A stretch of 64,000 bases of DNA from Microbulbifer sp. YPW16 (GTDB taxonomy: Bacteria > Pseudomonadota > Gammaproteobacteria > Pseudomonadales > Cellvibrionaceae), in the NCBI RefSeq assembly GCF_021290385.1, contig NZ_CP089928.1:1-64000 (forward strand). Direction: 5' to 3'. Numbering within the stretch: the first letter of the stretch is position 1; each line of letters begins with the position of its first letter. The notes under the pieces were generated by a model that made no database searches, was not told where the DNA came from, and worked only from the letters and a program-made list of their open reading frames with translations. Both the position numbers and the translations under genes were made by a program. Of the stretch, positions 1-64,000 are shown one piece after another.

Positions 1-91
1 GATTGGCGCCGGCAGTGACCAGCAGCAGGGTAATTATCGCGACTGCGTGATGGACTGTCCTGTTGCCTGTGGTGACTGGTCCGGTTCCCAT
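1..91 (-). CDS. N-terminus of an exported protein (cut by window edge)
   Basis: Only the first 30 codons are inside the window. The ATG at 91 is preceded by AGGAG eight bases upstream (minus strand). The peptide starts MGTGPVTTGNRTVHHAVAI and continues into a hydrophobic stretch ITLLLVTAGAN, which looks like a signal peptide or a first membrane helix. The rest of the gene lies left of position 1, so no function can be given. It is oriented like the M28 peptidase gene to its right and could follow it, but the gap of about 260 bases with a strong hairpin argues for a separate transcript. Confidence 0.55.
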   Translation of the reverse strand, partial: MGTGPVTTGNRTVHHAVAIITLLLVTAGAN

Positions 92-287
92 AAAGCTTTC
101 TCCTGTCACAGGGGTGCCCAAAGGGCGCGTCAAATGGCAATACTCGCAGGGCGGTTCCTGCGGGCGGGGTGACACTTCCCAATGATAGTCATCAATCCAG
201 CGGGTGAGCCCGGCGGCAGCTGTGATGGTATGGCAGGGAGGGGGGATGGGAGTGCGGTCCCGGCGAGGCAACGTGCGGGGAGTGGTG

Positions 288-324
288 CCCCTGCCGCGCG
301 AGCGCAGTTCCGGCGCGGCAGGGG
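288..324 (-). terminator. GC-rich hairpin downstream of the M28 peptidase gene
   Basis: Perfect 12-base arms, CCCCTGCCGCGC at 288-299 and GCGCGGCAGGGG at 313-324, with a 13-base loop. It begins about 30 bases past the peptidase stop codon. There is no clear T run after it on the minus strand, so it may slow or stabilise the transcript end rather than act as a classical intrinsic terminator. I see nothing else in the gap 92-352. Confidence 0.4.
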
Positions 325-352
325 AAACGGGCGGGTATCAGTCTGTCGAGAC

Positions 353-1786
353 TCAGTCCCGTTTTGGTCCATCCAGGTAGAAAGATCCGGCGGGGCCGGG
401 GAAAACCACCGGGCTCTCGAAGCCGTCCCTGCTTACGGCGGCAACACCGAAGAAGTAATTGTCGATCACAATATTCTCCAGGGTGTACTCATCCACCTTG
501 CCGACAAAGCGGCTGTTGGTCCAGGTGGGTTCAGAGGTCAGCCGCCAGTAGACCTTGTAGCCGGCCAGGATATCTTCATTCCCGTTGCCCGCTGCTTTCC
601 ATTTCAGGGTGGTATCGGGGGACACCGCGCCCTCGATGGTGACATCCGCCGGCGGCGCCGGGGCCCTGGACAGGGCGGCCATGGTGAGTGCGTTGAGGCC
701 GGTAAGCTTGGCGGCATACTCGAAGTTTACCCCCTCGATCACATCGCCGTAGCGGATGCCGTCCTCAGTGCGCAGGTCCTGGTGCTGGCGGTTGTAGTTC
801 TCGTTGGTTTCCATGATACGCACGCCGGGATAGCCCAGGTCATTGAACGGGCGATGGTGGCCGCCACGACCGAAGCGGTCCAGGCGATAGATCATCATCA
901 CGTCCAGGTTGGGAATATAGTCCTCGGCGATACGGTGTACGTAGCGCCCCAGGTTGCGGGAGGGGGAGTCCACCTCGCCACCGTAGAAACGGCGCGCGCG
1001 GGCCTCATCGGCAGTCTCGTTCATGCGGGTACCTTCCATAAACACCCGCGCGGTGGTGTTGTTGATCACACCATTGATGCCCTCGATATTGCCGATCATG
1101 TCATTGTTCAGCACGCCGGTAATACGCCAGCCGCCTTCCTTTGCCGCAGCCGCCATGATCTTGCCGCCGAACAGGCCCTGTTCCTCGCCGGAGAGCCCGG
1201 CGTAGACGATCGAGCCGGCAAACTTGTGCTTGCTCAGCACCCGCGCGGCCTCCAGGGCGCCGGCGAGGCCGGAGGCATTGTCATTGGCTCCCGGTGCGTC
1301 CGAGGTGTAGTCCATGGGGTCAGAAACCCGGGAGTCGATATCGCCGGACATGATCACATAACGGCCGGGGTCCACGGTGCCGCGCTGCACGGCAATCACA
1401 TTGACCACTTCCGTGCGCTCGGGAATGCGCTTTTCCCCCTCGACGAAGTCTGACTGGTAATAGACCTCCAGGCAGCCGTCGCAGGCGTCGCTGATACGCT
1501 GGAACTCGTCGTGGACCCAGCGACGGGCCGCGCCAATCCCCCGGGTGTCAGATTTGGTCTCTGACAGGGTGTGGCGGGTGCCGAAGCCAACCAGCGTGCG
1601 GATACCCTTCTCGATTCGCTCTGCGGACACGTCCTGCCGGATCTGTTCCAGCAGCGCAGAGTCGGTTGCGGGCTGTGCGACGACTGGGGTGGCGACAGCC
1701 ATTGAGGAGAATAGGGCGGTAGCAAGGGACAATCGGGACACGAGGAACCTCCGGCCTGAATCTGTTATGGATCTTGTGGTCCACAT
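353..1786 (-). CDS. secreted M28-family metallopeptidase
   Basis: Protein of 477 residues. A hydrophobic signal-like segment (about residues 18-38, ending AVATPVVAQP) predicts export. The central part matches M28 aminopeptidases: GDIDSR at 148-153, APGANDNASG at 163-172, GEEQGLFG at 200-207, NNDMIGN and GHHRPFND further on, giving the usual Asp, Glu and His zinc ligands. The position normally held by the first zinc-ligand His (GHxDS) is Asp149 here. The last 90 residues look like a fibronectin type III-like domain (WKAAGNGN, GYKVYWR, FFGVAAVSRDG), which is common in secreted peptidases. Family assignment is secure; the substrate is unknown. It is transcribed away from the blaI-like gene. Confidence 0.85.
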   Translation of the reverse strand: MWTTRSITDSGRRFLVSRLSLATALFSSMAVATPVVAQPATDSALLEQIRQDVSAERIEKGIRTLVGFGTRHTLSETKSDTRGIGAARRWVHDEFQRISDACDGCLEVYYQSDFVEGEKRIPERTEVVNVIAVQRGTVDPGRYVIMSGDIDSRVSDPMDYTSDAPGANDNASGLAGALEAARVLSKHKFAGSIVYAGLSGEEQGLFGGKIMAAAAKEGGWRITGVLNNDMIGNIEGINGVINNTTARVFMEGTRMNETADEARARRFYGGEVDSPSRNLGRYVHRIAEDYIPNLDVMMIYRLDRFGRGGHHRPFNDLGYPGVRIMETNENYNRQHQDLRTEDGIRYGDVIEGVNFEYAAKLTGLNALTMAALSRAPAPPADVTIEGAVSPDTTLKWKAAGNGNEDILAGYKVYWRLTSEPTWTNSRFVGKVDEYTLENIVIDNYFFGVAAVSRDGFESPVVFPGPAGSFYLDGPKRD

Positions 1787-1864
1787 GCTACCCCAGAACG
1801 CAACTGGCGTCTTTTGCGCCCGGCGCTCCGGCGGCCCTGGCGCTCATACCCAGGCTTTCCTGTT

Positions 1865-1889
1865 AAAAACCGATTGACGATCGGTTTTT
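1865..1889. promoter_or_regulatory. perfect inverted repeat between divergent genes
   Basis: AAAAACCGAT (1865-1874) and ATCGGTTTTT (1880-1889) are perfect 10-base arms around TGACG. The site sits 44 bases before the BlaI-type repressor gene and about 80 bases before the divergent peptidase gene. It could be the operator of the repressor, or an RNA hairpin with a T run. It does not match the TACA/TGTA core of classical BlaI/CopY operators, so the operator role is an inference. Confidence 0.4.
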
Positions 1890-1932
1890 TGGGCCAATAC
1901 ACTGTGGGTATTGCTGGAATGCAGGAGGCGAC

Positions 1933-2334
1933 ATGGGCGCAACCTCGAAGCCAACCCCCGCACTCGGGGACCTGGAGGTGGCAGTACTGGAGATCACCTG
2001 GGAGACACCGGAGTGCTCGGCGAAGGAGGTGCATGAGCGCATTGGTCGCCAGCGGGGTATCTCCCTGAATACCGTGCAGTCCACCCTCGAGCGACTGCAT
2101 CGCAAGGAGCTGCTCACGCGCAGCAAGCGCGGCCATGCCTATCGTTACACCGCCAGCGTCGAGCGGGAGCGACTGATTGCCTCCTATATCCGCGAGACCC
2201 TCGGTCGCTTTGGTGGCGATGCGGTTTCCTCCCTGGCGGCCTTTGTGGATGCCGCCGAGGATATCGATGAATCCAGCCTGGAACGCCTTGAAGAGGAGTT
2301 GCGCAAGCGCCGCCAGGGGAGGCGTGGCCAATGA
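1933..2334 (+). CDS. BlaI/MecI/CopY-family transcriptional repressor
   Basis: Protein of 133 residues, the usual length for the family. The N-terminal winged helix carries the family signatures LGDLEVAVLEITWE (11-24), SAKEVHERI (29-37) and SLNTVQSTLERLHRKELL (44-61), followed by a C-terminal helical dimerisation part ending in a basic tail. Family members dimerise on promoter palindromes and are inactivated by cleavage or metal binding. The stop overlaps the next start (ATGA, 2331-2334), so it is translationally coupled to the M56 protease. The four efflux genes follow without a gap, which suggests that this repressor controls a metal pump rather than a beta-lactamase. Confidence 0.9.
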   Translation: MGATSKPTPALGDLEVAVLEITWETPECSAKEVHERIGRQRGISLNTVQSTLERLHRKELLTRSKRGHAYRYTASVERERLIASYIRETLGRFGGDAVSSLAAFVDAAEDIDESSLERLEEELRKRRQGRRGQ

Positions 2335-3308
2335 ACGCGATTCTTTCCCTGGCCTGGCTGTTTGTCCTGCTGGCAGCGGGCGGCTGGGCCATGGGGTGCC
2401 TGGCCAGTGCGCTGGTTTCCCGTTTTGCTTTCCGCGAGGGCCTGTCGCCACTGGCACGTCGTCGCCACAGTTTTACCCTTGCCGCCCTGCCTCTGCTGGC
2501 CATGGCCGCCCTGGTCGCAGCGGTTGCCACGACGGCACTGGGCAAGTCCCTGGGCTGGGTGGTGGATCACTGTATCTACCACGGCCCGGGGCATCCCCAT
2601 CTCTGTTTCAGGCACCTGCCGGCCATTGATCTCGGGCTTGTCGAGTTCGTTGCGGCTGTGCTGCTCCTCTCAGGTATCAGCTACATCATCGTCGGCTTTG
2701 CCTGCCGGGAGTACCGGGCGGGCAAACATATTCGCAGCCTGCTGCGGCTGGTAGAGGGACGCCGTCCCGATCGCAAAATACACACCGTTGAGGATCACAG
2801 TCCTTTTGCCGTCACTGCGGGCACATTTTCGCCGCGCGTGATCCTGTCACGGGGCCTGCTCGACAGGCTGGAAGCGCGGGAGCGGCGCATCGTGGTTGCG
2901 CATGAAGTGTCCCACGTGCGCGCGCGGGACCTTCTCTACAACGGGGTATTCGAAATCCTGCTGCTGCTCCAGCTGCCGGCTACCGCGTCCCGCCTGCGCA
3001 GCGAGTGGCGCCAGGGGATGGAGGAAAGCGCGGATGACCGGGTTGCGGGCCGCTTCGGCCGGGAAGCGGTCGCCGCAACCCTGCTCAAGGTTTTCCGCCT
3101 GCAACGTGGCGAGGTAATGCCCGGGCTGTCGGTGGCGGGGGCCGACGCCGTGATGCGTATCGAGCGATTGCTGTGTCCCATTGAGAGCAGAGGGAATGGC
3201 CGTGTTTTTTCTGGAATTCTGCTCGCTGCCATTTGTGCCCTGGCGCTGTTATCGGCTGGCGCGCACCACGAGCTGGAGACCCTGCTCGGACTTCTCACGG
3301 GACACTGA
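2331..3308 (+). CDS. M56 (BlaR1-like) membrane metalloprotease, no sensor domain
   Basis: Protein of 325 residues with N-terminal membrane helices (about 5-25, 45-65, 100-125), a cytoplasmic protease domain with the gluzincin motif HEVSH (about 191-195) and a later helix near residue 297-312. ARDLLYNG and EESADDRVAG following the HExxH motif fit M56. BlaR1 and MecR1 carry an extracellular penicillin-binding sensor domain; this protein stops after the last helix and has none. By family knowledge it would cleave the BlaI-type repressor encoded just upstream when a signal arrives. What it senses is unknown; the downstream pump suggests metal or envelope stress. Confidence 0.85.
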   Translation: MNAILSLAWLFVLLAAGGWAMGCLASALVSRFAFREGLSPLARRRHSFTLAALPLLAMAALVAAVATTALGKSLGWVVDHCIYHGPGHPHLCFRHLPAIDLGLVEFVAAVLLLSGISYIIVGFACREYRAGKHIRSLLRLVEGRRPDRKIHTVEDHSPFAVTAGTFSPRVILSRGLLDRLEARERRIVVAHEVSHVRARDLLYNGVFEILLLLQLPATASRLRSEWRQGMEESADDRVAGRFGREAVAATLLKVFRLQRGEVMPGLSVAGADAVMRIERLLCPIESRGNGRVFSGILLAAICALALLSAGAHHELETLLGLLTGH

Positions 3309-3312
3309 TTTC

Positions 3313-4506
3313 ATGCGATTGCTTCTATTGATCGGTGCGATCCTGGCCGCCGGGGCCGTGCGTGCCGCGCCCGGACTCACGGAGGCCGAGGCCGTGCGGC
3401 GCGGGCTGGCGCAACCGGACATCGCCACTTTGCTGGACGCACGGCGTGAAGCGGCGGCGGGGCGCGCCGAGGCCGCGGGACGCTGGGCGAACCCGGAAAT
3501 TGAATACAGCAATGAAGGCCTCGACCTGGACAGCGGCACGGCAGAAGAGCGCTACCTGTGGCTGACCCAGCGCTTCAATATTGCCGGCGTACACGGGCTG
3601 GAGCGTGATGCGGCAGCCAGTGAGCGCCAGGCGGAAAACGCCCGCGTCGACCTGAAACGCCGTGAGTTGGTGGCCGAGATGCGTCGCCTCTACTACGCCG
3701 CGGTTGCAGCCGAGCGTGAGGCCGCTGCGGTGAGCGGCTGGCGTGATCGGCTGGCACAGCTGGCCGGGGCAGTTGCCAGCCGCGCCCGGGCGGGTGATGC
3801 CTCGCAGTTTGATGCCCTGCGGCTGGAGAAAGAGCTGGCCCTGGTCAGCGGTGAGGCGCTGGACGCCCGGGCTGCGGCGGAATCGGCAGCGGACCGCCTG
3901 TTCAGCCTGCTCGGGTCCGAACCGATGCCGCTGGCCGGCGGGCTCCTCCCTCCGGCAGCTGGCTCGGTGGAGCTGGCGACTGTACTGTCCGGGCATCCGA
4001 TGCTGCAGGCGCTGGAAGCAGAAGTACAGGCCGCATCCCTCTCCGCCAGGGCTGAGCAACGCCGCCGCTGGCCGGAGCTGACCCTGGGGGTGGGGCGCCG
4101 TGAATTTGAGGATCCCGAGGTATCTGCCGACGGCCAGCTGCTGTCCCTGGGGGTGGAAGTGCCGTTGTTTGATAACGGTTCCGGCGAGGCGCGGGCGCAG
4201 TCTGCCCGCTCGCACCAACTGCAGGCTGAGCGCGCGCTGCTCGAGACACGCCTCGCGGCGGAGACCCGGGCCGTACTCCGGGAACTGCGCGCCCGCCGGC
4301 GTGCCGCAATTACCGCGCGCGAAGCCTCTGCCGGCAGGTCGCTGGTATCGATTGCGGAGAGCGCCTATGACGCGGGTGAGGTCAGTGTCCTGGAACTGAT
4401 CGATGCCCACCGCACTGAACTTTCTGCGCAGCGCGAGGCGGTGCGCCGCGCGCGCGCTGCGCGACAGTCCTACATCCAACTCCAACTGATAAAAGGTGAA
4501 TTATGA
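3313..4506 (+). CDS. outer-membrane efflux protein (TolC/CusC/CzcC-like)
   Basis: Protein of 397 residues from ATG 3313; it starts with a cleavable signal (MRLLLLIGAILAAGAVRAAP). The rest consists of long amphipathic helices rich in Ala, Arg and Glu with the two repeats typical of outer-membrane efflux proteins (ANPEIEYSNEGLDLDSG in the first, RRWPELTLGVG in the second half). It would form the trimeric exit duct for the RND pump encoded 2 kb downstream. The gene begins 4 bases after the M56 stop and overlaps the next gene by four bases (ATGA at 4503-4506), so it is part of the same operon. There is no lipobox, unlike CusC. Confidence 0.85.
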   Translation: MRLLLLIGAILAAGAVRAAPGLTEAEAVRRGLAQPDIATLLDARREAAAGRAEAAGRWANPEIEYSNEGLDLDSGTAEERYLWLTQRFNIAGVHGLERDAAASERQAENARVDLKRRELVAEMRRLYYAAVAAEREAAAVSGWRDRLAQLAGAVASRARAGDASQFDALRLEKELALVSGEALDARAAAESAADRLFSLLGSEPMPLAGGLLPPAAGSVELATVLSGHPMLQALEAEVQAASLSARAEQRRRWPELTLGVGRREFEDPEVSADGQLLSLGVEVPLFDNGSGEARAQSARSHQLQAERALLETRLAAETRAVLRELRARRRAAITAREASAGRSLVSIAESAYDAGEVSVLELIDAHRTELSAQREAVRRARAARQSYIQLQLIKGEL

Positions 4507-4901
4507 ACAAGCTTGCACTGATCCTGTCCATCGCATTTTCCGCGTTCCTGCTGTCCGCCTGTGGCCAGGACGATGATCACGGGCATCCCCATGAAGGCGA
4601 GTCAGGCCACGCCCACGAAGAGGGCGGACATGGCCACGACGACGCCTCTTATGGCGAGGGCCATGATGCCGCGCACGACCACGGCGACGGGGCCCACTCC
4701 CACGACGAAACCGAGACCGAGGCGTTTTACGGTGAAGAAGCTGAAACCGGTGCGCCAGCAGAGGAGGGTGCGTCCGGCGAGGAAGAAGGCCACGAGCACG
4801 GTGAAGCAACGCACACCCACGAGGACGACACCACTGAAGAAGCCGCAGAGGAAGATTCCCACGAACACAGCCATGATGACGATTCCGAGCATGAGCACTA
4901 A
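4503..4901 (+). CDS. histidine/acid-rich lipoprotein, probable periplasmic metal buffer
   Basis: Protein of 132 residues. MNKLALILSIAFSAFLLSAC is a lipoprotein signal with the lipid Cys at residue 20. The mature part has almost no hydrophobic core: it is His, Asp, Glu and Gly, with many HxH and HDH pairs (DDDHGHPHEG, HAHEEGGHGHDD, ending DSEHEH). It is likely disordered and binds divalent metal ions such as Zn, Ni, Co or Cu; Met-rich copper motifs are absent. It overlaps the outer-membrane factor by 4 bases and the fusion protein by 11, so it belongs to the pump operon. The role as a metal sponge or delivery factor is an inference from composition and position. Confidence 0.8.
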   Translation: MNKLALILSIAFSAFLLSACGQDDDHGHPHEGESGHAHEEGGHGHDDASYGEGHDAAHDHGDGAHSHDETETEAFYGEEAETGAPAEEGASGEEEGHEHGEATHTHEDDTTEEAAEEDSHEHSHDDDSEHEH

Positions 4902-6501
4902 AAACCTTGTCCGGGCGCTGGCACTGGCCGCGCTCGGCTTCGGCCTGGCTGCCTGCGGCGAACCCGAAGGCAGCGGCCACGGCCATGCACATGGACCCAG
5001 CGGCGGTCATGGGGCAGGAGGCGCTCATGGAGAGGGCGGCCACGACGGCGGTGGACATGGCCATGGTGATGCGGGGCCGACCCTGGTCTTTACCGACTAC
5101 ACCGATACCACTGAATTGTTTGTGGAATTCCCGCCCCTGGTTGCCGGGCAGACCTCGAAATTTGCCGCCCATGTCACCCGGCTTGCCGACTCGGCGCCGC
5201 TGGAAAGCGGGCGCGTCGACGTGGTTCTCAAGCGGGGCGACAGCATAGCCGCCCGTTTCCGTGTGCGGGAGCCCGCGCGTACCGGCATTTTTACCCCGGG
5301 GGTTAAGCCGCGTGACGCGGGGGAATTCCGCCTGCTGATCGAAGTGCAGGATGGGGAGCTGCAGGCCACCCATGACCTGGGCATGGTGCGGGTCTACCCG
5401 TCGGCGGCAGAGGCGGTGGTTGGCCAGGCTGAACCCGAGGGTGACATCAGTTACCTGAAAGAGCAGCAGTGGAGCAACCCATTTGCCTCCACCGAGGCGC
5501 AGCTGCGTCCCATGCGCCCGTCGGTACCGGCGTTTGCCACCGTGGATGCACCTGCGGACGCGGGCGCCCAGATCCGGGCACCCGCGGATGGTTATTTCTC
5601 CCATGCGGGGATGGCCCGGGCCGGGGATGTGGTTGAGAGCGGGGCCGTGCTGGGATACCTGGTACCGCGCCTGGGCGGCGAGACCGACTTTGGCCAGTTG
5701 CTGGTAGCGATGGAGCGGACACGTTCGCAACTGTCACTGGCCAAGCGCGATGTCGAGCGCCTGGAGCGACTCTACCAGCAGGGCGCGATCGCCGAGCGCC
5801 GGCTGGTGGAAGCCCGGGAAGAACTGGAGGTCGCCAGGGCAGAATTCGCAGCCGCCAGGGCGCGCGTCGAACAGTACCAGGGCGGCAGTGCCGAGGCCGG
5901 CATTGCCTTGCGTGCACCGGTCGCGGGCGAGGTGGTCGAGTTCAATGCCCGCCCGGGCGCATTCGTGCAGGCCGGGGAGCGGGTCTTCCGCATTGCCTCG
6001 CAGGATCGTCGCTGGCTCGACCTGGCGGTGCCGGAACGCTTTGCCGCCGATGTCGCCGCAGCCAGTGGCGCCTGGCTAGAAACTGCAGGGGGCGACACGG
6101 TAGTGCTGGATGAAGCCAGTGGCGCGCGTGTAGTGCAGGTCAGTTCTGCCGTGGACCCGAAAACACGCACGGCGCACGTCACGGTCGAGTACCCGGTTTC
6201 CCTGGGGCCGACCATTCTCGGCGCACGCTTGCCCGCGCACGTGTTCACGGCGCCGGCGGAGCCGCGGCTGGCTATCCCGCGCAGTGCGGTGATTGATGAT
6301 GGCGGTCGCAACGTAGTGTATGTGCAGACCGGCGGTGAGACATTCGCGCGTCGCCCGGTGGAGCTGGGTATTGTCGACGGTGAGATGGTCGAGGTGCTGG
6401 ACGGCGTGGCAGCGGGTGAGCGGGTGGCCTCGAAGGGGGCCTATTTCGTCAAGCTGGCATCGGTCGGTGGTGACGAAGTGGGGCACGGCCACGCACACTG
6501 A
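4891..6501 (+). CDS. periplasmic membrane-fusion protein of a heavy-metal RND pump
   Basis: Protein of 536 residues from ATG 4891, inside the end of the preceding gene. It has a lipobox (ALGFGLAAC, lipid Cys at 22) and then a His/Gly-rich stretch to about residue 60 (GHGHAHGPSGGHG), a beta-rich domain, a lipoyl half (RAPADGYFSHAGMARAGDVV), a helical hairpin (residues 270-325), the second lipoyl half (RAPVAGEVVEFNARPG) and a beta-barrel domain (LAIPRSAVIDDGGRNVVYV). It ends GHGHAH, so both ends are metal-binding in composition. This is a CusB/CzcB-type adaptor linking the inner-membrane pump to the outer-membrane duct. The His-rich ends favour Zn/Co/Cd/Ni-type over Met-dependent copper transport. 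Confidence 0.87.
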   Translation: MSTKNLVRALALAALGFGLAACGEPEGSGHGHAHGPSGGHGAGGAHGEGGHDGGGHGHGDAGPTLVFTDYTDTTELFVEFPPLVAGQTSKFAAHVTRLADSAPLESGRVDVVLKRGDSIAARFRVREPARTGIFTPGVKPRDAGEFRLLIEVQDGELQATHDLGMVRVYPSAAEAVVGQAEPEGDISYLKEQQWSNPFASTEAQLRPMRPSVPAFATVDAPADAGAQIRAPADGYFSHAGMARAGDVVESGAVLGYLVPRLGGETDFGQLLVAMERTRSQLSLAKRDVERLERLYQQGAIAERRLVEAREELEVARAEFAAARARVEQYQGGSAEAGIALRAPVAGEVVEFNARPGAFVQAGERVFRIASQDRRWLDLAVPERFAADVAAASGAWLETAGGDTVVLDEASGARVVQVSSAVDPKTRTAHVTVEYPVSLGPTILGARLPAHVFTAPAEPRLAIPRSAVIDDGGRNVVYVQTGGETFARRPVELGIVDGEMVEVLDGVAAGERVASKGAYFVKLASVGGDEVGHGHAH

Positions 6502-6516
6502 TGTTGGGAATAGCGA

Positions 6517-9500
6517 ATGATTGATCGAATAATCCAGTGGTCCCTGGGGAATCGCCTGCTGATCCTGGCCGGCGCAGCCCTGCTGTTCGTCTGGGGCACC
6601 TGGACGACGCTGAAGGCTCCGGTGGATGTGTTCCCCGACCTGACCGCGCCATCGGTGACGGTGGTGGCGGAGGCGCACGGAATGCCGCCGGAAGATGTCG
6701 AGAGGCTGATTACCTTTCCGCTGGAAACGGCCATGAACGGTGCCAGCGGCGTGCGGCGTGTGCGCTCCAACAGCGGCATTGGTATCAGTGTGGTTACGGT
6801 GGAGTTCGAGTGGGGTATGGATATCTACCGTGCCCGGCAGATTGTCAGCGAAAAGCTGCAGACCGTGCGCGCGTCGCTGCCTCCGGACCTGCCGTCGCCG
6901 GTGCTGGCACCGGTTACCTCGATCATGGGCGAGATCCTGTTTATTGCCCTGACCTCGGATGTACATGACGAGATGACCCTGAAGACCACGGCTGACTGGG
7001 TCGTGCGCCGCCGCCTGCTGGCAGTGCCGGGTGTCGCCCAGGTGATTCCCACCGGCGGCCAGACGCGCCAGTTCCAGGTGATCGCCACACCGGAACGCCT
7101 GGCGGCCTATGGCGTTACCCTGGGCCAGCTGCGTGAGGCGGTGGCCGCCGCCAGCCAGAATGCATCCGCCGGGTTTGTCACCGAGAACGACCAGGAGTTT
7201 TTGATCCAGGGTGTGGGTCGCGCCCGCGGCCTGGAAGATATCCGCCAGGCCGTGGTGACCACCCGCGATGGCGTGCCCGTGCAGGTACGCGACCTGGCCA
7301 GTGTCGAGACCGGCCCGGCGCCGCGCCGTGGTACCGGCTCCTACCGCGGCGAGGCGGCGGTGGTGCTGGGTATCCAGAAACAGCCCGACGTCAACACGCT
7401 GGCACTGACAAAACGCCTGGATACCGTGATTGATGATATCCAGGCGTCGTTGCCCGAGGGCATGCGTATTGAGACAGATGCATTCCGCCAGGCTGATTTC
7501 ATCAACGTCGCCGTCGATAACCTCGCCGCCGCCCTGCGGGACGGGGCCATCCTGGTTGTTGCCATCATGTTCGCCTTCCTGTTCAGTGCGCGGGCAACCG
7601 GTATCGCGCTGTTGGCAATCCCGTTGTCACTGCTGGTGGCAGTGCTGGTAATCCGTTACCTGGGGGGCAGTATCAACACCATGACCCTGGGCGGGATGGC
7701 CATTGCGCTGGGCGCGCTGGTGGACGATGCCATTATCGTGGTGGAAAACATTGTGCGGCGCCTGCGGGAAAACCATGCCCTGCCGGAGGCCGGGCGGCGC
7801 AGCAATGTCGCCGTGGTGTTCGAGGCGACCCGCGAAATCGAGGGGTCGATTGTCTTCGCGACACTGATCATCATCCTGGTATTCCTGCCGCTGTTTTTCC
7901 TCAGTGGTGTGGAGGGCCGCCTGCTCGAGCCCCTGGGCCTGGCCTATGTGGTCGCCCTGGCGGCGTCGCTGCTGGTCGCTGTTACCGTTACGCCGGTGTT
8001 GTCCCTGCTGTTGTTGCCAAACAGCGACCCGGTGCACAAGGATCACGATACCCGCTTTATCAGCTGGCTAAAGGCCCGCTACCGACCGGTCCTGGCCGGT
8101 GCCATGCGCTACTGGCGCAGTGTCCTGGCAGGTTCCACCGCATTGCTGCTGGTAGCCATCGCCGGCCTGGTGTTGGCGGGCCGGGGATTCCTGCCGGAAT
8201 TCAATGAGGGCAGCCTCACCATCAGCGTGGTCACCCTGCCGGGGACATCGCTGGAGACGTCGGATGAAATCGGCCAGCGGGTGGAGAAGATCCTGCTGGA
8301 GCAGCCGGAGGTGGTGGCCACCGCGCGCCGCACCGGCCGCGCCGAGCTGGATCCCCATGCGCAGCAGGTTTTCGCCTCCGAAATCGATGTCACTTTGGTG
8401 ATGCAGGAGCGGGAGAAAGACGAGTTGCTGGCGAGCCTGCGGCAACGCTTTGCCGGCATTCCCGGAACCAACGTGGTGATCGGCCAGCCGATCTCGCACC
8501 GGATCGACCATATGCTGTCCGGCACGCGGGCGAATATCGCAATCAAGATTTTCGGCGAGGACCTGTTTGAGCTGCGTCGCCTGGGCAAGCAGGTGGAGTC
8601 CCGGGTAGCGGAGATCCCCGGTGCCGTGGATGTGGCGATGGAGCAGCAGAGTGAGATTCCATTTGTCGCGGTGAATTTCAATCGCCCGGCACTGGCCAAT
8701 TACGGCATGACAGTCGCTGAAGCGGCCGAATCACTGGAGACCGCCTTTACCGGCACCGAAGTGGGCCGGATCCTGGAAGGGCAGGCGAGTTTCGACCTGG
8801 TGGTGCGTTTCCCCGAGTCCGCCCGGGACAATATCGACACCCTGCGCGAGACCATGTTGACCCTCGACAACGGTGCGCGAGTGCCATTCGCGGCAATTGC
8901 GGATATCCGTCGTGAACGCGGGGCCAACACCATCAGCCGCGAAAATGTACAGCGCAAGCTGGTGGTGATGGCCAATGTCGCCGGTCGCGACCTGATCAGT
9001 GTGGTGGAGGATATCCGCGTGGCCCTGGGGGACAGCATTTCCCTGCCCACCGGTTACCACATCGAATACGGTGGCCAGTTCGAGAGTGCGGAAGCCGCCG
9101 GTACCCGGCTGATGTTGCTGGGGGCACTGGTGATTGTGGGCATCTTCCTGCTGCTGGTCGCTGCCTTCGGCAATACCCGTGAAGCCTGGCTGGTGATGCT
9201 GAACCTGCCACTGGCCCTGATTGGCGGAGTACTGGGTGTCTGGCTCACCGACGGCATCGTCACAATTGCGGCAGTGATCGGCTTTATCACCCTGTTTGGT
9301 ATTGCCACGCGCAACGGTGTGATCCTGGTGGACCATATCGGGCGGCTGCAGCGGGACGGGGGGATGGCGCTGGCGGACGCCATCCGGCAGGGCGCCGAGG
9401 AGCGACTGGTTCCCATCCTGATGACCGCCCTGGCCACGGCGTTTGCGCTGGTGCCCCTGGCACTGGCCGCGGGCCAGCCCGGCAGTGAAATCCAGGCGCC

Positions 9501-9606
9501 CATGGCTATTGTCATCCTCTGCGGCCTGATCAGTTCCACGGCGTTGAATATGGTAGTGGTGCCGGTGATGTACCAGCGCTTCTTCGCCGGAAAATCCACC
9601 GGCTAA
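6517..9606 (+). CDS. heavy-metal efflux RND transporter (CzcA/CusA family)
   Basis: Protein of 1029 residues with the RND plan: a first helix (LLILAGAALLFVWGTW), porter loops, helices 2-6 around 345-500, a second porter half, and helices 8-12 at the end. Family marks are APVDVFPDLTAPSVTV near the start, MPPEDVERLITFPLETAMNG, and the helix-4 proton-relay segment GALVDDAIIVVENIVRR. The pump would export metal ions from cytoplasm or periplasm at the cost of protons, together with the fusion protein 15 bases upstream and the duct protein. The metal cannot be read from sequence alone; the His-rich partners point to Zn, Co, Cd, Ni or Cu. Last gene of the operon. Confidence 0.9.
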   Translation: MIDRIIQWSLGNRLLILAGAALLFVWGTWTTLKAPVDVFPDLTAPSVTVVAEAHGMPPEDVERLITFPLETAMNGASGVRRVRSNSGIGISVVTVEFEWGMDIYRARQIVSEKLQTVRASLPPDLPSPVLAPVTSIMGEILFIALTSDVHDEMTLKTTADWVVRRRLLAVPGVAQVIPTGGQTRQFQVIATPERLAAYGVTLGQLREAVAAASQNASAGFVTENDQEFLIQGVGRARGLEDIRQAVVTTRDGVPVQVRDLASVETGPAPRRGTGSYRGEAAVVLGIQKQPDVNTLALTKRLDTVIDDIQASLPEGMRIETDAFRQADFINVAVDNLAAALRDGAILVVAIMFAFLFSARATGIALLAIPLSLLVAVLVIRYLGGSINTMTLGGMAIALGALVDDAIIVVENIVRRLRENHALPEAGRRSNVAVVFEATREIEGSIVFATLIIILVFLPLFFLSGVEGRLLEPLGLAYVVALAASLLVAVTVTPVLSLLLLPNSDPVHKDHDTRFISWLKARYRPVLAGAMRYWRSVLAGSTALLLVAIAGLVLAGRGFLPEFNEGSLTISVVTLPGTSLETSDEIGQRVEKILLEQPEVVATARRTGRAELDPHAQQVFASEIDVTLVMQEREKDELLASLRQRFAGIPGTNVVIGQPISHRIDHMLSGTRANIAIKIFGEDLFELRRLGKQVESRVAEIPGAVDVAMEQQSEIPFVAVNFNRPALANYGMTVAEAAESLETAFTGTEVGRILEGQASFDLVVRFPESARDNIDTLRETMLTLDNGARVPFAAIADIRRERGANTISRENVQRKLVVMANVAGRDLISVVEDIRVALGDSISLPTGYHIEYGGQFESAEAAGTRLMLLGALVIVGIFLLLVAAFGNTREAWLVMLNLPLALIGGVLGVWLTDGIVTIAAVIGFITLFGIATRNGVILVDHIGRLQRDGGMALADAIRQGAEERLVPILMTALATAFALVPLALAAGQPGSEIQAPMAIVILCGLISSTALNMVVVPVMYQRFFAGKSTG

Positions 9607-9657
9607 CGCTGCCGGCAGGTTGCTGGCCGGGGCGGTGCAGTGGCCGGCCCGTGCTGG

Positions 9658-10524
9658 CTATGCCAGCGGCAGGTAAATATCGGTCACCATTTCAGCCTCC
9701 GGCACGTCCGGGAAGAAGCTGACCCGCTCGAAAAACAGCGGGAAATCCCGTAATTCTTCGTCCGAGCCGGGCAGCCAGTCGCTGTACAGTGCCCGCACCA
9801 CCCCCTCCAGACCGGAGTCCGGCCCGCAGTGGCGTACCCGCGCACAGCGTCCGCCGGGAATCATATCGGCGTAGATGGCGGTATCGTCGCCATCCACCGG
9901 GCCACGGGTCTCCGCGCAGAGACTGAAACGATACTCCGCTGCCGGGGTGGCGGAGGGGTCGTCAAAGACCAGGTTGAAAGTACGGCTCTTCGCCGGCGAC
10001 AGCCCGTGCAGCCGTCGCCAGGCGATAAACTTGCGGATGGTATCGCCCAGCAACTGTGGCGGGCCGACGTGGTCGAGTCGTGCTACCAGTACCTGCGCAA
10101 ACTGCACCAACTCAACTGTCGGCGATTGGTTAATGTTATTCACGATAGGAACCTCGCGGCTTGTGGTCTGCTGATCCTGCCCTTCCAGCCATGCCCAGTC
10201 CGGCTGTGTCCTGAATTTGGTGGGGCCGCTGCCGGAAAGTCGCTGGAATGCTCGGGAGAATGCCTCAGTGCTGCCGTAGCCCGCGGCAAGGGCAATGTCG
10301 GTGACTGACAGGGCAGGGCGGTACGCCAGCTGCCAGGCGGCCCGGCGCAGGCGCAGGCGGCTGATGTAGCGGGCCAGGGTAATGCCCTGGCTGGCAGAGA
10401 AGCAGCGGTGCAGGTGGTACTTCGAGAAGTGGGCCACACGGCTCAGCTGGACCAGGCCCAGGTCGCCGTCCAGGTTGGCATCAATATATGCCCTTAACTT
10501 TTCGATCCTGTTCCTGGTATTCAA
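9658..10524 (-). CDS. AraC-family regulator with GyrI-like ligand-binding domain
   Basis: Two parts: an AraC/XylS DNA-binding domain at the N-terminus (IEKLRAYIDANLDGDLGL, FSKYHLHRCFSASQGITLARYI, ALAAGYGSTEAFSRAFQRLSG) and a GyrI-like small-molecule-binding domain from about residue 125 (VELVQFAQVLVARLDHVGP to the C-terminus). This is the Rob/SoxS-related layout of multidrug-type activators. I chose the TTG at 10524 because GGGGAGG lies six bases upstream; a GTG at 10560 in the same frame has no such site. It converges with the metal pump gene. Targets are not evident. Confidence 0.85.
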   Translation of the reverse strand: MNTRNRIEKLRAYIDANLDGDLGLVQLSRVAHFSKYHLHRCFSASQGITLARYISRLRLRRAAWQLAYRPALSVTDIALAAGYGSTEAFSRAFQRLSGSGPTKFRTQPDWAWLEGQDQQTTSREVPIVNNINQSPTVELVQFAQVLVARLDHVGPPQLLGDTIRKFIAWRRLHGLSPAKSRTFNLVFDDPSATPAAEYRFSLCAETRGPVDGDDTAIYADMIPGGRCARVRHCGPDSGLEGVVRALYSDWLPGSDEELRDFPLFFERVSFFPDVPEAEMVTDIYLPLA

Positions 10525-10761
10525 GCAATGCCTCCCCGTTCCCCCGGATTGAATGGGCACATCATAACTCGCGACCCGGTAGTGGAGCCTGATCCATCTT
10601 GCGCATCCGGGCAGTTATGGGGAGGAATTCGGTTGAGTTGACTCGGGAGAGGGGTCGTTAGTGGCGAGCAGGGGGAGAGCGCCAGTAAGATGCCCGCGCC
10701 TCGCAGCCCCGCACTGGTGCCGGTGGCACAAGGGGGTAGTGGGCCGCGAGCGGGGCATAAA

Positions 10762-10787
10762 AAAAGCAAAGCGAATGCTTTGCTTTT
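10762..10787 (-). terminator. intrinsic terminator of the cold-shock gene
   Basis: AAAAGCAAAGC (10762-10772) pairs perfectly with GCTTTGCTTTT (10777-10787) around GAAT. On the minus strand the hairpin is followed by a T run, and it lies 65 bases past the cold-shock stop codon. The rest of 10561-10851 shows no gene. Confidence 0.75.
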
Positions 10788-10851
10788 AACGGCGCATATT
10801 GCGCCTTCAGGTACCGCCGCGCAGGCCGGGCCCGCGCGCCGGAGATCGGGT

Positions 10852-11061
10852 TTAGATAACCACGATGTTCTCAGCCTGCAGGCCTTTCGGGCCCTTGGTG
10901 ACGTTGAACTCTACCTGCTGGCCGTCGGCCAGGGTCTTGAAACCAGAGTCGGAAATGGCGCTGTAGTGGGCGAATACGTCGGGACCGGACTCCTGCTGGA
11001 TGAAACCGAAGCCCTTGGATTCGTCAAACCACTTCACGGTGCCTTTTACTGCGTTAGACAT
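10852..11061 (-). CDS. cold-shock-domain protein (CspA family)
   Basis: Protein of 69 residues, the full family length. The RNA-binding motifs are KGFGFI (16-21, RNP1) and VFAHYSAI (29-36, RNP2), with the start [12 protein letters not shown] and the end LQAENIVVI. It binds single-stranded nucleic acid and melts RNA structure. It is monocistronic, with its own terminator downstream. Whether it is cold-induced is unknown; family members often have other roles. Confidence 0.95.
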
Positions 11062-11410
11062 AATATAAGTCCTATAGAAAACATGAAAATTACGACCCGT
11101 AAGGATCGGGAGCGCCGGAAAATTGGCTGATATTGCGGTACTACAGAACGAGTATTATGACTAATGCTTCGAAACCGGAGGGAGTCAACAGGAGCTGATT
11201 TTCTAGCTGCCCCCAGTGTATAGGTGCTGCCCAGTAAGTCAACAACTCTTTTTCAGGGCCACCAGGGAAGGGAGGGCAGAAGAAAGGGGCGCCGTGCAAC
11301 AGGTGGCAGCTGGACAATCCCGGGTTAACGGCGGTGGTCGCGGAACTGTACGGTATTGGGGGCAGGCTGTACCAGTAAAGAGACGGGCGGGGCGGGGCCC
11401 CGCCACCCGT
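11062..11410. other. gap between cold-shock gene and YceI gene
   Basis: About 350 bases without a gene. The right-hand side downstream of the YceI stop carries GC-rich short inverted stretches (GGGCGGGGCGGGGCCCCGCC near 11388-11407) that could end the YceI transcript. The left-hand side, 11062-11150, is AT-richer and is the likely promoter and leader of the cold-shock gene. I see no defined element. Confidence 0.4.
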
Positions 11411-11998
11411 TTACTCCCTGTCCAGCACCAGCTGGAAGGTGACGGGTACTACCGTGCTGATGGCGTCAAGGCCAGCGACCTCGCGCAGCTTTTCAATTCC
11501 CTGCACCAGCTCGTAGTTGCCGGCGTTGACAATGATGGGCTCCGACGTAGATACCATGACGCGGCCATTCTCCAGGCCTGTCACCTGCACCATGGCAGGC
11601 TCAGTCTGCTTGCTGCCGGCGAGTGACAGTTCCATCTCCAGCTCGGCAGCATAGGTTTGCCCTGCCTGGAGCCTGGCGAGTTTGTCGCTGTCGATCTGCG
11701 CCGATACGGTGGCAGTCGGAAAGCGTTCTGTATTGAACAGCATGGACTGCATCCGCTGGTTGCGAATCGGCACCCCGGTTTCAACGCTGGCGAGCCCGAT
11801 ACTGATGTTTGCCTGGCCGGAATCCTCGATACCACCGGTGATGTTGCTGAGCTTGTGCGTTTCTGCAAACGTGGTTTTCTTGACCGACATAAAGCTGATT
11901 TCTGATTGGTCGGTAACAACATTCCAGTCGGCAAAGGCAGCCTGCGACAGGCCCCCGAGTGAAGCAGCAAGTACGGCAATAAGTTGCTTGATTTGCAT
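11411..11998 (-). CDS. exported YceI-family lipid-binding-like protein
   Basis: Protein of 195 residues. The signal peptide MQIKQLIAVLAASLGGLSQAAFA is followed directly by the lipocalin-like YceI fold (WNVVTDQSEISFMSVKK, ETHKLSNITGGI, ASVETGVPIRNQRMQSMLF, ending PVTFQLVLDRE). YceI proteins bind polyisoprenoid or amphipathic molecules in the periplasm. The gene stands alone. The family is clear, the ligand is not known. Confidence 0.88.
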   Translation of the reverse strand: MQIKQLIAVLAASLGGLSQAAFADWNVVTDQSEISFMSVKKTTFAETHKLSNITGGIEDSGQANISIGLASVETGVPIRNQRMQSMLFNTERFPTATVSAQIDSDKLARLQAGQTYAAELEMELSLAGSKQTEPAMVQVTGLENGRVMVSTSEPIIVNAGNYELVQGIEKLREVAGLDAISTVVPVTFQLVLDRE

Positions 11999-12369
11999 GA
12001 AAGCTCCTGCGGTTATGAATGGCGGAAAGTTCCGGATTTGATCGCCTGTTATTTAAACGGTTCCGGGCTGGCTGAAGACAATATCCAAACCGCTCCGGCA
12101 AGGCAAAACAGTGTTTGTAACCGGGCTGATCTTCCGGTCCCGCGCAACGCTTGTCAACGTCCCGGTCGGCAGTAAATGAAAAGTGGTGTGAAAGGTTGCG
12201 GAATTTGCGGCACCTACCCTGTCCCGGTGGGCCAGTGCGGATTTTTATTGGTTACCGGGGCAAATGCCCCCGGGCAGCAGGGAAAAATACACGCATGCGG
12301 TTGAGCCGGAAAGCGGCCCGGCCACGCGGGTATTATCCGGGGAAGCGGCCGCCTGGCTGCGGGTGACGG
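11999..12369. other. gap without recognisable gene
   Basis: This 370-base stretch lies upstream of the YceI gene and downstream of the muramidase fusion gene. No convincing open frame, tRNA or array is visible. The promoter of the YceI gene must lie in 12000-12110, where the sequence is AT-richer. Confidence 0.4.
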
Positions 12370-13683
12370 TCAACAAACCAGGAGCAGCGACCCATTCTTG
12401 AGCTTGTCCACCAGTCCGGGAGCCACTGCGTGCTCCACAGCGGGGCAGCCCCAGGAGCGTCCACAGCGGCCGTGGCGCCGGACCCAGTCGTCACCTGCGT
12501 AGTGAGTACCGTGGAAAACGATGGCGCGCTTGAATACATTGTTGTTGCTCGGCTCCAGTCCCTCCAGCCGCAGGGATTTACCGTAACGCCCGCGGTATTC
12601 ATTCAGGGTCCGGCAGAGCCCCAGTGAACTCATATGGGAATCGGGCCGGTTGGAAAATTCCGTGGCGATTCCATCATGATTGGGGTCGCTGCCCTTGCCG
12701 TGGGTGACATGGAAGCGCTCGACCTTCCTGGCGACCCGATCAAAGACATACAGGCGTTTGTTACGGGAGTGTTCGCGGATCTTGAAAATCGCCCAGTAGC
12801 GGGGGTTGGAGGTGGGATGGTGCTTGCTCTGCCAGTTGATCATCTTGCTGATATCGTCCCGTGGCACACCGACCTGGTCGGCCAGGGTGTAGAGACCGTC
12901 ACCAATGGGTTCGTCCGGCACGGACTCCGGCGATCTTTCGTCCACGGAATCGGTCTCGATCAGTGTGCGCAGCCGGTTGGCGCGGTTCTTCCAGCCCCGC
13001 AGGAAAACTCGCTGTGAGGGCCGCTTTTTTACAATGGCTTCAAACCGCCTGATATTCCGGTCGATGAAGGCGGGGATAAATTCGTCATCGGCGACCCTGT
13101 TGATTGCCTCCAGGGTGCCGGCATCCATTTTCTTTGACTCTGGAATATCCAGCACGTCCTGGCACAGCCTGGCGGCCGTGCCCGTCCCGCAGAGCACGCC
13201 CATGTCGAACAGGGCGGTGGCGATGCTCTGGTCGACGACATGGTCGAGGTTCAGCACATCCCAGTAGTTGCGCTTGTAAATATCCCTGATGGTCTCATAA
13301 CTCAGGTTTTTGACCTCGGCCTTGCCTACGTCCCTGCCCAGGTAGGCGGACAGGGTGCCAATGGTGATGCCCTTGTTGGTGGCGCCGCCGCGGTCCGCAG
13401 GGTGGTCGACATAGCCGCCCTCGTTCTTCAGGGTGAAGACCAGCGCATGCTCAATACTTGCGCCCTGGTCCTCGATGATGTCCTCGACCTCGTCGGTCTT
13501 TTCCGCGGGCTCCTCTGGTTCGGGCTTCTCTACCGCTGGGCGGTCGAATGCCAGTGCCTCGACTTTCTGGATGGCGGTCAGGGTCAGGGGGCCCACAATG
13601 CCGTCAATTTTGCCCTCATAGAGGTCCATGGCCTTCAGCGCGAGCTGCAGCAGGCCGGCGTTGTTTTTGGAGAAGATAGTCAT
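12370..13683 (-). CDS. GH108 muramidase fused to a YkuD_2 L,D-transpeptidase-like domain
   Basis: Protein of 437 residues from ATG 13683 (a GTG at 13743 is also in frame). Domains in order: a peptidoglycan-binding-1-like motif (LLQLALKAMDLYEGKIDGIVG, then PLTLTAIQKVEAL, 8-43); an acidic linker (PEPEEPAEKTDEVEDIIED); a GH108 lysozyme domain (about 80-250) with the catalytic Glu in KNEGGYVDHPADRGG and the later VFLRGWKNRANRL; a short spacer resembling LysM (GLYTLADQVGVPRDDISKMI); and a C-terminal YkuD_2 domain with SSLGLCR, LRLEGLEPSN, IVFHGTHY and the active-site GRSWGCPAV. No signal peptide is visible, so export would need another route. One protein would cut glycan strands and also carry the fold of a peptide cross-linking or peptide-cutting enzyme. 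Confidence 0.8.
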   Translation of the reverse strand: MTIFSKNNAGLLQLALKAMDLYEGKIDGIVGPLTLTAIQKVEALAFDRPAVEKPEPEEPAEKTDEVEDIIEDQGASIEHALVFTLKNEGGYVDHPADRGGATNKGITIGTLSAYLGRDVGKAEVKNLSYETIRDIYKRNYWDVLNLDHVVDQSIATALFDMGVLCGTGTAARLCQDVLDIPESKKMDAGTLEAINRVADDEFIPAFIDRNIRRFEAIVKKRPSQRVFLRGWKNRANRLRTLIETDSVDERSPESVPDEPIGDGLYTLADQVGVPRDDISKMINWQSKHHPTSNPRYWAIFKIREHSRNKRLYVFDRVARKVERFHVTHGKGSDPNHDGIATEFSNRPDSHMSSLGLCRTLNEYRGRYGKSLRLEGLEPSNNNVFKRAIVFHGTHYAGDDWVRRHGRCGRSWGCPAVEHAVAPGLVDKLKNGSLLLVC

Positions 13684-13847
13684 CTCGTTCCGGTTTTCAG
13701 GTGCCGTGTCCCTAAGGATGGATTCCGGGTGAGATTTTTCCACATGACATGTCGCTTCGCGGGGGCGAGGCGAGGAACAGGGCGAATGGCCTTCGGGGAA
13801 ATGGTGACCCGTGGGCGTACCGGGTGGGGAATTTTAGGCAAAAAGTA

Positions 13848-13876
13848 AGGGCAGCCGCGCTGGACGCGGCTGCCCT
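13848..13876 (-). terminator. intrinsic terminator of ahpF
   Basis: Perfect 12-base arms AGGGCAGCCGCG (13848-13859) and CGCGGCTGCCCT (13865-13876) around CTGGA. On the minus strand TTACTTTTT follows. It starts 15 bases after the ahpF stop codon. Confidence 0.8.
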
Positions 13877-13891
13877 ATTGATGGCTGCGGG

Positions 13892-15499
13892 TTATGCGCT
13901 TTGCGCCAGCTGCTCCGGTTCGGCGCTCTCAGCGGCCTCCGACCCGTCCTCTTCTTCGGAATGGCGAATCAGGTAGTCAAAGGCACCCAGTGCCGCGGTG
14001 GCGCCCTGGCCCATGGAGATCACAATCTGCTTGTAGGGCACGGTGGTGGCGTCGCCGGCGGCGAATACCCCGGGCATCGAGGTGGTGCCGCGATCGTCGA
14101 CCTCGATTTCACCCACGCGGTTCATGGCGACGTCACTGCCGCGCAGGAACTCGGTATTGGGCACCAGGCCGATCTGCACGAATACACCCGCCAGCTCCAG
14201 GTCCACGCTGTCTCCGCTCACGCGGTCGGTGTAGCGCAGGCCATTGACCTTGTTGCCATCACCGAGGATCTCGGTGGTCTGGGCGTTCATGATGATATCC
14301 ACGTTGCCCATCGAGCGCGCCTTGCGTACCAGCACGTCGTCGGCGCGCAGGGTATCGGCGAATTCCAGCACGGTGACATGCTTGACGATACCCGCCAGGT
14401 CGATGGCCGCCTCGATACCGGAGTTACCGCCACCGATCACCGCCACATGCCTGCCCTTGAAGAAGGGGCCGTCACAGTGCGGGCAGTAGGCCACGCCTTT
14501 GGTGCGGTACTCGGCCTCGCCGGGCACACCCAGCTCGCGCCAGCGGGCACCGGTGGCCAGTATCACCGAGCGGCTCGCCAGGGTGGCACCGCTCTGCAGT
14601 TCCAGCTCCAGCATCTTATTGCGCTGGATGGCGGCGGCGCGCTGCTCGGTAATGATGTCCACTCCGTATTCCTTCACATGCTGCTCGAGGCCCGCAGACA
14701 GTTTCGGGCCCTCGGTGTAGGGCACGGAGATAAAGTTCTCGATACCCACGGTATCCATGACCTGGCCGCCAAAGCGCTCGGCCACCAGGCCGGTGCGGAT
14801 GCCCTTGCGGGCAGCGTAAATGGCTGCCGCGGCACCGGCCGGGCCGCCGCCCACGACCAGCACATCGTAAGGCTCGCGCTGGTTCAGTTCGGCGGCCTTG
14901 CGCTCGGCGGCGCCGGTGTCGATCTTGTCGACGATTTCCTGCAGGGTCATGCGGCCCTGGGCAAAGTGCTCTCCGTTCAGGTAAACCGAAGGCACCGCCA
15001 TGACATTGCGCTGCTCCACTTCATCCTGGAACAGTGCGCCGTCGATCATCTCGTGGGTGATGTTCGGGTTCAGGGTCGCCATCAGGTTCAGGGCCTGCAC
15101 CACATCCGGGCAGTTCTGGCACGACAGCGAAATATAGGTTTCAAAGTGGAACTCGCCTTGCAGCTGGCGAATCTGCTCCAGCACCTGCGGGTCGGCCTTG
15201 GAAGGGTGGCCGCCGGCCTGCAGCAGGGCGAGCACCAGCGAGGTGAATTCGTGGCCCAGGGGAATGCCGGCAAAGCTTACCCGGGGCTCTTCGCCCGCCG
15301 GGCCCACGGCCATGCTGGGCGTGCGTTTGCCATTGCCTGCGCTGGCCTCGATCTTCTGCGAGAGGCCGGCAATTTCGTTCGCCAGCTGTTCCAGCTCGGC
15401 GGACTTGGGGGAGTCGTCACCGGACACACGCACCTCGATCGGATTGACGATATTCTGCAGGTAGGTGTCCAGCTGTTTTTTCAGGTTTGCATCCAACAT
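13892..15499 (-). CDS. ahpF: alkyl hydroperoxide reductase subunit F
   Basis: Protein of 535 residues from ATG 15499, with AGGA just upstream. The N-terminal tandem thioredoxin-like domain carries the redox pair CQNC (about 128-131). The C-terminal part is an NADH-dependent thioredoxin-reductase-like flavoenzyme: [10 protein letters not shown] for FAD, CPHC as the second redox centre, and [10 protein letters not shown] for NADH. It passes electrons from NADH to AhpC, which reduces peroxides. It lies 200 bases downstream of ahpC in the same direction, separated by a REP-like hairpin pair. Confidence 0.95.
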
Positions 15500-15583
15500 C
15501 GGTGTGTCCTGTGTGTATTCGTTCAAAAAGGGCCCGCGGGGGGCGGGCCAAGTTTGGGGTTGGTCCCTCGGGGAGAGGGGAGG

Positions 15584-15651
15584 TGCGGGAGCCAGCCCGC
15601 CGTCGCAGTCCCGGAGGCTCTGTGGGCCTCGCCGGCAGGCGGGCTCCCGCA
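15584..15651. repeat. REP-like inverted pair between ahpC and ahpF
   Basis: The arms TGCGGGAGCCAGCCCGCC (15584-15601) and GGCAGGCGGGCTCCCGCA (15634-15651) face each other with few mismatches and form a large hairpin. Each arm resembles gammaproteobacterial REP elements of the TGCGGGAGC...GGCGA type. In this place it could partly stop or protect the ahpC transcript and set the AhpC to AhpF ratio; that is an inference. Confidence 0.55.
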
Positions 15652-15701
15652 TGCTTGCCCCGCTTGATCCCGGCCGGGGCCGGAATCAATTGGGAAGTTG
15701 C

Positions 15702-16268
15702 TTAGATCTTGCCAACCAGGTCCAGGGACGGGGCCAGGGTTTCCTCGCCTTCCTTCCACTTGGCCGGGCAGACTTCACCCGGGTGCGCGGCGATGTACTG
15801 GGCGGCCTTGATCTTGCGCAGCAGCTCGCTGGCGTCGCGGCCGATACCGCCGGCAGTGATTTCCACCAGCTGGATCTTGCCTTCCGGGTCGATCACGAAG
15901 GTACCGCGGTCGGCGATGCCTTCCTCCTCGATCATCACACCGAAGTTGCGGGTGATGGTGCCGGTGGGGTCACCGATCATCGGGAACTGGATCTTGCCGA
16001 TGGTTTCGGAAGTGTCGTGCCATGCCTTGTGGGTGAAGTGGGTGTCGGTGGATACGGAGTAGATCTCCACGCCCAGCTTCTTGAACTCGTCGTAGTTGTC
16101 AGCCAGGTCGCCCAGCTCGGTGGGACAGACGAAGGTGAAGTCGGCCGGGTAGAAGAAGAACACAGCCCACTTGCCTTTAACGTCGGCGTCGCTGATGTCG
16201 AAGAAGTCACCAGCCTGGTAAGCCTTGGCCTGGAAGGGTTTCAGTTCGGATTCGATGTAACGGGACAT
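15702..16268 (-). CDS. ahpC: alkyl hydroperoxide reductase subunit C (2-Cys peroxiredoxin)
   Basis: Protein of 188 residues from ATG 16268. The peroxidatic Cys is in [10 protein letters not shown] and the resolving Cys in GEVCPAKW, as in typical AhpC; the end [14 protein letters not shown] is also typical. It reduces hydrogen peroxide and organic peroxides in the cytoplasm and is recycled by AhpF. Upstream, ATAAAAATAATCTAT at 16349-16363 resembles one half of an OxyR site (ATAG-N7-CTAT), but a well-spaced second half is not clear, so OxyR control is only a suggestion. Confidence 0.95.
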
Positions 16269-16549
16269 ATTGTCGTCTCCTCGTTGCAAGTGAATGTTGC
16301 GGTCTGTTTGTCTGGAACGAGGTAAATACTATGGGTTGCAGCCCATCAATAAAAATAATCTATTTAAATGGCTCTGATAGGCTGGTCTAATCAATGTCGG
16401 CTGGTTAATAGTTGGTCAGTTGCGGCAGGTTAACGGTGTGGTGTGGCCGGCCGGCCCTGTGGGATACTGGCGCGTGACCATCCCGTCCGTTTTGTTCGGT
16501 CCGGGTGAAGTGTTCCCAGAAATTACCCAACAGGAGCCGCCCAGGGCCC

Positions 16550-17884
16550 ATGCGACTGATCCGCTTACTGAAAAACGACCTGGCCCGGGAGTCCGCCGAA
16601 TGGGTGGACGACGGGCTGATCAGCCGGGACCAGGCGGAGGCAATCTGTGGCCGCTATGGCGTGGACTATGAACAGGCCCGGCACCGCAGCTTTGGCTACA
16701 ACGTGCTGGTGGGGCTGGGCTTCCTGTTTATTGGCCTCGCGCTGATCACATTACTGGGGGCCAACTGGGACAATATCCCGCGGGCGGTGCGCATGTGGGG
16801 CCTGATCGGCCTGACCGTGGGCACCCAGGGGATGGGGCTGAAGCGCTACCTCTCCGGTGACTCCGGCGGCGGGATCGGGCTGTTCCTGCTGGGCAACCTG
16901 TTCTTCGGGGCCTCGATCATCCTTATCGCCCAGATCTATCACCTGGGCGAGTATATGCCCGACGGCATTTTCTGGTGGGCACTGGGGTGTTTGCCGTTCG
17001 CGTTGCTCACCCGCAATCCGTGGCTGGCCATGCAGGCGGGCCTGTTGGGCCTGTTGTGGTTCTTTATGGATGTGAGTTTCGGCTTTTATCCCGCCCTGTT
17101 CCCCCTGTTTATCATCGCCATGCTGTATGTGCTGTTGCGCGGCCCGCAGAGCGTGCTGTTGTTGTTGCTGGTGATTGCCAGTGCCGGATTCTGGATCGAG
17201 TATTCGCTGGCGGCGCTGTGGCGTGACGAGAGCACTTTCTACCTGTTTGACCTGCATGCGGAAAACCTGGCGGTGGCCGCGGCCATGTTCCTGCTGCTGT
17301 CGGTTTTCAGTCAGTGGCTGTCCGGACGGGAAAGCAATGTGGCCCGCGATTACGCCGCGGTGATTTCGGTGTGGTGCCTGCGTTTCGCGGTGCTTTCCCT
17401 GCTGGTGCTGGGGTTTGCCGGGCCCTGGGAGGAACTGCTGGATGCCGGCTGGCAGCACCGGCTGGGCATGTGGCTGGTATTGCTCCTGTTCGCCGTGGCT
17501 ACCGTGTGGCTGGGTCGCAGGGCAGGGCGCAGGGTGTTCCCGGCAGTGCTGCTGGCGGCCCTGTGGCTGGTAGTGCTGGCGGTCTCGACAGTGCGTAACG
17601 AGGACTATGCCGTTTACTTCCAGGTGGCTGCCAACTTCCTGATGATCGGTTTCGGTATCTGGCTGGTGGTGCGGGGGATTCACAGTGGTATTTCCCACTA
17701 CTTCTTCCTCGGCGTGGCCGCCATCCTGGTGACTGCCTTCCTGCGCTATATCGACCTGATCGGTGATTACATTGGTGGTGCGGTAATGTTTGCCCTGTTC
17801 GCACTGCTGTTGCTGGGGGCGGCCCGCTACTGGAAGCACTACCAGGCGGCACTGGATGAAACCGACCGGGAGAAGCGCCCATGA
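16550..17884 (+). CDS. DUF2157 polytopic membrane protein
   Basis: Protein of 444 residues from ATG 16550. The soluble N-terminus MRLIRLLKNDLARESAEWVD and the motif ISRDQAEAICGRYGVDYEQ are the DUF2157 signature. About twelve hydrophobic helices follow, rich in Leu, Val and Trp. The stop overlaps the next start by four bases (ATGA at 17881-17884), so it is coupled to the GDYxxLxY protein. This pairing is often seen in bacteria, but the joint function is not known. Confidence 0.85.
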   Translation: MRLIRLLKNDLARESAEWVDDGLISRDQAEAICGRYGVDYEQARHRSFGYNVLVGLGFLFIGLALITLLGANWDNIPRAVRMWGLIGLTVGTQGMGLKRYLSGDSGGGIGLFLLGNLFFGASIILIAQIYHLGEYMPDGIFWWALGCLPFALLTRNPWLAMQAGLLGLLWFFMDVSFGFYPALFPLFIIAMLYVLLRGPQSVLLLLLVIASAGFWIEYSLAALWRDESTFYLFDLHAENLAVAAAMFLLLSVFSQWLSGRESNVARDYAAVISVWCLRFAVLSLLVLGFAGPWEELLDAGWQHRLGMWLVLLLFAVATVWLGRRAGRRVFPAVLLAALWLVVLAVSTVRNEDYAVYFQVAANFLMIGFGIWLVVRGIHSGISHYFFLGVAAILVTAFLRYIDLIGDYIGGAVMFALFALLLLGAARYWKHYQAALDETDREKRP

Positions 17885-18405
17885 CGCGGAGAGCCAAGAA
17901 GGGGCTGGCACTGGCGATCCTGTTCCAGTTCCTGGTGCTGGTGGGCATGTACCTGAAAGCACAGGTGCCGCTGTGGACGGGCGAGGAAATCCTGGTGAAA
18001 ACCATCCCGGTGGACCCACGCTCGATGTTCCGCGGGAATTACGCGCGACTGCAATATCCTTTTTCCGAGCTGGATGCCTCCCTGTTTGGCGAGCATGAGC
18101 TGCGCCAGGGCGAGGTGGTGTATATCGCTCTCGAGGAGACCAAATCCGGTGTGTACCGGCTGGCCGGCGCGGGCCTGGAGCCGCCGGAAGAGGGCCTGTT
18201 CCTGCGTGGCCGTGTCAGCGGCAGCTGGTTCCGGGACAGTGGCGAGGCCTATCGTGTGCGCTACGGTATCGAGGCGTTCTTCGCACCAAAGGAAGAGGCG
18301 TTGCGGCTGGAGAAGGTCCTGCGCAAGGCCGCCCACGCGCGCCTGAAAATTACCGACAACGGCCACGCACGGCTGGTGGCGGTTGAGGCACCGGCCCCAC
18401 GCTGA
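17881..18405 (+). CDS. GDYxxLxY-domain membrane-anchored protein
   Basis: Protein of 174 residues. One N-terminal helix (LALAILFQFLVLVGMYL) anchors a soluble domain with the family core, here RGNYARLQYPFS, and VVYIALE, VRYGIEAFFAPKEEA further on. The usual Asp of GDYxxLxY is Asn in this copy. It is translationally coupled to the DUF2157 gene. Function unknown. Confidence 0.8.
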   Translation: MTRRAKKGLALAILFQFLVLVGMYLKAQVPLWTGEEILVKTIPVDPRSMFRGNYARLQYPFSELDASLFGEHELRQGEVVYIALEETKSGVYRLAGAGLEPPEEGLFLRGRVSGSWFRDSGEAYRVRYGIEAFFAPKEEALRLEKVLRKAAHARLKITDNGHARLVAVEAPAPR

Positions 18406-18475
18406 CCCAGTTCGTGCGAGGATAGTGGGAAAGCCGTGCAGGCCGGTGTTTGCGAAATATCCGAAAGGAGGGGCA

Positions 18476-19081
18476 ATGCAGTACCTGGAGTCACCGGACG
18501 CAGCCAGAATCGGCCTGCTGATTCGCATGCAGGTGGCGCTGCTGTTGCTCGCCGGCGGGCTCACTGCCTGGTCCGGAATGCCGTTTTCCTGGTCGGGGAA
18601 CACCGGCTATGGAGCGCTGTTCTGGGGTGCACTTGGGGGCGTTGTGAGCTATGCGCTGGCCATGTGGCTGACACGCCTGTCACTGCCCATCGGCCGCAGC
18701 CTGCGGCGGATTGTCTCTATGCTACGACCCCTCCTGGCCGGGATTACCTGGCCGCAAATGGTGGTGGTGTCGCTGCTGGCGGGGCTGGGGGAAGAACTGC
18801 TCTTTCGGGTATTACTGCAGGAGTGGCTGGCCGGGGCGTTCTCCCCGGCGCTGGGCATAGTGATTGCCTCGCTCCTGTTTGCCCTGCTGCACGCCATGAC
18901 CCCGCTGTACTTCTTTATCACCCTGGCTTTCGGGCTGGTACTGGGGCTGGCCTACTGGCTGACGGGTAGTGTCCTCCTGGTGGCAAGCTGGCATGGGGTT
19001 TACGACCTGGTTGCCATTGCGGTGATCACCCGCAAGCCCGAATGGCTGGGCCTGCCGCAGCGCGAGGCGTCTGCGCCGTAA
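18476..19081 (+). CDS. CPBP-family intramembrane metalloprotease
   Basis: Protein of 201 residues from ATG 18476, preceded by GGAGGGG. Several membrane helices surround the family motifs: EELLFR (Glu-Glu and Arg), FALLHAMTP with the first His, and SWHGVYDL with the last His. CPBP (CAAX protease and bacteriocin-processing) members cut or modify substrates inside the membrane; the substrate here is unknown. The gene converges with the GH108 gene. Confidence 0.87.
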   Translation: MQYLESPDAARIGLLIRMQVALLLLAGGLTAWSGMPFSWSGNTGYGALFWGALGGVVSYALAMWLTRLSLPIGRSLRRIVSMLRPLLAGITWPQMVVVSLLAGLGEELLFRVLLQEWLAGAFSPALGIVIASLLFALLHAMTPLYFFITLAFGLVLGLAYWLTGSVLLVASWHGVYDLVAIAVITRKPEWLGLPQREASAP

Positions 19082-19095
19082 GAAGCGTGCGCGGG

Positions 19096-19117
19096 AAAGG
19101 GGGCGGCGCCCCCTTTT
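19096..19117. terminator. bidirectional terminator between convergent genes
   Basis: AAAGGGGG (19096-19103) and CCCCCTTT (19109-19116) with loop CGGCG form a hairpin with T runs on both strands. It ends both the CPBP gene and the GH108 gene. Confidence 0.75.
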
Positions 19118-19128
19118 GGCCACGTCCG

Positions 19129-19668
19129 TCAGGCAATCTCTTCTTCAAACTCCCTCACACGGTTCATCCAGCCGGCCAGGAAAACATCCTGTGACGGATC
19201 CCGGTCCACGATCTGGCGGTAGAAGTCGCGGCGCTCTTCCAGCAAAGCCCGCATAAAGGCCGCCCCCAGCTGCGCCTGGGCCCACTCTGCACCCGCCCGG
19301 GTATTCGGCCCCATTGCGCCATCCACCACCAGCAGCGGTGTATAGCCGGTCCGGTTGCAGGCCGCCTGGACAAACTTGATGGCCCGCCCCGGGCCGTGAT
19401 TGACCGCGCAATCAAACACGAATGGCTGTATTTCCTCCGGCAGCTGGTCGATCTGCGGCTGGTAATAGTAATCGCGGGCGTAGATCTGCCGGGCCACCTC
19501 CCGATCGAGGTTTCGTACCTCCTCGTACTGTGCCGCACGCCCCAGGTAACTGGACAGGGTGTTCTGGGTAATACCGTAGCGGGTGGGGCCGCCGCGATCG
19601 GCCGGGTGGTCGACAAAGCCACCCTCGCGGCGAAGGATATCCTCGATCATTTCATTGACGGACTTCAT
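19129..19668 (-). CDS. stand-alone GH108 muramidase (phage-endolysin-like)
   Basis: Protein of 179 residues. The N-terminal GH108 domain has the catalytic Glu in LRREGGFVDHPADRGG and YGITQNTLSSYLG; the C-terminal peptidoglycan-binding-3 part contains VDGAMGPNTRAG and VFLAGWMNRVREF. It cuts the glycan strand of peptidoglycan. It has no signal peptide, as in phage endolysins that depend on a holin or another route; no holin or other phage gene is nearby. Its core is clearly related to the GH108 domain of the fusion protein at 12370-13683. Confidence 0.88.
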   Translation of the reverse strand: MKSVNEMIEDILRREGGFVDHPADRGGPTRYGITQNTLSSYLGRAAQYEEVRNLDREVARQIYARDYYYQPQIDQLPEEIQPFVFDCAVNHGPGRAIKFVQAACNRTGYTPLLVVDGAMGPNTRAGAEWAQAQLGAAFMRALLEERRDFYRQIVDRDPSQDVFLAGWMNRVREFEEEIA

Positions 19669-20001
19669 GGTGCAGCTCCCTTCATAAGGTTGTGCGGGTT
19701 GGTGTGGTTACCAAACGGAAAAGCCCTTGTAGCTCCTGCCCCGACTAGCCTGCACGGCCGTACAGAATGCCGGCGGGCAGCGGACATCGAGTACTGGGAT
19801 CAACGAACCGTACTGCTGTTTTTCTTTTAATAAGCCCGGAAATGCGAGTTGCGCCGGAATGGCGGCTGGGCAGGTAGATAGAAAGGTAAGAGAGGCCGCG
19901 GGAGTAAGCAAGCCCGGGACGCGCCCGGCTGACGCAAATCGAAGAAGTTAGGGTAGATCGGTGCGCCATTCTTCCAAAAGGGGAAAACCGTGGGGGCTGG
20001 C
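19669..20001. other. gap without recognisable gene
   Basis: About 330 bases. The part next to 19668 must hold the promoter of the GH108 gene. Short inverted stretches occur (for example AAGCCCGGGACGCGCCCGGCT near 19910-19930), but no gene, RNA or repeat family is recognised. Confidence 0.35.
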
Positions 20002-20628
20002 TTATGCCGCGGAGAGTAAACCGAGCCCAATGGTGACCAGCGTGGTGGCAGTCAGGCAGAAAGCCGCCAGTGCCAGGACGCCGTCATGGGCCACCAGCGC
20101 CAGGCCGAAAGCGGCGAGGGCAATGCCGGCGATAGTGGCGGAGAAGGGAACCACCTCCATGACCGGCAGTGCCAGCGCAATCAGGGTGCAGATCAGGGCA
20201 ATAACAAAAGTGCCGGTACGCCGCACCAGGAACCGTAGCCGCGGCTTCAGCCAGTTATCGATAAAGGCTGCCGGCTTTTCCAGCCAGTGCAGCGCTGTCA
20301 GCAGCTTCTGCTTGGAGATGGAGCGTTGCAGCATCCACTGGGGCAGCCAGAAGTGGTGGCGGCCCAGCAGGAGCTGAATCGTCACCAGCAGCACCAGGAT
20401 CGCCATGGTAGTGGGGAGCCCGGGAATACCGGAGAGAGGCGAAAACAGGATAATGCCCACCAGCAGCAGCACCGGGGCAAAGGAGCGCCGACCGACCGCG
20501 CGCAACACCAGGTCCAGCGATACTCGCTCCTGGTTTCGTGCGGTAATGGCGATATGCTCAAGCAGTTGCTGCAGGCTGGTGAACTCGACGGGCATCCGGG
20601 ACGTCTTGCTGGTGGATTCAGCGCCCAT
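20002..20628 (-). CDS. ExoD-family membrane protein
   Basis: Protein of 208 residues from ATG 20628. A soluble start with LQQLLEHIAITARNQERVSL precedes four to five membrane helices with the ExoD marks LVLRAVGRRSFAPVLLL and SPLSGIPGLPTTMAILVLL. ExoD proteins are linked to exopolysaccharide production in rhizobia; in most bacteria the role is unknown. It lies 130 bases downstream of intI on the same strand, outside the integron. Confidence 0.82.
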   Translation of the reverse strand: MGAESTSKTSRMPVEFTSLQQLLEHIAITARNQERVSLDLVLRAVGRRSFAPVLLLVGIILFSPLSGIPGLPTTMAILVLLVTIQLLLGRHHFWLPQWMLQRSISKQKLLTALHWLEKPAAFIDNWLKPRLRFLVRRTGTFVIALICTLIALALPVMEVVPFSATIAGIALAAFGLALVAHDGVLALAAFCLTATTLVTIGLGLLSAA

Positions 20629-20760
20629 TCTAGCGTGGAGAACGGTCTCGTTGACAGGGGAAGGTTGGCATGCCGCCGGCCAGTCGTGCCAGGACGGCCA
20701 CACAGCCGCCGTGGGGTTGCCAGTGTGATCCGTGATGGCCTGCCGGTGTCGCCAGGGAAG

Positions 20761-21771
20761 TTAGCCGGACGGCAGCGCAGTCCTGAGACGATCCGCCGGG
20801 CTCAATACACCCAGGCCGCCCCGGTTCACTACATGGGTATAGATCTCCGTGGTGCCAATATCGGAATGGCCCAGGAGCTCCTGGATTGTCCGCAGGTCAT
20901 AGCCGGATTCCAGCAGGTGGGTGGCAAAGCTGTGCCGGAAGGCGTGAGTGCGGGCCGGTTTATGGATACCTGCGCTGCGAACTGCCTTGCGCACGTGCTT
21001 GGTCAGTGTGGAGGCATGCATATGGTGGCGGCGCTCGGTGCCCGAACGAGGGTCGATAGAGGTAATTGTTGAGGGGAACAGGTACTGCCAGCCAAGTTCC
21101 CGTGCGGCGTTCGGATACTTGCGGGCCAATGCATCCGGGAGAAAAACCTCGCCCAGGCCGTTAACCAGATCCTGGGTGTGAAGAAGTTCCACCCGCCGAA
21201 TCTGCCGTCGCAGCTCCGTCTGCAAGCCCTGGGGCAACATGGTAGTTCGATCCCTGTTGCCTTTCCCGGCGCGTACATAAATATTGTTGCTGCCAAAATC
21301 AATATCCTTCACGCGTAATGAAAGCAACTCGGCACTCCTCAGGCCAGTGCCGTACATCAGTTCTACCTGTAGGCGGTAAATGCCTTGTAGCTGGTCGAGA
21401 ATCGCTCCGATCTCCGCTGGGCTGTACACAACCGGTAAGCGACGCGGCTGTTGTGCCGGACTGAAGTTGAGGGCATCGGTGTCCCTGCCGAGGAAGCGCT
21501 TGTACAGGTACACGAGTGAGTTCAATGCGATTCTCTGGGTGTTTACCGAGCAATTTCTCTCTACGCTCAGCTCTGACAGGAACCTCTCAATCTCCCCTGG
21601 GCCCATTTCAGTAGGGTGGCGCAGCTTATGAAAGTGAATGTAGCGTTTGATCCAGTGAATATAAGTCTGTTCCGTACGGTACGATAGTCCAGCTTCGCGC
21701 ATGTGCAGCCTCAGACGCTGTATAAACCTCCCTGCCTTGCTTTTCGGGATCCGATGGCGGATATCATCCAT
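20761..21771 (-). CDS. intI: integron integrase (tyrosine recombinase)
   Basis: Protein of 336 residues from ATG 21771, with GGAGG five bases upstream. Order: N-terminal SAM-like arm (LRLHMREAGLSYRTEQTYIHWI), core with GTGLRSAEL (catalytic Arg), and HAFRHSFATHLL, LLGHSDIGTTEIYTHV with His, Arg, His and the nucleophile Tyr. The insert ALARKYPNAARELGWQYLFPS to HMHASTLTKHVRKAV is the extra patch that separates IntI from other tyrosine recombinases and recognises folded attC. It integrates and excises cassettes between attI and attC. A LexA box overlaps its promoter, so expression is probably SOS-induced. The gene is intact. Confidence 0.96.
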   Translation of the reverse strand: MDDIRHRIPKSKAGRFIQRLRLHMREAGLSYRTEQTYIHWIKRYIHFHKLRHPTEMGPGEIERFLSELSVERNCSVNTQRIALNSLVYLYKRFLGRDTDALNFSPAQQPRRLPVVYSPAEIGAILDQLQGIYRLQVELMYGTGLRSAELLSLRVKDIDFGSNNIYVRAGKGNRDRTTMLPQGLQTELRRQIRRVELLHTQDLVNGLGEVFLPDALARKYPNAARELGWQYLFPSTITSIDPRSGTERRHHMHASTLTKHVRKAVRSAGIHKPARTHAFRHSFATHLLESGYDLRTIQELLGHSDIGTTEIYTHVVNRGGLGVLSPADRLRTALPSG

Positions 21772-21787
21772 AACAACCTCCACTGAA

Positions 21788-21803
21788 CTGTTTTTTTATA
21801 CAG
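21788..21803 (-). promoter_or_regulatory. LexA box at the intI promoter
   Basis: CTGTTTTTTTATACAG fits CTG-N10-CAG with the AT-rich centre of the gammaproteobacterial SOS box. It lies 16 bases upstream of the intI start codon, where the -10 region would be, as in class 1 and Vibrio integrons. Confidence 0.85.
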
Positions 21804-21882
21804 TATTTGCGACTGGTTACCACTGTCAAACGCCTGGATCACGCGATGCGTCGCCTATCTTCGGCAAAAATTAGCTAAGTGA

Positions 21883-21910
21883 TTGACTTACAAGGGCTGG
21901 GCCTTAAGAT
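21883..21910 (+). promoter_or_regulatory. candidate cassette promoter Pc
   Basis: TTGACT (21883-21888), a 16-base spacer and TAAGAT (21905-21910) make a plausible sigma-70 promoter pointing into the cassette array. It is 170 bases before the first cassette. Prediction only. Confidence 0.4.
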
Positions 21911-21932
21911 CAAGTGACAGGAATACTGGTAG

Positions 21933-21956
21933 AAAAATGCGACGCGTCGCATTTTT
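21933..21956. repeat. perfect 24-base palindrome in the attI region
   Basis: AAAAATGCGACG followed by its exact reverse complement CGTCGCATTTTT. The centre GACGCGTC occurs again in AGACGCGTCC near 22060, close to the cassette insertion point. It may be an operator or an extruding hairpin. Confidence 0.6.
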
Positions 21957-22094
21957 GCGGACGCTCTTCCCTAAAAGTAGCGCCAACTTACTGAAATAAA
22001 AGAAAAATTTTGATTTCAGAGGCCGTCAGCACTGTAGATAGGCGACAGTTAGATCAAAAGACGCGTCCTTTGAATAAACTGTTATGGCCATTAC

Positions 22095-22580
22095 ATGAAA
22101 CAAAAAATTTTTGTACTTCTAGCTGTCATTAGTTTCAGTTCAGCGGCGACTGAACTTGAAGTTTCTACTGCGAATATCTCTTGTATTGGTCATAATCAAA
22201 ACGGATTTTACGAATACCGTGTTGGCTTAGTTCTAAAAAATACTTCGGACAAAGAAATTACATTGATTTCAAAGTCACAAGGGGGGTCAAAGCATTATGA
22301 TGATCCAGCTGTACCTACAGTACTGATTGGCAACGTCAATGAGCTTAAGATCGACGGCGTTTTAATTGTGCCAGATAGTGCGGAACTTGGATTAGTAACC
22401 ATCCAACCTACAGAGGGTGCCCAAGTGTATGAAATATATAAATCAAGATCGCCTCTGGGTCAAAAGGCTAAAGTGGGTTATCACGCTACATCCGCGTATG
22501 GTGGTAGATTTAATAACTGGCAGGGTGTAGTAACTTCAGATGCGGAAGATATTGCAAACTATGCGGCGTGCCAGCCATAA
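22095..22580 (+). CDS. cassette 1: small exported protein, unknown function
   Basis: Protein of 161 residues starting 14 bases after the attI/cassette junction. MKQKIFVLLAVISFSSAA is a signal peptide; the mature domain looks beta-rich (YRVGLVLKNTSDKEITLIS resembles an immunoglobulin-like strand pair). No family recognised. AT-rich codon use differs from the chromosome. As the first cassette it should be the best expressed from Pc. Confidence 0.75.
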   Translation: MKQKIFVLLAVISFSSAATELEVSTANISCIGHNQNGFYEYRVGLVLKNTSDKEITLISKSQGGSKHYDDPAVPTVLIGNVNELKIDGVLIVPDSAELGLVTIQPTEGAQVYEIYKSRSPLGQKAKVGYHATSAYGGRFNNWQGVVTSDAEDIANYAACQP

Positions 22581-22690
22581 CAAGGTGCTGCAGCTGACGT
22601 CATACTTATGCGCTTTTCGCGCGGTCGCTATGCTCCTATTTTTGCGCAAAAAGCGCATAAAGTAAGCCGCTACTGAGCACGGCGTTATGA
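22577..22690 (+). other. attC site of cassette 1
   Basis: Left end CATAACAAGGTGCTGCAG, right end CTGAGCACGGCGTTATGA; GTGCT pairs with AGCAC and CAG with CTG. The interior holds a second inverted pair, ACTTATGCGCTTTT and AAAAAGCGCATAAAGT. About 114 bases. Confidence 0.8.
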
Positions 22691-22754
22691 AACCCAATCT
22701 GCTTTGGTCATCGTACGGTGCCAAGGGTAATTTAGGCAGAAAATGTAATCGTCC

Positions 22755-22985
22755 GTGCCGCCTCTTCGAGGCAGTCGGAAAGTAGTGAAGTTGAAAGAAG
22801 CAATGGAGTGCTTGGCGAAAAGAGGTTCTTCTCTCTTTTATCAGTCACTCCAGCAATGGCAAATCAATCCTGATGCCATCTGTTGGCATATCAGGCTTGG
22901 CGGTAGCGTGCCTGTCGGCATGGGGCAAATCAAACAAGGAAAGTGCAATGGTTCAAAATTATCAGTCCTTGTCCTTTCTAAATAA
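22755..22985 (+). CDS. cassette 2: doubtful 76-residue ORF
   Basis: Cassette 2 runs from 22684 to 23096 and has no strong gene. This frame (MPPLRGSRKVVKLKEAMECL...) begins 70 bases into the cassette, has no good ribosome-binding site and no recognisable domain. An overlapping frame reaches into the attC. The cassette may be gene-less, or carry a small RNA or regulatory DNA. Confidence 0.3.
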   Translation: MPPLRGSRKVVKLKEAMECLAKRGSSLFYQSLQQWQINPDAICWHIRLGGSVPVGMGQIKQGKCNGSKLSVLVLSK

Positions 22986-23008
22986 GCCCTGTGCAGGATT
23001 AGGTTTTC

Positions 23009-23096
23009 ATAACAAAGCACAGCAGTCGCTCCCGTTGGTCGCTGGGACCGTCAAAACGCTGCGCTTATTTGCCGGCCCCTGTGTGCGGCGTTATGT
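23009..23096 (+). other. attC site of cassette 2
   Basis: Left ATAACAAAGCACAGCAG, right CCTGTGTGCGGCGTTATG; GCACAG pairs with CTGTGTGC. About 88 bases, core GTTATGT at 23090-23096. Confidence 0.8.
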
Positions 23097-23102
23097 GTCA
23101 GT

Positions 23103-23447
23103 ATGAATTTAAGTCCTCTAGAGCAAAAAATATTCGATCTGTTGATTCAAGAAGATCCTGAAAAAGAAATCCTTAAAAGCCAGATTTCTCAAGTAGAGAT
23201 TCTAGAGCGTAGTTATAGCGGCGTAGGAGTATTCACAAAATTTAAGGTGAGCGAGTCCGCAGAAAAATTAGGTAAAGAGAGAGTAAAGCTCGAAGATTTT
23301 CCAGGGGCTTACCTTACACATCCTGCTTTAGAGGCAGGCGCAGGTGTCATACTATGGTTAAATTCTGGCTTCCTGGATACCTTAGAGTGTTTTACATATG
23401 GTGGTGACTGGCCAGCTAATGAGCAGTTATTCACAGTCCACACATAA
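23103..23447 (+). CDS. cassette 3: small soluble protein, unknown function
   Basis: Protein of 114 residues starting 7 bases after the cassette junction. It is soluble and acidic at the start (MNLSPLEQKIFDLLIQEDPEKE), with GVGVFTKFKVSES in the middle and the end LECFTYGGDWPANEQLF. This layout resembles small proteins often found as integron cassettes, but I cannot name a family. No signal peptide. Confidence 0.7.
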   Translation: MNLSPLEQKIFDLLIQEDPEKEILKSQISQVEILERSYSGVGVFTKFKVSESAEKLGKERVKLEDFPGAYLTHPALEAGAGVILWLNSGFLDTLECFTYGGDWPANEQLFTVHT

Positions 23448-23557
23448 CAAGCAGCGGCAGAGCGACAGCCAACGCTACGCACCTTTTGTGTTACTCGCTG
23501 GCGCTCAAACATTAACACAAAATGCGCTCCGCGCTGGCTGCGCCTGCGCTGGGCGTT
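23444..23557 (+). other. attC site of cassette 3, interrupted by an IS
   Basis: Left ATAACAAGCAGCGGCAG and right CTGCGCCTGCGCTGGGCGTT; the palindrome is well formed. The core is split by the IS: GTT at 23555-23557 is followed by IS sequence, and the complete core GTTAAGC resumes at 25343-25349. About 113 bases, with roughly five differences from the attC of cassette 4. Confidence 0.85.
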
Positions 23558-25341
23558 CTGGCTGTAGAAAAACTCTTAAAATATAGTGTTTTTTGATAGA
23601 ATTGGCAGGTCGAAAAGGGGAATCCCGCCATGCCAAACTTCAAGCGGTACAATTACAACCAGGACGCGATGGTTGTGATCAATTTCGAAGAGCAATTGCA
23701 GCCGAATACCTTCGAATTTACCCTCCACCACCTGATCGATGACCATATCGACCTGTCTGCCTTCTACGAAAAGTACCAGAATGACGCCGGTGGTCGATCG
23801 GCTTACGATCCCGCCATTCTGTTAAAGATCATCCTGTTCGCATACTCCAAGGGCATCACCTCCAGCCGCGAGATCCAGTGGCAATGTGAGCACAATATCA
23901 TCTTCAAGGCGCTTTCCTGCGATTCAGTGCCGCACTTCACCAGTATCGCCAGCTTTGTCAGCAGTTACCCGGATGCGATCGAGTCGATCTTTGAGCAGGT
24001 ACTGATGGTATGTGACCAGGAGGGACTGCTGGGCAACGAGCTGTTTGCGATTGATGGTTGCAAGATGCCGTCGAATGCCAGTAAGGAGCACTCCGGTACA
24101 TTCAAGGAACTCGAGCAAAAGCAGGCCAAGATCCGCAAGAAGATCCGGCACTGCATCAAGGAACACAAGAAGCTGGATGGCCGCAAGCCCGCCGAGCGGG
24201 AGCGCAAGCAGCGACTGGCGCAGGCGACGGATACGCTCAAGCAGCACTTCGAGAAGATAGACAAGTTCCTAAAGACGCAAGCCCCAAGGATGGGGCAAGG
24301 CAAGACCCCGAAAGAAGTCAAAAGTAATATCACCGACAATGAGTCGGCCAAGATGACCACCAGCAAGGGCACCATCCAGGGGTACAACGGTGTCGCCGCA
24401 GTGGACAAGAAACACCAGATCATTGTCGAGGCGCAGGCTTTCGGCGAGGGCCAGGAATACCATACGCTCAAGCCCATGCTGGATGGTCTCACCGCACACT
24501 ACCGGAAAGCCGGCATCCATCCGGACATCCTCGCCGATGGCACCATCGTGACCGCCGATACTGGTTTCTCCAACGAGGGCAATAATGCCTATCTGAAAGA
24601 GGAAGGCATCAACGCCTATATCCCCGACAACCAGTTCCGCTCGCGGGACAAGGCGTTCGCCAAACAAAAAGAAAAGTATGGCAAGCGTCATCGCGATACC
24701 CTGGTGGGCGTCAAGCAGGTGATTCCTGCCAGGGAATTCACCTTCGATAAGCGCCGCAAGACCTGTATCTGCCCAGCCGGTAAAGAACTGCTTCTCTACA
24801 GGGAGGAGCAAGTCAGTGAGGGCAAGCGCAAGCTGTTCTTTGAGGGCCGCCTGACTGACTGCCGCCACTGTCACCTCAAACACCAGTGCATGCGCAACCC
24901 CGGTTCTGCCGATACCCGCGACGGCCACGGCCGGCAGGTGTCCACCACCTGGACCAATGGCCGCACGGCGACCGACTGGATGAAAAAGCGCGTCGACAGT
25001 ATCGCGGGAAAGACGATCTATAGTCACCGGATGTCGGTGGTAGAGCCGGTGTTCGGTAATATTGGTACCAATAAACGGCTAGGCCGTTTCTCTTTACGTG
25101 GTCGTGAGAAGGTCCAGGGGCAATGGCGTATGTTCTGCCTGGTGCATAACATTGAGAAGTTGATGAGATACGGGGCGATCCACTGATTCACAGGGATATC
25201 CACACTCGTCTGCGCAAAAGAGGCCCTTAATACGTGCAATGAGTGATTATGTAAAACGGATGTGTTTAAATCGTGATCATTAAACTTATAAGAAAGAGAG
25301 CCGATGGGATATCAGGTTGTCATCCTGTTTTTCTACAGGCT
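23558..25341 (+). mobile_element. IS1182-family insertion sequence in an attC core
   Basis: Length about 1784 bases. The terminal inverted repeats are GGCTGTAGAAAAAC (23560-23573) and GTTTTTCTACAGGC (25327-25340), 13 of 14 matching. CGTT at 23554-23557 and again at 25342-25345 looks like a 4-base target duplication. Removing the IS and one CGTT restores GGGCGTTAAGC, a normal attC core. One transposase gene is intact, so the element may be active. Confidence 0.85.
23630..25186 (+). CDS. IS1182-family DDE transposase
   Basis: Protein of 518 residues, full length. The N-terminal part has HLIDDHIDLSAFYEKYQND and GGRSAYDPAILLKIILFAYS, typical of the family; catalytic residues fall in AIDGCKMPSNASKEHSG (Asp), TADTGFSNEGN (Asp) and SVVEPVFGNIGTNKRLGRFS (Glu). 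A Cys-rich insert (CRHCHLKHQCMRNP) is also typical. GC-rich codon use contrasts with the AT-rich cassettes around it, so the IS came from a chromosome-like background. Confidence 0.93.
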   Translation: MPNFKRYNYNQDAMVVINFEEQLQPNTFEFTLHHLIDDHIDLSAFYEKYQNDAGGRSAYDPAILLKIILFAYSKGITSSREIQWQCEHNIIFKALSCDSVPHFTSIASFVSSYPDAIESIFEQVLMVCDQEGLLGNELFAIDGCKMPSNASKEHSGTFKELEQKQAKIRKKIRHCIKEHKKLDGRKPAERERKQRLAQATDTLKQHFEKIDKFLKTQAPRMGQGKTPKEVKSNITDNESAKMTTSKGTIQGYNGVAAVDKKHQIIVEAQAFGEGQEYHTLKPMLDGLTAHYRKAGIHPDILADGTIVTADTGFSNEGNNAYLKEEGINAYIPDNQFRSRDKAFAKQKEKYGKRHRDTLVGVKQVIPAREFTFDKRRKTCICPAGKELLLYREEQVSEGKRKLFFEGRLTDCRHCHLKHQCMRNPGSADTRDGHGRQVSTTWTNGRTATDWMKKRVDSIAGKTIYSHRMSVVEPVFGNIGTNKRLGRFSLRGREKVQGQWRMFCLVHNIEKLMRYGAIH

Positions 25342-25359
25342 CGTTAAGCGTAAAATCTC

Positions 25360-25998
25360 ATGAAGATCATTTTCACTTCTCCATTTAATCCTTTATGGTC
25401 TGAAGGGGTGTCTAAAATGGCATCTCTTCTAGAAGCCGAAGTGGTTTCTATTGGAAACTTGTTGAGAGCAGAAGTGAAAAGCAACACGAAGCTGGGAAAA
25501 GAGATAGAGACAGCTCTATATGGCGGAGAAATTTTAAGCGCTGATATAGTCAGCAAGCTGCTACTACACAGATTTTTTAGAGACTCGGCGAGAAAAATAT
25601 TGGTTAACTATCCAATAAATACTATGCAGGCGGAATCGCTTGTGGAATCTATGAAAAAATCTGAATATGGCGTCACTGCTTGTGTAGTCGTCGACTCTAC
25701 TAAAAAAGTAATTACAAGAAAATTTGAATCACAGTTTCACTGTGCTGATCCATTGCATCCAAGCTTGGAAAGCTCAGCAGGCATTCCTGAGTGTGAAGTG
25801 TGCGGGAGACCGATGATTCATTCCTATGATCTGAGTAATGACAAAGTGGCTTATCTAATTGATTCATATTTTAATGAGAATGGTGTCTTATCATCCGCGT
25901 CTACATTGAGTGAAAAACTTCGTGTAGAAACCTTTTGGTTTACGACCCCGGAGGAAGTCGTAAACCAAATCCAAGGTTTGAGCCATGAAAACGCTTAA
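25360..25998 (+). CDS. cassette 4: adenylate-kinase-like protein without P-loop
   Basis: Protein of 212 residues. Its length and motif order follow adenylate kinase: MKIIF at the start, VVSIGNLLRAEVKSNTKLGK (standard: ISTGDMLRAAVKSGSELGK), GGEILSADIVSKLL (standard: AGKLVTDELVIALV), ILVNYPINTMQAESL (standard: FLLDGFPRTIPQADAM), then a lid-like part with CADPLHP and CEVCGRPM, a four-Cys zinc-lid remnant, and YFNENGVL near the end. The ATP-binding P-loop GAPGAGKGT is replaced by TSPFNPLWSEG, and the GFPRT Arg is lost. It is probably not an active kinase. It may bind nucleotides or a partner kinase; that is an inference. Confidence 0.75.
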   Translation: MKIIFTSPFNPLWSEGVSKMASLLEAEVVSIGNLLRAEVKSNTKLGKEIETALYGGEILSADIVSKLLLHRFFRDSARKILVNYPINTMQAESLVESMKKSEYGVTACVVVDSTKKVITRKFESQFHCADPLHPSLESSAGIPECEVCGRPMIHSYDLSNDKVAYLIDSYFNENGVLSSASTLSEKLRVETFWFTTPEEVVNQIQGLSHENA

Positions 25999-26112
25999 CA
26001 AGCAGCGGCAGAGCGAAAGCCAAGGCTACGCACCTTTTGTGTTACTCGCTGGCGCTCAAATATTAACACAAAACGTGCTCCGCGCTGGCTGCGCCTGCGC
26101 TGGGCGTTACGT
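25994..26112 (+). other. attC site of cassette 4
   Basis: Left CTTAACAAGCAGCGGCAG and right CTGCGCCTGCGCTGGGCGTT, nearly identical to the attC of cassette 3. The TAA stop of the cassette gene is the first part of the site. Core GTTACGT at 26106-26112. Confidence 0.85.
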
Positions 26113-26127
26113 GATGGTAGCTAAACA

Positions 26128-26802
26128 TTGAAATTTGTATTTCTACCAGGAATGGATGGAACGGGATTGCTCTTCAATGAGCTAATTCTGAATATCCCAA
26201 AAGAAATAGACCGAGAGGTTGTTTGCCTCAACGAAATACAGGGCGTGAGCTACCGCCAGCAAGCTGAGCAGATAGCCGAAAAAATTGAATCATCAAGCGT
26301 TGTAGTGGTCGCTGAATCATATTCCGGAAGAATTGCGTATGAATTATGCAATATCCTTGGCAGCAGAGTTTCGAAGGTAGTTTTTATAGCTAGCTTTGTT
26401 TCTTGCCCCGGAAGGCTCGCAAAGCTTGCTGCTGTCCTGCCGGAGTGTGTTCTTAAGCCTAATCTGTTTCCAAACTGGCTTATGAAAGTGCTATGTTTTG
26501 ACGGACGTGGTAATAGGGCGCTAATGGATCAAGTTCGCCAAGCTATTGCACAGGTTGGGCCAAGCGTTTTAAAACAGCGCTTATTGAATATTGCTGAACT
26601 TGATGAACCAAAAGGTCATCAATCAACTACAGCCGTGTATATCCGGCCAACAAATGATCACTTGGTTGCGTATGATGCAATCAAAGTTCTGGGTAATATT
26701 TATCCCCAGTTAAGTATCGAATCTGTGGAAGGGGGACACTTCATTGCTCAAACGGCCCCGGAGTCATGTGCGAGAGTCATAGTCCGTGCCAAAACCACGT
26801 AA
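26128..26802 (+). CDS. cassette 5: alpha/beta hydrolase
   Basis: Protein of 224 residues from a TTG start (no in-frame ATG upstream within the cassette). FLPGMDGTGLLF is the oxyanion-hole region; VVAESYSGRIAYEL is the nucleophile elbow (Ser in ESYSG); Asp lies in RPTNDHLV and His in VEGGHFIAQ. The lack of a signal peptide puts it in the cytoplasm. Substrate unknown, ester or amide likely. The TAA stop starts the attC. Confidence 0.82.
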   Translation: MKFVFLPGMDGTGLLFNELILNIPKEIDREVVCLNEIQGVSYRQQAEQIAEKIESSSVVVVAESYSGRIAYELCNILGSRVSKVVFIASFVSCPGRLAKLAAVLPECVLKPNLFPNWLMKVLCFDGRGNRALMDQVRQAIAQVGPSVLKQRLLNIAELDEPKGHQSTTAVYIRPTNDHLVAYDAIKVLGNIYPQLSIESVEGGHFIAQTAPESCARVIVRAKTT

Positions 26803-26863
26803 CAAGCGGTTGTAGTCGCCGCGAAAGTGGTAGCAGATCACGCCCCTAAACCGAGCGTTATGA
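26798..26863 (+). other. attC site of cassette 5
   Basis: A short site of about 66 bases. Left CGTAACAAGCGGTTGTAG, right CCTAAACCGAGCGTTATGA; GCGGTT pairs with AACCGAGC. Confidence 0.75.
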
Positions 26864-26873
26864 GTCTTAAGCC

Positions 26874-27140
26874 ATGAGTAGGAACTGTCCAGGCTGTAGT
26901 CAGCCCGCTACCAGCTCTCTTGCAAAGTGCCTTGGGCAAGTAGGGTCTATTTGCTGTAAAAGTTGTAAATCCGATATAGGCATACCGTTTGCCAAAAACC
27001 TTAAGAATGTTGCTGTTGGGCTATTACTGTTTATCTTAATTTACGTCATATCAAGCAGCTTGCTCGGCGCAGCAGCGTTATCTTCGGCGTGCTTGGTATA
27101 CCTGACTTACAAGGAGCCGTTCGTTGCGAACGACACATAA
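26874..27140 (+). CDS. cassette 6: zinc-ribbon membrane protein
   Basis: Protein of 88 residues. The N-terminus has Cys pairs MSRNCPGCSQPATSS and ICCKSCKSD, a likely zinc ribbon. Two hydrophobic helices follow (VGLLLFILIYVISS and LLGAAALSSACLVYLTY). Small zinc-ribbon membrane proteins recur in integrons, but their role is unknown. The start ATG is 10 bases after the cassette core. Confidence 0.7.
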   Translation: MSRNCPGCSQPATSSLAKCLGQVGSICCKSCKSDIGIPFAKNLKNVAVGLLLFILIYVISSSLLGAAALSSACLVYLTYKEPFVANDT

Positions 27141-27206
27141 CAAGGTGGTCAACGAGACGCCAACTGCGCTGCGCTCCGTACCGACGGCTTAGCCCAGGCG
27201 TTACGT
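27136..27206 (+). other. attC site of cassette 6
   Basis: Left CATAACAAGGTGGTCAACG, right TTAGCCCAGGCGTTACGT. About 71 bases. The interior GCGCTGCGCTCCGTACCG is part of the stem. Confidence 0.72.
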
Positions 27207-27216
27207 GTAAAAGAAT

Positions 27217-27468
27217 ATGGAAATACTATTCTTCATCGCAGCTTGTGCAATTCTGGTTTTGTTGTACGCGAACACCAGGGCCACTATTTGTGTATGCTGC
27301 TCAAAGGAACCAGTGAGACTGAAAATAGGCCTAGTATCTCTAATTTGGCTGCTTCCAATACTCGGAATTTCAGTTTTACCTAAACGGGTTCTGCCAGGAA
27401 TTCACAAAGACGAAAAAGGCTCTGCAATTTTCGTTGGAGGGGGCTACGGTGATAGTGGCGGCGGCTAA
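27217..27468 (+). CDS. cassette 7: small membrane protein, unknown function
   Basis: Protein of 83 residues. An N-terminal helix (MEILFFIAACAILVLLYANT) and a second helix (LVSLIWLLPILGISVL) flank a Cys pair VCCSKEP. The Gly-rich tail ends GGGYGDSGGG. No family recognised. Confidence 0.65.
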   Translation: MEILFFIAACAILVLLYANTRATICVCCSKEPVRLKIGLVSLIWLLPILGISVLPKRVLPGIHKDEKGSAIFVGGGYGDSGGG

Positions 27469-27472
27469 GTAC

Positions 27473-27566
27473 ATAACCAGTAGTTGTAGTTTGTTTCGGG
27501 ACTTCGGCTATCCACCGGACGCCCCTGGTGGGGCGCCGCTAAACAAAAGCATTAGTCCAGTTAATA
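27473..27566 (+). other. attC site of cassette 7
   Basis: Left ATAACCAGTAGTTGTAG, right AGCATTAGTCCAGTTAATA. The interior pairs CCACCGGACGCCCC loosely with GGTGGGGCGCC and GTTTGTTT with AAACAAAAG. About 94 bases, less regular than the others. Confidence 0.6.
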
Positions 27567-27576
27567 CGGATCTTTT

Positions 27577-28059
27577 ATGAAGTTGTTCTGGAATAGTTTG
27601 ATCAGCCTAGCTCTATTTATCAGTGGAACCCCTCTTTGTACGAGCGAAACTAAAGCTAAAGAGCTCCTTCAGGGCTCTTACTGCGAAAAACACGGCCAGG
27701 CGGCAAGCATGGCCGCTGTAATGAGGGTCGCTCAGCGAATGTCGAAGGAGCCTAAGAGCGATAGCGAGCAGCTAGAGTTTGCGCTTGCAATAGCGGCTAC
27801 CTACCAAGATGAACTAGATCTTAATGAAGAGGCAGCGTTCGCATTGTTCGCTTATCCGTATCGTGCTCAGGTCCACCCTAATTTTCTTTTAGATAGCAGA
27901 GCCCACAGGCATATTTTTTTCAACTTGTGTGAAGCTAAAATTGCGGTTACTGAAGTAAAAAATTTGAACCGTCCCCTGGCGGCTGCTTGCTTCGATCAGG
28001 CTAAAGCGGAAGGCCGCTTAAATCGTATTGATTCCTGCATCGTAGACCTATTTAGGTAG
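27577..28059 (+). CDS. cassette 8: exported protein, unknown function
   Basis: Protein of 160 residues starting 17 bases after the cassette core. MKLFWNSLISLALFISGTPLC is a signal sequence. The mature part is mostly helical with several Cys (GSYCEKHGQA, FFNLCEAK, AAACFDQAK, IDSCIVD) that could form disulphides. No family recognised. Confidence 0.7.
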   Translation: MKLFWNSLISLALFISGTPLCTSETKAKELLQGSYCEKHGQAASMAAVMRVAQRMSKEPKSDSEQLEFALAIAATYQDELDLNEEAAFALFAYPYRAQVHPNFLLDSRAHRHIFFNLCEAKIAVTEVKNLNRPLAAACFDQAKAEGRLNRIDSCIVDLFR

Positions 28060-28064
28060 GACCA

Positions 28065-28120
28065 TAAAAATTCAAAGCAAGACGACGCGCATACGCGCGC
28101 GTCTGTTTGAGGCGTTTAAG
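28065..28120 (+). other. probable short attC of cassette 8
   Basis: TTCAAAGCAAGACG and CGTCTGTTTGAGGCGTTTAAG face each other, with ACGCGCATACGCGCGC in the middle. About 56 bases. TAAC is missing on the left, so this is weaker than the other sites and may be degenerate. It is the last good candidate of the array. Confidence 0.45.
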
Positions 28121-28217
28121 GGAAGACTTACCCACATTTAGTAGAGCCCTGTATAGTTGATAAGCTATTTTTAATAAATCATCAAGAAAGGAAGCTCAAT
28201 CTTATGGGGCAGAAAAC

Positions 28218-29189
28218 GTGAAATCTCTAATAATACGGAAGTACGGATCACCTGACTTTCTTGAAATTCACGATGTCATAAAACCTATCCCAGCTGATGA
28301 TCAGGTGCTGGTCAAAGTTAATGCTGTCTCAATCAACGACTGGGACTGGGGGTTGCTGAAAGGGGCACCGTTCATCCCAAATCGTTTCATGGCAGGTCTG
28401 ATTAGGCCGAATATCACCATAGGCTCCGATATCGCTGGTGTAGTTGAAGCTGTGGGCAGTGAAGTCAGTTCATACAAGCCTGGCGACGAAGTGTACGGTG
28501 ATCTTTCCGGCTGCGGATTCGGGGGATTTGCAGAGTATGTATGTGCCCCGCACAATGCCGTGAAGCCTAAATCCCCAGCTATGAGCTTTGAGCAGGCGGC
28601 CGCTATCCCTCAGGCAGGCATGCTTGCTCTGCAGGCAATTGTGGCGGATCGCCAGCCTGAGCCAGGACAGTCAGTTCTGGTAAACGGCGCTGGGGGCGGC
28701 GTCGGTAGTCTCGCCATCCAACTCCTGAAGCTCCAGGGCCTTGAGGTGACCGGGGTTGATAGTGCAGAAAAACTGGAGGCAATGCGCTTGTGGGGATTCG
28801 ATCACGTGATTGACTATCGAACCACGGATTTCACGCAAAATGGAAAGCGTTATGACCTCATTGTCGATGCCAAGAGCGATCGGTCTCCAGCGGACTATGA
28901 ACGTGCTTTGAACCCTAATGGTGCTTACGCAGCCGTAGGTGGGCCAACACTCAACTTGCTGAAGGTCGCGCTCTCAGGCTTACGCATAAACCGTGAACGA
29001 GATAAGAAGCTTCGGGTTATAGCACTCGAGGCCAATCGCGACCTGGCATACTTTAACGAACTTTTCGAGGCTGGGAAGTTCAGGCCAATAATTGATACGG
29101 AGTTTGACTTCACAGATGTGGATGTGCGCAATGCATTCCATCATTTCGCTGAGGCGGCACACAAAGGAAAGATCGTTGTTCGCTTATAA
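28218..29189 (+). CDS. MDR-type NAD(P)-dependent oxidoreductase (quinone reductase-like)
   Basis: Protein of 323 residues, full length. The GroES-like start has KPIPADDQVLVKVNAVSIN and GSDIAGVVEAVGSEVSSYKPGD; the Rossmann part has VLVNGAGGGVGSLAIQL and VTGVDSAEKLEAMRLWG. There are no zinc-ligand Cys, so this is the quinone oxidoreductase branch that reduces enones or quinones with NADPH. It lies just outside the last clear attC with a 100-base leader and may be a further cassette; the site after it is unclear. Confidence 0.85.
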   Translation: MKSLIIRKYGSPDFLEIHDVIKPIPADDQVLVKVNAVSINDWDWGLLKGAPFIPNRFMAGLIRPNITIGSDIAGVVEAVGSEVSSYKPGDEVYGDLSGCGFGGFAEYVCAPHNAVKPKSPAMSFEQAAAIPQAGMLALQAIVADRQPEPGQSVLVNGAGGGVGSLAIQLLKLQGLEVTGVDSAEKLEAMRLWGFDHVIDYRTTDFTQNGKRYDLIVDAKSDRSPADYERALNPNGAYAAVGGPTLNLLKVALSGLRINRERDKKLRVIALEANRDLAYFNELFEAGKFRPIIDTEFDFTDVDVRNAFHHFAEAAHKGKIVVRL

Positions 29190-29741
29190 CAATCAATTGC
29201 GCGCAGCCACCTAAAACTGGCGCGTGAATAAGATCGTCGGACTTCCTCTTGTGCAGCGATGTCTGTGGCGATTCGCTGGCAGCCTATGACCAGCCGGTTT
29301 ATGGGTTTGACGCGAGTTCTGGAGGAGCTTGTGAGTTTGCTTTGCGGCTTGTGCTCGTGCGTCTTCTTCAGTGGGGTAGGTCAGCTGAGAGTCATTGCAG
29401 ATTCACTGATTTTAATTGTGGTTGATTTAAGATCTATTTTCTTATTTACTGCAAAAGCATGAGCGTTTTGGCGGAAATTTTTATTTTCTGGATGGTGGCT
29501 CATATCAGTATCTGCGGGGACTAGGAGCGCGCAGCCTGGCAAAGCGCTGTGTTCGGTTTTTAGTCCCTCTGTGCGGGTGTTATACGTACCTAAAAAGTCG
29601 TTTGTCGTAATCAGGGCGAGCTCATCTAAAAATCATAAGGATATCAGGTGCTTTGAGTTCGATATGAATAAGCTGGCCAATTGTTCAATTGCATTTAGGC
29701 GAACCTTAAGAGTTCGGTGATTGTCATAATAAGGATAAATT
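29190..29741. other. non-coding stretch with possible attC relic
   Basis: 550 bases without a convincing gene. TAACAATCAATTGCGCGCAG right after the oxidoreductase stop resembles an attC left end, and GGTGTTATAC at 29576-29585 resembles a right core. Before the latter, GGGGACTA (29516-29523) pairs with TAGTCCC (29561-29567). The two ends are about 390 bases apart, too far for one attC. The stretch may hold decayed cassette sites. The promoter of the following gene lies near 29690-29735. Confidence 0.4.
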
Positions 29742-30632
29742 ATGAAGCATCTCTATATTTTAAGTTCTCTGCTGTTATCCGCTTTATTTATTACCAGTGC
29801 CAGTTATAGCAAAGATGAATTTCCAGTGCTTAAAGGCCCATACCTGGGGCAAACGCCACCTGGTTTAACCGCCAGGCCTTTTGCCCCCGGCATTGTGAAT
29901 ACAGAGGAATGGGGGGACGCTGGTGGTTTCTCCCTTGATATGAACGAGTTTTTTGTTACCAGATGGAAACACTCTCGTGACGCAAGAGAACCAGAATCTG
30001 TTATTTTTAAAAAGGTGGGCGATCAGTGGCGTAAGATGGCTGTGCCGGCTGGAGCTCGTAGACCCTTTCACGCCCCAGGTGGGAATGTCCTGTACTATGG
30101 TGGCAAATATAAGGAGCGCACAGCTGACGGCTGGTCAGAAATGAAAAGCCTTGGCCCTGCTTTTGAAGAAATACGCATTATGGGCCTTTCAGCTTCCCGC
30201 AAAGGCACTTTAGTTTTCGACGAGGTTGGTACAGACGGAGACGGTGTTATTCGCTATTCACGGTTACTGGACGGTAAACGCGAAGAGCCGAAGCCGTTCG
30301 GTAAAGAGATTAACACCGGAACATGGAATGCCCATCCGTTCATCGCGCCAGACGAATCCTATATTATGTGGGATGGTGAAAGAGAGAGCGGGTATGGCAA
30401 ATCTGACCTCTATATCAGTTTCCGGCAGAAAGATGGCTCGTGGGGTGAAGCGATTAACCTGGGGGAGAAGGTAAACACAGATGCTGAAGAAGGGGGGCCA
30501 CAGGTCACACCTGACGGAAAATACCTCTTTTTCAATAGAATGGTGACGCCAGCAACCGGAGATACGGGTTCCCAATCGGACCTGTACTGGATCGATGCGC
30601 AGATTATCGACGACCTCATGCCAACGCAGTAA
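29742..30632 (+). CDS. exported PD40 (WD40-like) beta-propeller protein
   Basis: Protein of 296 residues. The signal peptide MKHLYILSSLLLSALFITSA is followed by repeats of the PD40 type: FSLDMNEFFVTRW, PFIAPDESYIMWDGE, KSDLYISFRQKDGSWGEAIN, PQVTPDGKYLFFNR and SDLYWIDAQIID. Such proteins resemble the TolB propeller and bind other proteins or glycans in the periplasm. The gene stands alone. Family level is secure, function unknown. Confidence 0.82.
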   Translation: MKHLYILSSLLLSALFITSASYSKDEFPVLKGPYLGQTPPGLTARPFAPGIVNTEEWGDAGGFSLDMNEFFVTRWKHSRDAREPESVIFKKVGDQWRKMAVPAGARRPFHAPGGNVLYYGGKYKERTADGWSEMKSLGPAFEEIRIMGLSASRKGTLVFDEVGTDGDGVIRYSRLLDGKREEPKPFGKEINTGTWNAHPFIAPDESYIMWDGERESGYGKSDLYISFRQKDGSWGEAINLGEKVNTDAEEGGPQVTPDGKYLFFNRMVTPATGDTGSQSDLYWIDAQIIDDLMPTQ

Positions 30633-30804
30633 ACCTCCTGGTTCACACTTGAATTCTCCCGGGCCGGCGTCCACAGTGGGGCGGCAGCAGCTTTGCTGCT
30701 CCCCGCTGGCGCGTGTCAGGTTAACTGAGGCGCAGAAATACTCATTTGATATTGGGTCACTTGGGGCTGGTGATAACGGCAGGTCTAACTACAGGACGTT
30801 TCGG

Positions 30805-31344
30805 ATGGTGATTGAGAAGGATATTTCTAGAGTATTCGGCATTCGTCAGGCCGAAGGGAAAGATGTGCCGGTCCTTATCCAGTTTCTCGCCAATCTGGCG
30901 CTCCACGTTAACGGTGGACCTCCGCAGAACCTGAAGCAGGAGGAGCAGGACAGGCTCGCCGAAAGCCTGCGCACTGGCCTTGCCGATCCTGATTGCTTAC
31001 TACTCGTTGCGGAAACATCTGGCGCCAAATTGGTGGGCATGGGCTATCTTTCGATCGTGCGCAATCATGGTATCTGGGAGGGGGCCGGGAACCTGGAACT
31101 GACCGTGGGGGTTATCGATGATGTCTGGGTGGAACCGGATTTTCGGAATATGGGTGTTTTCAGTGCCCTTATGGGTGAGTTAGTGACTTTTGCCGACGCC
31201 CAGGGGGTCAGGGAGCTGATGCTGGAGTATTCCACCTCTAACCGGGAGGCCGAAGCGGCGTGGGCAGGGCTGGGGTTTAAGCCGACCGGTGTTCGTGCCG
31301 CAGCCCCCACTGAGACAGTCCGGCAGGCCTTATCGAGGCGGTAG
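30805..31344 (+). CDS. GNAT-family N-acetyltransferase
   Basis: Protein of 179 residues from ATG 30805; the open frame extends upstream, but that part is not conserved in character. The GNAT core is GIRQAEGKDVPVLIQFLANL at the start, VIDDVWVEPDFRNMGVFSAL as motif A, and ELMLEYSTSNREAEAAWAGL near the end. It transfers acetyl from acetyl-CoA to an amine; the substrate is unknown. The neighbour on the right is a class II deacetylase-like enzyme. Confidence 0.82.
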   Translation: MVIEKDISRVFGIRQAEGKDVPVLIQFLANLALHVNGGPPQNLKQEEQDRLAESLRTGLADPDCLLLVAETSGAKLVGMGYLSIVRNHGIWEGAGNLELTVGVIDDVWVEPDFRNMGVFSALMGELVTFADAQGVRELMLEYSTSNREAEAAWAGLGFKPTGVRAAAPTETVRQALSRR

Positions 31345-31395
31345 TGAGGTGAGGGGGTAAGAGAGCAACCAGAAATTCAAGGGCAGGGCGGCAGA

Positions 31396-32493
31396 ATGAC
31401 AGGAGAGCGCAGCGTAAATGTTTTTTTCGACGAAATCATGCTGGGGCATAACCCTGAGGTGGACCTGCCCTTCATGCCCAGCCGGGTGGAAAAACGTGTA
31501 AGGACGGTGCTCGAGCAGCTCGAGTCCAAGTGGAGCTATCCCGAGCATCCCGGGCGGCTAATCGCGGTCAGGGATTACCTCGAGCAGAACCCGGTTCCCG
31601 GCGTCACGTTCACGTCTGGCCCCTGTGCCACCCATGAACAGCTGGGAAGGGTGCATACCAGCTCTTATCTGGACCATATTTTTTCAATGGCGGGCAAGCG
31701 GGCATGGCTGGACAGGGACACCACCGCGGTCTCTCCTGCGAGTGTCACGGCGGCTACTGCCGCGGCCGGCAATGCCATTGCGGCAGTGGAAAGCGTGGTA
31801 AATGGGGATGCACAGAGCGCATTCGCCCTGGTGCGCCCTCCCGGGCATCACGCCGAGCCAGTACGTGCCCGGGGCTTCTGTCTCCTGAACAACGTCGCCG
31901 TGGCTGCTGCTCACGCCCAGGCCAAGCTGGGCTGTGAACGCATCCTGATTGTTGACTGGGATGCCCACCACGGCAATGGAACCCAGGACATTTTCTGGGC
32001 CGATCCGGACGTGCTGTTCTTCGATACCCATTGTGCAGCGCCCTTTTACCCGGGGTCCGGGCACCTCGATGAGGTGGGTGCGGGTCTCGGGGAGGGGTTT
32101 ACCATCAATGTACCGCTTCCCGAGACTGCCGGTGACCTCGCTTTCGAGAAGGCGTTTCGGGAAATCCTGGTTCCGGCTGCGGAGTATTTCCAGCCAGACC
32201 TGGTCCTGGTATCGGCGGGCTTCGACCCTCACCGGAATGATATGGCACTCAACCTCACCTATGACGGGTTCAAGGTAATTACTGGCATCGTGCAGCAGAT
32301 TGCCGACCAGCACTGCGATGGAAAGCTGGTCCTGGTCCTGGAAGGGGGGTACAACCTGACGTCTCTCGCCCGTGGGGTCCATGCGGTTCTGGAGGTGCTG
32401 GCCGGGGGCGAGATACCGCAGTTGACGGAGGCCGGTATCCGCGAGGTTTCCGAGGCCATAGCCTTTCACCAGGCGGCGTTTATTGAGGAGTAG
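31396..32493 (+). CDS. class II histone deacetylase-like amidohydrolase
   Basis: Protein of 365 residues. Motifs of the HDAC/acetylpolyamine amidohydrolase family: RPPGHHAEP with the paired His, IVDWDAHHGNGTQDIF with Asp and His zinc ligands, SAGFDPHRND with Asp, and LEGGYNL. It removes acetyl or other acyl groups from amines such as acetylated polyamines or lysines. It starts 50 bases after the acetyltransferase gene, so both may be one operon with opposite chemistry. Confidence 0.92.
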   Translation: MTGERSVNVFFDEIMLGHNPEVDLPFMPSRVEKRVRTVLEQLESKWSYPEHPGRLIAVRDYLEQNPVPGVTFTSGPCATHEQLGRVHTSSYLDHIFSMAGKRAWLDRDTTAVSPASVTAATAAAGNAIAAVESVVNGDAQSAFALVRPPGHHAEPVRARGFCLLNNVAVAAAHAQAKLGCERILIVDWDAHHGNGTQDIFWADPDVLFFDTHCAAPFYPGSGHLDEVGAGLGEGFTINVPLPETAGDLAFEKAFREILVPAAEYFQPDLVLVSAGFDPHRNDMALNLTYDGFKVITGIVQQIADQHCDGKLVLVLEGGYNLTSLARGVHAVLEVLAGGEIPQLTEAGIREVSEAIAFHQAAFIEE

Positions 32494-33056
32494 TGTGTCG
32501 CCAGCCGGCTTTCGAACACGATACGCAGCAGATATGGGGCAGGGTTTTGATGCCTATCGAGCCCTTAAGCCAACTTTGCGCCCCAGCGGCGGCAACCACT
32601 GATGCTACCCGGTTTTTGACCGGCCAGGGGAGCGGCTCCCGGGCGCGAGCAGTCTCACAACCGGCTCGGTAGCCGGTGAGTTTGGTACCCATAGTGCGGG
32701 TACTGGATGCAAGGTTTTCGAATCTTTGCAGGGCGCGGGAAGCGTTAATGCGGAAATTCCTGATCATTTTTGCTTGGACGTCGATCATCGGCAGTCTTGG
32801 CGATGGTGTTATTGCTCTCTACTGAGATTGCATATCGAGTTTGTCTGCTGGGTTAAACAGGTGGCCTACTACGCCTTTCCTGAAACATTTGTGGCGTGGT
32901 TGTTTAGCCTTCCAGCGTTAATCTATTGCCCGGTTCGTGTTATCTTAAACTGCCTTGTTGGTTGGTGGGCGCTCTCCACGGCGAGAAAAATTTCACCTCT
33001 ATCTCAGGGGCACGCCGAACGAGTCCCTGCCTGATGACTGGATGCCAGGAGGATCA
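32494..33056. other. non-coding stretch
   Basis: 560 bases without a convincing gene. An open frame at 32726-33034 has no domain and no ribosome-binding site. The right-hand end carries CAGGAGGA just before the next gene. No repeat or RNA recognised. Confidence 0.35.
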
Positions 33057-33269
33057 ATGCTAGGCGTAATCAGAGAAAGTATCATTATGTGTCCTGAGTG
33101 TGGCCACGAGAAAAAAGAGATTATGCCCACGGACTCATGCCAGTTTTTCTACGAATGTGAGTCTTGCCATAAGGTGTTCAGGCCAAAACCCGGCGACTGC
33201 TGTGTTTTCTGCTCATATGGCACAGTAAAGTGTCCGCCAGTTCAGCAGGGCAGCGGTTGTTGCGGATAG
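33057..33269 (+). CDS. GDCCVxC-domain small Cys-rich protein
   Basis: Protein of 70 residues from ATG 33057, with CAGGAGGA four bases upstream; an earlier in-frame start at 32955 is not needed. The family core is complete: IIMCPECGHEKKEIMPTDSC, YECESCHKVFRPKPGDCCVF, CSYGTVKCPPVQ. The Cys pairs probably bind metal. Family members often lie near mercury or arsenic genes, but none is seen here. Confidence 0.88.
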   Translation: MLGVIRESIIMCPECGHEKKEIMPTDSCQFFYECESCHKVFRPKPGDCCVFCSYGTVKCPPVQQGSGCCG

Positions 33270-33436
33270 GTGTTTTGTGGGTAGCCCTGATGGGGCGCGA
33301 GCCTGCCAGGTTGACCGCGAGTATGGCTGCATGGCTGGCTCTAATCCCTTAATGCCGGCCCATGCCAACGGCTGCCAGCCGTTGCTTTCCAGCTGGTGGC
33401 GTGAGCGATGCTCCGCCAGCACCCTGCCGGCCCCAT

Positions 33437-33643
33437 CTCAAACTTGCTGAGCGCTTCCATGATCCGCACCAGGCAGTTGTCCCGCAGGGCTTCCAGTTCG
33501 CGAATGGACTGCTCGCAGGCCTGGGTGCCTTCCACCATGCGATCGATCAGGATGTCGTTCAGTTCCGGAGCCTCAAGCTTGGTCCAGGGCAGTTTCAGTG
33601 CCGGGCCAAACTGTTCCAGCATATAGGGCATGCCGGTCTCGTC
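33437..33643 (-). pseudogene. C-terminal fragment of an L-carnitine dehydrogenase-like gene
   Basis: About 69 codons on the minus strand read DETGMPYMLEQFGPALKLPW and continue to ELEALRDNCLVRIMEAL, which matches the C-terminal end of carnitine 3-dehydrogenase (3-hydroxyacyl-CoA dehydrogenase fold). The catalytic and NAD-binding parts are absent. The frame extends upstream only through a 7-base tandem repeat and unrelated sequence. A gene remnant. Confidence 0.6.
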
Positions 33644-33644
33644 G

Positions 33645-33672
33645 CCAGCCACCAGCCACCAGCCACCAGCCA
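33645..33672. repeat. tandem repeat, four copies of a 7-base unit
   Basis: CCAGCCA four times without a mismatch. It lies exactly at the broken end of the carnitine dehydrogenase fragment, so it may mark the deletion point. Confidence 0.85.
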
Positions 33673-33950
33673 CGGCCGGGACTGAGCCGAACGCTCCAAC
33701 GGCGAGGGCGTCGGCATGATGGCGGCCCACAGCTATGCCTGCCGGGGGGCGATGGCCGGCAATAGGCCTGTAATATGCAGGCCAGGGTGTCTCCTGTTGA
33801 CGAGCCGGTGAACCGGCGATCTGTTGACAGAGCGCGGTAAATAGCAGACCGGAATAGGGTAAGCTATGGGCGCAGTTAATGGGGAAATAGCCAGTGCCGG
33901 CGAGAAACCCGGCGCTTCCCAAATGATAAGCCACTCTGGAGGTCACATTT

Positions 33951-34517
33951 TTGGGTGAAAAGGTGAAATCTGACGATCGCTGGCTCGAAAAATGGTATCC
34001 AACTATTCAGGGGAAAGCAGTGCTGGAGCTTGGCTGTGGCAAGGGCCGGGATACCAGCAAGCTTGCCAGGGTTGCCGGCGAGCTTGTTGCTGCTGATATT
34101 TCCCCTGCACTAGGCCTTGGTGATCTTGCCCGGGTATTGCAGCTGGATCACTCCAGGAGGCTGCCATTTCCAGGCTGCACTTTTGATGTAGTAATAGCCA
34201 GCCTGACCCTTCATTACTTCGACTGGAAAACCACCGGGAAAGTGTTCAGCGAGATAGCAAGGGTGTTGGGGGATGGCGGGAACCTGATCTGTCGTCTCAA
34301 CTCAGATAGAGATATTCACCATGGTGCTGTCGGGCACCCCGAGCTGGAGCCGGGCTTATACTCCGTCAATGGACAGCTGAAGAGATTTTTTACAAAGTCA
34401 GACATTGAGGCGCTGATGGTAGAACCATGGAGACTGGTAGAACTCCACCACAGGAAGATTGACCGGTATGAAAAGGCCAAGCTCGCCTGGGAGTTCTGTG
34501 CGGAAAAATCCTGGTAA
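33951..34517 (+). CDS. SAM-dependent methyltransferase, class I
   Basis: Protein of 188 residues from a TTG with GGAGG eight bases upstream; the first in-frame GTG is at 33963. AVLELGCGKGRDTSKLA is the SAM-binding loop, LVAADIS the second acidic motif, FDVVIASLTLHYFDW the post-motif region and VLGDGGNLICRLNS motif III. It probably methylates a small molecule. The gene stands alone; substrate unknown. Confidence 0.85.
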   Translation: MGEKVKSDDRWLEKWYPTIQGKAVLELGCGKGRDTSKLARVAGELVAADISPALGLGDLARVLQLDHSRRLPFPGCTFDVVIASLTLHYFDWKTTGKVFSEIARVLGDGGNLICRLNSDRDIHHGAVGHPELEPGLYSVNGQLKRFFTKSDIEALMVEPWRLVELHHRKIDRYEKAKLAWEFCAEKSW

Positions 34518-34785
34518 GCACTGACATTTGATCCTGTCGGCCAGGCTTCCTGGTCATGCAGGTTGACGGGCTTTGCTGGCTTACAAAAGCCTCCATGCCC
34601 CCGGAGGTGCCAGTGCCCTCCTGAATGACCGGGTTTATCTATCCAGGTCGGGACCGGATAGGAATGCTTTATCATGCGGCTGGACTCTCCGTGCTCCCCA
34701 GGGAAATTATCTTGGGTGCTGAGATTGCTTTTCCCCGGGTTTAAGTGCTGTCAACGTTGTATTCTGCAAGGGAACAATAACATTC

Positions 34786-35229
34786 ATGAAAAAGGTTTTC
34801 TGTGGCTTCCTTATTCTGTGTTTTAACCTGAGTGCCAGTGCTGATGATATTCAAGGGTTTGTCGGGAGGTACCTCAAGGACTTTTCCCTGGAGCAGGACC
34901 TGAGCCAGTATTTTGTGGAGCAACCGCAGTTCATCTTCGGTAGTCACCTGCTGGTTCCCGAGTCATCCGACAAGGCTGGCGAGTTTATGCTTGGCATTCG
35001 CTCAAAACTCAAGAACTCTGAATATAGGGAGTCGTCGATAATCAGCTCCAGGGTAAAGGCGAATATAGGTAACTATTCCCTGGTCACCTTCCATTTGCAG
35101 CGGTACAAAGCAGATAGTGAGGTGTTGGATGAGGTATGTAGCACCTACGGCATTTTGCAGGGTGAGACTGGATACAGGATCACGAGCTGGCAACCGAGTG
35201 AGGCCCGGGGTGATGGTGGTTGCAATTAA
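34786..35229 (+). CDS. exported SnoaL/NTF2-like small protein
   Basis: Protein of 147 residues. MKKVFCGFLILCFNLSASAD is a signal peptide. The mature part has the look of an NTF2-like barrel (FVGRYLKDFSLEQDLSQYF early, YSLVTFHLQRYK and TYGILQGETGYRITSWQ late). The family is a tentative match. Two Cys near the end may pair. Confidence 0.55.
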   Translation: MKKVFCGFLILCFNLSASADDIQGFVGRYLKDFSLEQDLSQYFVEQPQFIFGSHLLVPESSDKAGEFMLGIRSKLKNSEYRESSIISSRVKANIGNYSLVTFHLQRYKADSEVLDEVCSTYGILQGETGYRITSWQPSEARGDGGCN

Positions 35230-35434
35230 TATTTGGCAGTGTTTAATCTGCTGAGAGTCGACGTCAATTGCCGGCGGTATCTGCGGCTTTTCTGCTTTTC
35301 GGCGGGGCGGCAGTTTTAAAAGTCGAATAAATTTGGCGTTCTGGTGTGGGGAGTATTGGGAGCTCCTGGATTAGCGGGTCAATAGATGACCGGCGCCCGA
35401 GTTTCAGTTCGCCACAGCAGCAAGTGTCTTGAAT

Positions 35435-35785
35435 ATGAAAGTCATGCGTATCGTGTCCAATACTGGCACGGCGGACCTGGACAAGGCTGCGGCTTTTTGT
35501 GGGGGAATTTTGGGGCTGGAAATGCTGATGGACCATGGCTGGTTCCAGACCTACGGCTCCGGTGAATCAATGACGGTCCAGGTGAGCTTAGGGGCCCAGG
35601 GCGGCTCAGGTACTGCAGTGCCTGACCTGTTCATGGAAGTCGATGACCTGGAGGCTGCCCTGGCAAGATTTGAAGGGGCGGGGGTACCTCTTGAGTACGG
35701 CCCTGTCAGTGAGCCGTGGGGTGTACGAAGATTCTATGTTCGCGACCCTTTCGGCAAGCTCATTAACATCCTCCAGCACGAATGA
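35435..35785 (+). CDS. VOC-superfamily (glyoxalase/bleomycin-resistance-like) protein
   Basis: Protein of 116 residues from ATG 35435 (TTG 35429 also in frame). One beta-alpha-beta-beta-beta pair: MRIVSNTGTADLDKAAAFCG, DLFMEVDDLEAALARFEGAG, EPWGVRRFYVRDPFGKLINI. It is probably a metal-dependent or ligand-binding protein. It precedes the sigma factor cluster by 45 bases and may belong to it. Confidence 0.8.
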   Translation: MKVMRIVSNTGTADLDKAAAFCGGILGLEMLMDHGWFQTYGSGESMTVQVSLGAQGGSGTAVPDLFMEVDDLEAALARFEGAGVPLEYGPVSEPWGVRRFYVRDPFGKLINILQHE

Positions 35786-35830
35786 ACGGTTCAGGGTTCC
35801 CTGAACCGGACCACCGGGACATTTATTACG

Positions 35831-37078
35831 ATGGCAGATGACATCCTGCAACGCCAGATCAAGGACGTATATGAAGCCGAGGCCAGCCGGGTGCTGGCGA
35901 CCCTGATCCGGCTTTTAAATGGGGATTTTGACCTGGCGGAGGAGGCCCTGCACGACGCCTTCGTTGCCGCGCTCAGGCAATGGCCGCGGGAGGGGGTGCC
36001 TGCGAACCCCCGCGCCTGGCTGGTCAGCACCGGGCGATTCAAGGCGATTGATCGCTTCCGCAGCCGTTCCCGCTTCGATGCCAGTATCCCGAAATTACTT
36101 GCCGGGTATGAGGCCGGTGGAGATCCGGCCGAGGCGGAGCTGGAAGGGATCGGCGATGACCAGCTGCGGTTGATCTTTACCTGCTGCCACCCCGGCTTGT
36201 CCCGGGAGGCCCGGTTAGCCCTGACATTGCGCGAAGTGTGCGGGCTCACAACGGAAGCCATTGCCGCGGCATTCCTGCTGCCTACCGCCACACTGGCCCA
36301 GCGGATAGTGCGTGCCAAGGGCAAGATACGCGATGCCGCTATTCCCTATGAAGTACCGGAGCGGGCCGAGTTGCCCGAGCGGCTGAATTCTGTCCTGCAG
36401 GTTATTTACCTGGTGTTCAATGAAGGCTATTCCGCATCGATGGGAGAGCTGGTCACCAGTGGTGAATTATGCAGGGAGGCGATACGCCTGGCCCGCCTGT
36501 TGTACCAGTTGCTTCCGGAGGGTGAAGTAGGCGGCCTGCTGGCGCTGATGCTCCTGCACGATGCCCGACGTGGCGCGCGTACCAATGCCCGGGGTGAGCT
36601 TGTGCCCCTGGAAGAGCAGGATCGACGGGATTGGGACAGGGCGCAGATCCGGGAGGGCTGTGACCTGGCTGTCAGCGCGCTGCGCTCCGCCAACGCCGGT
36701 CCCTATGCCATGCAGGCGGCGATAGCTGCAGTACACGCCGAGGCGGACCGCCCCGAGGATACCGACTGGCCGCAATTAGTAGGACTGTACGATGTGCTGA
36801 TGGGTCTGGCGCCCTCGCCGGTGGTTGCACTGAATCGGGCTGTGGCGGTGGCAATGCGCGACGGGCCGGCTGCGGGACTGGCCCTGATTGATGACCTGTT
36901 GGCCAGGGGTGAGTTACGTACTTATCACCTGGCTTATGCAGCCAGGGCCGACCTCTTTTCCCGCCTAGGGCAGTTTCCGGCTGCCCGGCAGGCCTATGAG
37001 GAGGCCCTGGCGCTGGCACATCAGGGGCCGGAGCGACGATTCCTGGCGCGCAAACTTGCCGATATCCCGGTTTCTTAA
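35831..37078 (+). CDS. ECF sigma factor of the ECF42 type (DUF6596 C-terminus)
   Basis: Protein of 415 residues. Sigma region 2 (LIRLLNGDFDLAEEALHDAFV, ANPRAWLVSTGRFKAIDRFR), region 4 (LTLREVCGLTTEAIAAAFLL, TLAQRIVRAKGKIR) and then a long helical DUF6596 extension (about residues 180-410, VLQVIYLVFNEGYSAS, AAIAAVHAEADRPEDTDWPQ, ARQAYEEALALAHQ) replace an anti-sigma factor. Family knowledge: ECF42 sigma factors are encoded next to DGPF (YCII) proteins, and a DGPF gene is present at 38919. Targets probably include this cluster. Confidence 0.88.
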   Translation: MADDILQRQIKDVYEAEASRVLATLIRLLNGDFDLAEEALHDAFVAALRQWPREGVPANPRAWLVSTGRFKAIDRFRSRSRFDASIPKLLAGYEAGGDPAEAELEGIGDDQLRLIFTCCHPGLSREARLALTLREVCGLTTEAIAAAFLLPTATLAQRIVRAKGKIRDAAIPYEVPERAELPERLNSVLQVIYLVFNEGYSASMGELVTSGELCREAIRLARLLYQLLPEGEVGGLLALMLLHDARRGARTNARGELVPLEEQDRRDWDRAQIREGCDLAVSALRSANAGPYAMQAAIAAVHAEADRPEDTDWPQLVGLYDVLMGLAPSPVVALNRAVAVAMRDGPAAGLALIDDLLARGELRTYHLAYAARADLFSRLGQFPAARQAYEEALALAHQGPERRFLARKLADIPVS

Positions 37079-37161
37079 TTTTTTTCACCCTCCTGTCGAA
37101 TCGCGTCCTGCCTGGACGACTAATAGATGGAACATCATGAGTCGTACAACAGGAGCAAACC

Positions 37162-37542
37162 ATGAATTATATCGATGCCTTTGTGATCCCGGTTCCCACA
37201 GCTAATAAAAAGGCCTTCATCGAACATGCGGAACGCGCCGACCCAGTATTTATGGATCTGGGTGCTACCCGGGTGGTGGAGTGCTGGGCCGATGACGTGC
37301 CCGAGGGCAAACACACCGATTTTCAGCGTTCTGTGGCGCTCAAAGCGGATGAAAGCCTGGTCTATGGCTGGGTCGAGTGGCCGGACAAGGCGGTACGCGA
37401 TGCGGCCATGGCCAAAATGATGGACGACCCGCGTATGAACCCCGAATCCAACCCGATGCCCTTCGACGGTAAGCGCATGATTTTTGGTGGTTTTGTCCCG
37501 GTGGTTAACCTGGTCAGCGAGGTGGCTGAAGATGCCGAATAA
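37162..37542 (+). CDS. DUF1428 family protein
   Basis: Protein of 126 residues with AGGAG seven bases before the ATG. MNYIDAFVIPVPTANKKAFI, VVECWADDVPEGKHTDFQRS and RMIFGGFVPVVNL are the DUF1428 (dimeric ferredoxin-like barrel) signature. Function unknown. It overlaps the next gene by 11 bases and follows the sigma factor, so it is probably in the same transcript. Confidence 0.88.
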   Translation: MNYIDAFVIPVPTANKKAFIEHAERADPVFMDLGATRVVECWADDVPEGKHTDFQRSVALKADESLVYGWVEWPDKAVRDAAMAKMMDDPRMNPESNPMPFDGKRMIFGGFVPVVNLVSEVAEDAE

Positions 37543-38323
37543 GACAGGGGATTTTGTCTGGTACGAGTTGATTACCGATGATATTGACGCCTCCCAGGCT
37601 TTCTATAGCCAGCTGCTGGGCTGGGAAGTCGCAGAGAAGGGTGGATCGGATCCGGCCTATCGAATCATGCAGGCGCCAGAAGCCGGAACCGGCGCGAGCC
37701 ATGGAATTGGCGGCCTGTTGCAACTGACCGCGGAGATGAGCAGCGGCGGTGCCAGCCCCACCTGGCTGGGCTACATTGCCGTGGACGATGTGGAATCCTG
37801 CGCCGCGAAAGCGGGGGTAGCTGGTGGTCGTACCTTGATGCCTCCCCGCGACATCCCCGAAACTGGCTGCGTTGCCATGCTGGCAGACCCCCAGGGGATA
37901 CCTTTTTACGTAATCCGCCCCAGTGGCGAGGGTGACAGCCTGGCCTTTGCCGCGGATAAGCCCCGGCCCGGCCACTGTGCCTGGAACGAGCTGGTCACCC
38001 ACGATGCCGACGCCGCAAAAACCTTTTACGGGCAATTGTTTGGCTGGCAGAAGGATGGTGAGCTGGATATGGGCGCACTGGGTCCCTATGAGTTCCTTCG
38101 CCATGGCGGCCTGATCGGTGCTGTTGCCCGTACCAGCGACGTTGCGCCCCGGCCAATGTGGCAGTTCTATTTCCGCGTTAAAGACATCGACCGTGCAGTG
38201 GAGCAAATTGCCGAACTGGGTGGCCAGCTTCAGCAGGGGCCCGATGAAATCCCCGGGGGCGAGTACGCCCTCAACGGCACTGATCCCCAGGGGGCGACAT
38301 TTTCCCTGGTGGGCTCGCGCTAA
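37532..38323 (+). CDS. two-domain VOC (glyoxalase-like) protein
   Basis: Protein of 263 residues from ATG 37532. Two copies of the VOC module: GDFVWYELITDDIDASQAFY with the return ADPQGIPFYVIRP, then HCAWNELVTHDADAAKTFYG with NGTDPQGATFSLVGSR. The pair forms one full barrel. Substrate unknown. Part of the ECF42 cluster. Confidence 0.85.
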   Translation: MPNKTGDFVWYELITDDIDASQAFYSQLLGWEVAEKGGSDPAYRIMQAPEAGTGASHGIGGLLQLTAEMSSGGASPTWLGYIAVDDVESCAAKAGVAGGRTLMPPRDIPETGCVAMLADPQGIPFYVIRPSGEGDSLAFAADKPRPGHCAWNELVTHDADAAKTFYGQLFGWQKDGELDMGALGPYEFLRHGGLIGAVARTSDVAPRPMWQFYFRVKDIDRAVEQIAELGGQLQQGPDEIPGGEYALNGTDPQGATFSLVGSR

Positions 38324-38346
38324 CGTTATTCCCGAGGGCGGAAACG

Positions 38347-38831
38347 ATGGAACCGGATGAGCAGGGATACAAGGGAAAAGTCGTTACCTGCCTGTGGTTT
38401 GATGGTGTGGCAGAACCGGCAGTGGAACTGTATACCTCGCTGATTCCCGGTTCCGCGATTACTTCGGGGTTTTTCCCCGAGCCAGGGGCGGCACCGCTGC
38501 TGGTGGAGTTTCACCTGGCCGGCGTCCCCCACCTGGGCCAGAATGGCGGCCCTGGTTCCCGCATAGTGAGGCCTCTTCTATCGTTGTTTTGACGGAAGGC
38601 CAGGCGGAAGCCGATCGCCTGTGGCACGGCCTGTTGGCCGACGGTGGCAGGGAAAGCCAGTGCGGGTGGCTGAAAGACTGTTACGGTATGTCCTGGCAGA
38701 TTGTTCCCCGTTGCCTGCCGGAGCTGTTGTCCGCACCGGATCGCGATGCTGCCGGGAGGGCGATGGCGGCCATGCTGGATATGAAAAAACTGGATATTGC
38801 AGGCCTGCAAGGCGCATTTGATAAGGCATAG
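38347..38831 (+). pseudogene. PhnB-like VOC gene broken by a frameshift
   Basis: Two frames give one protein: the first runs from ATG 38347 (VVTCLWFDGVAEPAVELYTS, HLGQNGGPGSR) and the second resumes near 38562 as HSEASSIVVLTEGQAEADRLW, with CGWLKDCYGMSWQIVPRCLP after it. In intact relatives NGGP, FRHSEA and the rest are continuous. A one-base loss around 38556-38563 explains the break. This could be a real mutation or a sequencing error. Confidence 0.8.
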
Positions 38832-38918
38832 GAAAGCCTGTCGAGAGTAGTGGGAAGTGGTGCAGGGTGTGTAACTGTGTACTGGAGTCCCCGGAGACAA
38901 AAAAACTGTGGAGAGACC

Positions 38919-39299
38919 ATGAAATATCTTTGCCTGGTGTATTACAACGAAGCGATCATGCAGCAGATGTCCCAGCAGGAATGGGATGGCCTGAACCGGG
39001 AGTGTATCGCCTGTGTGGAGGACATGCAGGAAGGAGGACATTTCCTCGATGGTGCGCCACTGCAAACCACCGACACGGCAACTACGGTGCGCGTTCGTGA
39101 TGGCAAGACGTTGACCACCGACGGGCCTTTCGCTGAAACCAAGGAGCAGTTGGCGGGTTTCTATATGTTGGAAGCCAGGGATCTCAATGAGGCCCTGCGC
39201 CTGGCCCAGAAGATTCCGCCAGCGCGCTACGGCAGTGTCGAGGTGCGTCCGGTGCGGGAGTTGATGGTGGAGGGCAATATATTAAGTGAGAACGCCTGA
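38919..39299 (+). CDS. DGPF/YCII-family protein
   Basis: Protein of 126 residues from ATG 38919. MKYLCLVYYNEAIMQQ, VRVRDGKTLTTDGPFAETKE (the name-giving DGPF motif), FYMLEARDLNEALRLAQKIP and VEVRPVRELM are typical. These proteins are the usual partners of ECF42 sigma factors and may act in sensing or as targets. A GGAGAG site precedes the start. Confidence 0.9.
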   Translation: MKYLCLVYYNEAIMQQMSQQEWDGLNRECIACVEDMQEGGHFLDGAPLQTTDTATTVRVRDGKTLTTDGPFAETKEQLAGFYMLEARDLNEALRLAQKIPPARYGSVEVRPVRELMVEGNILSENA

Positions 39300-39399
39300 G
39301 TACCCGCTGCCCCGGTATGGTCGAGCGACTGGACATTATCCTATTGGAGTGGAGGTGCCGCTCCTTCAATCAAAAGCTGGATAACCAGGAGTGGAAACA

Positions 39400-39795
39400 A
39401 TGATTTTTATCAATCTTCCCGTCAAGGACCTGCAAGCCTCCATGACCTTCTATAAGTCCCTGGGCTTTGGCAATAATCCGCAGTTCACCGACGATACCGC
39501 CGCCTGCATGGTCTGGAGCGATACCATCAACGTGATGCTGCTCACTCACGACAAGTGGCGCACTTTTACCGACCGGCCCATTCCACCGTCCACCTCCAGC
39601 GAAGTCATGCTGGCCATTGCCTGCGGAAGTCGGTCACAGGTAGATGAGATGAATGACGCCGCAGCCGCGAATGGGGGCACCGCGGATATCAGGCCGACCC
39701 AGGACATGGGTTTTATGTACAACCGCAGTCTCGCCGATCCGGACGGCCACATATGGGAACCCCTGTGGATGGATGCGGCGGCAATGCCTGCATAG
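39400..39795 (+). CDS. VOC-superfamily protein
   Basis: Protein of 131 residues from ATG 39400, with CCAGGAG 9 bases upstream. FINLPVKDLQASMTFYKSLG and NRSLADPDGHIWEPLWMD are the ends of the glyoxalase fold, with a His/Glu pair at the C-terminal end that could bind metal. Last gene of the ECF42 cluster and convergent with the RND pump. Confidence 0.85.
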   Translation: MIFINLPVKDLQASMTFYKSLGFGNNPQFTDDTAACMVWSDTINVMLLTHDKWRTFTDRPIPPSTSSEVMLAIACGSRSQVDEMNDAAAANGGTADIRPTQDMGFMYNRSLADPDGHIWEPLWMDAAAMPA

Positions 39796-39859
39796 CAGTA
39801 GCCAGGCATCGGCGGGCAGGGCAGGAGGGTTTCCCCGGGGTGTCCTTTTCCCTGTCTGG

Positions 39860-42800
39860 TCAGCTTCCCGCGTTACCGGCTTGCGGCACAGGGTCCCGGC
39901 GCCAGTTCAGCACGATGACGGTCAGCGCCGGCAACATGGTCAGTGTCACCAGCGTGGCCCCGATGATTCCACCCATCACGATCACACCCACGCCCCGGTA
40001 CAGCTCGGTGCCTGCGCCGGGCAGGAACACCAGTGGTGCGAGTCCACAGATGGTGGTGATGCTGGAGATGGCGATGGGGCGCAGGCGCGAGCTGACGGCT
40101 TCCTCCACCGCTGCCACGGCGGCCATGCCTTCTTCCCGTACATTGTCGATGGCGCGGTGCACAATCAGGATGGGGTTGTTGACCACCGTGCCCATGAGAA
40201 TCAGGAAGCCCAGCATGGAGATCATGTCGAAGGGTTGGTGGAAGCCCTCGAATCCCATCCCGCGCAGGGTGGCGCCCGCCAGGTTGAGCAGTGCGAGGCC
40301 GGCGATACCGCCGGCAATGCCCAGCGGGATGGTGGTCATGATCAGCAGCGGGTAACCCCAATGGGAGAAAATGGCCACCATCAGCAGGTAGACGATCAGC
40401 AGGGCAACGATGTAATTGCCCCCCAGGGCCGCGCGGGTGGCATCCAGCTGGTCGGCGGCGCCGGAAATGTTCAGGCTCACGCCCGCCGGCACCTGGCCGG
40501 TATCCTTCAGGTGTTGCACCAGTTGGGTTTTCACCTGCTCCACGCCTGTTTCCAGTGCCACGGAGCGTGGTGGGATGATATTCAGGGTAACCGTGCGGCG
40601 CCCGTCCACGCGGCGCACGGTGGCGGTATCCACGGTCTCCTGAACCCGGGCCAGCTCCGATAATGGCAGTACCTGGCCCACCGGGGTGTACACGAACAGC
40701 TGCTCCAGCGTATCGACGGTCGCCTCAGGGCCCTCGCGGTTGTACAGGTACATATCGATCTTGTCGTCATCGAGGAAAAACTCGTTGACGAAGGCCCCGT
40801 CGGTAAGCGCCGCCACGGTGAAGCCGATATCCCCGGCGCTCATACCCACTTCGGCAGCCCGGTCCCAGCGCGGGTGGACCTGCAGCAACGGCTGGGACAG
40901 CGACAGGCTGGACGGGCGCGTCTGGATACTGGGGTTGTCGAAGATCTCCTCGGCACGGTCGTAGGCGGCACGGGCCACCTGGTAGAGGTCGGCCAGGTTG
41001 GGCCCGGAGATATCCAGGTTCACGCTGCGGGTGCCGCCGTCGTTGCTGCTGATAATGGAGCCCCGCGCGGCAAAGGCACGCATGCCGGGGTAGCTCTCGT
41101 ACTTATTAACGATGGCCTGCATCAGCTCATCGATCTGCCGCGGGTCGATGGTCTCGGAAATAATTCGCAGGCTCTGGGGGGAGACACGCAGGTTGAGGTA
41201 TTTCATTGCCGGCACCTCAGCCTCACCGCGTTCAAAGGCTTTCGGGTCCCCGCCCACGAAAGGCAGGAAGTATGCCTCGATCTCGCTGGCGATGGCCTCC
41301 ATGGTGTCCAGGTTATAACCCGGCGGGGCGTTCATGGTGGCGAAAGTCTTGGCTTCCTCCCCCTCGGGCAGGTATTCCGCCGGTGGGGTCAGGAACAGGA
41401 TAATTGCCAGGCTGGCCGCCACGGTGATGCCGATACAGTAGAGCCGCCGGGCCGGGGTGGCGATCAGCCCGCTGATCCGGTCCAGTACGCCGGTACGCAG
41501 CCGGCTGTGGGCGATGTCCTCACCGGTGGAACCGTCGAACTTCAATCGTGCGCTGGCGGTGGGAATCACCGTGATAGCCACCAGCATGGATACCAGGATG
41601 GAGGCGGAAACGGCGATGGCAATATCTGAATAGAGTTGGCCCGCCTCCTCGACGATAAACACCACGGGCAGGAACACCATTACCGTAGTCAGGGTGGAAG
41701 CCAGCACCGCCGGCCAGACTTTCTGCACCCCGGCGATAGCCGCCTGCAGGCGGTCCAGGCCCCGGCGGCGCTCCAGCTCGATGCTCTCCAACACCACGAT
41801 GCTGTTGTCCAGCGTCATGCCGATCGAGAAAGCCACGCCGGCAAGGGAAATCACGTTAATGGTACGCCCGGCCACCAGCAGGCCGATAAAGGCGGCGATA
41901 GTACAGATGGGAATACCCGAGACCCCCAGCGCGGTCGCCCGGATCGAGCGCAGGAACAGGTACATGATGGCGGTGGCGAGGAGGGCGCCGATTAACAGGT
42001 TCTTCCACACATTGAACACCGATGCCTGCACATAGACCACATCATCCGCGGTGCGCTCGAGGATCATGCCGGCGGGCTTGAGGATCTCGCTGTTGATGTC
42101 CTCAACCTCCTTCATCATGGCACGCTTGATCGCAATCACGTTGGAGCCGCTCTCGCGTCGCACGGCCAGGGTGATCACCGGGCGGCCGTCCACATAGGAG
42201 TTGCTGCGGATCTTGAAGTGGTCGAGGCGCACCTCTGCCACATCCCCAAGGCGCACTATGCCGTCGCCATCCCGCCGCAGGATCAGGTTTCGCAGTTCAT
42301 CCAGGCTGTCAAAGCGGCCCAGCGTGCGCAGCAGGTAGCGGCGCTTGCCGCTTTCCACCTCGCCGCCGGAGATATCCCGGTTGCGCTGGCCAATGGCCTG
42401 GCGCACGTCATCGAGGGTCAGGTTGCGCTGGGTCAGGCGCTCGGGGAACAGGCGGATCTGGACCTGCCGCTCTGCGCCACCCCAGACGTCGACCTGTGCC
42501 ACGCCGGGCACGCCTGACATGCGCGGGCGCACATTGTCCTCGATGTAATCCCGCATCATGTCCATATCCAGCTTGCGGGGGTTTCCCGGCAGCGGCGAGA
42601 CGCGGAAGTACATGAAAGAGTTGGAGGAGAACGAGGTGGCGTATACCTGTGGCTCGTCCACGTTCTCGGGGTAGGACGGTACCTGGGTGAGGGCGTTGTT
42701 GACCCGGATCAGGGTCTCGGTGATATCCACCCCGAAGGGAAACTCCAGCTCGATTTCCGCCGAGCCCAGGTCGGCGGTGGACTGCAGCTCCTGCAGGTAG

Positions 42801-43018
42801 GGGATATTGCGCAGGTACTCTTCCTGCTCGATCAGGATTTCCTTTTCAATATCCTGCGGGGTGGTGCCGGCCCAGCGGGTCTGGATGGTGACCGTGCGCA
42901 CCTCCAGGTCGGGAATCATCTGCACGGGCACGCGCAGTGCCGCGACCACACCAAGGATGGTGACGATCAGCACGCTGACCGTAACCAGGATGCCGTTGCG
43001 GATGATTCCCTCGAACAT
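39860..43018 (-). CDS. RND efflux transporter (AcrB/HAE1-type)
   Basis: Protein of 1052 residues, full length, twelve helices with two porter halves. Marks: RVPVQMIPDLEVRTVTIQTR near the start, PQDIEKEILIEQEEYLRNI, helix 4 GMTLDNSIVVLESIELERR and the C-terminal NPILIVHRAIDNV. Only one Asp is evident at the helix-4 proton-relay position. With the fusion protein three bases upstream it forms an inner-membrane pump; no outer-membrane duct gene is nearby, so it probably uses TolC or another OMF. Substrate unknown. Confidence 0.9.
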   Translation of the reverse strand: MFEGIIRNGILVTVSVLIVTILGVVAALRVPVQMIPDLEVRTVTIQTRWAGTTPQDIEKEILIEQEEYLRNIPYLQELQSTADLGSAEIELEFPFGVDITETLIRVNNALTQVPSYPENVDEPQVYATSFSSNSFMYFRVSPLPGNPRKLDMDMMRDYIEDNVRPRMSGVPGVAQVDVWGGAERQVQIRLFPERLTQRNLTLDDVRQAIGQRNRDISGGEVESGKRRYLLRTLGRFDSLDELRNLILRRDGDGIVRLGDVAEVRLDHFKIRSNSYVDGRPVITLAVRRESGSNVIAIKRAMMKEVEDINSEILKPAGMILERTADDVVYVQASVFNVWKNLLIGALLATAIMYLFLRSIRATALGVSGIPICTIAAFIGLLVAGRTINVISLAGVAFSIGMTLDNSIVVLESIELERRRGLDRLQAAIAGVQKVWPAVLASTLTTVMVFLPVVFIVEEAGQLYSDIAIAVSASILVSMLVAITVIPTASARLKFDGSTGEDIAHSRLRTGVLDRISGLIATPARRLYCIGITVAASLAIILFLTPPAEYLPEGEEAKTFATMNAPPGYNLDTMEAIASEIEAYFLPFVGGDPKAFERGEAEVPAMKYLNLRVSPQSLRIISETIDPRQIDELMQAIVNKYESYPGMRAFAARGSIISSNDGGTRSVNLDISGPNLADLYQVARAAYDRAEEIFDNPSIQTRPSSLSLSQPLLQVHPRWDRAAEVGMSAGDIGFTVAALTDGAFVNEFFLDDDKIDMYLYNREGPEATVDTLEQLFVYTPVGQVLPLSELARVQETVDTATVRRVDGRRTVTLNIIPPRSVALETGVEQVKTQLVQHLKDTGQVPAGVSLNISGAADQLDATRAALGGNYIVALLIVYLLMVAIFSHWGYPLLIMTTIPLGIAGGIAGLALLNLAGATLRGMGFEGFHQPFDMISMLGFLILMGTVVNNPILIVHRAIDNVREEGMAAVAAVEEAVSSRLRPIAISSITTICGLAPLVFLPGAGTELYRGVGVIVMGGIIGATLVTLTMLPALTVIVLNWRRDPVPQAGNAGS

Positions 43019-43021
43019 GGC

Positions 43022-44131
43022 CTAGTCGTCCCCGGTCGCCTGCCGGACCATTACCTCCTGGCCCTCCTGCAGGCTCTCGTTGCCACGGGTTATCACCACC
43101 TGGCCGGCTTGCAGGCCGGTGCGAACCTCGATCAGGCCATCGAAACCCAGTCCGGTCTTGACCTGCTGCTCGGCTACCTTTGCCGGCTTGTTCCAGCCGC
43201 TGAAGTTCTTCGCGACCCAGACGGTAATGCGACCGTCGGGGTAGCGCGTCAGGGCGTCCCGCGGAATCGCCACTCCCTTGCGCTCGGTGCCCAGTTGTAG
43301 TTCGGCAGAGACCGACATCCCCGGGATCAGTGCCGGCTTGTTCTTGTCGACGATTTCGGTGCGCAACACGAAAGTGCGCGCGCCGGTGCGGCTGAGGGGA
43401 ACCTTGTTCAGTACCCTGGCGCGGTAAGTACGGTCATCGCCCGTGTCGAAGTTGAGGCGCAGGGGTGTTTCCTCGCGGATGCGGGCATAGAGGCGTTGCG
43501 GAATTTCCAGGTCGGCGTAGAGGTGATCGGTGGATACCACTTCGAACAGCTCGGCACCAGGCTCCACCCATTCCCCCTTTTCCGCCAGCTTGCGGGAGAC
43601 GATACCGGTAAACGGGGCATTGACCTGGTGCCGGCGCAGCAGGGCGCCCTGGCGTTGTGCCTCGATCTCTGCCGCGCGCAGTTCAGCCCGGGCCACCTGT
43701 ACCTGGGACGTCAGGCTGTCCACCTCACTTTCGGCAATGTAGTTGTCTCCCACCAGCCGCCGGGCCTCATCCAGCCGGCGGCTCGCATCGGACAGGAGTT
43801 CACGCCGGCGTTCCACATCGGCGAGGGCGGCGTCGCGGGCAATGATGTTCAGTTCCGGGTCGAGCTCCAGCAGGGGCTCGCCGGACTGGATACGGTCGCC
43901 CACGTCGGAATGCACTTCACTGACCAGGCCGGCCACCTCGGTTGAGAGGAGTGCCAGCCGTGGCGGCGTCAGGGTACCGTTCACTGGGACTGATTCGACA
44001 ATCGGGCGGGAGCGGGCGGCCACGGCCTCCACGGTAATCCGCGCGGTTTCCTGGGCCTGTGCCACCAGGGTCGCGGCAATACCTGCCAGTACCGGCAGCA
44101 ACTGGAACCTCTTTGCGCAATGGTGGCGCAT
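43022..44131 (-). CDS. RND membrane-fusion protein
   Basis: Protein of 369 residues. It has a signal-like N-terminus (FQLLPVLAGIAATLVAQAQ), lipoyl halves (LLSTEVAGLVSEVHSDVGDR, and NAPFTGIVSRKLAEKGEWV), a helical hairpin between them (LADVERRRELLSDASRRLDE), a barrel (KGVAIPRDALTRYPDGRITV) and the end GQVVITRGNESLQEGQEVMV. It couples the pump to an outer-membrane duct. It lies directly upstream of the pump gene. Confidence 0.9.
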   Translation of the reverse strand: MRHHCAKRFQLLPVLAGIAATLVAQAQETARITVEAVAARSRPIVESVPVNGTLTPPRLALLSTEVAGLVSEVHSDVGDRIQSGEPLLELDPELNIIARDAALADVERRRELLSDASRRLDEARRLVGDNYIAESEVDSLTSQVQVARAELRAAEIEAQRQGALLRRHQVNAPFTGIVSRKLAEKGEWVEPGAELFEVVSTDHLYADLEIPQRLYARIREETPLRLNFDTGDDRTYRARVLNKVPLSRTGARTFVLRTEIVDKNKPALIPGMSVSAELQLGTERKGVAIPRDALTRYPDGRITVWVAKNFSGWNKPAKVAEQQVKTGLGFDGLIEVRTGLQAGQVVITRGNESLQEGQEVMVRQATGDD

Positions 44132-44260
44132 AAACAGACTTACTCACCCTTTGTCGCTGTTATCGGGGCGGCCCCGGGCATCAAAAGTGTGGCGCGGGTA
44201 AGCCGTCCGCGTGGCGGACAGACCCTATAGGATAGTCTACTGGTAATGGCGCCGGCTGGA

Positions 44261-44965
44261 TCAGCGGGCCCGGTCGCGGGCAGCGGCGGGGGCTGCAGCA
44301 GGAGATGGAAATACCTCGTCCAGGGTGAAAGTTTCAACGCCATTCCCGCTCGACAGGGCCACTTCCTGCATCCGCGCGGCCACCTGCGTGCCGCGGATCG
44401 GACGATAGCGTTGCAGCCCGGGCAGGCGACACAGGGTCGGCAGGATCATTGCCGCCAGTCGCTCGCCCACGCGCAGGTGATCGCGCTCGCCGATAAGCAG
44501 TGACGGCTGGAAGATGCTGATGCGCGGAAAGCCGAGCTGCCGCACGCGCAGTTCCAGCTCCCCTTTCATCTGCAGGTAGCCGCTGCGGCTCTCCGCGTTG
44601 GCGCCGCTGGACGATACCAGCAGGTAGTGGTGAACGCCGTTCGCCGCTGCCAGCTCTGCAGCCTGTAACTGGTAGTCCAGGTCCACCCGGCGCTGCGCCT
44701 TGAGGGAGCCGGCCTGCCTGCGGGTGGTGCCCAGGCAGGAGAACAGCATATCCCCCTGGAATAATTCCGGGTGGGCCGCCAGTTGCTCAAAGTCCACCAC
44801 GCGGTTGTCGACCTTGCCGGCCGGATGCGGTGCGGGGCGCCGGGTAATGGTAATGACGGTGCCGATGGATTCACTGCGGGCAAGGCAGTCGACCAGCGCA
44901 CTGCCAACCAGTCCGGTAGCGCCGATTACGATGGCTGTTTTCATTGGGGCTCGCGAATAGTTCAT
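44261..44965 (-). CDS. NAD(P)-binding epimerase/oxidoreductase (atypical SDR)
   Basis: Protein of 234 residues from ATG 44965 (AGGG upstream); MKTAIV at 44944 is an alternative start. GATGLVGSALVDCLAR is the nucleotide-binding Gly motif; FSCLGTTRRQAGSLKAQRRV and YLLVSSSGANAESRSGYLQMK resemble the HTATIP2/NAD(P)H-binding branch, with the active-site Tyr near SGYLQMKGELE. Reaction unknown. Confidence 0.82.
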   Translation of the reverse strand: MNYSRAPMKTAIVIGATGLVGSALVDCLARSESIGTVITITRRPAPHPAGKVDNRVVDFEQLAAHPELFQGDMLFSCLGTTRRQAGSLKAQRRVDLDYQLQAAELAAANGVHHYLLVSSSGANAESRSGYLQMKGELELRVRQLGFPRISIFQPSLLIGERDHLRVGERLAAMILPTLCRLPGLQRYRPIRGTQVAARMQEVALSSGNGVETFTLDEVFPSPAAAPAAARDRAR

Positions 44966-45031
44966 TGGTTTTCCCTGCAATCTACCACGCGCTTCCCGGC
45001 GATCGTCAATGAGCCCCCGGGTTGTTGTGAC

Positions 45032-45913
45032 TCAGTCTGTTGCCGAAGCATCGTTCCTGTTGTTGCGAGCCACAATCACCAGCGCAATGCCCCCGAGTAT
45101 TGCAACTGAGGACAGCACCATACGCAGGTCCACCGACTCGTGGAGAAACAACACACCGCCGATCGCGGTGATCACGGGCACGCTCAATTGTACCGTGGCG
45201 GCAGTGGTGGATTTGAGGGCGGGCAGGGCGGCATACCAGATGACGTAGCCGATACCCGAGGCCACGGCACCGGAGAGTATTGCGTAGATCACCCCCGCAA
45301 GGTCGAACGAAACCTGTTGTCGCAGGAGCAGGCTGAGGGCCAGGGTTACCGGGGCGGCGAGGATAAAGTTGCCGGCGGTGACACGGGTCGGGTCCTCCTG
45401 GCCAATACCGCGCAGCGAATAGACTCCCCAGGCTACACCGGCGCCGAGCATCAGCGAGGACGCGAGTGGCGGCGGGGCGGTGGCGCCAGGCAGGAGCAGG
45501 ACAACAAGCCCGGCGATGGCGATAAAAGTACCGACAAGCTGCAGCGGCCCCAGTCGCTCCCCGGCCCACAGCCCGTGGCCGATCATGGTGACCTGTACAG
45601 CACCGAACAGCAGCAGCGCGCCGGTGGCTGCATTCATATTCACGTAGGCAAAGGAGAAACCGGCCGCATAAGCGAAGAGTGCAACGGCCGAAATCCAGTT
45701 GCCGTGCTGCCAGTGCTTCCTGTCACCGTTTTCGATAACCGGTTTGTGTAGTGATACCAACCACAGGATCACCGCCCCGGAGAGCAGGCGCAGGGAGGTA
45801 AAGCTGGCCGGGTCGATACTGGTTTCCTTGAGGGCAAGGCGGCACAGGATCGAGTTGCCGGCGAAGGCGATCATTGCCAGGGTGGTCAGCAGCAGGATGC
45901 GCAGTGAGGGCAT
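45032..45913 (-). CDS. EamA/DMT-family transporter
   Basis: Protein of 293 residues from ATG 45913; the longer upstream frame lacks membrane character. Ten hydrophobic helices in two EamA repeats: ILLLTTLAMIAFAGNSIL, GAVILWLVSLHKP, GAVASGIGYVIWYAALPALK and GGVLFLHESVDLRMVLSSV. It would export metabolites or drugs. The gene is alone, converging with nothing nearby. Confidence 0.85.
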   Translation of the reverse strand: MPSLRILLLTTLAMIAFAGNSILCRLALKETSIDPASFTSLRLLSGAVILWLVSLHKPVIENGDRKHWQHGNWISAVALFAYAAGFSFAYVNMNAATGALLLFGAVQVTMIGHGLWAGERLGPLQLVGTFIAIAGLVVLLLPGATAPPPLASSLMLGAGVAWGVYSLRGIGQEDPTRVTAGNFILAAPVTLALSLLLRQQVSFDLAGVIYAILSGAVASGIGYVIWYAALPALKSTTAATVQLSVPVITAIGGVLFLHESVDLRMVLSSVAILGGIALVIVARNNRNDASATD

Positions 45914-46022
45914 AAATACTGTTCCGGCGGCCGGGCGGTCCTGGCCTGGTGCCATCAGGTGTGGGTGGGACCGCGATTGTTGGTTCCGCCGGGGGCGTTT
46001 CCGACGCTGGCGCGCAATTGTA

Positions 46023-46418
46023 TCAGTTGTCGCGACCAGCGGTGGAGGTGGGTGCAGGGGCATCGTGGGTGCCCGCCGGGTGGGTCCATGGCATCTTGCC
46101 CTCGATCTCCATCTCCAGGGTAAAGCTCAGGAAAGCCCGCATCAGGATAATCAGGGCCAGGATACCGACGTTTTCCAGGGATTCGGAAACAATCACCGTG
46201 CGGATGATGTCACCGGCGATCAGGAACTCCAGCCCAAGGATGATCGCCCGCCCCAGCTGTTGGCGGAAATTACGGAAGGACTCTGCCCCGGGCAGGTGGC
46301 GGTATGTGGTGAGGAACTTGCCGGTGGAGAAGCAGCAGCCCACCAGGATTACCAGCACACCGAAAATCTCGATGGCCAGCCCGGTGATTTCGATTGCCTG
46401 CAGAAATTGCGTTCGCAT
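46023..46418 (-). CDS. DUF1622 membrane protein
   Basis: Protein of 131 residues with three hydrophobic segments: LAIEIFGVLVILVGCCF, AIILGLEFLIAGDIIRTVI and NVGILALIILMRAFLSFTLE. LGLEFLIAGDIIRT and RAFLSFTLEMEIEG are the family signature. Function unknown. Confidence 0.88.
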   Translation of the reverse strand: MRTQFLQAIEITGLAIEIFGVLVILVGCCFSTGKFLTTYRHLPGAESFRNFRQQLGRAIILGLEFLIAGDIIRTVIVSESLENVGILALIILMRAFLSFTLEMEIEGKMPWTHPAGTHDAPAPTSTAGRDN

Positions 46419-46598
46419 CCTGTCGCCCGATTACTTCCCTGTGCTGGATAACCTCGCACGGTCCGTTTCAATGTAGGTAGTAGCGCAGGTATTCTCAAAT
46501 TTGCCCCGAATCGGCTTGCCCCGGGCAGGGGGTACTTTTTCGATCCCCGCCCCGGAGTTAAGCTCTGGCGTGAAAAGCAATGTAAGGAGCCGATTGCA

Positions 46599-47372
46599 AT
46601 GCGACTTTTCCAGTTGGTGGTGGCGACCGTGGGCCTGCTGGCCTCATGCCAGGGATTGGCCCAGATTCCCGAGACCTCGTCCCAGTTGCTGCTCACCATT
46701 ACCGAAGACTGGGATGCGGATACGGGCGTGATGTACCAGTTCGAGCGGGCAAAAGGCGGCTGGGAAGGTGTGGCGGAGCCCGTGCCGGTCAATATCGGTC
46801 GCACCGGCCTGGCCTGGGGAATCGGCCTGCACCCACAGCAGCAGGGCCCGCAGAAGCGGGAAGGGGATGGCAAGGCGCCGGCGGGTATCTTCCGGCTGGG
46901 CGACGCTTTCGGCTACGCGCCTACGGTGGAAACCGGCCTGGCATACTGGCCCATGAAAGAGACACATTTCTGCGTGGATGTCCCGGAATCCCCCCTCTAC
47001 AACCGCACAGTGGATACGGAAGAGGTGGGGCGCGCCGCTGTTGAAGGCTCCAGCGAGGGGATGCGCCGGGATATCCACTACGGCGACCAGCAGTACAAGA
47101 AAGGGATATTTGTCGCCCACAACCCTGAGAACCAGCCTGGCGCCGGCAGTTGTATCTTTATCCACCTCTGGAAGGCGCCGGGGGCGCCAACAGCAGGTTG
47201 CACCGCCTTTGCCGAACCGCAGATGGACCGCGTGCTGGCACGCCTGCAGCGAGGTGCAAGGCCACTGTATGTGGCGTTGCCCCGTGCCGAATACCTGCGC
47301 CTGCGGGACTCCTGGTCACTGCCAGCCCTGCCGGTTGGCGATGGGGACAGTGAGGGTAACAGCCTCAGGTAG
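46599..47372 (+). CDS. exported YkuD-type L,D-transpeptidase
   Basis: Protein of 257 residues. Signal peptide MRLFQLVVATVGLLASCQGLA. The catalytic part is CIFIHLWKAPGAPTAGCTAF: His in IHLW and the nucleophile Cys in GCTAF. KREGDGKAPAGIFRLGDAFG is the usual entrance to the fold. It may cross-link or cut peptidoglycan peptides, or attach lipoproteins. An AAGGAG site precedes the start. It overlaps the end of the convergent OYE gene by eight bases. Confidence 0.88.
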   Translation: MRLFQLVVATVGLLASCQGLAQIPETSSQLLLTITEDWDADTGVMYQFERAKGGWEGVAEPVPVNIGRTGLAWGIGLHPQQQGPQKREGDGKAPAGIFRLGDAFGYAPTVETGLAYWPMKETHFCVDVPESPLYNRTVDTEEVGRAAVEGSSEGMRRDIHYGDQQYKKGIFVAHNPENQPGAGSCIFIHLWKAPGAPTAGCTAFAEPQMDRVLARLQRGARPLYVALPRAEYLRLRDSWSLPALPVGDGDSEGNSLR

Positions 47373-48615
47373 CCTGTGGCCCCGGGTTCTTGCGCAGCCA
47401 GCGCCGGTAGCGCCAGGCGTGCAGCTGGGTGCTGAGGAAATCCCGTACCAGGTTCAGCAAAATATTGAGTTTCGGGTCAGGGCGCTGGTTGCTGGCGATG
47501 CGGCGGATATGGGTGCGCGCCGAGGCCATCACGCCCAGGCTGCTCATGGCCTGGGTGCGCAGGCGCCTTGTGGGATAGTGGATCTCATCCAGGTCGCCTT
47601 CCAGCATGCGCCGGGGCAACTCCGGCTCCAGGCAGAATGGCTTGGCCATACCGATCACATCCACCGCGCCGAACTTCAGGGCCGCATCCATGCCCCGCCG
47701 GGAGCGGAAGCCACCGGTTACCATCAGGGGCATGGGAGCGATAGCCCGGGCCTTTTCGGCAAAGTCGAGGAAGAATGCCTCCCGCTGGGCGGTGCGCTTG
47801 CCGGGGGTGGCGTCCTTGCCGCCCATCATCGCCGGGGACTCGTAGTTGCCGCCGGAGATTTCCAGCAGGTCGACCCGGAACTCCGCCAGGCGCTCGATTA
47901 CGCGCAAGGCATCCTCTTCCGTAAAGCCGCCGCGCTGGAAGTCGGCAGAATTGAGTTTTACTGACAGCGCCTTGCCGCGCGGCAATACGGCGCGTACCGC
48001 GGCCAATACTTCAAACAGGAAACGGGCACGGTTTTCCGCTGAACCGCCCCAGCGGTCCTCGCGGCGATTGGTCAGGGGAGAGAGGAACTGGCTGATCAGG
48101 TAGCCGTGTGCGGCATGCACCTGTACGCCGTCGAAACCGGCCTCCACCGCCAGGGCGGTGGTGCGGGCAAAGCGTCGGATCTGCTCGCGAATCTCGTCAT
48201 CGGTCAGTGGGCGGGGGGTATTGAACAGGCCGCGGCCGCCGGGTACCTCAAGGCCCACGGCGGAAGGTGCTACCGGGCGTTCACTCAGGTATTTGGGTAT
48301 CTGTCGGCCGGGGTGGTTGATCTGCATCAGGAACAGGTTGCCGCCCTGGCGCCCGGCACTGGCCCAGGCGCGGAATTGCTGCAGGCGGGACTCATCCTCG
48401 AGGAACACGGCGCCCGGGTCGGTCATGGCACGTCGGTCCACCATTACGTTGCCGGTGATCAGCAGCCCGGGGTTCCCGGCGCTCCAGCGATGGTACAGGT
48501 TGATATGTGCGCTGGTGGGGGCGCCGAGGTGGCCCAGCTCTTCCTCCATGGCGGACTTGGCAAACCGGTTGGGCAATAACAGGCCGTTGGGCAGTGTAAT
48601 GGGGGTGGCCAGCAT
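47365..48615 (-). CDS. NADH:flavin oxidoreductase (Old Yellow Enzyme family)
   Basis: Protein of 416 residues. The FMN-binding barrel has LPNGLLLPNRFAKSAMEEEL, VQVHAAHGYLISQFLSPLTN, DRWGGSAENRARFLFEVL, VDLLEISGGNYESPAM and LMVTGGFRSRRGMDAALK. It reduces enones, nitro compounds or similar electrophiles with NADH. The start has GGAGGT just upstream. It is divergent from a TetR gene, with two operator-like palindromes in between, so TetR repression relieved by an electrophile or aldehyde is likely. Confidence 0.9.
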   Translation of the reverse strand: MLATPITLPNGLLLPNRFAKSAMEEELGHLGAPTSAHINLYHRWSAGNPGLLITGNVMVDRRAMTDPGAVFLEDESRLQQFRAWASAGRQGGNLFLMQINHPGRQIPKYLSERPVAPSAVGLEVPGGRGLFNTPRPLTDDEIREQIRRFARTTALAVEAGFDGVQVHAAHGYLISQFLSPLTNRREDRWGGSAENRARFLFEVLAAVRAVLPRGKALSVKLNSADFQRGGFTEEDALRVIERLAEFRVDLLEISGGNYESPAMMGGKDATPGKRTAQREAFFLDFAEKARAIAPMPLMVTGGFRSRRGMDAALKFGAVDVIGMAKPFCLEPELPRRMLEGDLDEIHYPTRRLRTQAMSSLGVMASARTHIRRIASNQRPDPKLNILLNLVRDFLSTQLHAWRYRRWLRKNPGPQAT

Positions 48616-48630
48616 CGGTACCTCCTGATG

Positions 48631-48656
48631 ATAAATACCAGTGGGTCGGAATCTTA
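48631..48656. promoter_or_regulatory. second, degenerate TetR operator copy
   Basis: ATAAATACCA, three bases, then GGTCGG and AATCTTA; it shares most positions with the palindrome at 48679-48704. It sits about 15 bases before the OYE start codon, right in front of its ribosome-binding site. Confidence 0.6.
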
Positions 48657-48678
48657 AGAGGGCGTTGGGTTGGCGTCA

Positions 48679-48704
48679 ATAAATACCAACCGGTCGGTAT
48701 TTAT
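48679..48704. promoter_or_regulatory. TetR operator palindrome
   Basis: ATAAATACCAACC and GGTCGGTATTTAT are 13-base halves with 12 matches. The core ATACC-N6-GGTAT is typical for TetR-type repressors of electrophile responses. It lies between the divergent OYE and TetR genes. Confidence 0.75.
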
Positions 48705-48768
48705 TTGGAGGCCGGCTGTGTTCCATTTATGATGCCCCGCAGGGTAATAGACCATGAGGATTGCAGAT

Positions 48769-49398
48769 ATGTCCGCCAGCGGTACAGACAGTTCCCGGGC
48801 CCGCGGTGGCTGGAAGAAGCTGCCCGAGCAGGAGCGACGCCGGGCAATCCTCGCTGCGGCCCGTGAATGCTTCAACAGCCGTGGCTTCGGCAGTACGTCG
48901 GTGCAGGATATAGCCAGCGCGGCAGGCCTGACCAAGGGCGGCATCTATTTTCATTTCGAATCCAAGCAGGCCATTCGCACCGCATTGCTGGAGGAGTTCA
49001 CAGCGCCCGAGCGATTTGCCCTGGAGGAGGCGGCGGTCCTGGCGCTGCCGCCACGGGAGCGCCTGCTGGAACAACTGCGGCGCCTGCAGGCCGGCCTCAG
49101 CGCGGCCAGCGCGGGGTCGATTGTAACCCTGGCGGAATCGGTGACCCGTGACCATTGTGGTGGGGAGCAGGTAAGGGAATTCTTCAACGCTGCGGTAGGC
49201 GCGCTGCGGCGGACACTGGCCAGTGGGGTGGAAAGTGGTGCCTTCCGCTTGCAACTGGATACGCTGGTGGCGGCGAAACTGTCCCTGGCGGCAGTGGATG
49301 GCCTGGCGTTGCACCGCGAGTTTGATGCGGCTGGTATCCGCACCTGCCGTGGGACCGACAGCCAGCTGGCGTTGCTGGTGGATGGCTTTATGGATTGA
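48769..49398 (+). CDS. TetR-family transcriptional regulator
   Basis: Protein of 209 residues from ATG 48769, with GAGGA eight bases upstream (ATG 48754 is also possible). The helix-turn-helix part is RRAILAAARECFNSRGFGST to VQDIASAAGLTKGGIYFHFE; the C-terminal part is the ligand-binding helix bundle. It most likely represses the divergent OYE gene and itself through the palindromes at 48631 and 48679. Confidence 0.9.
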   Translation: MSASGTDSSRARGGWKKLPEQERRRAILAAARECFNSRGFGSTSVQDIASAAGLTKGGIYFHFESKQAIRTALLEEFTAPERFALEEAAVLALPPRERLLEQLRRLQAGLSAASAGSIVTLAESVTRDHCGGEQVREFFNAAVGALRRTLASGVESGAFRLQLDTLVAAKLSLAAVDGLALHREFDAAGIRTCRGTDSQLALLVDGFMD

Positions 49399-49550
49399 GG
49401 CCTGTTACCCCGCTATTCCTGTACGCGAGTGTTAGGTGGTTAACATCACCAAAAAAATTTGATTGCAAAACCCGGGCAGGCTGTGGAATATTTTATTTGC
49501 TGAAATTATTCCGCGGCGAATGATAAAACCGATAACAACCGGGTACTGCC

Positions 49551-51026
49551 ATGCCGATTTCCTTTCCCAGTGCCATTGATGCACTTCTATTACGCCCTGT
49601 GTCCGCAATCGCAATGCCCGCGCTGAAAACGGTAGCGGCGGCTGTGCTGATTGCCGCCGGCTCGGTGGCGATGGCCGCGGCTTCGCCGGAAACCTATGAA
49701 CAGTATCGCCAGCCGGGCCTCGACAAGCCCGTCATTCGCCAGGCGGACATTCTGCCGCTGGTGGACCGCTTGCGGGAATCGGAACTGGTGGATGTAAAGG
49801 AAATCGGTCGTTCCTATGAAGGCCGGCCCATCTTCCGCCTGCAGGTGGGTTCCGGTCCCATGCGGGTGATGATGTGGTCACAGATGCACGGCGACGAGCC
49901 TACCGCCACCCCGGCAATTTTTGACCTGGTGAATTTTATAACCGCGCCGGAACAGGCGAAGTGGCGGGCCGGGTGGATGGACGAAATCACCCTGGTGATG
50001 GTGCCCATGCTGAATCCCGATGGCGCCGAGCGGAACAGCCGCCACAACGCCCAGAGCTTCGACGTGAACCGCGATGCCAAGGCCCTGCAGTCGCCGGAGG
50101 GCCGGGTCCTGATGGGGTTGGCAAAGGAGTTCGACCCGCATTTCGGCTTTAACCTGCACGACCAGGACCGCCATTACGGCGTCGGCGATACCGGCAAGAT
50201 GGCCACTATCTCGGTGCTGGCGCCGGCGTACAACCGGGCGCGCGAAGTCAATGACAGTCGCGCCGGAGCCATGAAACTGATCGGCGTGCTGACCGCGGCG
50301 ATCGAGCCTTTCATCGGGGGCCATATTGCCCGTTACGACGATACCTATGCCTACCGTGCATTTGGCGACACATTCTCTGAAATGGGCATCAGTACCATCC
50401 TGATCGAGTCCGGTGCCCACCCTGCGGACCCCAACCGGCAGGTGGCACGGCGGATGAATTTCGAGATGCTGGTGAGCGCTATCGACAGTATTGCCACGGG
50501 CAGCTATCGGGATACCCCACTGGCCCGCTACGAGGCAATTCCCTTTAACGAGGACGACGCCATCGTCGATATCAAGATCACCGGGCTGAGGGCAGGTGAG
50601 GGCGACACCGGGTATGTCACCGACCTGGCCATCAACCAGCGGACCGGTGGTGCCCAGGTGGTGGATGCCGGCGACCTGTCGAACCTGGCCGGGGCGCAGA
50701 CCCTGGATGCAAGCCAGTGGCAATACCAGCCGCCGCGTCCCTTCCAGCTGGATGGCGACCCAATCCTGATGCTGGACGACAGCCGCTACCGCGAGCTGCT
50801 GGAGGATGGCTACGGCTACTTTGTTGGCGACCCGGCGCGGCTTCGGGTGGACACCGAATTGCCGGTGGCCATCAACCCCCGCAACCCGCAGCGGCAACGG
50901 CCACTGCGTCGTCGCGATGCCACCTTCCTGTTGCGCGATGAGGCGGGTGTGCGGGTGGCAGTAATCAACGGCGAGGTGATTGAGCTGTACCAACAGCCTT
51001 CCGCAACAGGACAGAAAGCCCGCTGA
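49551..51026 (+). CDS. exported M14-family zinc carboxypeptidase
   Basis: Protein of 491 residues. A signal peptide is likely at LKTVAAAVLIAAGSVAMAA (residues 25-43). Zinc ligands are HGDEP (His and Glu) and FNLHDQDRHYG (His); the catalytic Glu is in TILIESGAHP. NPDGAERNSRHNAQSFDVNR is typical of M14. It would remove C-terminal residues from peptides in periplasm or outside. The C-terminal 150 residues form an extra beta-rich domain. Confidence 0.88.
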   Translation: MPISFPSAIDALLLRPVSAIAMPALKTVAAAVLIAAGSVAMAAASPETYEQYRQPGLDKPVIRQADILPLVDRLRESELVDVKEIGRSYEGRPIFRLQVGSGPMRVMMWSQMHGDEPTATPAIFDLVNFITAPEQAKWRAGWMDEITLVMVPMLNPDGAERNSRHNAQSFDVNRDAKALQSPEGRVLMGLAKEFDPHFGFNLHDQDRHYGVGDTGKMATISVLAPAYNRAREVNDSRAGAMKLIGVLTAAIEPFIGGHIARYDDTYAYRAFGDTFSEMGISTILIESGAHPADPNRQVARRMNFEMLVSAIDSIATGSYRDTPLARYEAIPFNEDDAIVDIKITGLRAGEGDTGYVTDLAINQRTGGAQVVDAGDLSNLAGAQTLDASQWQYQPPRPFQLDGDPILMLDDSRYRELLEDGYGYFVGDPARLRVDTELPVAINPRNPQRQRPLRRRDATFLLRDEAGVRVAVINGEVIELYQQPSATGQKAR

Positions 51027-51104
51027 GGCCTGGCAGGTGGAGCCGCGCTGCCCGCCTGCCATCTCCCCGACAACCAGGCCCTGAAAACGATTGGTAGGAG
51101 TAGT

Positions 51105-51665
51105 ATGAGTAGTCGATCGTTACGTCCCCTGTGGGCATGCCTCCCGTTTATCCTTTGTACTGTTGCCAGCGCGGCGGATTACCATCGCGCCGAGTGGCTG
51201 CCACGCTGGTCAGACAGTGACCGCGACTGCCAGGACACCCGCCATGAACTCCTGCTGCGCTACTCCCTGGCGCCGGTGACCTTTACCCGCGCCGACCAAT
51301 GCCGGGTCAAGACCGGCCTGTGGCTGGATCCCTATACCGGCAACTTCTTCACCCTGGCCTCGGACCTGGATGTGGAGCATATCGTGCCGCTCAAGTGGGC
51401 CCACGATCATGGTGGCGCCGGCTGGGATAGGGCCCGCAAGCGCCAGTTTGCCGAGGACCCGGAGAACCTGTGGTTGGTGGATGACGGGCGCAACCAGAGC
51501 AAGGGGCACCGGGGGCCGGACCAGTGGATGCCGCCCTACGGGCCCGTGTCGCAGGTCTATGTGGAGCGCTTTATGGCGATCGTCCGCAAGTACGATCTCC
51601 AGCCCTCCGGGGAGGAGGCGCGCCGCTTTACCGCCCTGGCCGCGGGACGTCGCGGCGGCAGCTGA
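51105..51665 (+). CDS. exported HNH (DUF1524-type) endonuclease
   Basis: Protein of 186 residues. Signal peptide near residues 8-24 (LWACLPFILCTVASAAD). The nuclease motif is LDVEHIVPLKWAHDHGGAGW, with EH and HDH for metal, then LWLVDDGRNQSKGHRGPDQW with the Asn and Lys of the family. Similar exported nucleases act in nutrient uptake or defence against DNA outside the cell. It is alone between two M14 and small-protein genes. Confidence 0.87.
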   Translation: MSSRSLRPLWACLPFILCTVASAADYHRAEWLPRWSDSDRDCQDTRHELLLRYSLAPVTFTRADQCRVKTGLWLDPYTGNFFTLASDLDVEHIVPLKWAHDHGGAGWDRARKRQFAEDPENLWLVDDGRNQSKGHRGPDQWMPPYGPVSQVYVERFMAIVRKYDLQPSGEEARRFTALAAGRRGGS

Positions 51666-51871
51666 CTTCGCCGGGGCCTGGCCGGACCAGTAGGGAGCCT
51701 TCCCCGGAGTGCCTGCGGGGGCAGGACACCTGGACGGAAAAGGCGCCAGAAGCTGCTAGACTCAGGGGGACCCTGGATAAATCCGTCGTATTTCCCCGGA
51801 GCTTCCGTAGGCCCCGGAGATGATGGACTGCAGGGGCTCCCCGGATTGCTCCCGAACAGGAGGCTGGCGCT

Positions 51872-52168
51872 ATGTGGCAGTGGGTGTTGGCGACAGGGCT
51901 GATGTTGCCGGTGGCGTACGATACACAGATTACGATTGGCCCGGAGCAGGGTGCCTCTGGCAGCCCCTACCTCAGCTTCTGCCAGGAGCGCTTTTACGAG
52001 GAGGATGACGGCCTGCTGCGCTGTAACTGGGCGGTCAACTTCAATTTTGCCTGCTTCGTCTCCTATCCCTCCAACAAGGTGATCCAGGCGGGCTCCAAGA
52101 TCCGCGAGCCGGAAGTGGTCGGCGAGTGCGATAATGGCGAGACCATCATCAAGCTGATGCACTACTGA
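51872..52168 (+). CDS. small exported Cys-containing protein, unknown
   Basis: Protein of 98 residues with AACAGGAGG nine bases before the ATG. MWQWVLATGLMLPVAY is a short signal-like start. The mature part has four Cys (SFCQER, LRCNW, FACFV, GECDNG) that may form disulphides. No family recognised. Confidence 0.6.
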   Translation: MWQWVLATGLMLPVAYDTQITIGPEQGASGSPYLSFCQERFYEEDDGLLRCNWAVNFNFACFVSYPSNKVIQAGSKIREPEVVGECDNGETIIKLMHY

Positions 52169-52405
52169 GGCGTTAAGCCCTGCGACCGTCTCACAAATTG
52201 TCATCCAATTGCGACAACCCTGCGTAGATATACCTCGAGCTGGTAGTTGCCGGGTCCTGCCGGGGTGAGCCTGCAAGTGCGGCTGTAGCCATCTACCAGC
52301 AATTCCGACTGAATGTGCGAAAAGCAAAACAGGGTGAAAGTGTCGCAAAGATCCGGCATCAGCCCTGTAACCGCGTGAAACTGGAAGGAAACTGGTCAAT
52401 TTACA

Positions 52406-52729
52406 ATGAGCACTTTTGATCAAGGGCAATCTCTGGCGCAACTCGGCGAGCATTTCCGGCGCTTGCGGCTCGCGCGGAATATCCCCCAGGAAACCCTGGC
52501 AGCGGAGTCCGGGCTGGGGCTGAGTACCGTGAAGCGGCTGGAAAATGGCCGCGGCTGTAACCTATCTGCAATGTTGCAGTTGCTGGCGGCGCTGGGCTAC
52601 GCTGACCGCCTGGAGCAGTTTTTTGCGCAGCTGGCGGTGGAAGCGGCACGGGAGAGCGACGATAGCATGGGTGATCGGCGCCGGGCCTCTGCGCCGCGTA
52701 AGGCCACCGAGGAGTCGACGGTGGATTGA
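52406..52729 (+). CDS. XRE-family helix-turn-helix regulator
   Basis: Protein of 107 residues. LGEHFRRLRLARNIPQETLA and ESGLGLSTVKRLENGRGCNL form the Cro/XRE helix-turn-helix; the C-terminal part is acidic then basic (DDSMGDRRRASAPRK). It resembles antitoxins and HipB-like proteins, but no HipA-type toxin gene follows. Target unknown. Confidence 0.82.
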   Translation: MSTFDQGQSLAQLGEHFRRLRLARNIPQETLAAESGLGLSTVKRLENGRGCNLSAMLQLLAALGYADRLEQFFAQLAVEAARESDDSMGDRRRASAPRKATEESTVD

Positions 52730-52935
52730 GCCGGGCCGGCGGGGCAGGGGGATCTCCGGTCCCTGGCCACCGCGGCTTTTCCCCGATACTTATCCCGATC
52801 CCCTCACCGATCCTCGCCCCTAACCGTTTCCCTTCCCCCGGGCATCCGCTTGTAGGTGTGTAAAGGGTGCGGTCCTGATAGCATAAGCGATTACACCTGA
52901 TTTACCCGCAACGGATAACAACGGAAAATATCGCT

Positions 52936-54363
52936 ATGCAGTTGCACGCACTCTGCCGCGGGGGGCTCCCGTCGCCGCGCGCTATCGCGGCCGCCCTCAC
53001 GGCCGCCTTCCTGCTTACCGGCTGTGGCGGTGATGACACCGCCGCTGGCAAAGGGGCCGCGGACTTCGCCCGCCTCGATGCCTTTCCCTCCACCTATTCC
53101 ATCGAACAGTCCCGCCCGGTACTGATTACCGGTGCCACATTGCTCACCGGCACCGGCGAAATGCTGGAAAACACCGACCTGCTGCTCGAGGACGGCAAGA
53201 TTGCCCGTATCGACGATGGACTCAAGGCTCCGCGAGATGCCCTGGTGGTGAACGGTGAGGGCAAGTGGGTGACGCCGGGCATTATCGATGTCCATTCCCA
53301 CCTGGGTAACTACCCGGCACCGGCAATCGAGTCCTCCCAGGACGGTAACGAGATGACTGCACCCAATACCGCCGAGGTGTGGACCGAGCACTCGGTCTGG
53401 ACCCAAGACCCGCAGTTTTCCCTGGCGCTGGCTGGTGGGGTTACCACCCTGCAGATCCTGCCCGGTTCGGCCAACCTGTTTGGCGGGCGCAGCGTGACCC
53501 TGAAGAATGTTCCCGGGCGCCGTGTACAGGATATGAAATTCCCCGGTGCGCCCTACGGGCTCAAAATGGCCTGCGGGGAGAACCCCAAGCGGGTTTACGG
53601 TGGCAAGGGGCAGGCCCCCTCCACCCGGATGGGTAACGTGGCCGGTTACCGCAAGGCCTGGATCGCTGCCAGCAAGTACAAGGAGAAGTGGGAAAAGTAC
53701 GCCGAGAACGGCGGCGAGCCGCCCGAGCGCGACCTGGAAATGGAAACCCTGGCGGGTGTGCTGAACGGGGATATCCTGGTGCACAACCACTGTTACCGTG
53801 GTGAGGAAATGGCCGTGATGATGGATATCGCCAAGGAATTCGATTTCCAGATTTCCACCTTCCACCACGCCGTGGAGGCTTACAAGGTCGCCGACCTGCT
53901 GGCGGAGAACAATGTCTGTGCCGCTATGTGGGCCGACTGGTGGGGCTTCAAGCACGAGGCCTTCGACATGACCGAGGCCAATATAGCCATTGTCGACCAG
54001 GCCAGGGCCTGTGCCATGATCCACTCTGATTCCGCAGTGGGGATTCAGCACCTGAATGAGGAAACTGCCAAGGCGATGGTGGCCGGGCAACGGGCCGGTT
54101 TTGATATCGGCCCGGAACACGCGGTTACCTGGATGACCCTCAACCCGGCCAAAGCGCTGGGTATCGCCGGGCAAACCGGCAGCCTGGAGAAAGGCAAGAT
54201 GGCGGACGTGGTGGTCTGGTCGGGCAACCCGTTCAGTGTCTATACGCAGGCAGAAAAAGTCTTTATCGATGGCGAGCTGATGTACGACCGTGACGATCCC
54301 GCGCGGCAGCCGCGCAGTGATTTCGAGCTGGGTATTATCGAGGCAGAGGGGGAGCGACTGTAA
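52936..54363 (+). CDS. exported lipoprotein amidohydrolase, metal site intact
   Basis: Protein of 475 residues. Lipobox AAFLLTGCGG. The barrel of the amidohydrolase superfamily has the metal ligands: GIIDVHSHLGNY (HxH), LVHNHCYRGEE (His), STFHHAVEAYK (His) and MIHSDSAVG (Asp). ITGATLLTGTGEMLENTDLL and VVVWSGNPFSVYTQAEKVFI are the flanking beta-sandwich domain. It is probably an imidazolonepropionase- or dipeptidase-like hydrolase. The stop TAA overlaps the start of the next gene by one base. Confidence 0.87.
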   Translation: MQLHALCRGGLPSPRAIAAALTAAFLLTGCGGDDTAAGKGAADFARLDAFPSTYSIEQSRPVLITGATLLTGTGEMLENTDLLLEDGKIARIDDGLKAPRDALVVNGEGKWVTPGIIDVHSHLGNYPAPAIESSQDGNEMTAPNTAEVWTEHSVWTQDPQFSLALAGGVTTLQILPGSANLFGGRSVTLKNVPGRRVQDMKFPGAPYGLKMACGENPKRVYGGKGQAPSTRMGNVAGYRKAWIAASKYKEKWEKYAENGGEPPERDLEMETLAGVLNGDILVHNHCYRGEEMAVMMDIAKEFDFQISTFHHAVEAYKVADLLAENNVCAAMWADWWGFKHEAFDMTEANIAIVDQARACAMIHSDSAVGIQHLNEETAKAMVAGQRAGFDIGPEHAVTWMTLNPAKALGIAGQTGSLEKGKMADVVVWSGNPFSVYTQAEKVFIDGELMYDRDDPARQPRSDFELGIIEAEGERL

Positions 54364-55661
54364 TGACCAGATTCCTGATTCAACTGGCGCTTGCGGGCCT
54401 GTTCGCACTCCCGGTACATGCCGAGACCGTGCTGATCAAGGGGGGCAAGGTATACACCCTGTCCGGTATCGGTACCCTGGCCGAGGGTGATGTCCTGGTG
54501 CGGGATGGCAAGGTGCAGGCGGTGGCCCCCTCCATTAACGAGCGCGCCGACCGCGTGATCGATGCGCGCGGCAAGGTGGTGACCCCCGGTGTTATCGCAC
54601 CCCAGTCGGAGCTGGGGCTGACCGAGATTAGTGCTGCCAGCGCCACCAATGATTACGCAGTCAGCGGTGAGAGTATTGGCAGCGGCTTTGACCCGCGCCC
54701 GGCGTACAACGCGAAGTCCACCCTGATCCCCTATAACCGTGCGCACGGCGTGACCCGCGCGGTGGTATTCCCGTCGATCAGCACCTGGGGTGAGGGTGCC
54801 GGCAAACTGCACCGGGTTTTTGCCGGTCAGGGCTTTGCCATTTCCCTGAACGGCGATTTCGACAGTGTGGTAGCGGAAGAGCTGGGCCAGAAGGCCTACC
54901 TGGGTGAGCTGGGCAGCCAGCTGGCCGGCGGCAGCCGGGCCAATGCCTATGCCCGCATCGAGACAGCCCTGTCCGAAGCCCGGGAATACCTGAACAACCG
55001 GGAGGCGATCCGCCGGGGCAACTGGCGTGAGCTCAATCATTCACTGGATGACCTGGAGGCGCTGCAGCCGGTCGTACAGGGCCAGCAGCCGCTGATTGTT
55101 ACCGCCAATCGTGCCAGCGATATCCTCCAGGCCCTGGAGCTGGCCGAGGAGTACAAGCTGCGGTTAATCATCCAGGGTGCCGCCGAGGGCTGGATGGTAG
55201 CCGAGCAGCTGGCTGCCGCCCGGGTGCCGGTGATCATCGATGTGGTTAACAACCTGCCGATCAGCTTTGAGAGCCTGGGCGCCCGGTTTGACAACGCGGC
55301 GCGGATGCAGAAGGCCGGTGTCACTGTGGCCATTGGCGGCCCGGGTTATGGTTCCACCCACCTGGTGCACCTTGCGCGCCAGTCCGCCGGTAATGCGGTG
55401 GTCTACGGCTTGCCGTACGAAGAAGCCCTGAAGGCCATCAGTACCAATGTTGCGCGCATTTTTGGCCTCGAGGGCGGAGTGCTGCAGCCGGGTGGTGTGG
55501 CCGATATCGTCGTCTGGAGCGGGGACCCGCTGGAAGTCACCAGCTATCCCGAGCAGGTACTGATTGGTGGTGAGCCGCAGTCACTGGTGAACCGCTCGAC
55601 GCGCCTGCGCGACCGCTACCTGAAGCCCGAGCAGGGCCATGAAATGGGCTACAAGTTCTGA
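54363..55661 (+). CDS. exported amidohydrolase homologue that lacks metal ligands
   Basis: Protein of 432 residues with a signal peptide (LALAGLFALPVHAE). The beta-sandwich parts are conserved (LIKGGKVYTLSGIGTLAEGD, GGVADIVVWSGDPLEVTSY), but the HxH motif is replaced: where TPGIIDVHSH stands in its partner, this protein has TPGVIAPQSELG. The later His and Asp ligands are missing too (LIIQGAAEGW, VAIGGPGYGS). It is probably a pseudo-enzyme partner of the upstream gene, which overlaps it by one base. Confidence 0.82.
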   Translation: MTRFLIQLALAGLFALPVHAETVLIKGGKVYTLSGIGTLAEGDVLVRDGKVQAVAPSINERADRVIDARGKVVTPGVIAPQSELGLTEISAASATNDYAVSGESIGSGFDPRPAYNAKSTLIPYNRAHGVTRAVVFPSISTWGEGAGKLHRVFAGQGFAISLNGDFDSVVAEELGQKAYLGELGSQLAGGSRANAYARIETALSEAREYLNNREAIRRGNWRELNHSLDDLEALQPVVQGQQPLIVTANRASDILQALELAEEYKLRLIIQGAAEGWMVAEQLAAARVPVIIDVVNNLPISFESLGARFDNAARMQKAGVTVAIGGPGYGSTHLVHLARQSAGNAVVYGLPYEEALKAISTNVARIFGLEGGVLQPGGVADIVVWSGDPLEVTSYPEQVLIGGEPQSLVNRSTRLRDRYLKPEQGHEMGYKF

Positions 55662-55709
55662 GCCCGCTGATGGCCTGGACTTGTCCCGGATAAGATTGAT
55701 AACAGAACA

Positions 55710-55735
55710 GGGCGGGACCGGGTCCCGCCCTTTTT
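55710..55735 (+). terminator. intrinsic terminator after the amidohydrolase pair
   Basis: GGGCGGGACC and GGTCCCGCCC with a very short loop, then TTTTT. It ends the two-gene operon. Confidence 0.8.
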
Positions 55736-55751
55736 ACATGGGGAGTTTCCA

Positions 55752-56141
55752 ATGATGGTTCCATTGACAGGCCTGTATGGCGGCCTCTGCGCGTTGCTGA
55801 TCCTGGCGCTTGCCTTTCGCGTGGTGCGTTTTCGTCGCGGCGAGAAGGTGGGTGTGGGCAGTGGCGGTAAACACTATGCAGAGGTGTTGATCCGCACCCA
55901 CGCCAATGCGGTCGAGTATGTTCCCATTGCGCTGCTGATGATGCTGGTAGCGGAGATCAATGGCCTGTCCGCTTTCTGGCTGAATATCCTCGGTGGCCTG
56001 CTGGTGCTGGGTCGTTTCCTGCACGCCTGGGGCCTGACGGCCGGCAGGGGTGGCTACCACTACGGTCGCTTCTGGGGCACGACATTGACCTGGATCGTGA
56101 TCACTGCCTATGCATCGATCAATATCATCGGGGCATTCTAG
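55752..56141 (+). CDS. MAPEG-family membrane protein
   Basis: Protein of 129 residues with four helices: TGLYGGLCALLILALAFRV, VPIALLMMLVAEINGLSAFW, GGLLVLGRFLHAWGL and TWIVITAYASINIIGAF. THANAVEYVPIALLMM is the family motif (membrane-associated eicosanoid and glutathione proteins). GGGGAG precedes the start. Function in bacteria mostly unknown. Confidence 0.88.
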   Translation: MMVPLTGLYGGLCALLILALAFRVVRFRRGEKVGVGSGGKHYAEVLIRTHANAVEYVPIALLMMLVAEINGLSAFWLNILGGLLVLGRFLHAWGLTAGRGGYHYGRFWGTTLTWIVITAYASINIIGAF

Positions 56142-56164
56142 GCGGGCAGCAACGGACCCCTGTT

Positions 56165-56333
56165 GTAGGAGCGGCCGCTGGCCGCGATCACAATAAATCC
56201 TGCTGTCAGTACTGTTATATGCCTTAGGGAATGGTCTGAAGGTCGCGGCCAGCGGCCGCTCCTACGGGGGTATGTCTACTGGCAGCGATCGGTGGCTCGG
56301 GGCATTGCAATCGCGGCCATGGGCCGTTCCTAC
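56165..56333. repeat. three REP-like elements
   Basis: The unit at 56165-56187 starts GTAGGAGCGGCCGCTGG and ends CCGCGA. The same 23 bases occur in inverted orientation at 56243-56265, without mismatch. A third, degenerate copy in the inverted orientation with about three differences is at 56311-56333. This resembles REP/BIME elements of gammaproteobacteria. Apart from these, 56142-56451 has no gene. Confidence 0.7.
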
Positions 56334-56451
56334 AAAGAAGGGTAGGGTGTAAGGCGCAGGGCGCACGGGCAAAAAAAAAGCCCGGCAGATACCGGGCACA
56401 GTACAGGGATGGTTTGCGTGACATCCCCGGGTGGGGATTCATGCGGGAAAA

Positions 56452-56781
56452 TTACTGATTCGCGGCCAGCGGGGTGACGCGGTCGTCGGCCTCGCCCTGT
56501 TCGTTGCCGGTTTCTTCGGCGCTCTCGCCTGCAGTCTCTTTTTCTGCTTCCAGCAGCATTTCAGGCTTGCCCTTGCAGGCCTTGGCCAGCACTTCGCGGC
56601 GCTTGGCCAGCAGCAGGCCAATTTCCTCGCCCGCGGCTTCGGAAATACCGTCAATATTTTTCTCGATCAGCGAGGTAATATTGGCGGCCAGCTCCAGCAT
56701 CTTGTCGTGTTCTTCCGCATCTTTCTTGTTGTCGAACATAGCTCCGTCTCTATCGCATTTCCAAACAGCAACTACGGCCAT
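56452..56781 (-). CDS. yebG: YebG-family DNA-damage-inducible protein
   Basis: Protein of 109 residues. MAVVAVWKCDRDGAMFDNKK, EEHDKMLELAANITSLI and LLAKRREVLAKACKGKPEML match YebG, an SOS protein of unknown mechanism. Two LexA boxes stand 33 and 52 bases before the start, which supports the assignment. Confidence 0.85.
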   Translation of the reverse strand: MAVVAVWKCDRDGAMFDNKKDAEEHDKMLELAANITSLIEKNIDGISEAAGEEIGLLLAKRREVLAKACKGKPEMLLEAEKETAGESAEETGNEQGEADDRVTPLAANQ

Positions 56782-56813
56782 GTGTGCCTCCGGTTATTGT
56801 TCAAGTAATCATA

Positions 56814-56829
56814 CTGTGTGAACGTACAG
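56814..56829 (-). promoter_or_regulatory. LexA box 1 of yebG
   Basis: CTGTGTGAACGTACAG, a CTG-N10-CAG site, 33 bases before the yebG start. Confidence 0.8.
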
Positions 56830-56832
56830 TAT

Positions 56833-56848
56833 CTGTATGGCTGTCCAG
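56833..56848 (-). promoter_or_regulatory. possible LexA box 2 of yebG
   Basis: CTGTATGGCTGTCCAG also fits CTG-N10-CAG. Its centre is 19 bases from that of box 1. The interior is less AT-rich than consensus, so it is weaker. Confidence 0.55.
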
Positions 56849-56849
56849 T

Positions 56850-57148
56850 GTCAACCGACGGTGACGACCTTGAAGAGATTCTGGCGTGAAATGCGGCAGG
56901 TGTGCGGGGCGGCAGGGGAGCGCAGTAGCCCCGGGTTGAACGCAACCCGGTGTTATCTGCGCCAGGCCTTGCCCGGGTGGAACCGCCGTGATGCGATAAA
57001 GCGATGGCCGGCTGCGTTTTGCGCCCCCCCGCGGCACCAGTGGGCTGCCATAATAGCCCTGCAGTCGGGCGCCTCCTCCCCCCAGTAGGCGCCCGCAATT
57101 GACCCCGCAGTGTGAGATTGAGGCCCGCCACCCGGCGGGCCTTTTTTA
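56850..57148 (+). ncRNA. possible plus-strand small RNA ending at an orphan terminator
   Basis: AGGCCCGCC (57121-57129) and GGCGGGCCT (57134-57142) form a hairpin followed by TTTTTT on the plus strand only. The genes on both sides are on the minus strand, so no known plus transcript needs this terminator. The 270 bases before it hold no convincing protein; an 83-residue frame at 56837-57088 has no domain. A small RNA starting near the LexA boxes is possible. Confidence 0.35.
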
Positions 57149-57181
57149 TTGGCCCGGGATCCTGCGGGCCGGGGAGTGTAC

Positions 57182-57799
57182 CTAGATGGTCAGTACCAGC
57201 CGCGCTGCCAGGGCCACCAGCAGGATGCCGAACAGCTGCTGCAGCCGGTGCATTACCGGACCGCCGGACCAGTTGCGGCGGCGGCCGGCCGAGACTGCCA
57301 GGGTCACCAGGCAGTACCAGACTGCATCGATCCCGGCCGCCAGGGCGGCCATGCCCAGCTTTATCCCCAGTGCCTGCTGTTCCCCCACAAACTGGCTGAA
57401 CAACGCCGTGAAGAAGATTGCGATCTTGGGGTTGAAAAAGGCAATACCGAACCCCTGTGCCGCGGCGCGACGGGTGCTCAGGGGGGCGATCTCGGCCCGT
57501 TCGCCGTTGGGGTCCGGCGCCCTGGCCCGCAGTGCTTTCCAGCCCAGGTAGAGCAGCATGGCGGCGCCGCCCCACTGGAGGATGTTGAACAGGAGCGGCG
57601 ACTTGGTGATCAGTACTGCCAGCCCCAGGGCCGTGAGGACCGCATAGATACCTACGCCGGCCCCGTGGGCCAGTGCAGCGGCGATGCCGGGGCGTACGCC
57701 GGCAGCGGCGCCCCGCAGGATAATCAGCAGACTGGGACCGGGTGACATGGCCCCCAGGGCACAGATACCGGCCAGGGACAGCCAGGCGACAATATCCAT
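57182..57799 (-). CDS. LysE/RhtB-family amino acid exporter
   Basis: Protein of 205 residues with five to six helices. LAGICALGAMSPGPSLLIIL, GIAFFNPKIAIFFTALFSQF and MLLYLGWKALRA are typical of the family, which exports amino acids such as threonine or homoserine lactone. The first codon overlaps the stop of the upstream DUF924 gene (TGATG), so the two are coupled. Confidence 0.88.
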   Translation of the reverse strand: MDIVAWLSLAGICALGAMSPGPSLLIILRGAAAGVRPGIAAALAHGAGVGIYAVLTALGLAVLITKSPLLFNILQWGGAAMLLYLGWKALRARAPDPNGERAEIAPLSTRRAAAQGFGIAFFNPKIAIFFTALFSQFVGEQQALGIKLGMAALAAGIDAVWYCLVTLAVSAGRRRNWSGGPVMHRLQQLFGILLVALAARLVLTI

Positions 57800-58401
57800 C
57801 AGAAGCCACCCCCTTTTTCCAGCCAGGCCTGCTCGGCCGGTGTCGAGGCCCGGCCCAGGGCCTCATTGCGGTGTGGGTAGCGGCCGAATTCCTCGATCAC
57901 CTCCCGGTGCGCCAGGGCGTACTGGTAGAAGTTCTCGGCCTGGGCCGCACCCTCGGCGCCATCGAGGTGGCTCTTGCGCAGGCGGTCGAAGAACTCGATC
58001 GAGCGCTGCTGCATCTCCAGGCTCTCGCCGTGCTCCAGGGGCATCCCCAGGAAAGCCCGCTGGTAGAGGCCCAGCAGGTTGTCGTCGCCGCGCCCTATCA
58101 CCGCCATGGCCACCTCCCGCGCAAGGGGGTCCCCGGCGAAGGCCCGCGGGGTGCCGCGGTAGATATTGCGGGTGAACTGGTCACAGAGCAGCACCAGGGC
58201 CAGCTCCCCGGCCAGGCTGGTGCGCCAGTCCCCCAGTTCCCCGGCCAGGGCCGCCTCGACGGCGGGGCCAAATTCTTCCTCGATCTTCTGGTCCAGTGTC
58301 TCGTCGCGGGTAAACCAGAGCTGCCGGTGGCTGTCCGCCACCGGCGCATCCAGGTGTTCGCTGCCAAACCAGAAACGCAGTACGTCGGCGGGCTGGGTCA
58401 T
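57799..58401 (-). CDS. DUF924 family protein
   Basis: Protein of 200 residues from ATG 58401 (AGGGGAG upstream). DVLRFWFGSEHLDAPVADS, FTRDETLDQKIEEEFGPAVE, LVLLCDQFTRNIYRGTPRAF and RAFLGMPLEHGESLEMQQRS are the family signature, an all-helical TPR-like fold. Function unknown. Co-transcribed with the exporter gene. Confidence 0.9.
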   Translation of the reverse strand: MTQPADVLRFWFGSEHLDAPVADSHRQLWFTRDETLDQKIEEEFGPAVEAALAGELGDWRTSLAGELALVLLCDQFTRNIYRGTPRAFAGDPLAREVAMAVIGRGDDNLLGLYQRAFLGMPLEHGESLEMQQRSIEFFDRLRKSHLDGAEGAAQAENFYQYALAHREVIEEFGRYPHRNEALGRASTPAEQAWLEKGGGF

Positions 58402-58494
58402 CGGGCTCCCCTGAATTTTTTTTGCAGCCGGTGCATCCATAGGGCCTCCCGGCGGCATCTTAAGGCTGTAAACGGAAATTATATGGAGGCTACC

Positions 58495-58782
58495 ATGGTA
58501 ACCCCTGAGACAGGATGTGTGAAAAAGGTTAAATTTTACGTCGCGCTGGTTGCATTCCTGGCAGCGGCCCCGGCCATGTCGACCCCGGTTGTGTCGGCAG
58601 AGTCGCTGGAGCTGCCCATTGCCAAGGTCCAGCAGGAACTGGCCGAGAAAGCCGAGCAGGCGGTCTCGGATAAGCTCCGCGAGTGCCGGGAGCGGGAGGC
58701 CCGGGAGGAGGAGAGAGAGGTGCGCTACCCAGTGCGTATCGCTGGCCCCTCGCTGACCGGCTCCCCGCTGGCGGCCTTCTGA
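58495..58782 (+). CDS. small exported protein upstream of the sigma cluster
   Basis: Protein of 95 residues from ATG 58495, with GGAGG seven bases upstream. VKFYVALVAFLAAAPAMST is a signal. The mature part is a charged helix (LAEKAEQAVSDKLRECRERE) with one Cys. No family recognised. It precedes the DUF6249 gene by 66 bases and may be part of that operon. Confidence 0.65.
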   Translation: MVTPETGCVKKVKFYVALVAFLAAAPAMSTPVVSAESLELPIAKVQQELAEKAEQAVSDKLRECREREAREEEREVRYPVRIAGPSLTGSPLAAF

Positions 58783-58848
58783 GGAGTGCCACCGGCAGTT
58801 ACAGCAACGCGACTTAAAAGAATACTGACAGCAAGCAGAGAGTCACTA

Positions 58849-59739
58849 ATGAGAGCGAGAAACCTGATATCCCCACTGGTCCTGGGACTGGCGACGGTGC
58901 TGGGCACCGGCTTCGCCTGGGCCCAGGAGACACCGGCGGAACAGCCGGCTGCGGCACCGGAGGTGCGCAGTGAGCAGCCACCGGAGCCGCCCGAGCCACC
59001 CCGGGCGGACATCGAGGACTACGAGGACCGTGTCGAGAAGCAGGTGCGGATCATCCGCGGCGAGGATGGCACCCTGAAAATCAGGACCCGAGATGCCGAC
59101 GGCCAGCGGTCCGAGGTCGAGGTAGACCTGGGCGAGGAGTTCGGCGGGGCCCTGTCCCGGCGAATCTACGAGAAACTGGAGAAAAAGGGCATCCTCGATG
59201 AGTCCGGCCTGGTGATCGAGGAGGCCATGGAGGGAGTGCCGGATAACATCAAGATCGGTATGTCCCGCAATATCTCCAGGGAGATATCCCGGGATATCTC
59301 CCGCGATATGGCGCGGGAGTTCGGGAATCGCGGTGACCACCACTGGGAGCACCGGAGTGGCGGTGACGACGACTCCATGGAGCTGACCATCGGGCTCATC
59401 GCGGTGCTCGGCGTTTTCGGCATGCCCATCCTGATTGTGTGGCTGGTGACCCGCAACAGCTATCGCAAGAAGCAGCTGATGATGGACAACATCAACCGCA
59501 TGGTGGCCGAGGGCCGGGATATCCCGCCGGAGCTGCTGGATGCCATGCAGGGTGAGTCTCCCAGTAACCTGAAAGACCGCGGTTTCACCCTGATTGCTGT
59601 AGGCTTGGCGCTCTTTATCTGGCTTACCCTCTCCGTGGACGTGGGAGTTGGCAGCCTGGGTCTGATTCCGCTGTTCATCGGTATCGCCCGCTTTATCAAC
59701 TGGAGACTGGAACACCAGGAAGGCAACCGGGCAGGCTAG
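58849..59739 (+). CDS. DUF6249-type membrane protein with signal peptide
   Basis: Protein of 296 residues. A signal peptide (LISPLVLGLATVLGTGFAWA) leads to a Pro- and acid-rich segment (QETPAEQPAAAPEVRSEQPP), a coiled acidic region (IRGEDGTLKIRTRDADGQRS) and repeated ISREISRDISRDMAREF, then three helices: MELTIGLIAVLGVFGMPILI, GFTLIAVGLALFIWL and VGVGSLGLIPLFIGIARFI. The last 120 residues match DUF6249. It lies 12 bases before the sigma factor gene, so a link to signalling across the membrane is plausible. Confidence 0.78.
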   Translation: MRARNLISPLVLGLATVLGTGFAWAQETPAEQPAAAPEVRSEQPPEPPEPPRADIEDYEDRVEKQVRIIRGEDGTLKIRTRDADGQRSEVEVDLGEEFGGALSRRIYEKLEKKGILDESGLVIEEAMEGVPDNIKIGMSRNISREISRDISRDMAREFGNRGDHHWEHRSGGDDDSMELTIGLIAVLGVFGMPILIVWLVTRNSYRKKQLMMDNINRMVAEGRDIPPELLDAMQGESPSNLKDRGFTLIAVGLALFIWLTLSVDVGVGSLGLIPLFIGIARFINWRLEHQEGNRAG

Positions 59740-59751
59740 GGACAGCGGTTT

Positions 59752-60306
59752 ATGGACCTCAATGACGGGGAATTGATCCGGCGTATCGTCGAAGACGGGG
59801 ACCAGCGGGCATACGCCCAGCTGGTTCGGCGCTATCAGTCACAGTTGCGTTTCTCGCTCCGCAATCTGTGCGATGGTGACCAGGCCCTGGCCGACGATAT
59901 GGCGCAGGAGGCCTTTATCAAGGCCTACAAGGCGCTGCCGGCATTTCGTGGGGATGCGCGTTTCAGCACCTGGCTGTACCGGATCGCCTACAATCTCGTC
60001 ATGAGTTACCGGCGCAAGAACGCGCCGGAGGTGGACCAGGAGGCGGTGGACCGGGCCCAGGCCCAGGAGACGGTCGAAGAGGCCCAGCAGCTGGGCATGG
60101 CCCGCGACCTGGATGCCGCCTTGCAGGAGCTCAGCGAGCCGCAACGACAGGCGATTCACCTGTGCATGCAACGCGGCTTTTCACACGAGGAGGCTGCGAG
60201 TATCATGAAGCTGCCCCTCGGTACGGTTAAATCCCACGTTAACCGCGCGCGGGCCAGGTTGCAGACATTGCTGCAGGCGTGGCGTGAGGAGGTGGTCAGT
60301 GGATAA
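59752..60306 (+). CDS. ECF-family RNA polymerase sigma factor
   Basis: Protein of 184 residues. Region 2: YAQLVRRYQSQLRFSLRNLC, DMAQEAFIKAYKALPAFRGD and FSTWLYRIAYNLVMSYRRKN. Region 4: LSEPQRQAIHLCMQRGFSHE, EAASIMKLPLGTVKSHVNRA. The end overlaps the next gene by 8 bases, as sigma/anti-sigma pairs often do. Confidence 0.9.
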   Translation: MDLNDGELIRRIVEDGDQRAYAQLVRRYQSQLRFSLRNLCDGDQALADDMAQEAFIKAYKALPAFRGDARFSTWLYRIAYNLVMSYRRKNAPEVDQEAVDRAQAQETVEEAQQLGMARDLDAALQELSEPQRQAIHLCMQRGFSHEEAASIMKLPLGTVKSHVNRARARLQTLLQAWREEVVSG

Positions 60307-60685
60307 GTTTGAATGGTATTCCCGCAACGGGGAACAGGGGTCTGGAACCTTGAGTGAAGCCCAGTTACGCAACAGCGACCCGGATTTCGATACCTGGCTG
60401 GGGCAGCAGCTGCAGTTCAGCGAGCCCTACCTGGACGATGACGGCTTCTGTGACGGTGTCATGGAGCGACTGCCTGCGCCCACACGGCGTTCCGATCGCC
60501 GGGTGACCCGCACCCAATATGGGGCGGTGGTGTTGGCCTCGGCCATTGTCGCCTGGCAGTTCCCCCTGGATGAGGTGCTCGCCGAAGCCGCGCGCCAGTC
60601 AATCAGCCTCTACAGCCTGCTGGGCCTCGGGGTGTTGTCCTCCGTGGCCGCCATGTTCGGCGGTATTGTCGCAGCACGTCGCTGA
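60299..60685 (+). CDS. probable anti-sigma-like small membrane protein
   Basis: Protein of 128 residues from a GTG with GAGG upstream, overlapping the sigma stop. The soluble N-terminus is acidic (FDTWLGQQLQFSEPYLDDDG, FCDGVMERLPAPTRRS) and is followed by two helices (YGAVVLASAIVAWQFPL and LLGLGVLSSVAAMFGGIVAA). Size, place and topology fit an anti-sigma factor, but no zinc motif (HxxxCxxC) is seen. Confidence 0.6.
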   Translation: MDKFEWYSRNGEQGSGTLSEAQLRNSDPDFDTWLGQQLQFSEPYLDDDGFCDGVMERLPAPTRRSDRRVTRTQYGAVVLASAIVAWQFPLDEVLAEAARQSISLYSLLGLGVLSSVAAMFGGIVAARR

Positions 60686-60850
60686 ACAACCCTGCACCGG
60701 GGGCCATCCGGTCCCCGGCCCAGTGTCTTTTCTTTTCCTTAAATCCCTTTAGCTACCCCGCTTTCGCCCCGTGCGAGTGCTGGCCCCTGCGCGGCTGTCC
60801 GGACCGGCGTCTGCGTCCCCGGCAGGGTGCCGGCCGGGCGATGCGGAGAA

Positions 60851-61327
60851 TCAGCGGTTCAGGCTGATCTCGCCGTCCTTGCGAACGCGGATGGAGGGCG
60901 GGAATGTGCGTTCCAGGCCCAGCTTGGCCTCCAGGGAATAGGGCACAGTGTCGCCGCGCAGGGACATCAGTTCGGCGGCGGCCATGAATGAGCCCATCAG
61001 GTTGGCGGAGGCCTCTACCGCGATATCGTTGCTGCCGTAGGCGGGGATCTGTGGCAGGTCACGGGCGGTGCCGGTCACCACCTCGTGCCCGGCCAGGTCC
61101 AGGGTGTAGTAGAGTCCCGACAGGGACAGGGCCACGGAGTTGGGGTTGTCCACCCGCAGGCGAATGCGAAATCGCAGGTCGCCGGCACGATTGGCCGGCA
61201 GCGGCTCCAGGCCGGTGACCTGGACCGACGGTTCCTCGAAGTCGGGCGTGAGTACCGTGCACCCCTGGAACAGGGCCGCGAACAATAACAAAACAACAAT
61301 CCGGTTGAATGACTGCACTAACTGCAC
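60851..61327 (-). CDS. LEA/WHy-domain lipoprotein
   Basis: Protein of 158 residues. Lipobox LFAALFQGCTVL. VQVTGLEPLPANRAGDLRFR and RLRVDNPNSVALSLSGLYYT are typical of the LEA-14/WHy beta-sandwich, linked to desiccation and stress tolerance. It is divergent from the dipeptidase gene. Confidence 0.85.
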   Translation of the reverse strand: MQLVQSFNRIVVLLLFAALFQGCTVLTPDFEEPSVQVTGLEPLPANRAGDLRFRIRLRVDNPNSVALSLSGLYYTLDLAGHEVVTGTARDLPQIPAYGSNDIAVEASANLMGSFMAAAELMSLRGDTVPYSLEAKLGLERTFPPSIRVRKDGEISLNR

Positions 61328-61428
61328 GTAAAGCTCCTCAGTAATGTCCCCGCGGGACGATGATGCCCATCCGCAATAGTGGAATAATCCGCGGACAGGA
61401 ATAATAACGTGGAATGCCAGGAATCCTC

Positions 61429-62598
61429 ATGAAGAAGTTTCTCATTATCCTGACCCCGGTGGCGCTGGTTTTGTTCACAGCGTGGAAGTGGCTGCTGCTG
61501 CCCGGGGTGGAGAAAAGGATGAACACCCGCACCGGCGAGGCGCTGCCCGCGCTGTCGGTGCGGGCGCGGGCGCTGCACGAGTCACTGGTGGTGGGCGACC
61601 TGCACGCCGACAGCTTCCTCTGGGCCAGGGATATCGGGGATCGTGCCGACTATGGCCATGTGGACCTGCCTCGCGCCCGCGACGGCAACCTGGCGATACA
61701 GGTGTTTACCGCGGTGACCAAGTCGCCGCGCGGCCAGAACTACGCCAGCAACGCCAGTGATGCGCCCGACAATATCACCCTGCTGGCAGTGGCCCAGGGC
61801 TGGCCGCCCCGCACCTGGGGCAGCCTGCTGGAGCGGGCGCTCTACCATGCCGGGCGAGTGCGGGCGCTGGCGTCCGAAGCGCCGGGACAGATGCGGGTAA
61901 TCCACAGTGCCGAAGACCTGCGCCAGGCCCTGGCCTCCAGGGCGCAGGGCGGCAAGCAGTTGGCCGCCATCCTGGGAATCGAGGGCGCCCACCCGCTCGA
62001 GGGCGAACTGGCCAATATCGGCCGGCTCCATGATGCCGGCTACCGGGTAATGGGATTGCAGCACTTTTTCGATAACGAACTGGGAGGCTCACTGCACGGC
62101 CAGAGTGGGGCCGGCCTGACGGAGTTCGGTCGTGCCGCGGTACAGGAAATGGCCGAGCGCTCGATTGTCATCGATGTGGCGCATTCCTCGGAGGCGGTGG
62201 TGCGGGATGTCCTGGCCCTGGTGGAGCGGCCGCTGATTGTGTCCCACACGGGCCTCCGGGGAATGTGTGACACGCCCCGTAATATCAGTGATGGGCTGAT
62301 GAAGGCAGTGGCCGCCGCTGGCGGCCTGGTGGGTATCGGCTACTGGGACGGCGCGGTCTGCGATCCCAGCCCGGAAAATATCGTGCGCACCATGCGTTAT
62401 GCCATCGACCTGCTGGGGGTTGAACATGTAGCGCTGGGCTCGGATTACGACGGCACGGTGGAGGTGGCCTTCGATGTCGGGGAGCTGGGGGTGTTGACCC
62501 AGGAAATGCTGCGACAGGGATTCAGTGAATACGAGATCCGCCGGATTATGGGGGAGAACCTGCGGGATTTCTTCCTGGAACAGCTTCCTGCCTCCTGA
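61429..62598 (+). CDS. membrane-anchored M19 (renal-type) dipeptidase
   Basis: Protein of 389 residues from ATG 61429 (AGGA upstream). An N-terminal helix (FLIILTPVALVLFTAWKWLL) anchors it. Metal ligands: VGDLHADSFLW (His and Asp), GIEGAHPLEGE (Glu), IDVAHSSEAVV (His), LIVSHTGLRGMCDTPRN (His) and GSDYDGTVE (Asp). It hydrolyses dipeptides outside the cytoplasmic membrane. Confidence 0.92.
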   Translation: MKKFLIILTPVALVLFTAWKWLLLPGVEKRMNTRTGEALPALSVRARALHESLVVGDLHADSFLWARDIGDRADYGHVDLPRARDGNLAIQVFTAVTKSPRGQNYASNASDAPDNITLLAVAQGWPPRTWGSLLERALYHAGRVRALASEAPGQMRVIHSAEDLRQALASRAQGGKQLAAILGIEGAHPLEGELANIGRLHDAGYRVMGLQHFFDNELGGSLHGQSGAGLTEFGRAAVQEMAERSIVIDVAHSSEAVVRDVLALVERPLIVSHTGLRGMCDTPRNISDGLMKAVAAAGGLVGIGYWDGAVCDPSPENIVRTMRYAIDLLGVEHVALGSDYDGTVEVAFDVGELGVLTQEMLRQGFSEYEIRRIMGENLRDFFLEQLPAS

Positions 62599-62727
62599 CG
62601 CCATTTGCCGCTCTCGCCGGCGGCATGGTTGAGGCGCATGCCTTTCGCTGGCACATGCCACCGGCAGGCCCCGGCACATCAAGCCTTTCAGCTATAAAAA
62701 GGGATGGTGTACTGAAACCGGAGCAGC

Positions 62728-63744
62728 GTGTTACCCGTGAGCGGCCTCGCATTTTTTCTCAGCCAACTACTGAACTTGCCGGCCCGGCTCCTGGTGCAGG
62801 AGGAGGGTGGGGGCAAGGAAGAGAAACCCGCCCTGCAGGAAAACCTGGAGGAAATCACGCCGGAACCGGTTTCCGAGGCGGCAGAGACCGTGGTCAGTTC
62901 GCTGGACTCGGTCTGGGGCAACTTCCTCAACCACACGCCGTTTGTAATCGCCAGTTTCATGGTGTTGTTCGTCACCTGGCTGATTGTCCTGACGGTCCGC
63001 CATTTCGGCAGTCGTATCTTCCGCCGGTTTGCCTCGAAAAAATCCCTGCAGGACCTGATGGTCCGCCTGCTCACCATTGTGATATGGATGCTGGGGTTGC
63101 TGTTTGCCGCCATGGTGCTGTTCCCCGGGCTGACCCCGGCCCGGGCGCTGGGCGCGGTCGGCCTGCTGTCGGTGGCGATTGGCCTGGCGTTCAAGGATAT
63201 TTTTGAGAATTTCTTCGCAGGCATCCTGATCCTGTGGCGCTTCCCGTTCGAGGAGGGCGATGTAATCGAGTGCGAGGGCGTATGTGGTCGCGTGGAGTCG
63301 GTGGAGGTGCGCAATACGACGATTCGCAAGCTCACCGGCGAACTGGTGATCGTGCCGAACCTGTTCCTGTTCCAGAACCCCTGCGAGATCCTGACCAGCC
63401 GGGTCAAGCGGCGTGTGACTATCACTGTGGGTATCGCCTATGGCGAGGATGTGCGGGAGGGGGTGAAGGTGATTGCAGAGGCCATGAAGCCCCTGAAGAC
63501 AGTGCGACAGGAAGATCCGGTGCAGGTATTTCCCGCCGGTTTCGGCGAGAGCAGTATCGATATCGAGGTCACCTGGTGGACCGGCTCTGTGCCCTTCGAT
63601 ATCCGCCAGTCCAAGGGTGAGGTGGTTACCGCGATCAAGCTGGCCCTGGATGAGGCAGGCATAGAGATTCCATTCCCTTACCGCACGCTGACCTTCAAGG
63701 AGCCCCTCCGCATAGACGGGGAAGGGGAGGGGAAAGAGGCCTGA
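62728..63744 (+). CDS. MscS-family mechanosensitive channel
   Basis: Protein of 338 residues from a GTG. Two to three helices (FVIASFMVLFVTWLIVLTV, LLTIVIWMLGLLFAAMVLF, ARALGAVGLLSVAIGLAFKD) and the MscS beta-domain (GILILWRFPFEEGDVIECEG, NTTIRKLTGELVIVPN) and a C-terminal alpha/beta part. LGAVGLLSVAIGLAFKD is the pore helix. It releases solutes on membrane tension. Confidence 0.9.
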   Translation: MLPVSGLAFFLSQLLNLPARLLVQEEGGGKEEKPALQENLEEITPEPVSEAAETVVSSLDSVWGNFLNHTPFVIASFMVLFVTWLIVLTVRHFGSRIFRRFASKKSLQDLMVRLLTIVIWMLGLLFAAMVLFPGLTPARALGAVGLLSVAIGLAFKDIFENFFAGILILWRFPFEEGDVIECEGVCGRVESVEVRNTTIRKLTGELVIVPNLFLFQNPCEILTSRVKRRVTITVGIAYGEDVREGVKVIAEAMKPLKTVRQEDPVQVFPAGFGESSIDIEVTWWTGSVPFDIRQSKGEVVTAIKLALDEAGIEIPFPYRTLTFKEPLRIDGEGEGKEA

Positions 63745-63768
63745 GGCCCCGGGGCCGGAAAGGCCGGC

Positions 63769-64000
63769 TCACTCCCCGAACAGGCCCGGGTAATTGTGTG
63801 GCTGGGAGCGCAGGTACTGGTTGGGTGCCGAGACGGTGGCCCCCAGGTGTGCAGCGGCATGCCAGGGCCAGCGGGGGTTGTAGAGCATTCCCCGGGCCAG
63901 GGCGACCATATCGGCATCGCCAGTGGCGATGATCGACTCCGCATGCTCGAACTCTGTGATCAGTCCGACCGCGATGACCGGCATCGAAACCGCCTGTTTC
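63769..64000 (-). CDS. C-terminus of an OYE-type NADPH dehydrogenase (cut by window edge)
   Basis: The last 76 codons are in the window. MPVIAVGLITEFEHAESIIA, ADMVALARGMLYNPRWPWHA and HNYPGLFGE match the end of YqjM/XenA-type FMN reductases, which reduce enones and nitro compounds. The rest lies right of 64000. Confidence 0.8.
   Translation of the reverse strand, partial: KQAVSMPVIAVGLITEFEHAESIIATGDADMVALARGMLYNPRWPWHAAAHLGATVSAPNQYLRSQPHNYPGLFGE

Follow-up and report, generated by a model that had tools for sequence, protein, structure and literature searches.

Here we report a gene of Microbulbifer sp. YPW16 whose product, here called pseudo-Adk, descends from adenylate kinase (Adk) and, judged by its residues, is almost certainly not an Adk enzyme. 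The gene lies in an integron cassette within the window, the whole stretch of 64,000 nucleotides that was analysed. We propose, with a probability of roughly 0.45, that the old catalytic cleft of the protein holds a single small, nucleotide-like ligand, that this ligand is not phosphorylated, and that the protein acts as a sensor or sequestering protein.

Homology and predicted fold

The features of the gene are as follows (counts are of aligned family members):

25360..25998, + strand: pseudo-adenylate-kinase open reading frame (ORF), 212 codons and a stop, with Adk homology and a predicted Adk fold
25378..25404, + strand: former P-loop, codons 7-15, SPFNPLWSE, with Trp13 and Ser14 invariant in 16/16
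25465..25467, + strand: codon of Arg36, kept in 16/16, which we take to be the AMP-side arginine
25627..25629, + strand: codon of Gln90 (host Q92), kept in 16/16, presumably the adenine-contact glutamine
25741..25803, + strand: lid with C128-x4-H133 and C145-x2-C148, a likely metal site

The ORF is real, encoding 212 amino acids with Adk homology far above chance. The Pfam model PF00406 (ADK) was passed with 47.4 bits (E 2.9e-12, cut-off 26.8), and the NCBIfam model TIGR01351 matched residues 19-170 with 51.1 bits (E 1.3e-13), which is below the NCBI cut-off of 168 bits. At E up to 1, 21 NCBIfam models were found (19 for adenylate kinase, the UMP-CMP kinase subfamily and one translation factor at chance level), all of them scoring under their NCBI cut-offs. 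With E up to 1 as the limit, a sequence search of solved structures matched 86 sequences, and the 60 listed were all adenylate or UMP/CMP kinases. With VIA-align, 49 of the 50 matches listed were titled adenylate or UMP/CMP kinase; the remaining one was a ciliary central pair chain (7n6g).

The preliminary description, made from the letters of the DNA, had named two outcomes that would speak against an Adk relative, namely a better-scoring different fold or a structure lacking the NMP-binding and lid domains. Neither occurred, and both domains were found in the predicted structure, which comprises the full fold of core, NMP-binding domain and metal-type lid. By profile score and fold the protein thus belongs to the Adk superfamily by descent. 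Its sequence would place it outside the Adk enzymes (EC 2.7.4.3), since it lacks the P-loop and the catalytic arginine set and stays below the NCBIfam adk cut-off. Elsewhere the host chromosome encodes a canonical Adk whose P-loop is intact, so that the cassette gene is additional to it and distinct from it. The G + C content of the ORF (40%, compared with 60% for the window) fits an acquired gene, as would be expected.

Family, altered sites and selection

A search of 5.8 billion proteins returned 12 matches including the window's own protein, and a profile built from these gave 18 matches at E up to 1e-10 in a second search that scored only the 7996 candidates with the most shared words. Members P0001-P0016 reach down to E 1.7e-45 and are followed, after a gap, by two canonical Adks at 4e-11 (P0017 and P0018). 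The alignment of 16 rows includes the protein of Rheinheimera sp. EpRS3 and leaves out P0016, a fragment of 105 amino acids; P0010 is without the first 11 residues. When six canonical Adks were included in a tree, the 16 pseudo-Adks formed one side of a branch with a support of 100/100. Pairwise identity in the family ranges from 34% to 97% (median 54%). P0003 and the Rheinheimera protein are near-copies (97%), and because some rows are near-copies the 16 rows amount to fewer than 16 independent witnesses. Two members carry the JGI label 'adenylate kinase'.

Site counts were taken from a MAFFT alignment of the 16 family rows with four canonical Adks and are given in host Adk numbering; the roles of the numbered sites are assumed from E. 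coli Adk. The loss of the P-loop asserted in the preliminary description was borne out: SPFNPLWSE stands in place of GAPGAGKGT of the host Adk (host positions 7-15), and the motif GxxGxGK[ST] is not present. Host Lys13 and Gly14 are replaced by Trp and Ser, respectively, in all 16 rows; Gly is retained in 0/15 rows at Gly10 and in 0/16 at Gly12, and Asp84 in 0/16. The arginine of GFPRT (R88), which had likewise been described as lost, is Ile in pseudo-Adk and is lost in 13 of the 16 members and kept in three. Four further losses went unmentioned in that description, so that R88, R119, R123, R156 and R167 read I, K, Q, S and L in pseudo-Adk. Across the family, R119 is replaced by Lys (13/16), R123 by Gln (14/14 rows with a residue), R156 by Ser (14/16) and R167 by Leu (15/16). 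We take these five to be the catalytic and phosphate-binding arginines of Adk. Because Lys13 and the five arginines are gone (one of them to Lys), ATP handling of the known kind is very unlikely. The strong conservation of most replacements within the family makes a binding or sensing role likelier than a kinase.

Retained sites are R36, P87 and Q92 (16/16 each), G32 (15/16) and D158 (13/16), and host T89 is Asn in 16/16. The AMP side is only partly preserved, because T31 is replaced by Ile, Phe or Val in 16/16 and G85 is kept in only 3/16. Pseudo-Adk has lost R88, R156 and R167, which presumably also contact AMP, and has other residues in place of T31 and G85, so that it may be unable to bind AMP itself. 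New invariant residues are Trp13, Asn87 and Tyr156, which by alignment border the cleft.

The zinc-type lid with Cys pairs of the preliminary description stands as a lid, and its two Cys pairs give way to C128-x4-H133 and C145-x2-C148. The alignment of the lid is less certain than that of other regions, and in it C128, H133, C145 and C148 are invariant in the 14/14 members that bear a lid; this Cys/His set likely forms a metal site. The lid is absent from P0012 and P0015 and is thus dispensable for the family. In the tree these two group with each other (86/12, weak) and are separated from the 14 lid-bearing members (91/97).

Among the closest known systems is Adk of the long-lid metal type, for example that of Desulfovibrio gigas (3l0p, 2xb4), to which the likeness is a sequence match over residues 29-181. 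The two share the predicted core, the NMP-binding domain and the metal-type lid, and the equivalents of Arg36 and Gln92 are kept. In contrast to it, pseudo-Adk is without P-loop, Lys13, R88, R119, R123, R156 and R167, and has C-x4-H ... C-x2-C lid ligands, a new invariant W-S and N87.

Residues 7-15 have a mean entropy of 0.57 bits (1.21 for the whole protein) and rank seventh among 204 nine-residue stretches, the six better ones all lying within residues 1-14. Eighteen columns are invariant in all 16 rows; they include no Asp, His or Cys, and their one acidic residue is E38. Between the genes of the window and of Rheinheimera, dN is 0.23 and dS 1.36, and their ratio of 0.17 is rough because dS is near saturation and a single pair was compared. 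For this pair, dN is lowest in residues 1-30 among five stretches compared. These values point to purifying selection on a gene that would have been repurposed and not decayed. A conserved former P-loop together with a low dN/dS is the pattern expected where a binding cleft gains a new, selected use.

Cassette context and distribution

The features of the integron region are as follows:

20761..21783, - strand: integron integrase (tyrosine recombinase), profile match
22575..22690, + strand: attC of the first cassette seen in the array, from hairpin script and comparison
23442..23557, + strand: attC of the upstream cassette, interrupted inside R' by an insertion sequence (IS)
23558..25341, + strand: IS, outer limits from the CGTT reading
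23630-25186, + strand: DDE transposase of the IS, profile match
25343..25349, + strand: remnant of the R' half-site, GTTAAGC, right of the IS, direct reading
25993..26112, + strand: attC of the pseudo-Adk cassette, R'' GCTTAAC and R' GTTACGT, hairpin-forming
26797..26863, + strand: 67-bp attC of the cassette that follows downstream, from hairpin script and comparison

The gene had been described as cassette-borne, and this agrees with an attC directly behind the ORF and with the integrase and array alongside. The attC spans come from a relaxed hairpin script, a stricter version of which missed true spans. The stop codon of pseudo-Adk overlaps R'' of its own attC, and 118 bp at 25991-26108 are 94% identical to the upstream attC copy at 23440-23557. 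A further possible attC ends near 27206. We infer the integron type of the tyrosine recombinase at 20761-21783 from its position beside the attC array; a second integron-type integrase, 67% identical to it, is found on the same chromosome at 2076917-2077909.

The IS, which we take to be of IS1182 type, has ends with 12-bp perfect inverted repeats (23562-23573 and 25327-25338) and is flanked by CGTT on both sides (23554-23557 and 25342-25345). It sits within the R' half-site of an attC (23554-25345) and splits the boundary of the upstream cassette, GTTAAGC persisting on its right side. The IS may separate the downstream cassette from the promoter of the integron, or may itself bring in a new promoter; between 25150 and 26130, no promoter-like site was found. 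The ATG of pseudo-Adk follows 10 bases after GTTAAGC, which leaves the cassette almost without a leader. Accessory peptide deformylase (PDF) integron cassettes likewise carry a relative of a core enzyme with its ATG near the recombination site (25-28 bp, according to the accessible part of PMC12690207). That part of the source reports that most of them keep their catalytic residues and that one gave strong inhibitor resistance (PMC12690207), whereas pseudo-Adk has lost its catalytic residues.

Elsewhere in the region, the next cassette (26128-26802) encodes an alpha/beta-hydrolase-like protein (Abhydrolase_6, 22.1 bits, just below the cut-off of 26.3). The ORFs at 22095-22580, 23103-23447 and 27577-28059 (161, 114 and 160 amino acids) have no Pfam match, and at 28218-29189, beyond the rightmost attC found, lies a zinc-type alcohol dehydrogenase/quinone oxidoreductase-like gene. 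Five other proteins encoded in the cassette region of the window gave no match to PADLOC models.

The DNA context covers two loci, that of the window and that of Rheinheimera sp. EpRS3. In the latter, a full-length SduA gene (PADLOC PDLC00394, E 5.9e-173; Pfam SduA_C, 2.8e-32) precedes pseudo-Adk at a distance of 107 bases. The end of the intergenic region between them is 82-86% identical over 29-38 bp to attC ends of the integron of EpRS3 itself; the attC-like stretch there has a damaged R' site, and a related 61-bp repeat (79% identical) also lies behind the Rheinheimera pseudo-Adk. The locus looks like two former cassettes, one with Shedu and one with pseudo-Adk, which would have come to lie adjacent and away from the integrase. 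At this locus the strict hairpin script reported no attC, and of the 12 candidates listed by the relaxed script none fell at the gene borders. Behind the Rheinheimera pseudo-Adk (locus positions 8948-10121, - strand) are two overlapping ORFs, in one of which we presume a motif resembling an AHH/HNH nuclease, perhaps with a partner. The EpRS3 integron has at least two types of attC repeat in one array, with copies at 3060/4101/8205 and 5488/6911/7779.

A scan of genome_contigs (84,980 species), which perhaps does not include the window's own genome and whose two peptide patterns would miss the lidless type, gave 40 pattern stretches and one relative, that of Rheinheimera sp. EpRS3. Whole-genome profile searches, each with its own E-value limit and on overlapping, unmerged genome samples, gave one match at the level of class (1/369), family (1/144) and phylum (1/398), each time the window's own genome only. 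At order level there were two (2/293), the second being a canonical Adk, and in the Rheinheimera family one (1/295), the known EpRS3 protein. The other 143 genomes searched of the window's family were without pseudo-Adk, and the cassette was not encountered in a second strain.

A phage origin was rejected, with no relative in phage records (one query), PHROGs (two members) or IMG/VR, where 65 and 246 pattern stretches included none. Plasmid searches by tblastn with three members as queries returned 3, 24 and 1 records, all below 60% identity; the two of these records that were translated have an intact P-loop and are thus ordinary Adks.

Possible functions and significance

If pseudo-Adk binds a ligand without phosphorylating it, as we propose, the retained R36 and Q92 together with the new Trp13, Asn87 and Tyr156 would let the old NMP side hold that ligand, which may be small, weakly charged and adenosine-like. 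A nucleoside or monophosphate would fit better than ATP, because R36 is almost the only phosphate-holding charge left. Closure of the NMP domain upon the ligand could be the output, whether of a sensor or of a sponge, and the protein may serve in defence against stress or phage.

The strongest rival, which we consider unlikely while taking it seriously, is a new enzyme whose cleft was rebuilt around Trp13-Ser14, Arg36, Asn87, Gln90 and Tyr156 for another reaction on a nucleotide-like substrate, such as cleavage or modification of a nucleoside or nucleoside antibiotic. Integron cassettes often encode enzymes, including drug-modifying ones. Many of the invariant positions coincide with the old active site, as in a catalytic centre, and the conserved Trp, Tyr, Asn, Arg and Gln of the cleft could equally form a new active site. 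However, the 18 invariant columns offer no Asp, His or Cys and only E38 as an acidic residue, and the two lidless members do without the Cys/His set altogether.

Next comes protein docking, an improbable reading in which the Adk shape is kept as a decoy that binds the host Adk, a phage nucleotide kinase or an Adk partner and alters its activity. The entire Adk shape is predicted to be retained, and Adk-fold proteins do bind partners, as in the solved human AK2-AIFM1 complex (9fl7). Human AK4 keeps an Adk P-loop, whereas the pseudo-Adk family has a rebuilt loop and catalytic set. AK4 likewise combines an Adk fold with a role credited to it other than phosphotransfer; the title of a work cited in PMC10399197 calls it enzymatically inactive and reports an interaction with the ADP/ATP translocase. 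Against docking, the most conserved residues lie, by alignment, at the former active-site cleft, which suits a ligand better than a surface partner, and lid-bearing and lidless members would need to dock alike.

A decaying Adk pseudogene carried in the array is very improbable: key catalytic residues are gone, an IS lies ahead of the gene and the interval 25150-26130 has no promoter-like site, but the frames are open across 16 rows of 34-97% pairwise identity, the new loop is among the most conserved parts, and for the family the signs of purifying selection speak against decay. An Adk that stays active in some different way, or that has specialised on an NMP other than AMP, is scarcely credible despite the Pfam ADK score above its cut-off and the JGI label of two members, since Lys13 and the catalytic arginines are jointly absent from all or nearly all members (R88 kept in 3/16) and the NCBIfam score is below its cut-off.

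That the ligand-binding protein we favour is a cassette-borne immune sensor of a new kind, an NMP kinase turned receptor for nucleotides raised or altered in phage attack, is quite improbable. Candidate ligands would be, for example, deoxynucleoside monophosphates from DNA breakdown; integron reservoirs would maintain the gene, in some cases next to an effector such as Shedu. The link to phage comes solely from the single Shedu neighbour, and one such neighbour in two loci, although suggestive, is no evidence of a pair. Shedu and other defence systems have been reported in Xanthomonas cassettes (accessible part of PMC12444791). SduA directly precedes pseudo-Adk in Rheinheimera sp. EpRS3, but pseudo-Adk is a separate protein and cassette, and in PADLOC-DB at E 0.01 0/16 members of its family have a match.

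In the open-access literature we found no description of the family, which is no proof of absence. There, Adk in combination with integron cassettes or anti-phage defence gave only unrelated work, judged by listing, and the titles listed for inactive Adk included no bacterial cassette. Other approaches to dead Adk relatives led to protein kinases, human genetics or unrelated work.

Pseudo-Adk represents a small bacterial family in which a textbook Adk body is predicted to be kept and the catalytic set has been rebuilt nearly uniformly, so that the family can show how a kinase cleft becomes something else. Because two members are filed as 'adenylate kinase' in their source database, annotation hides their true role. 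Cassettes of unknown function are described as a rich source of integron-borne defence (accessible part of PMC12444791), and should pseudo-Adk prove to be a nucleotide sensor within this reservoir, it would add a module to such defence.
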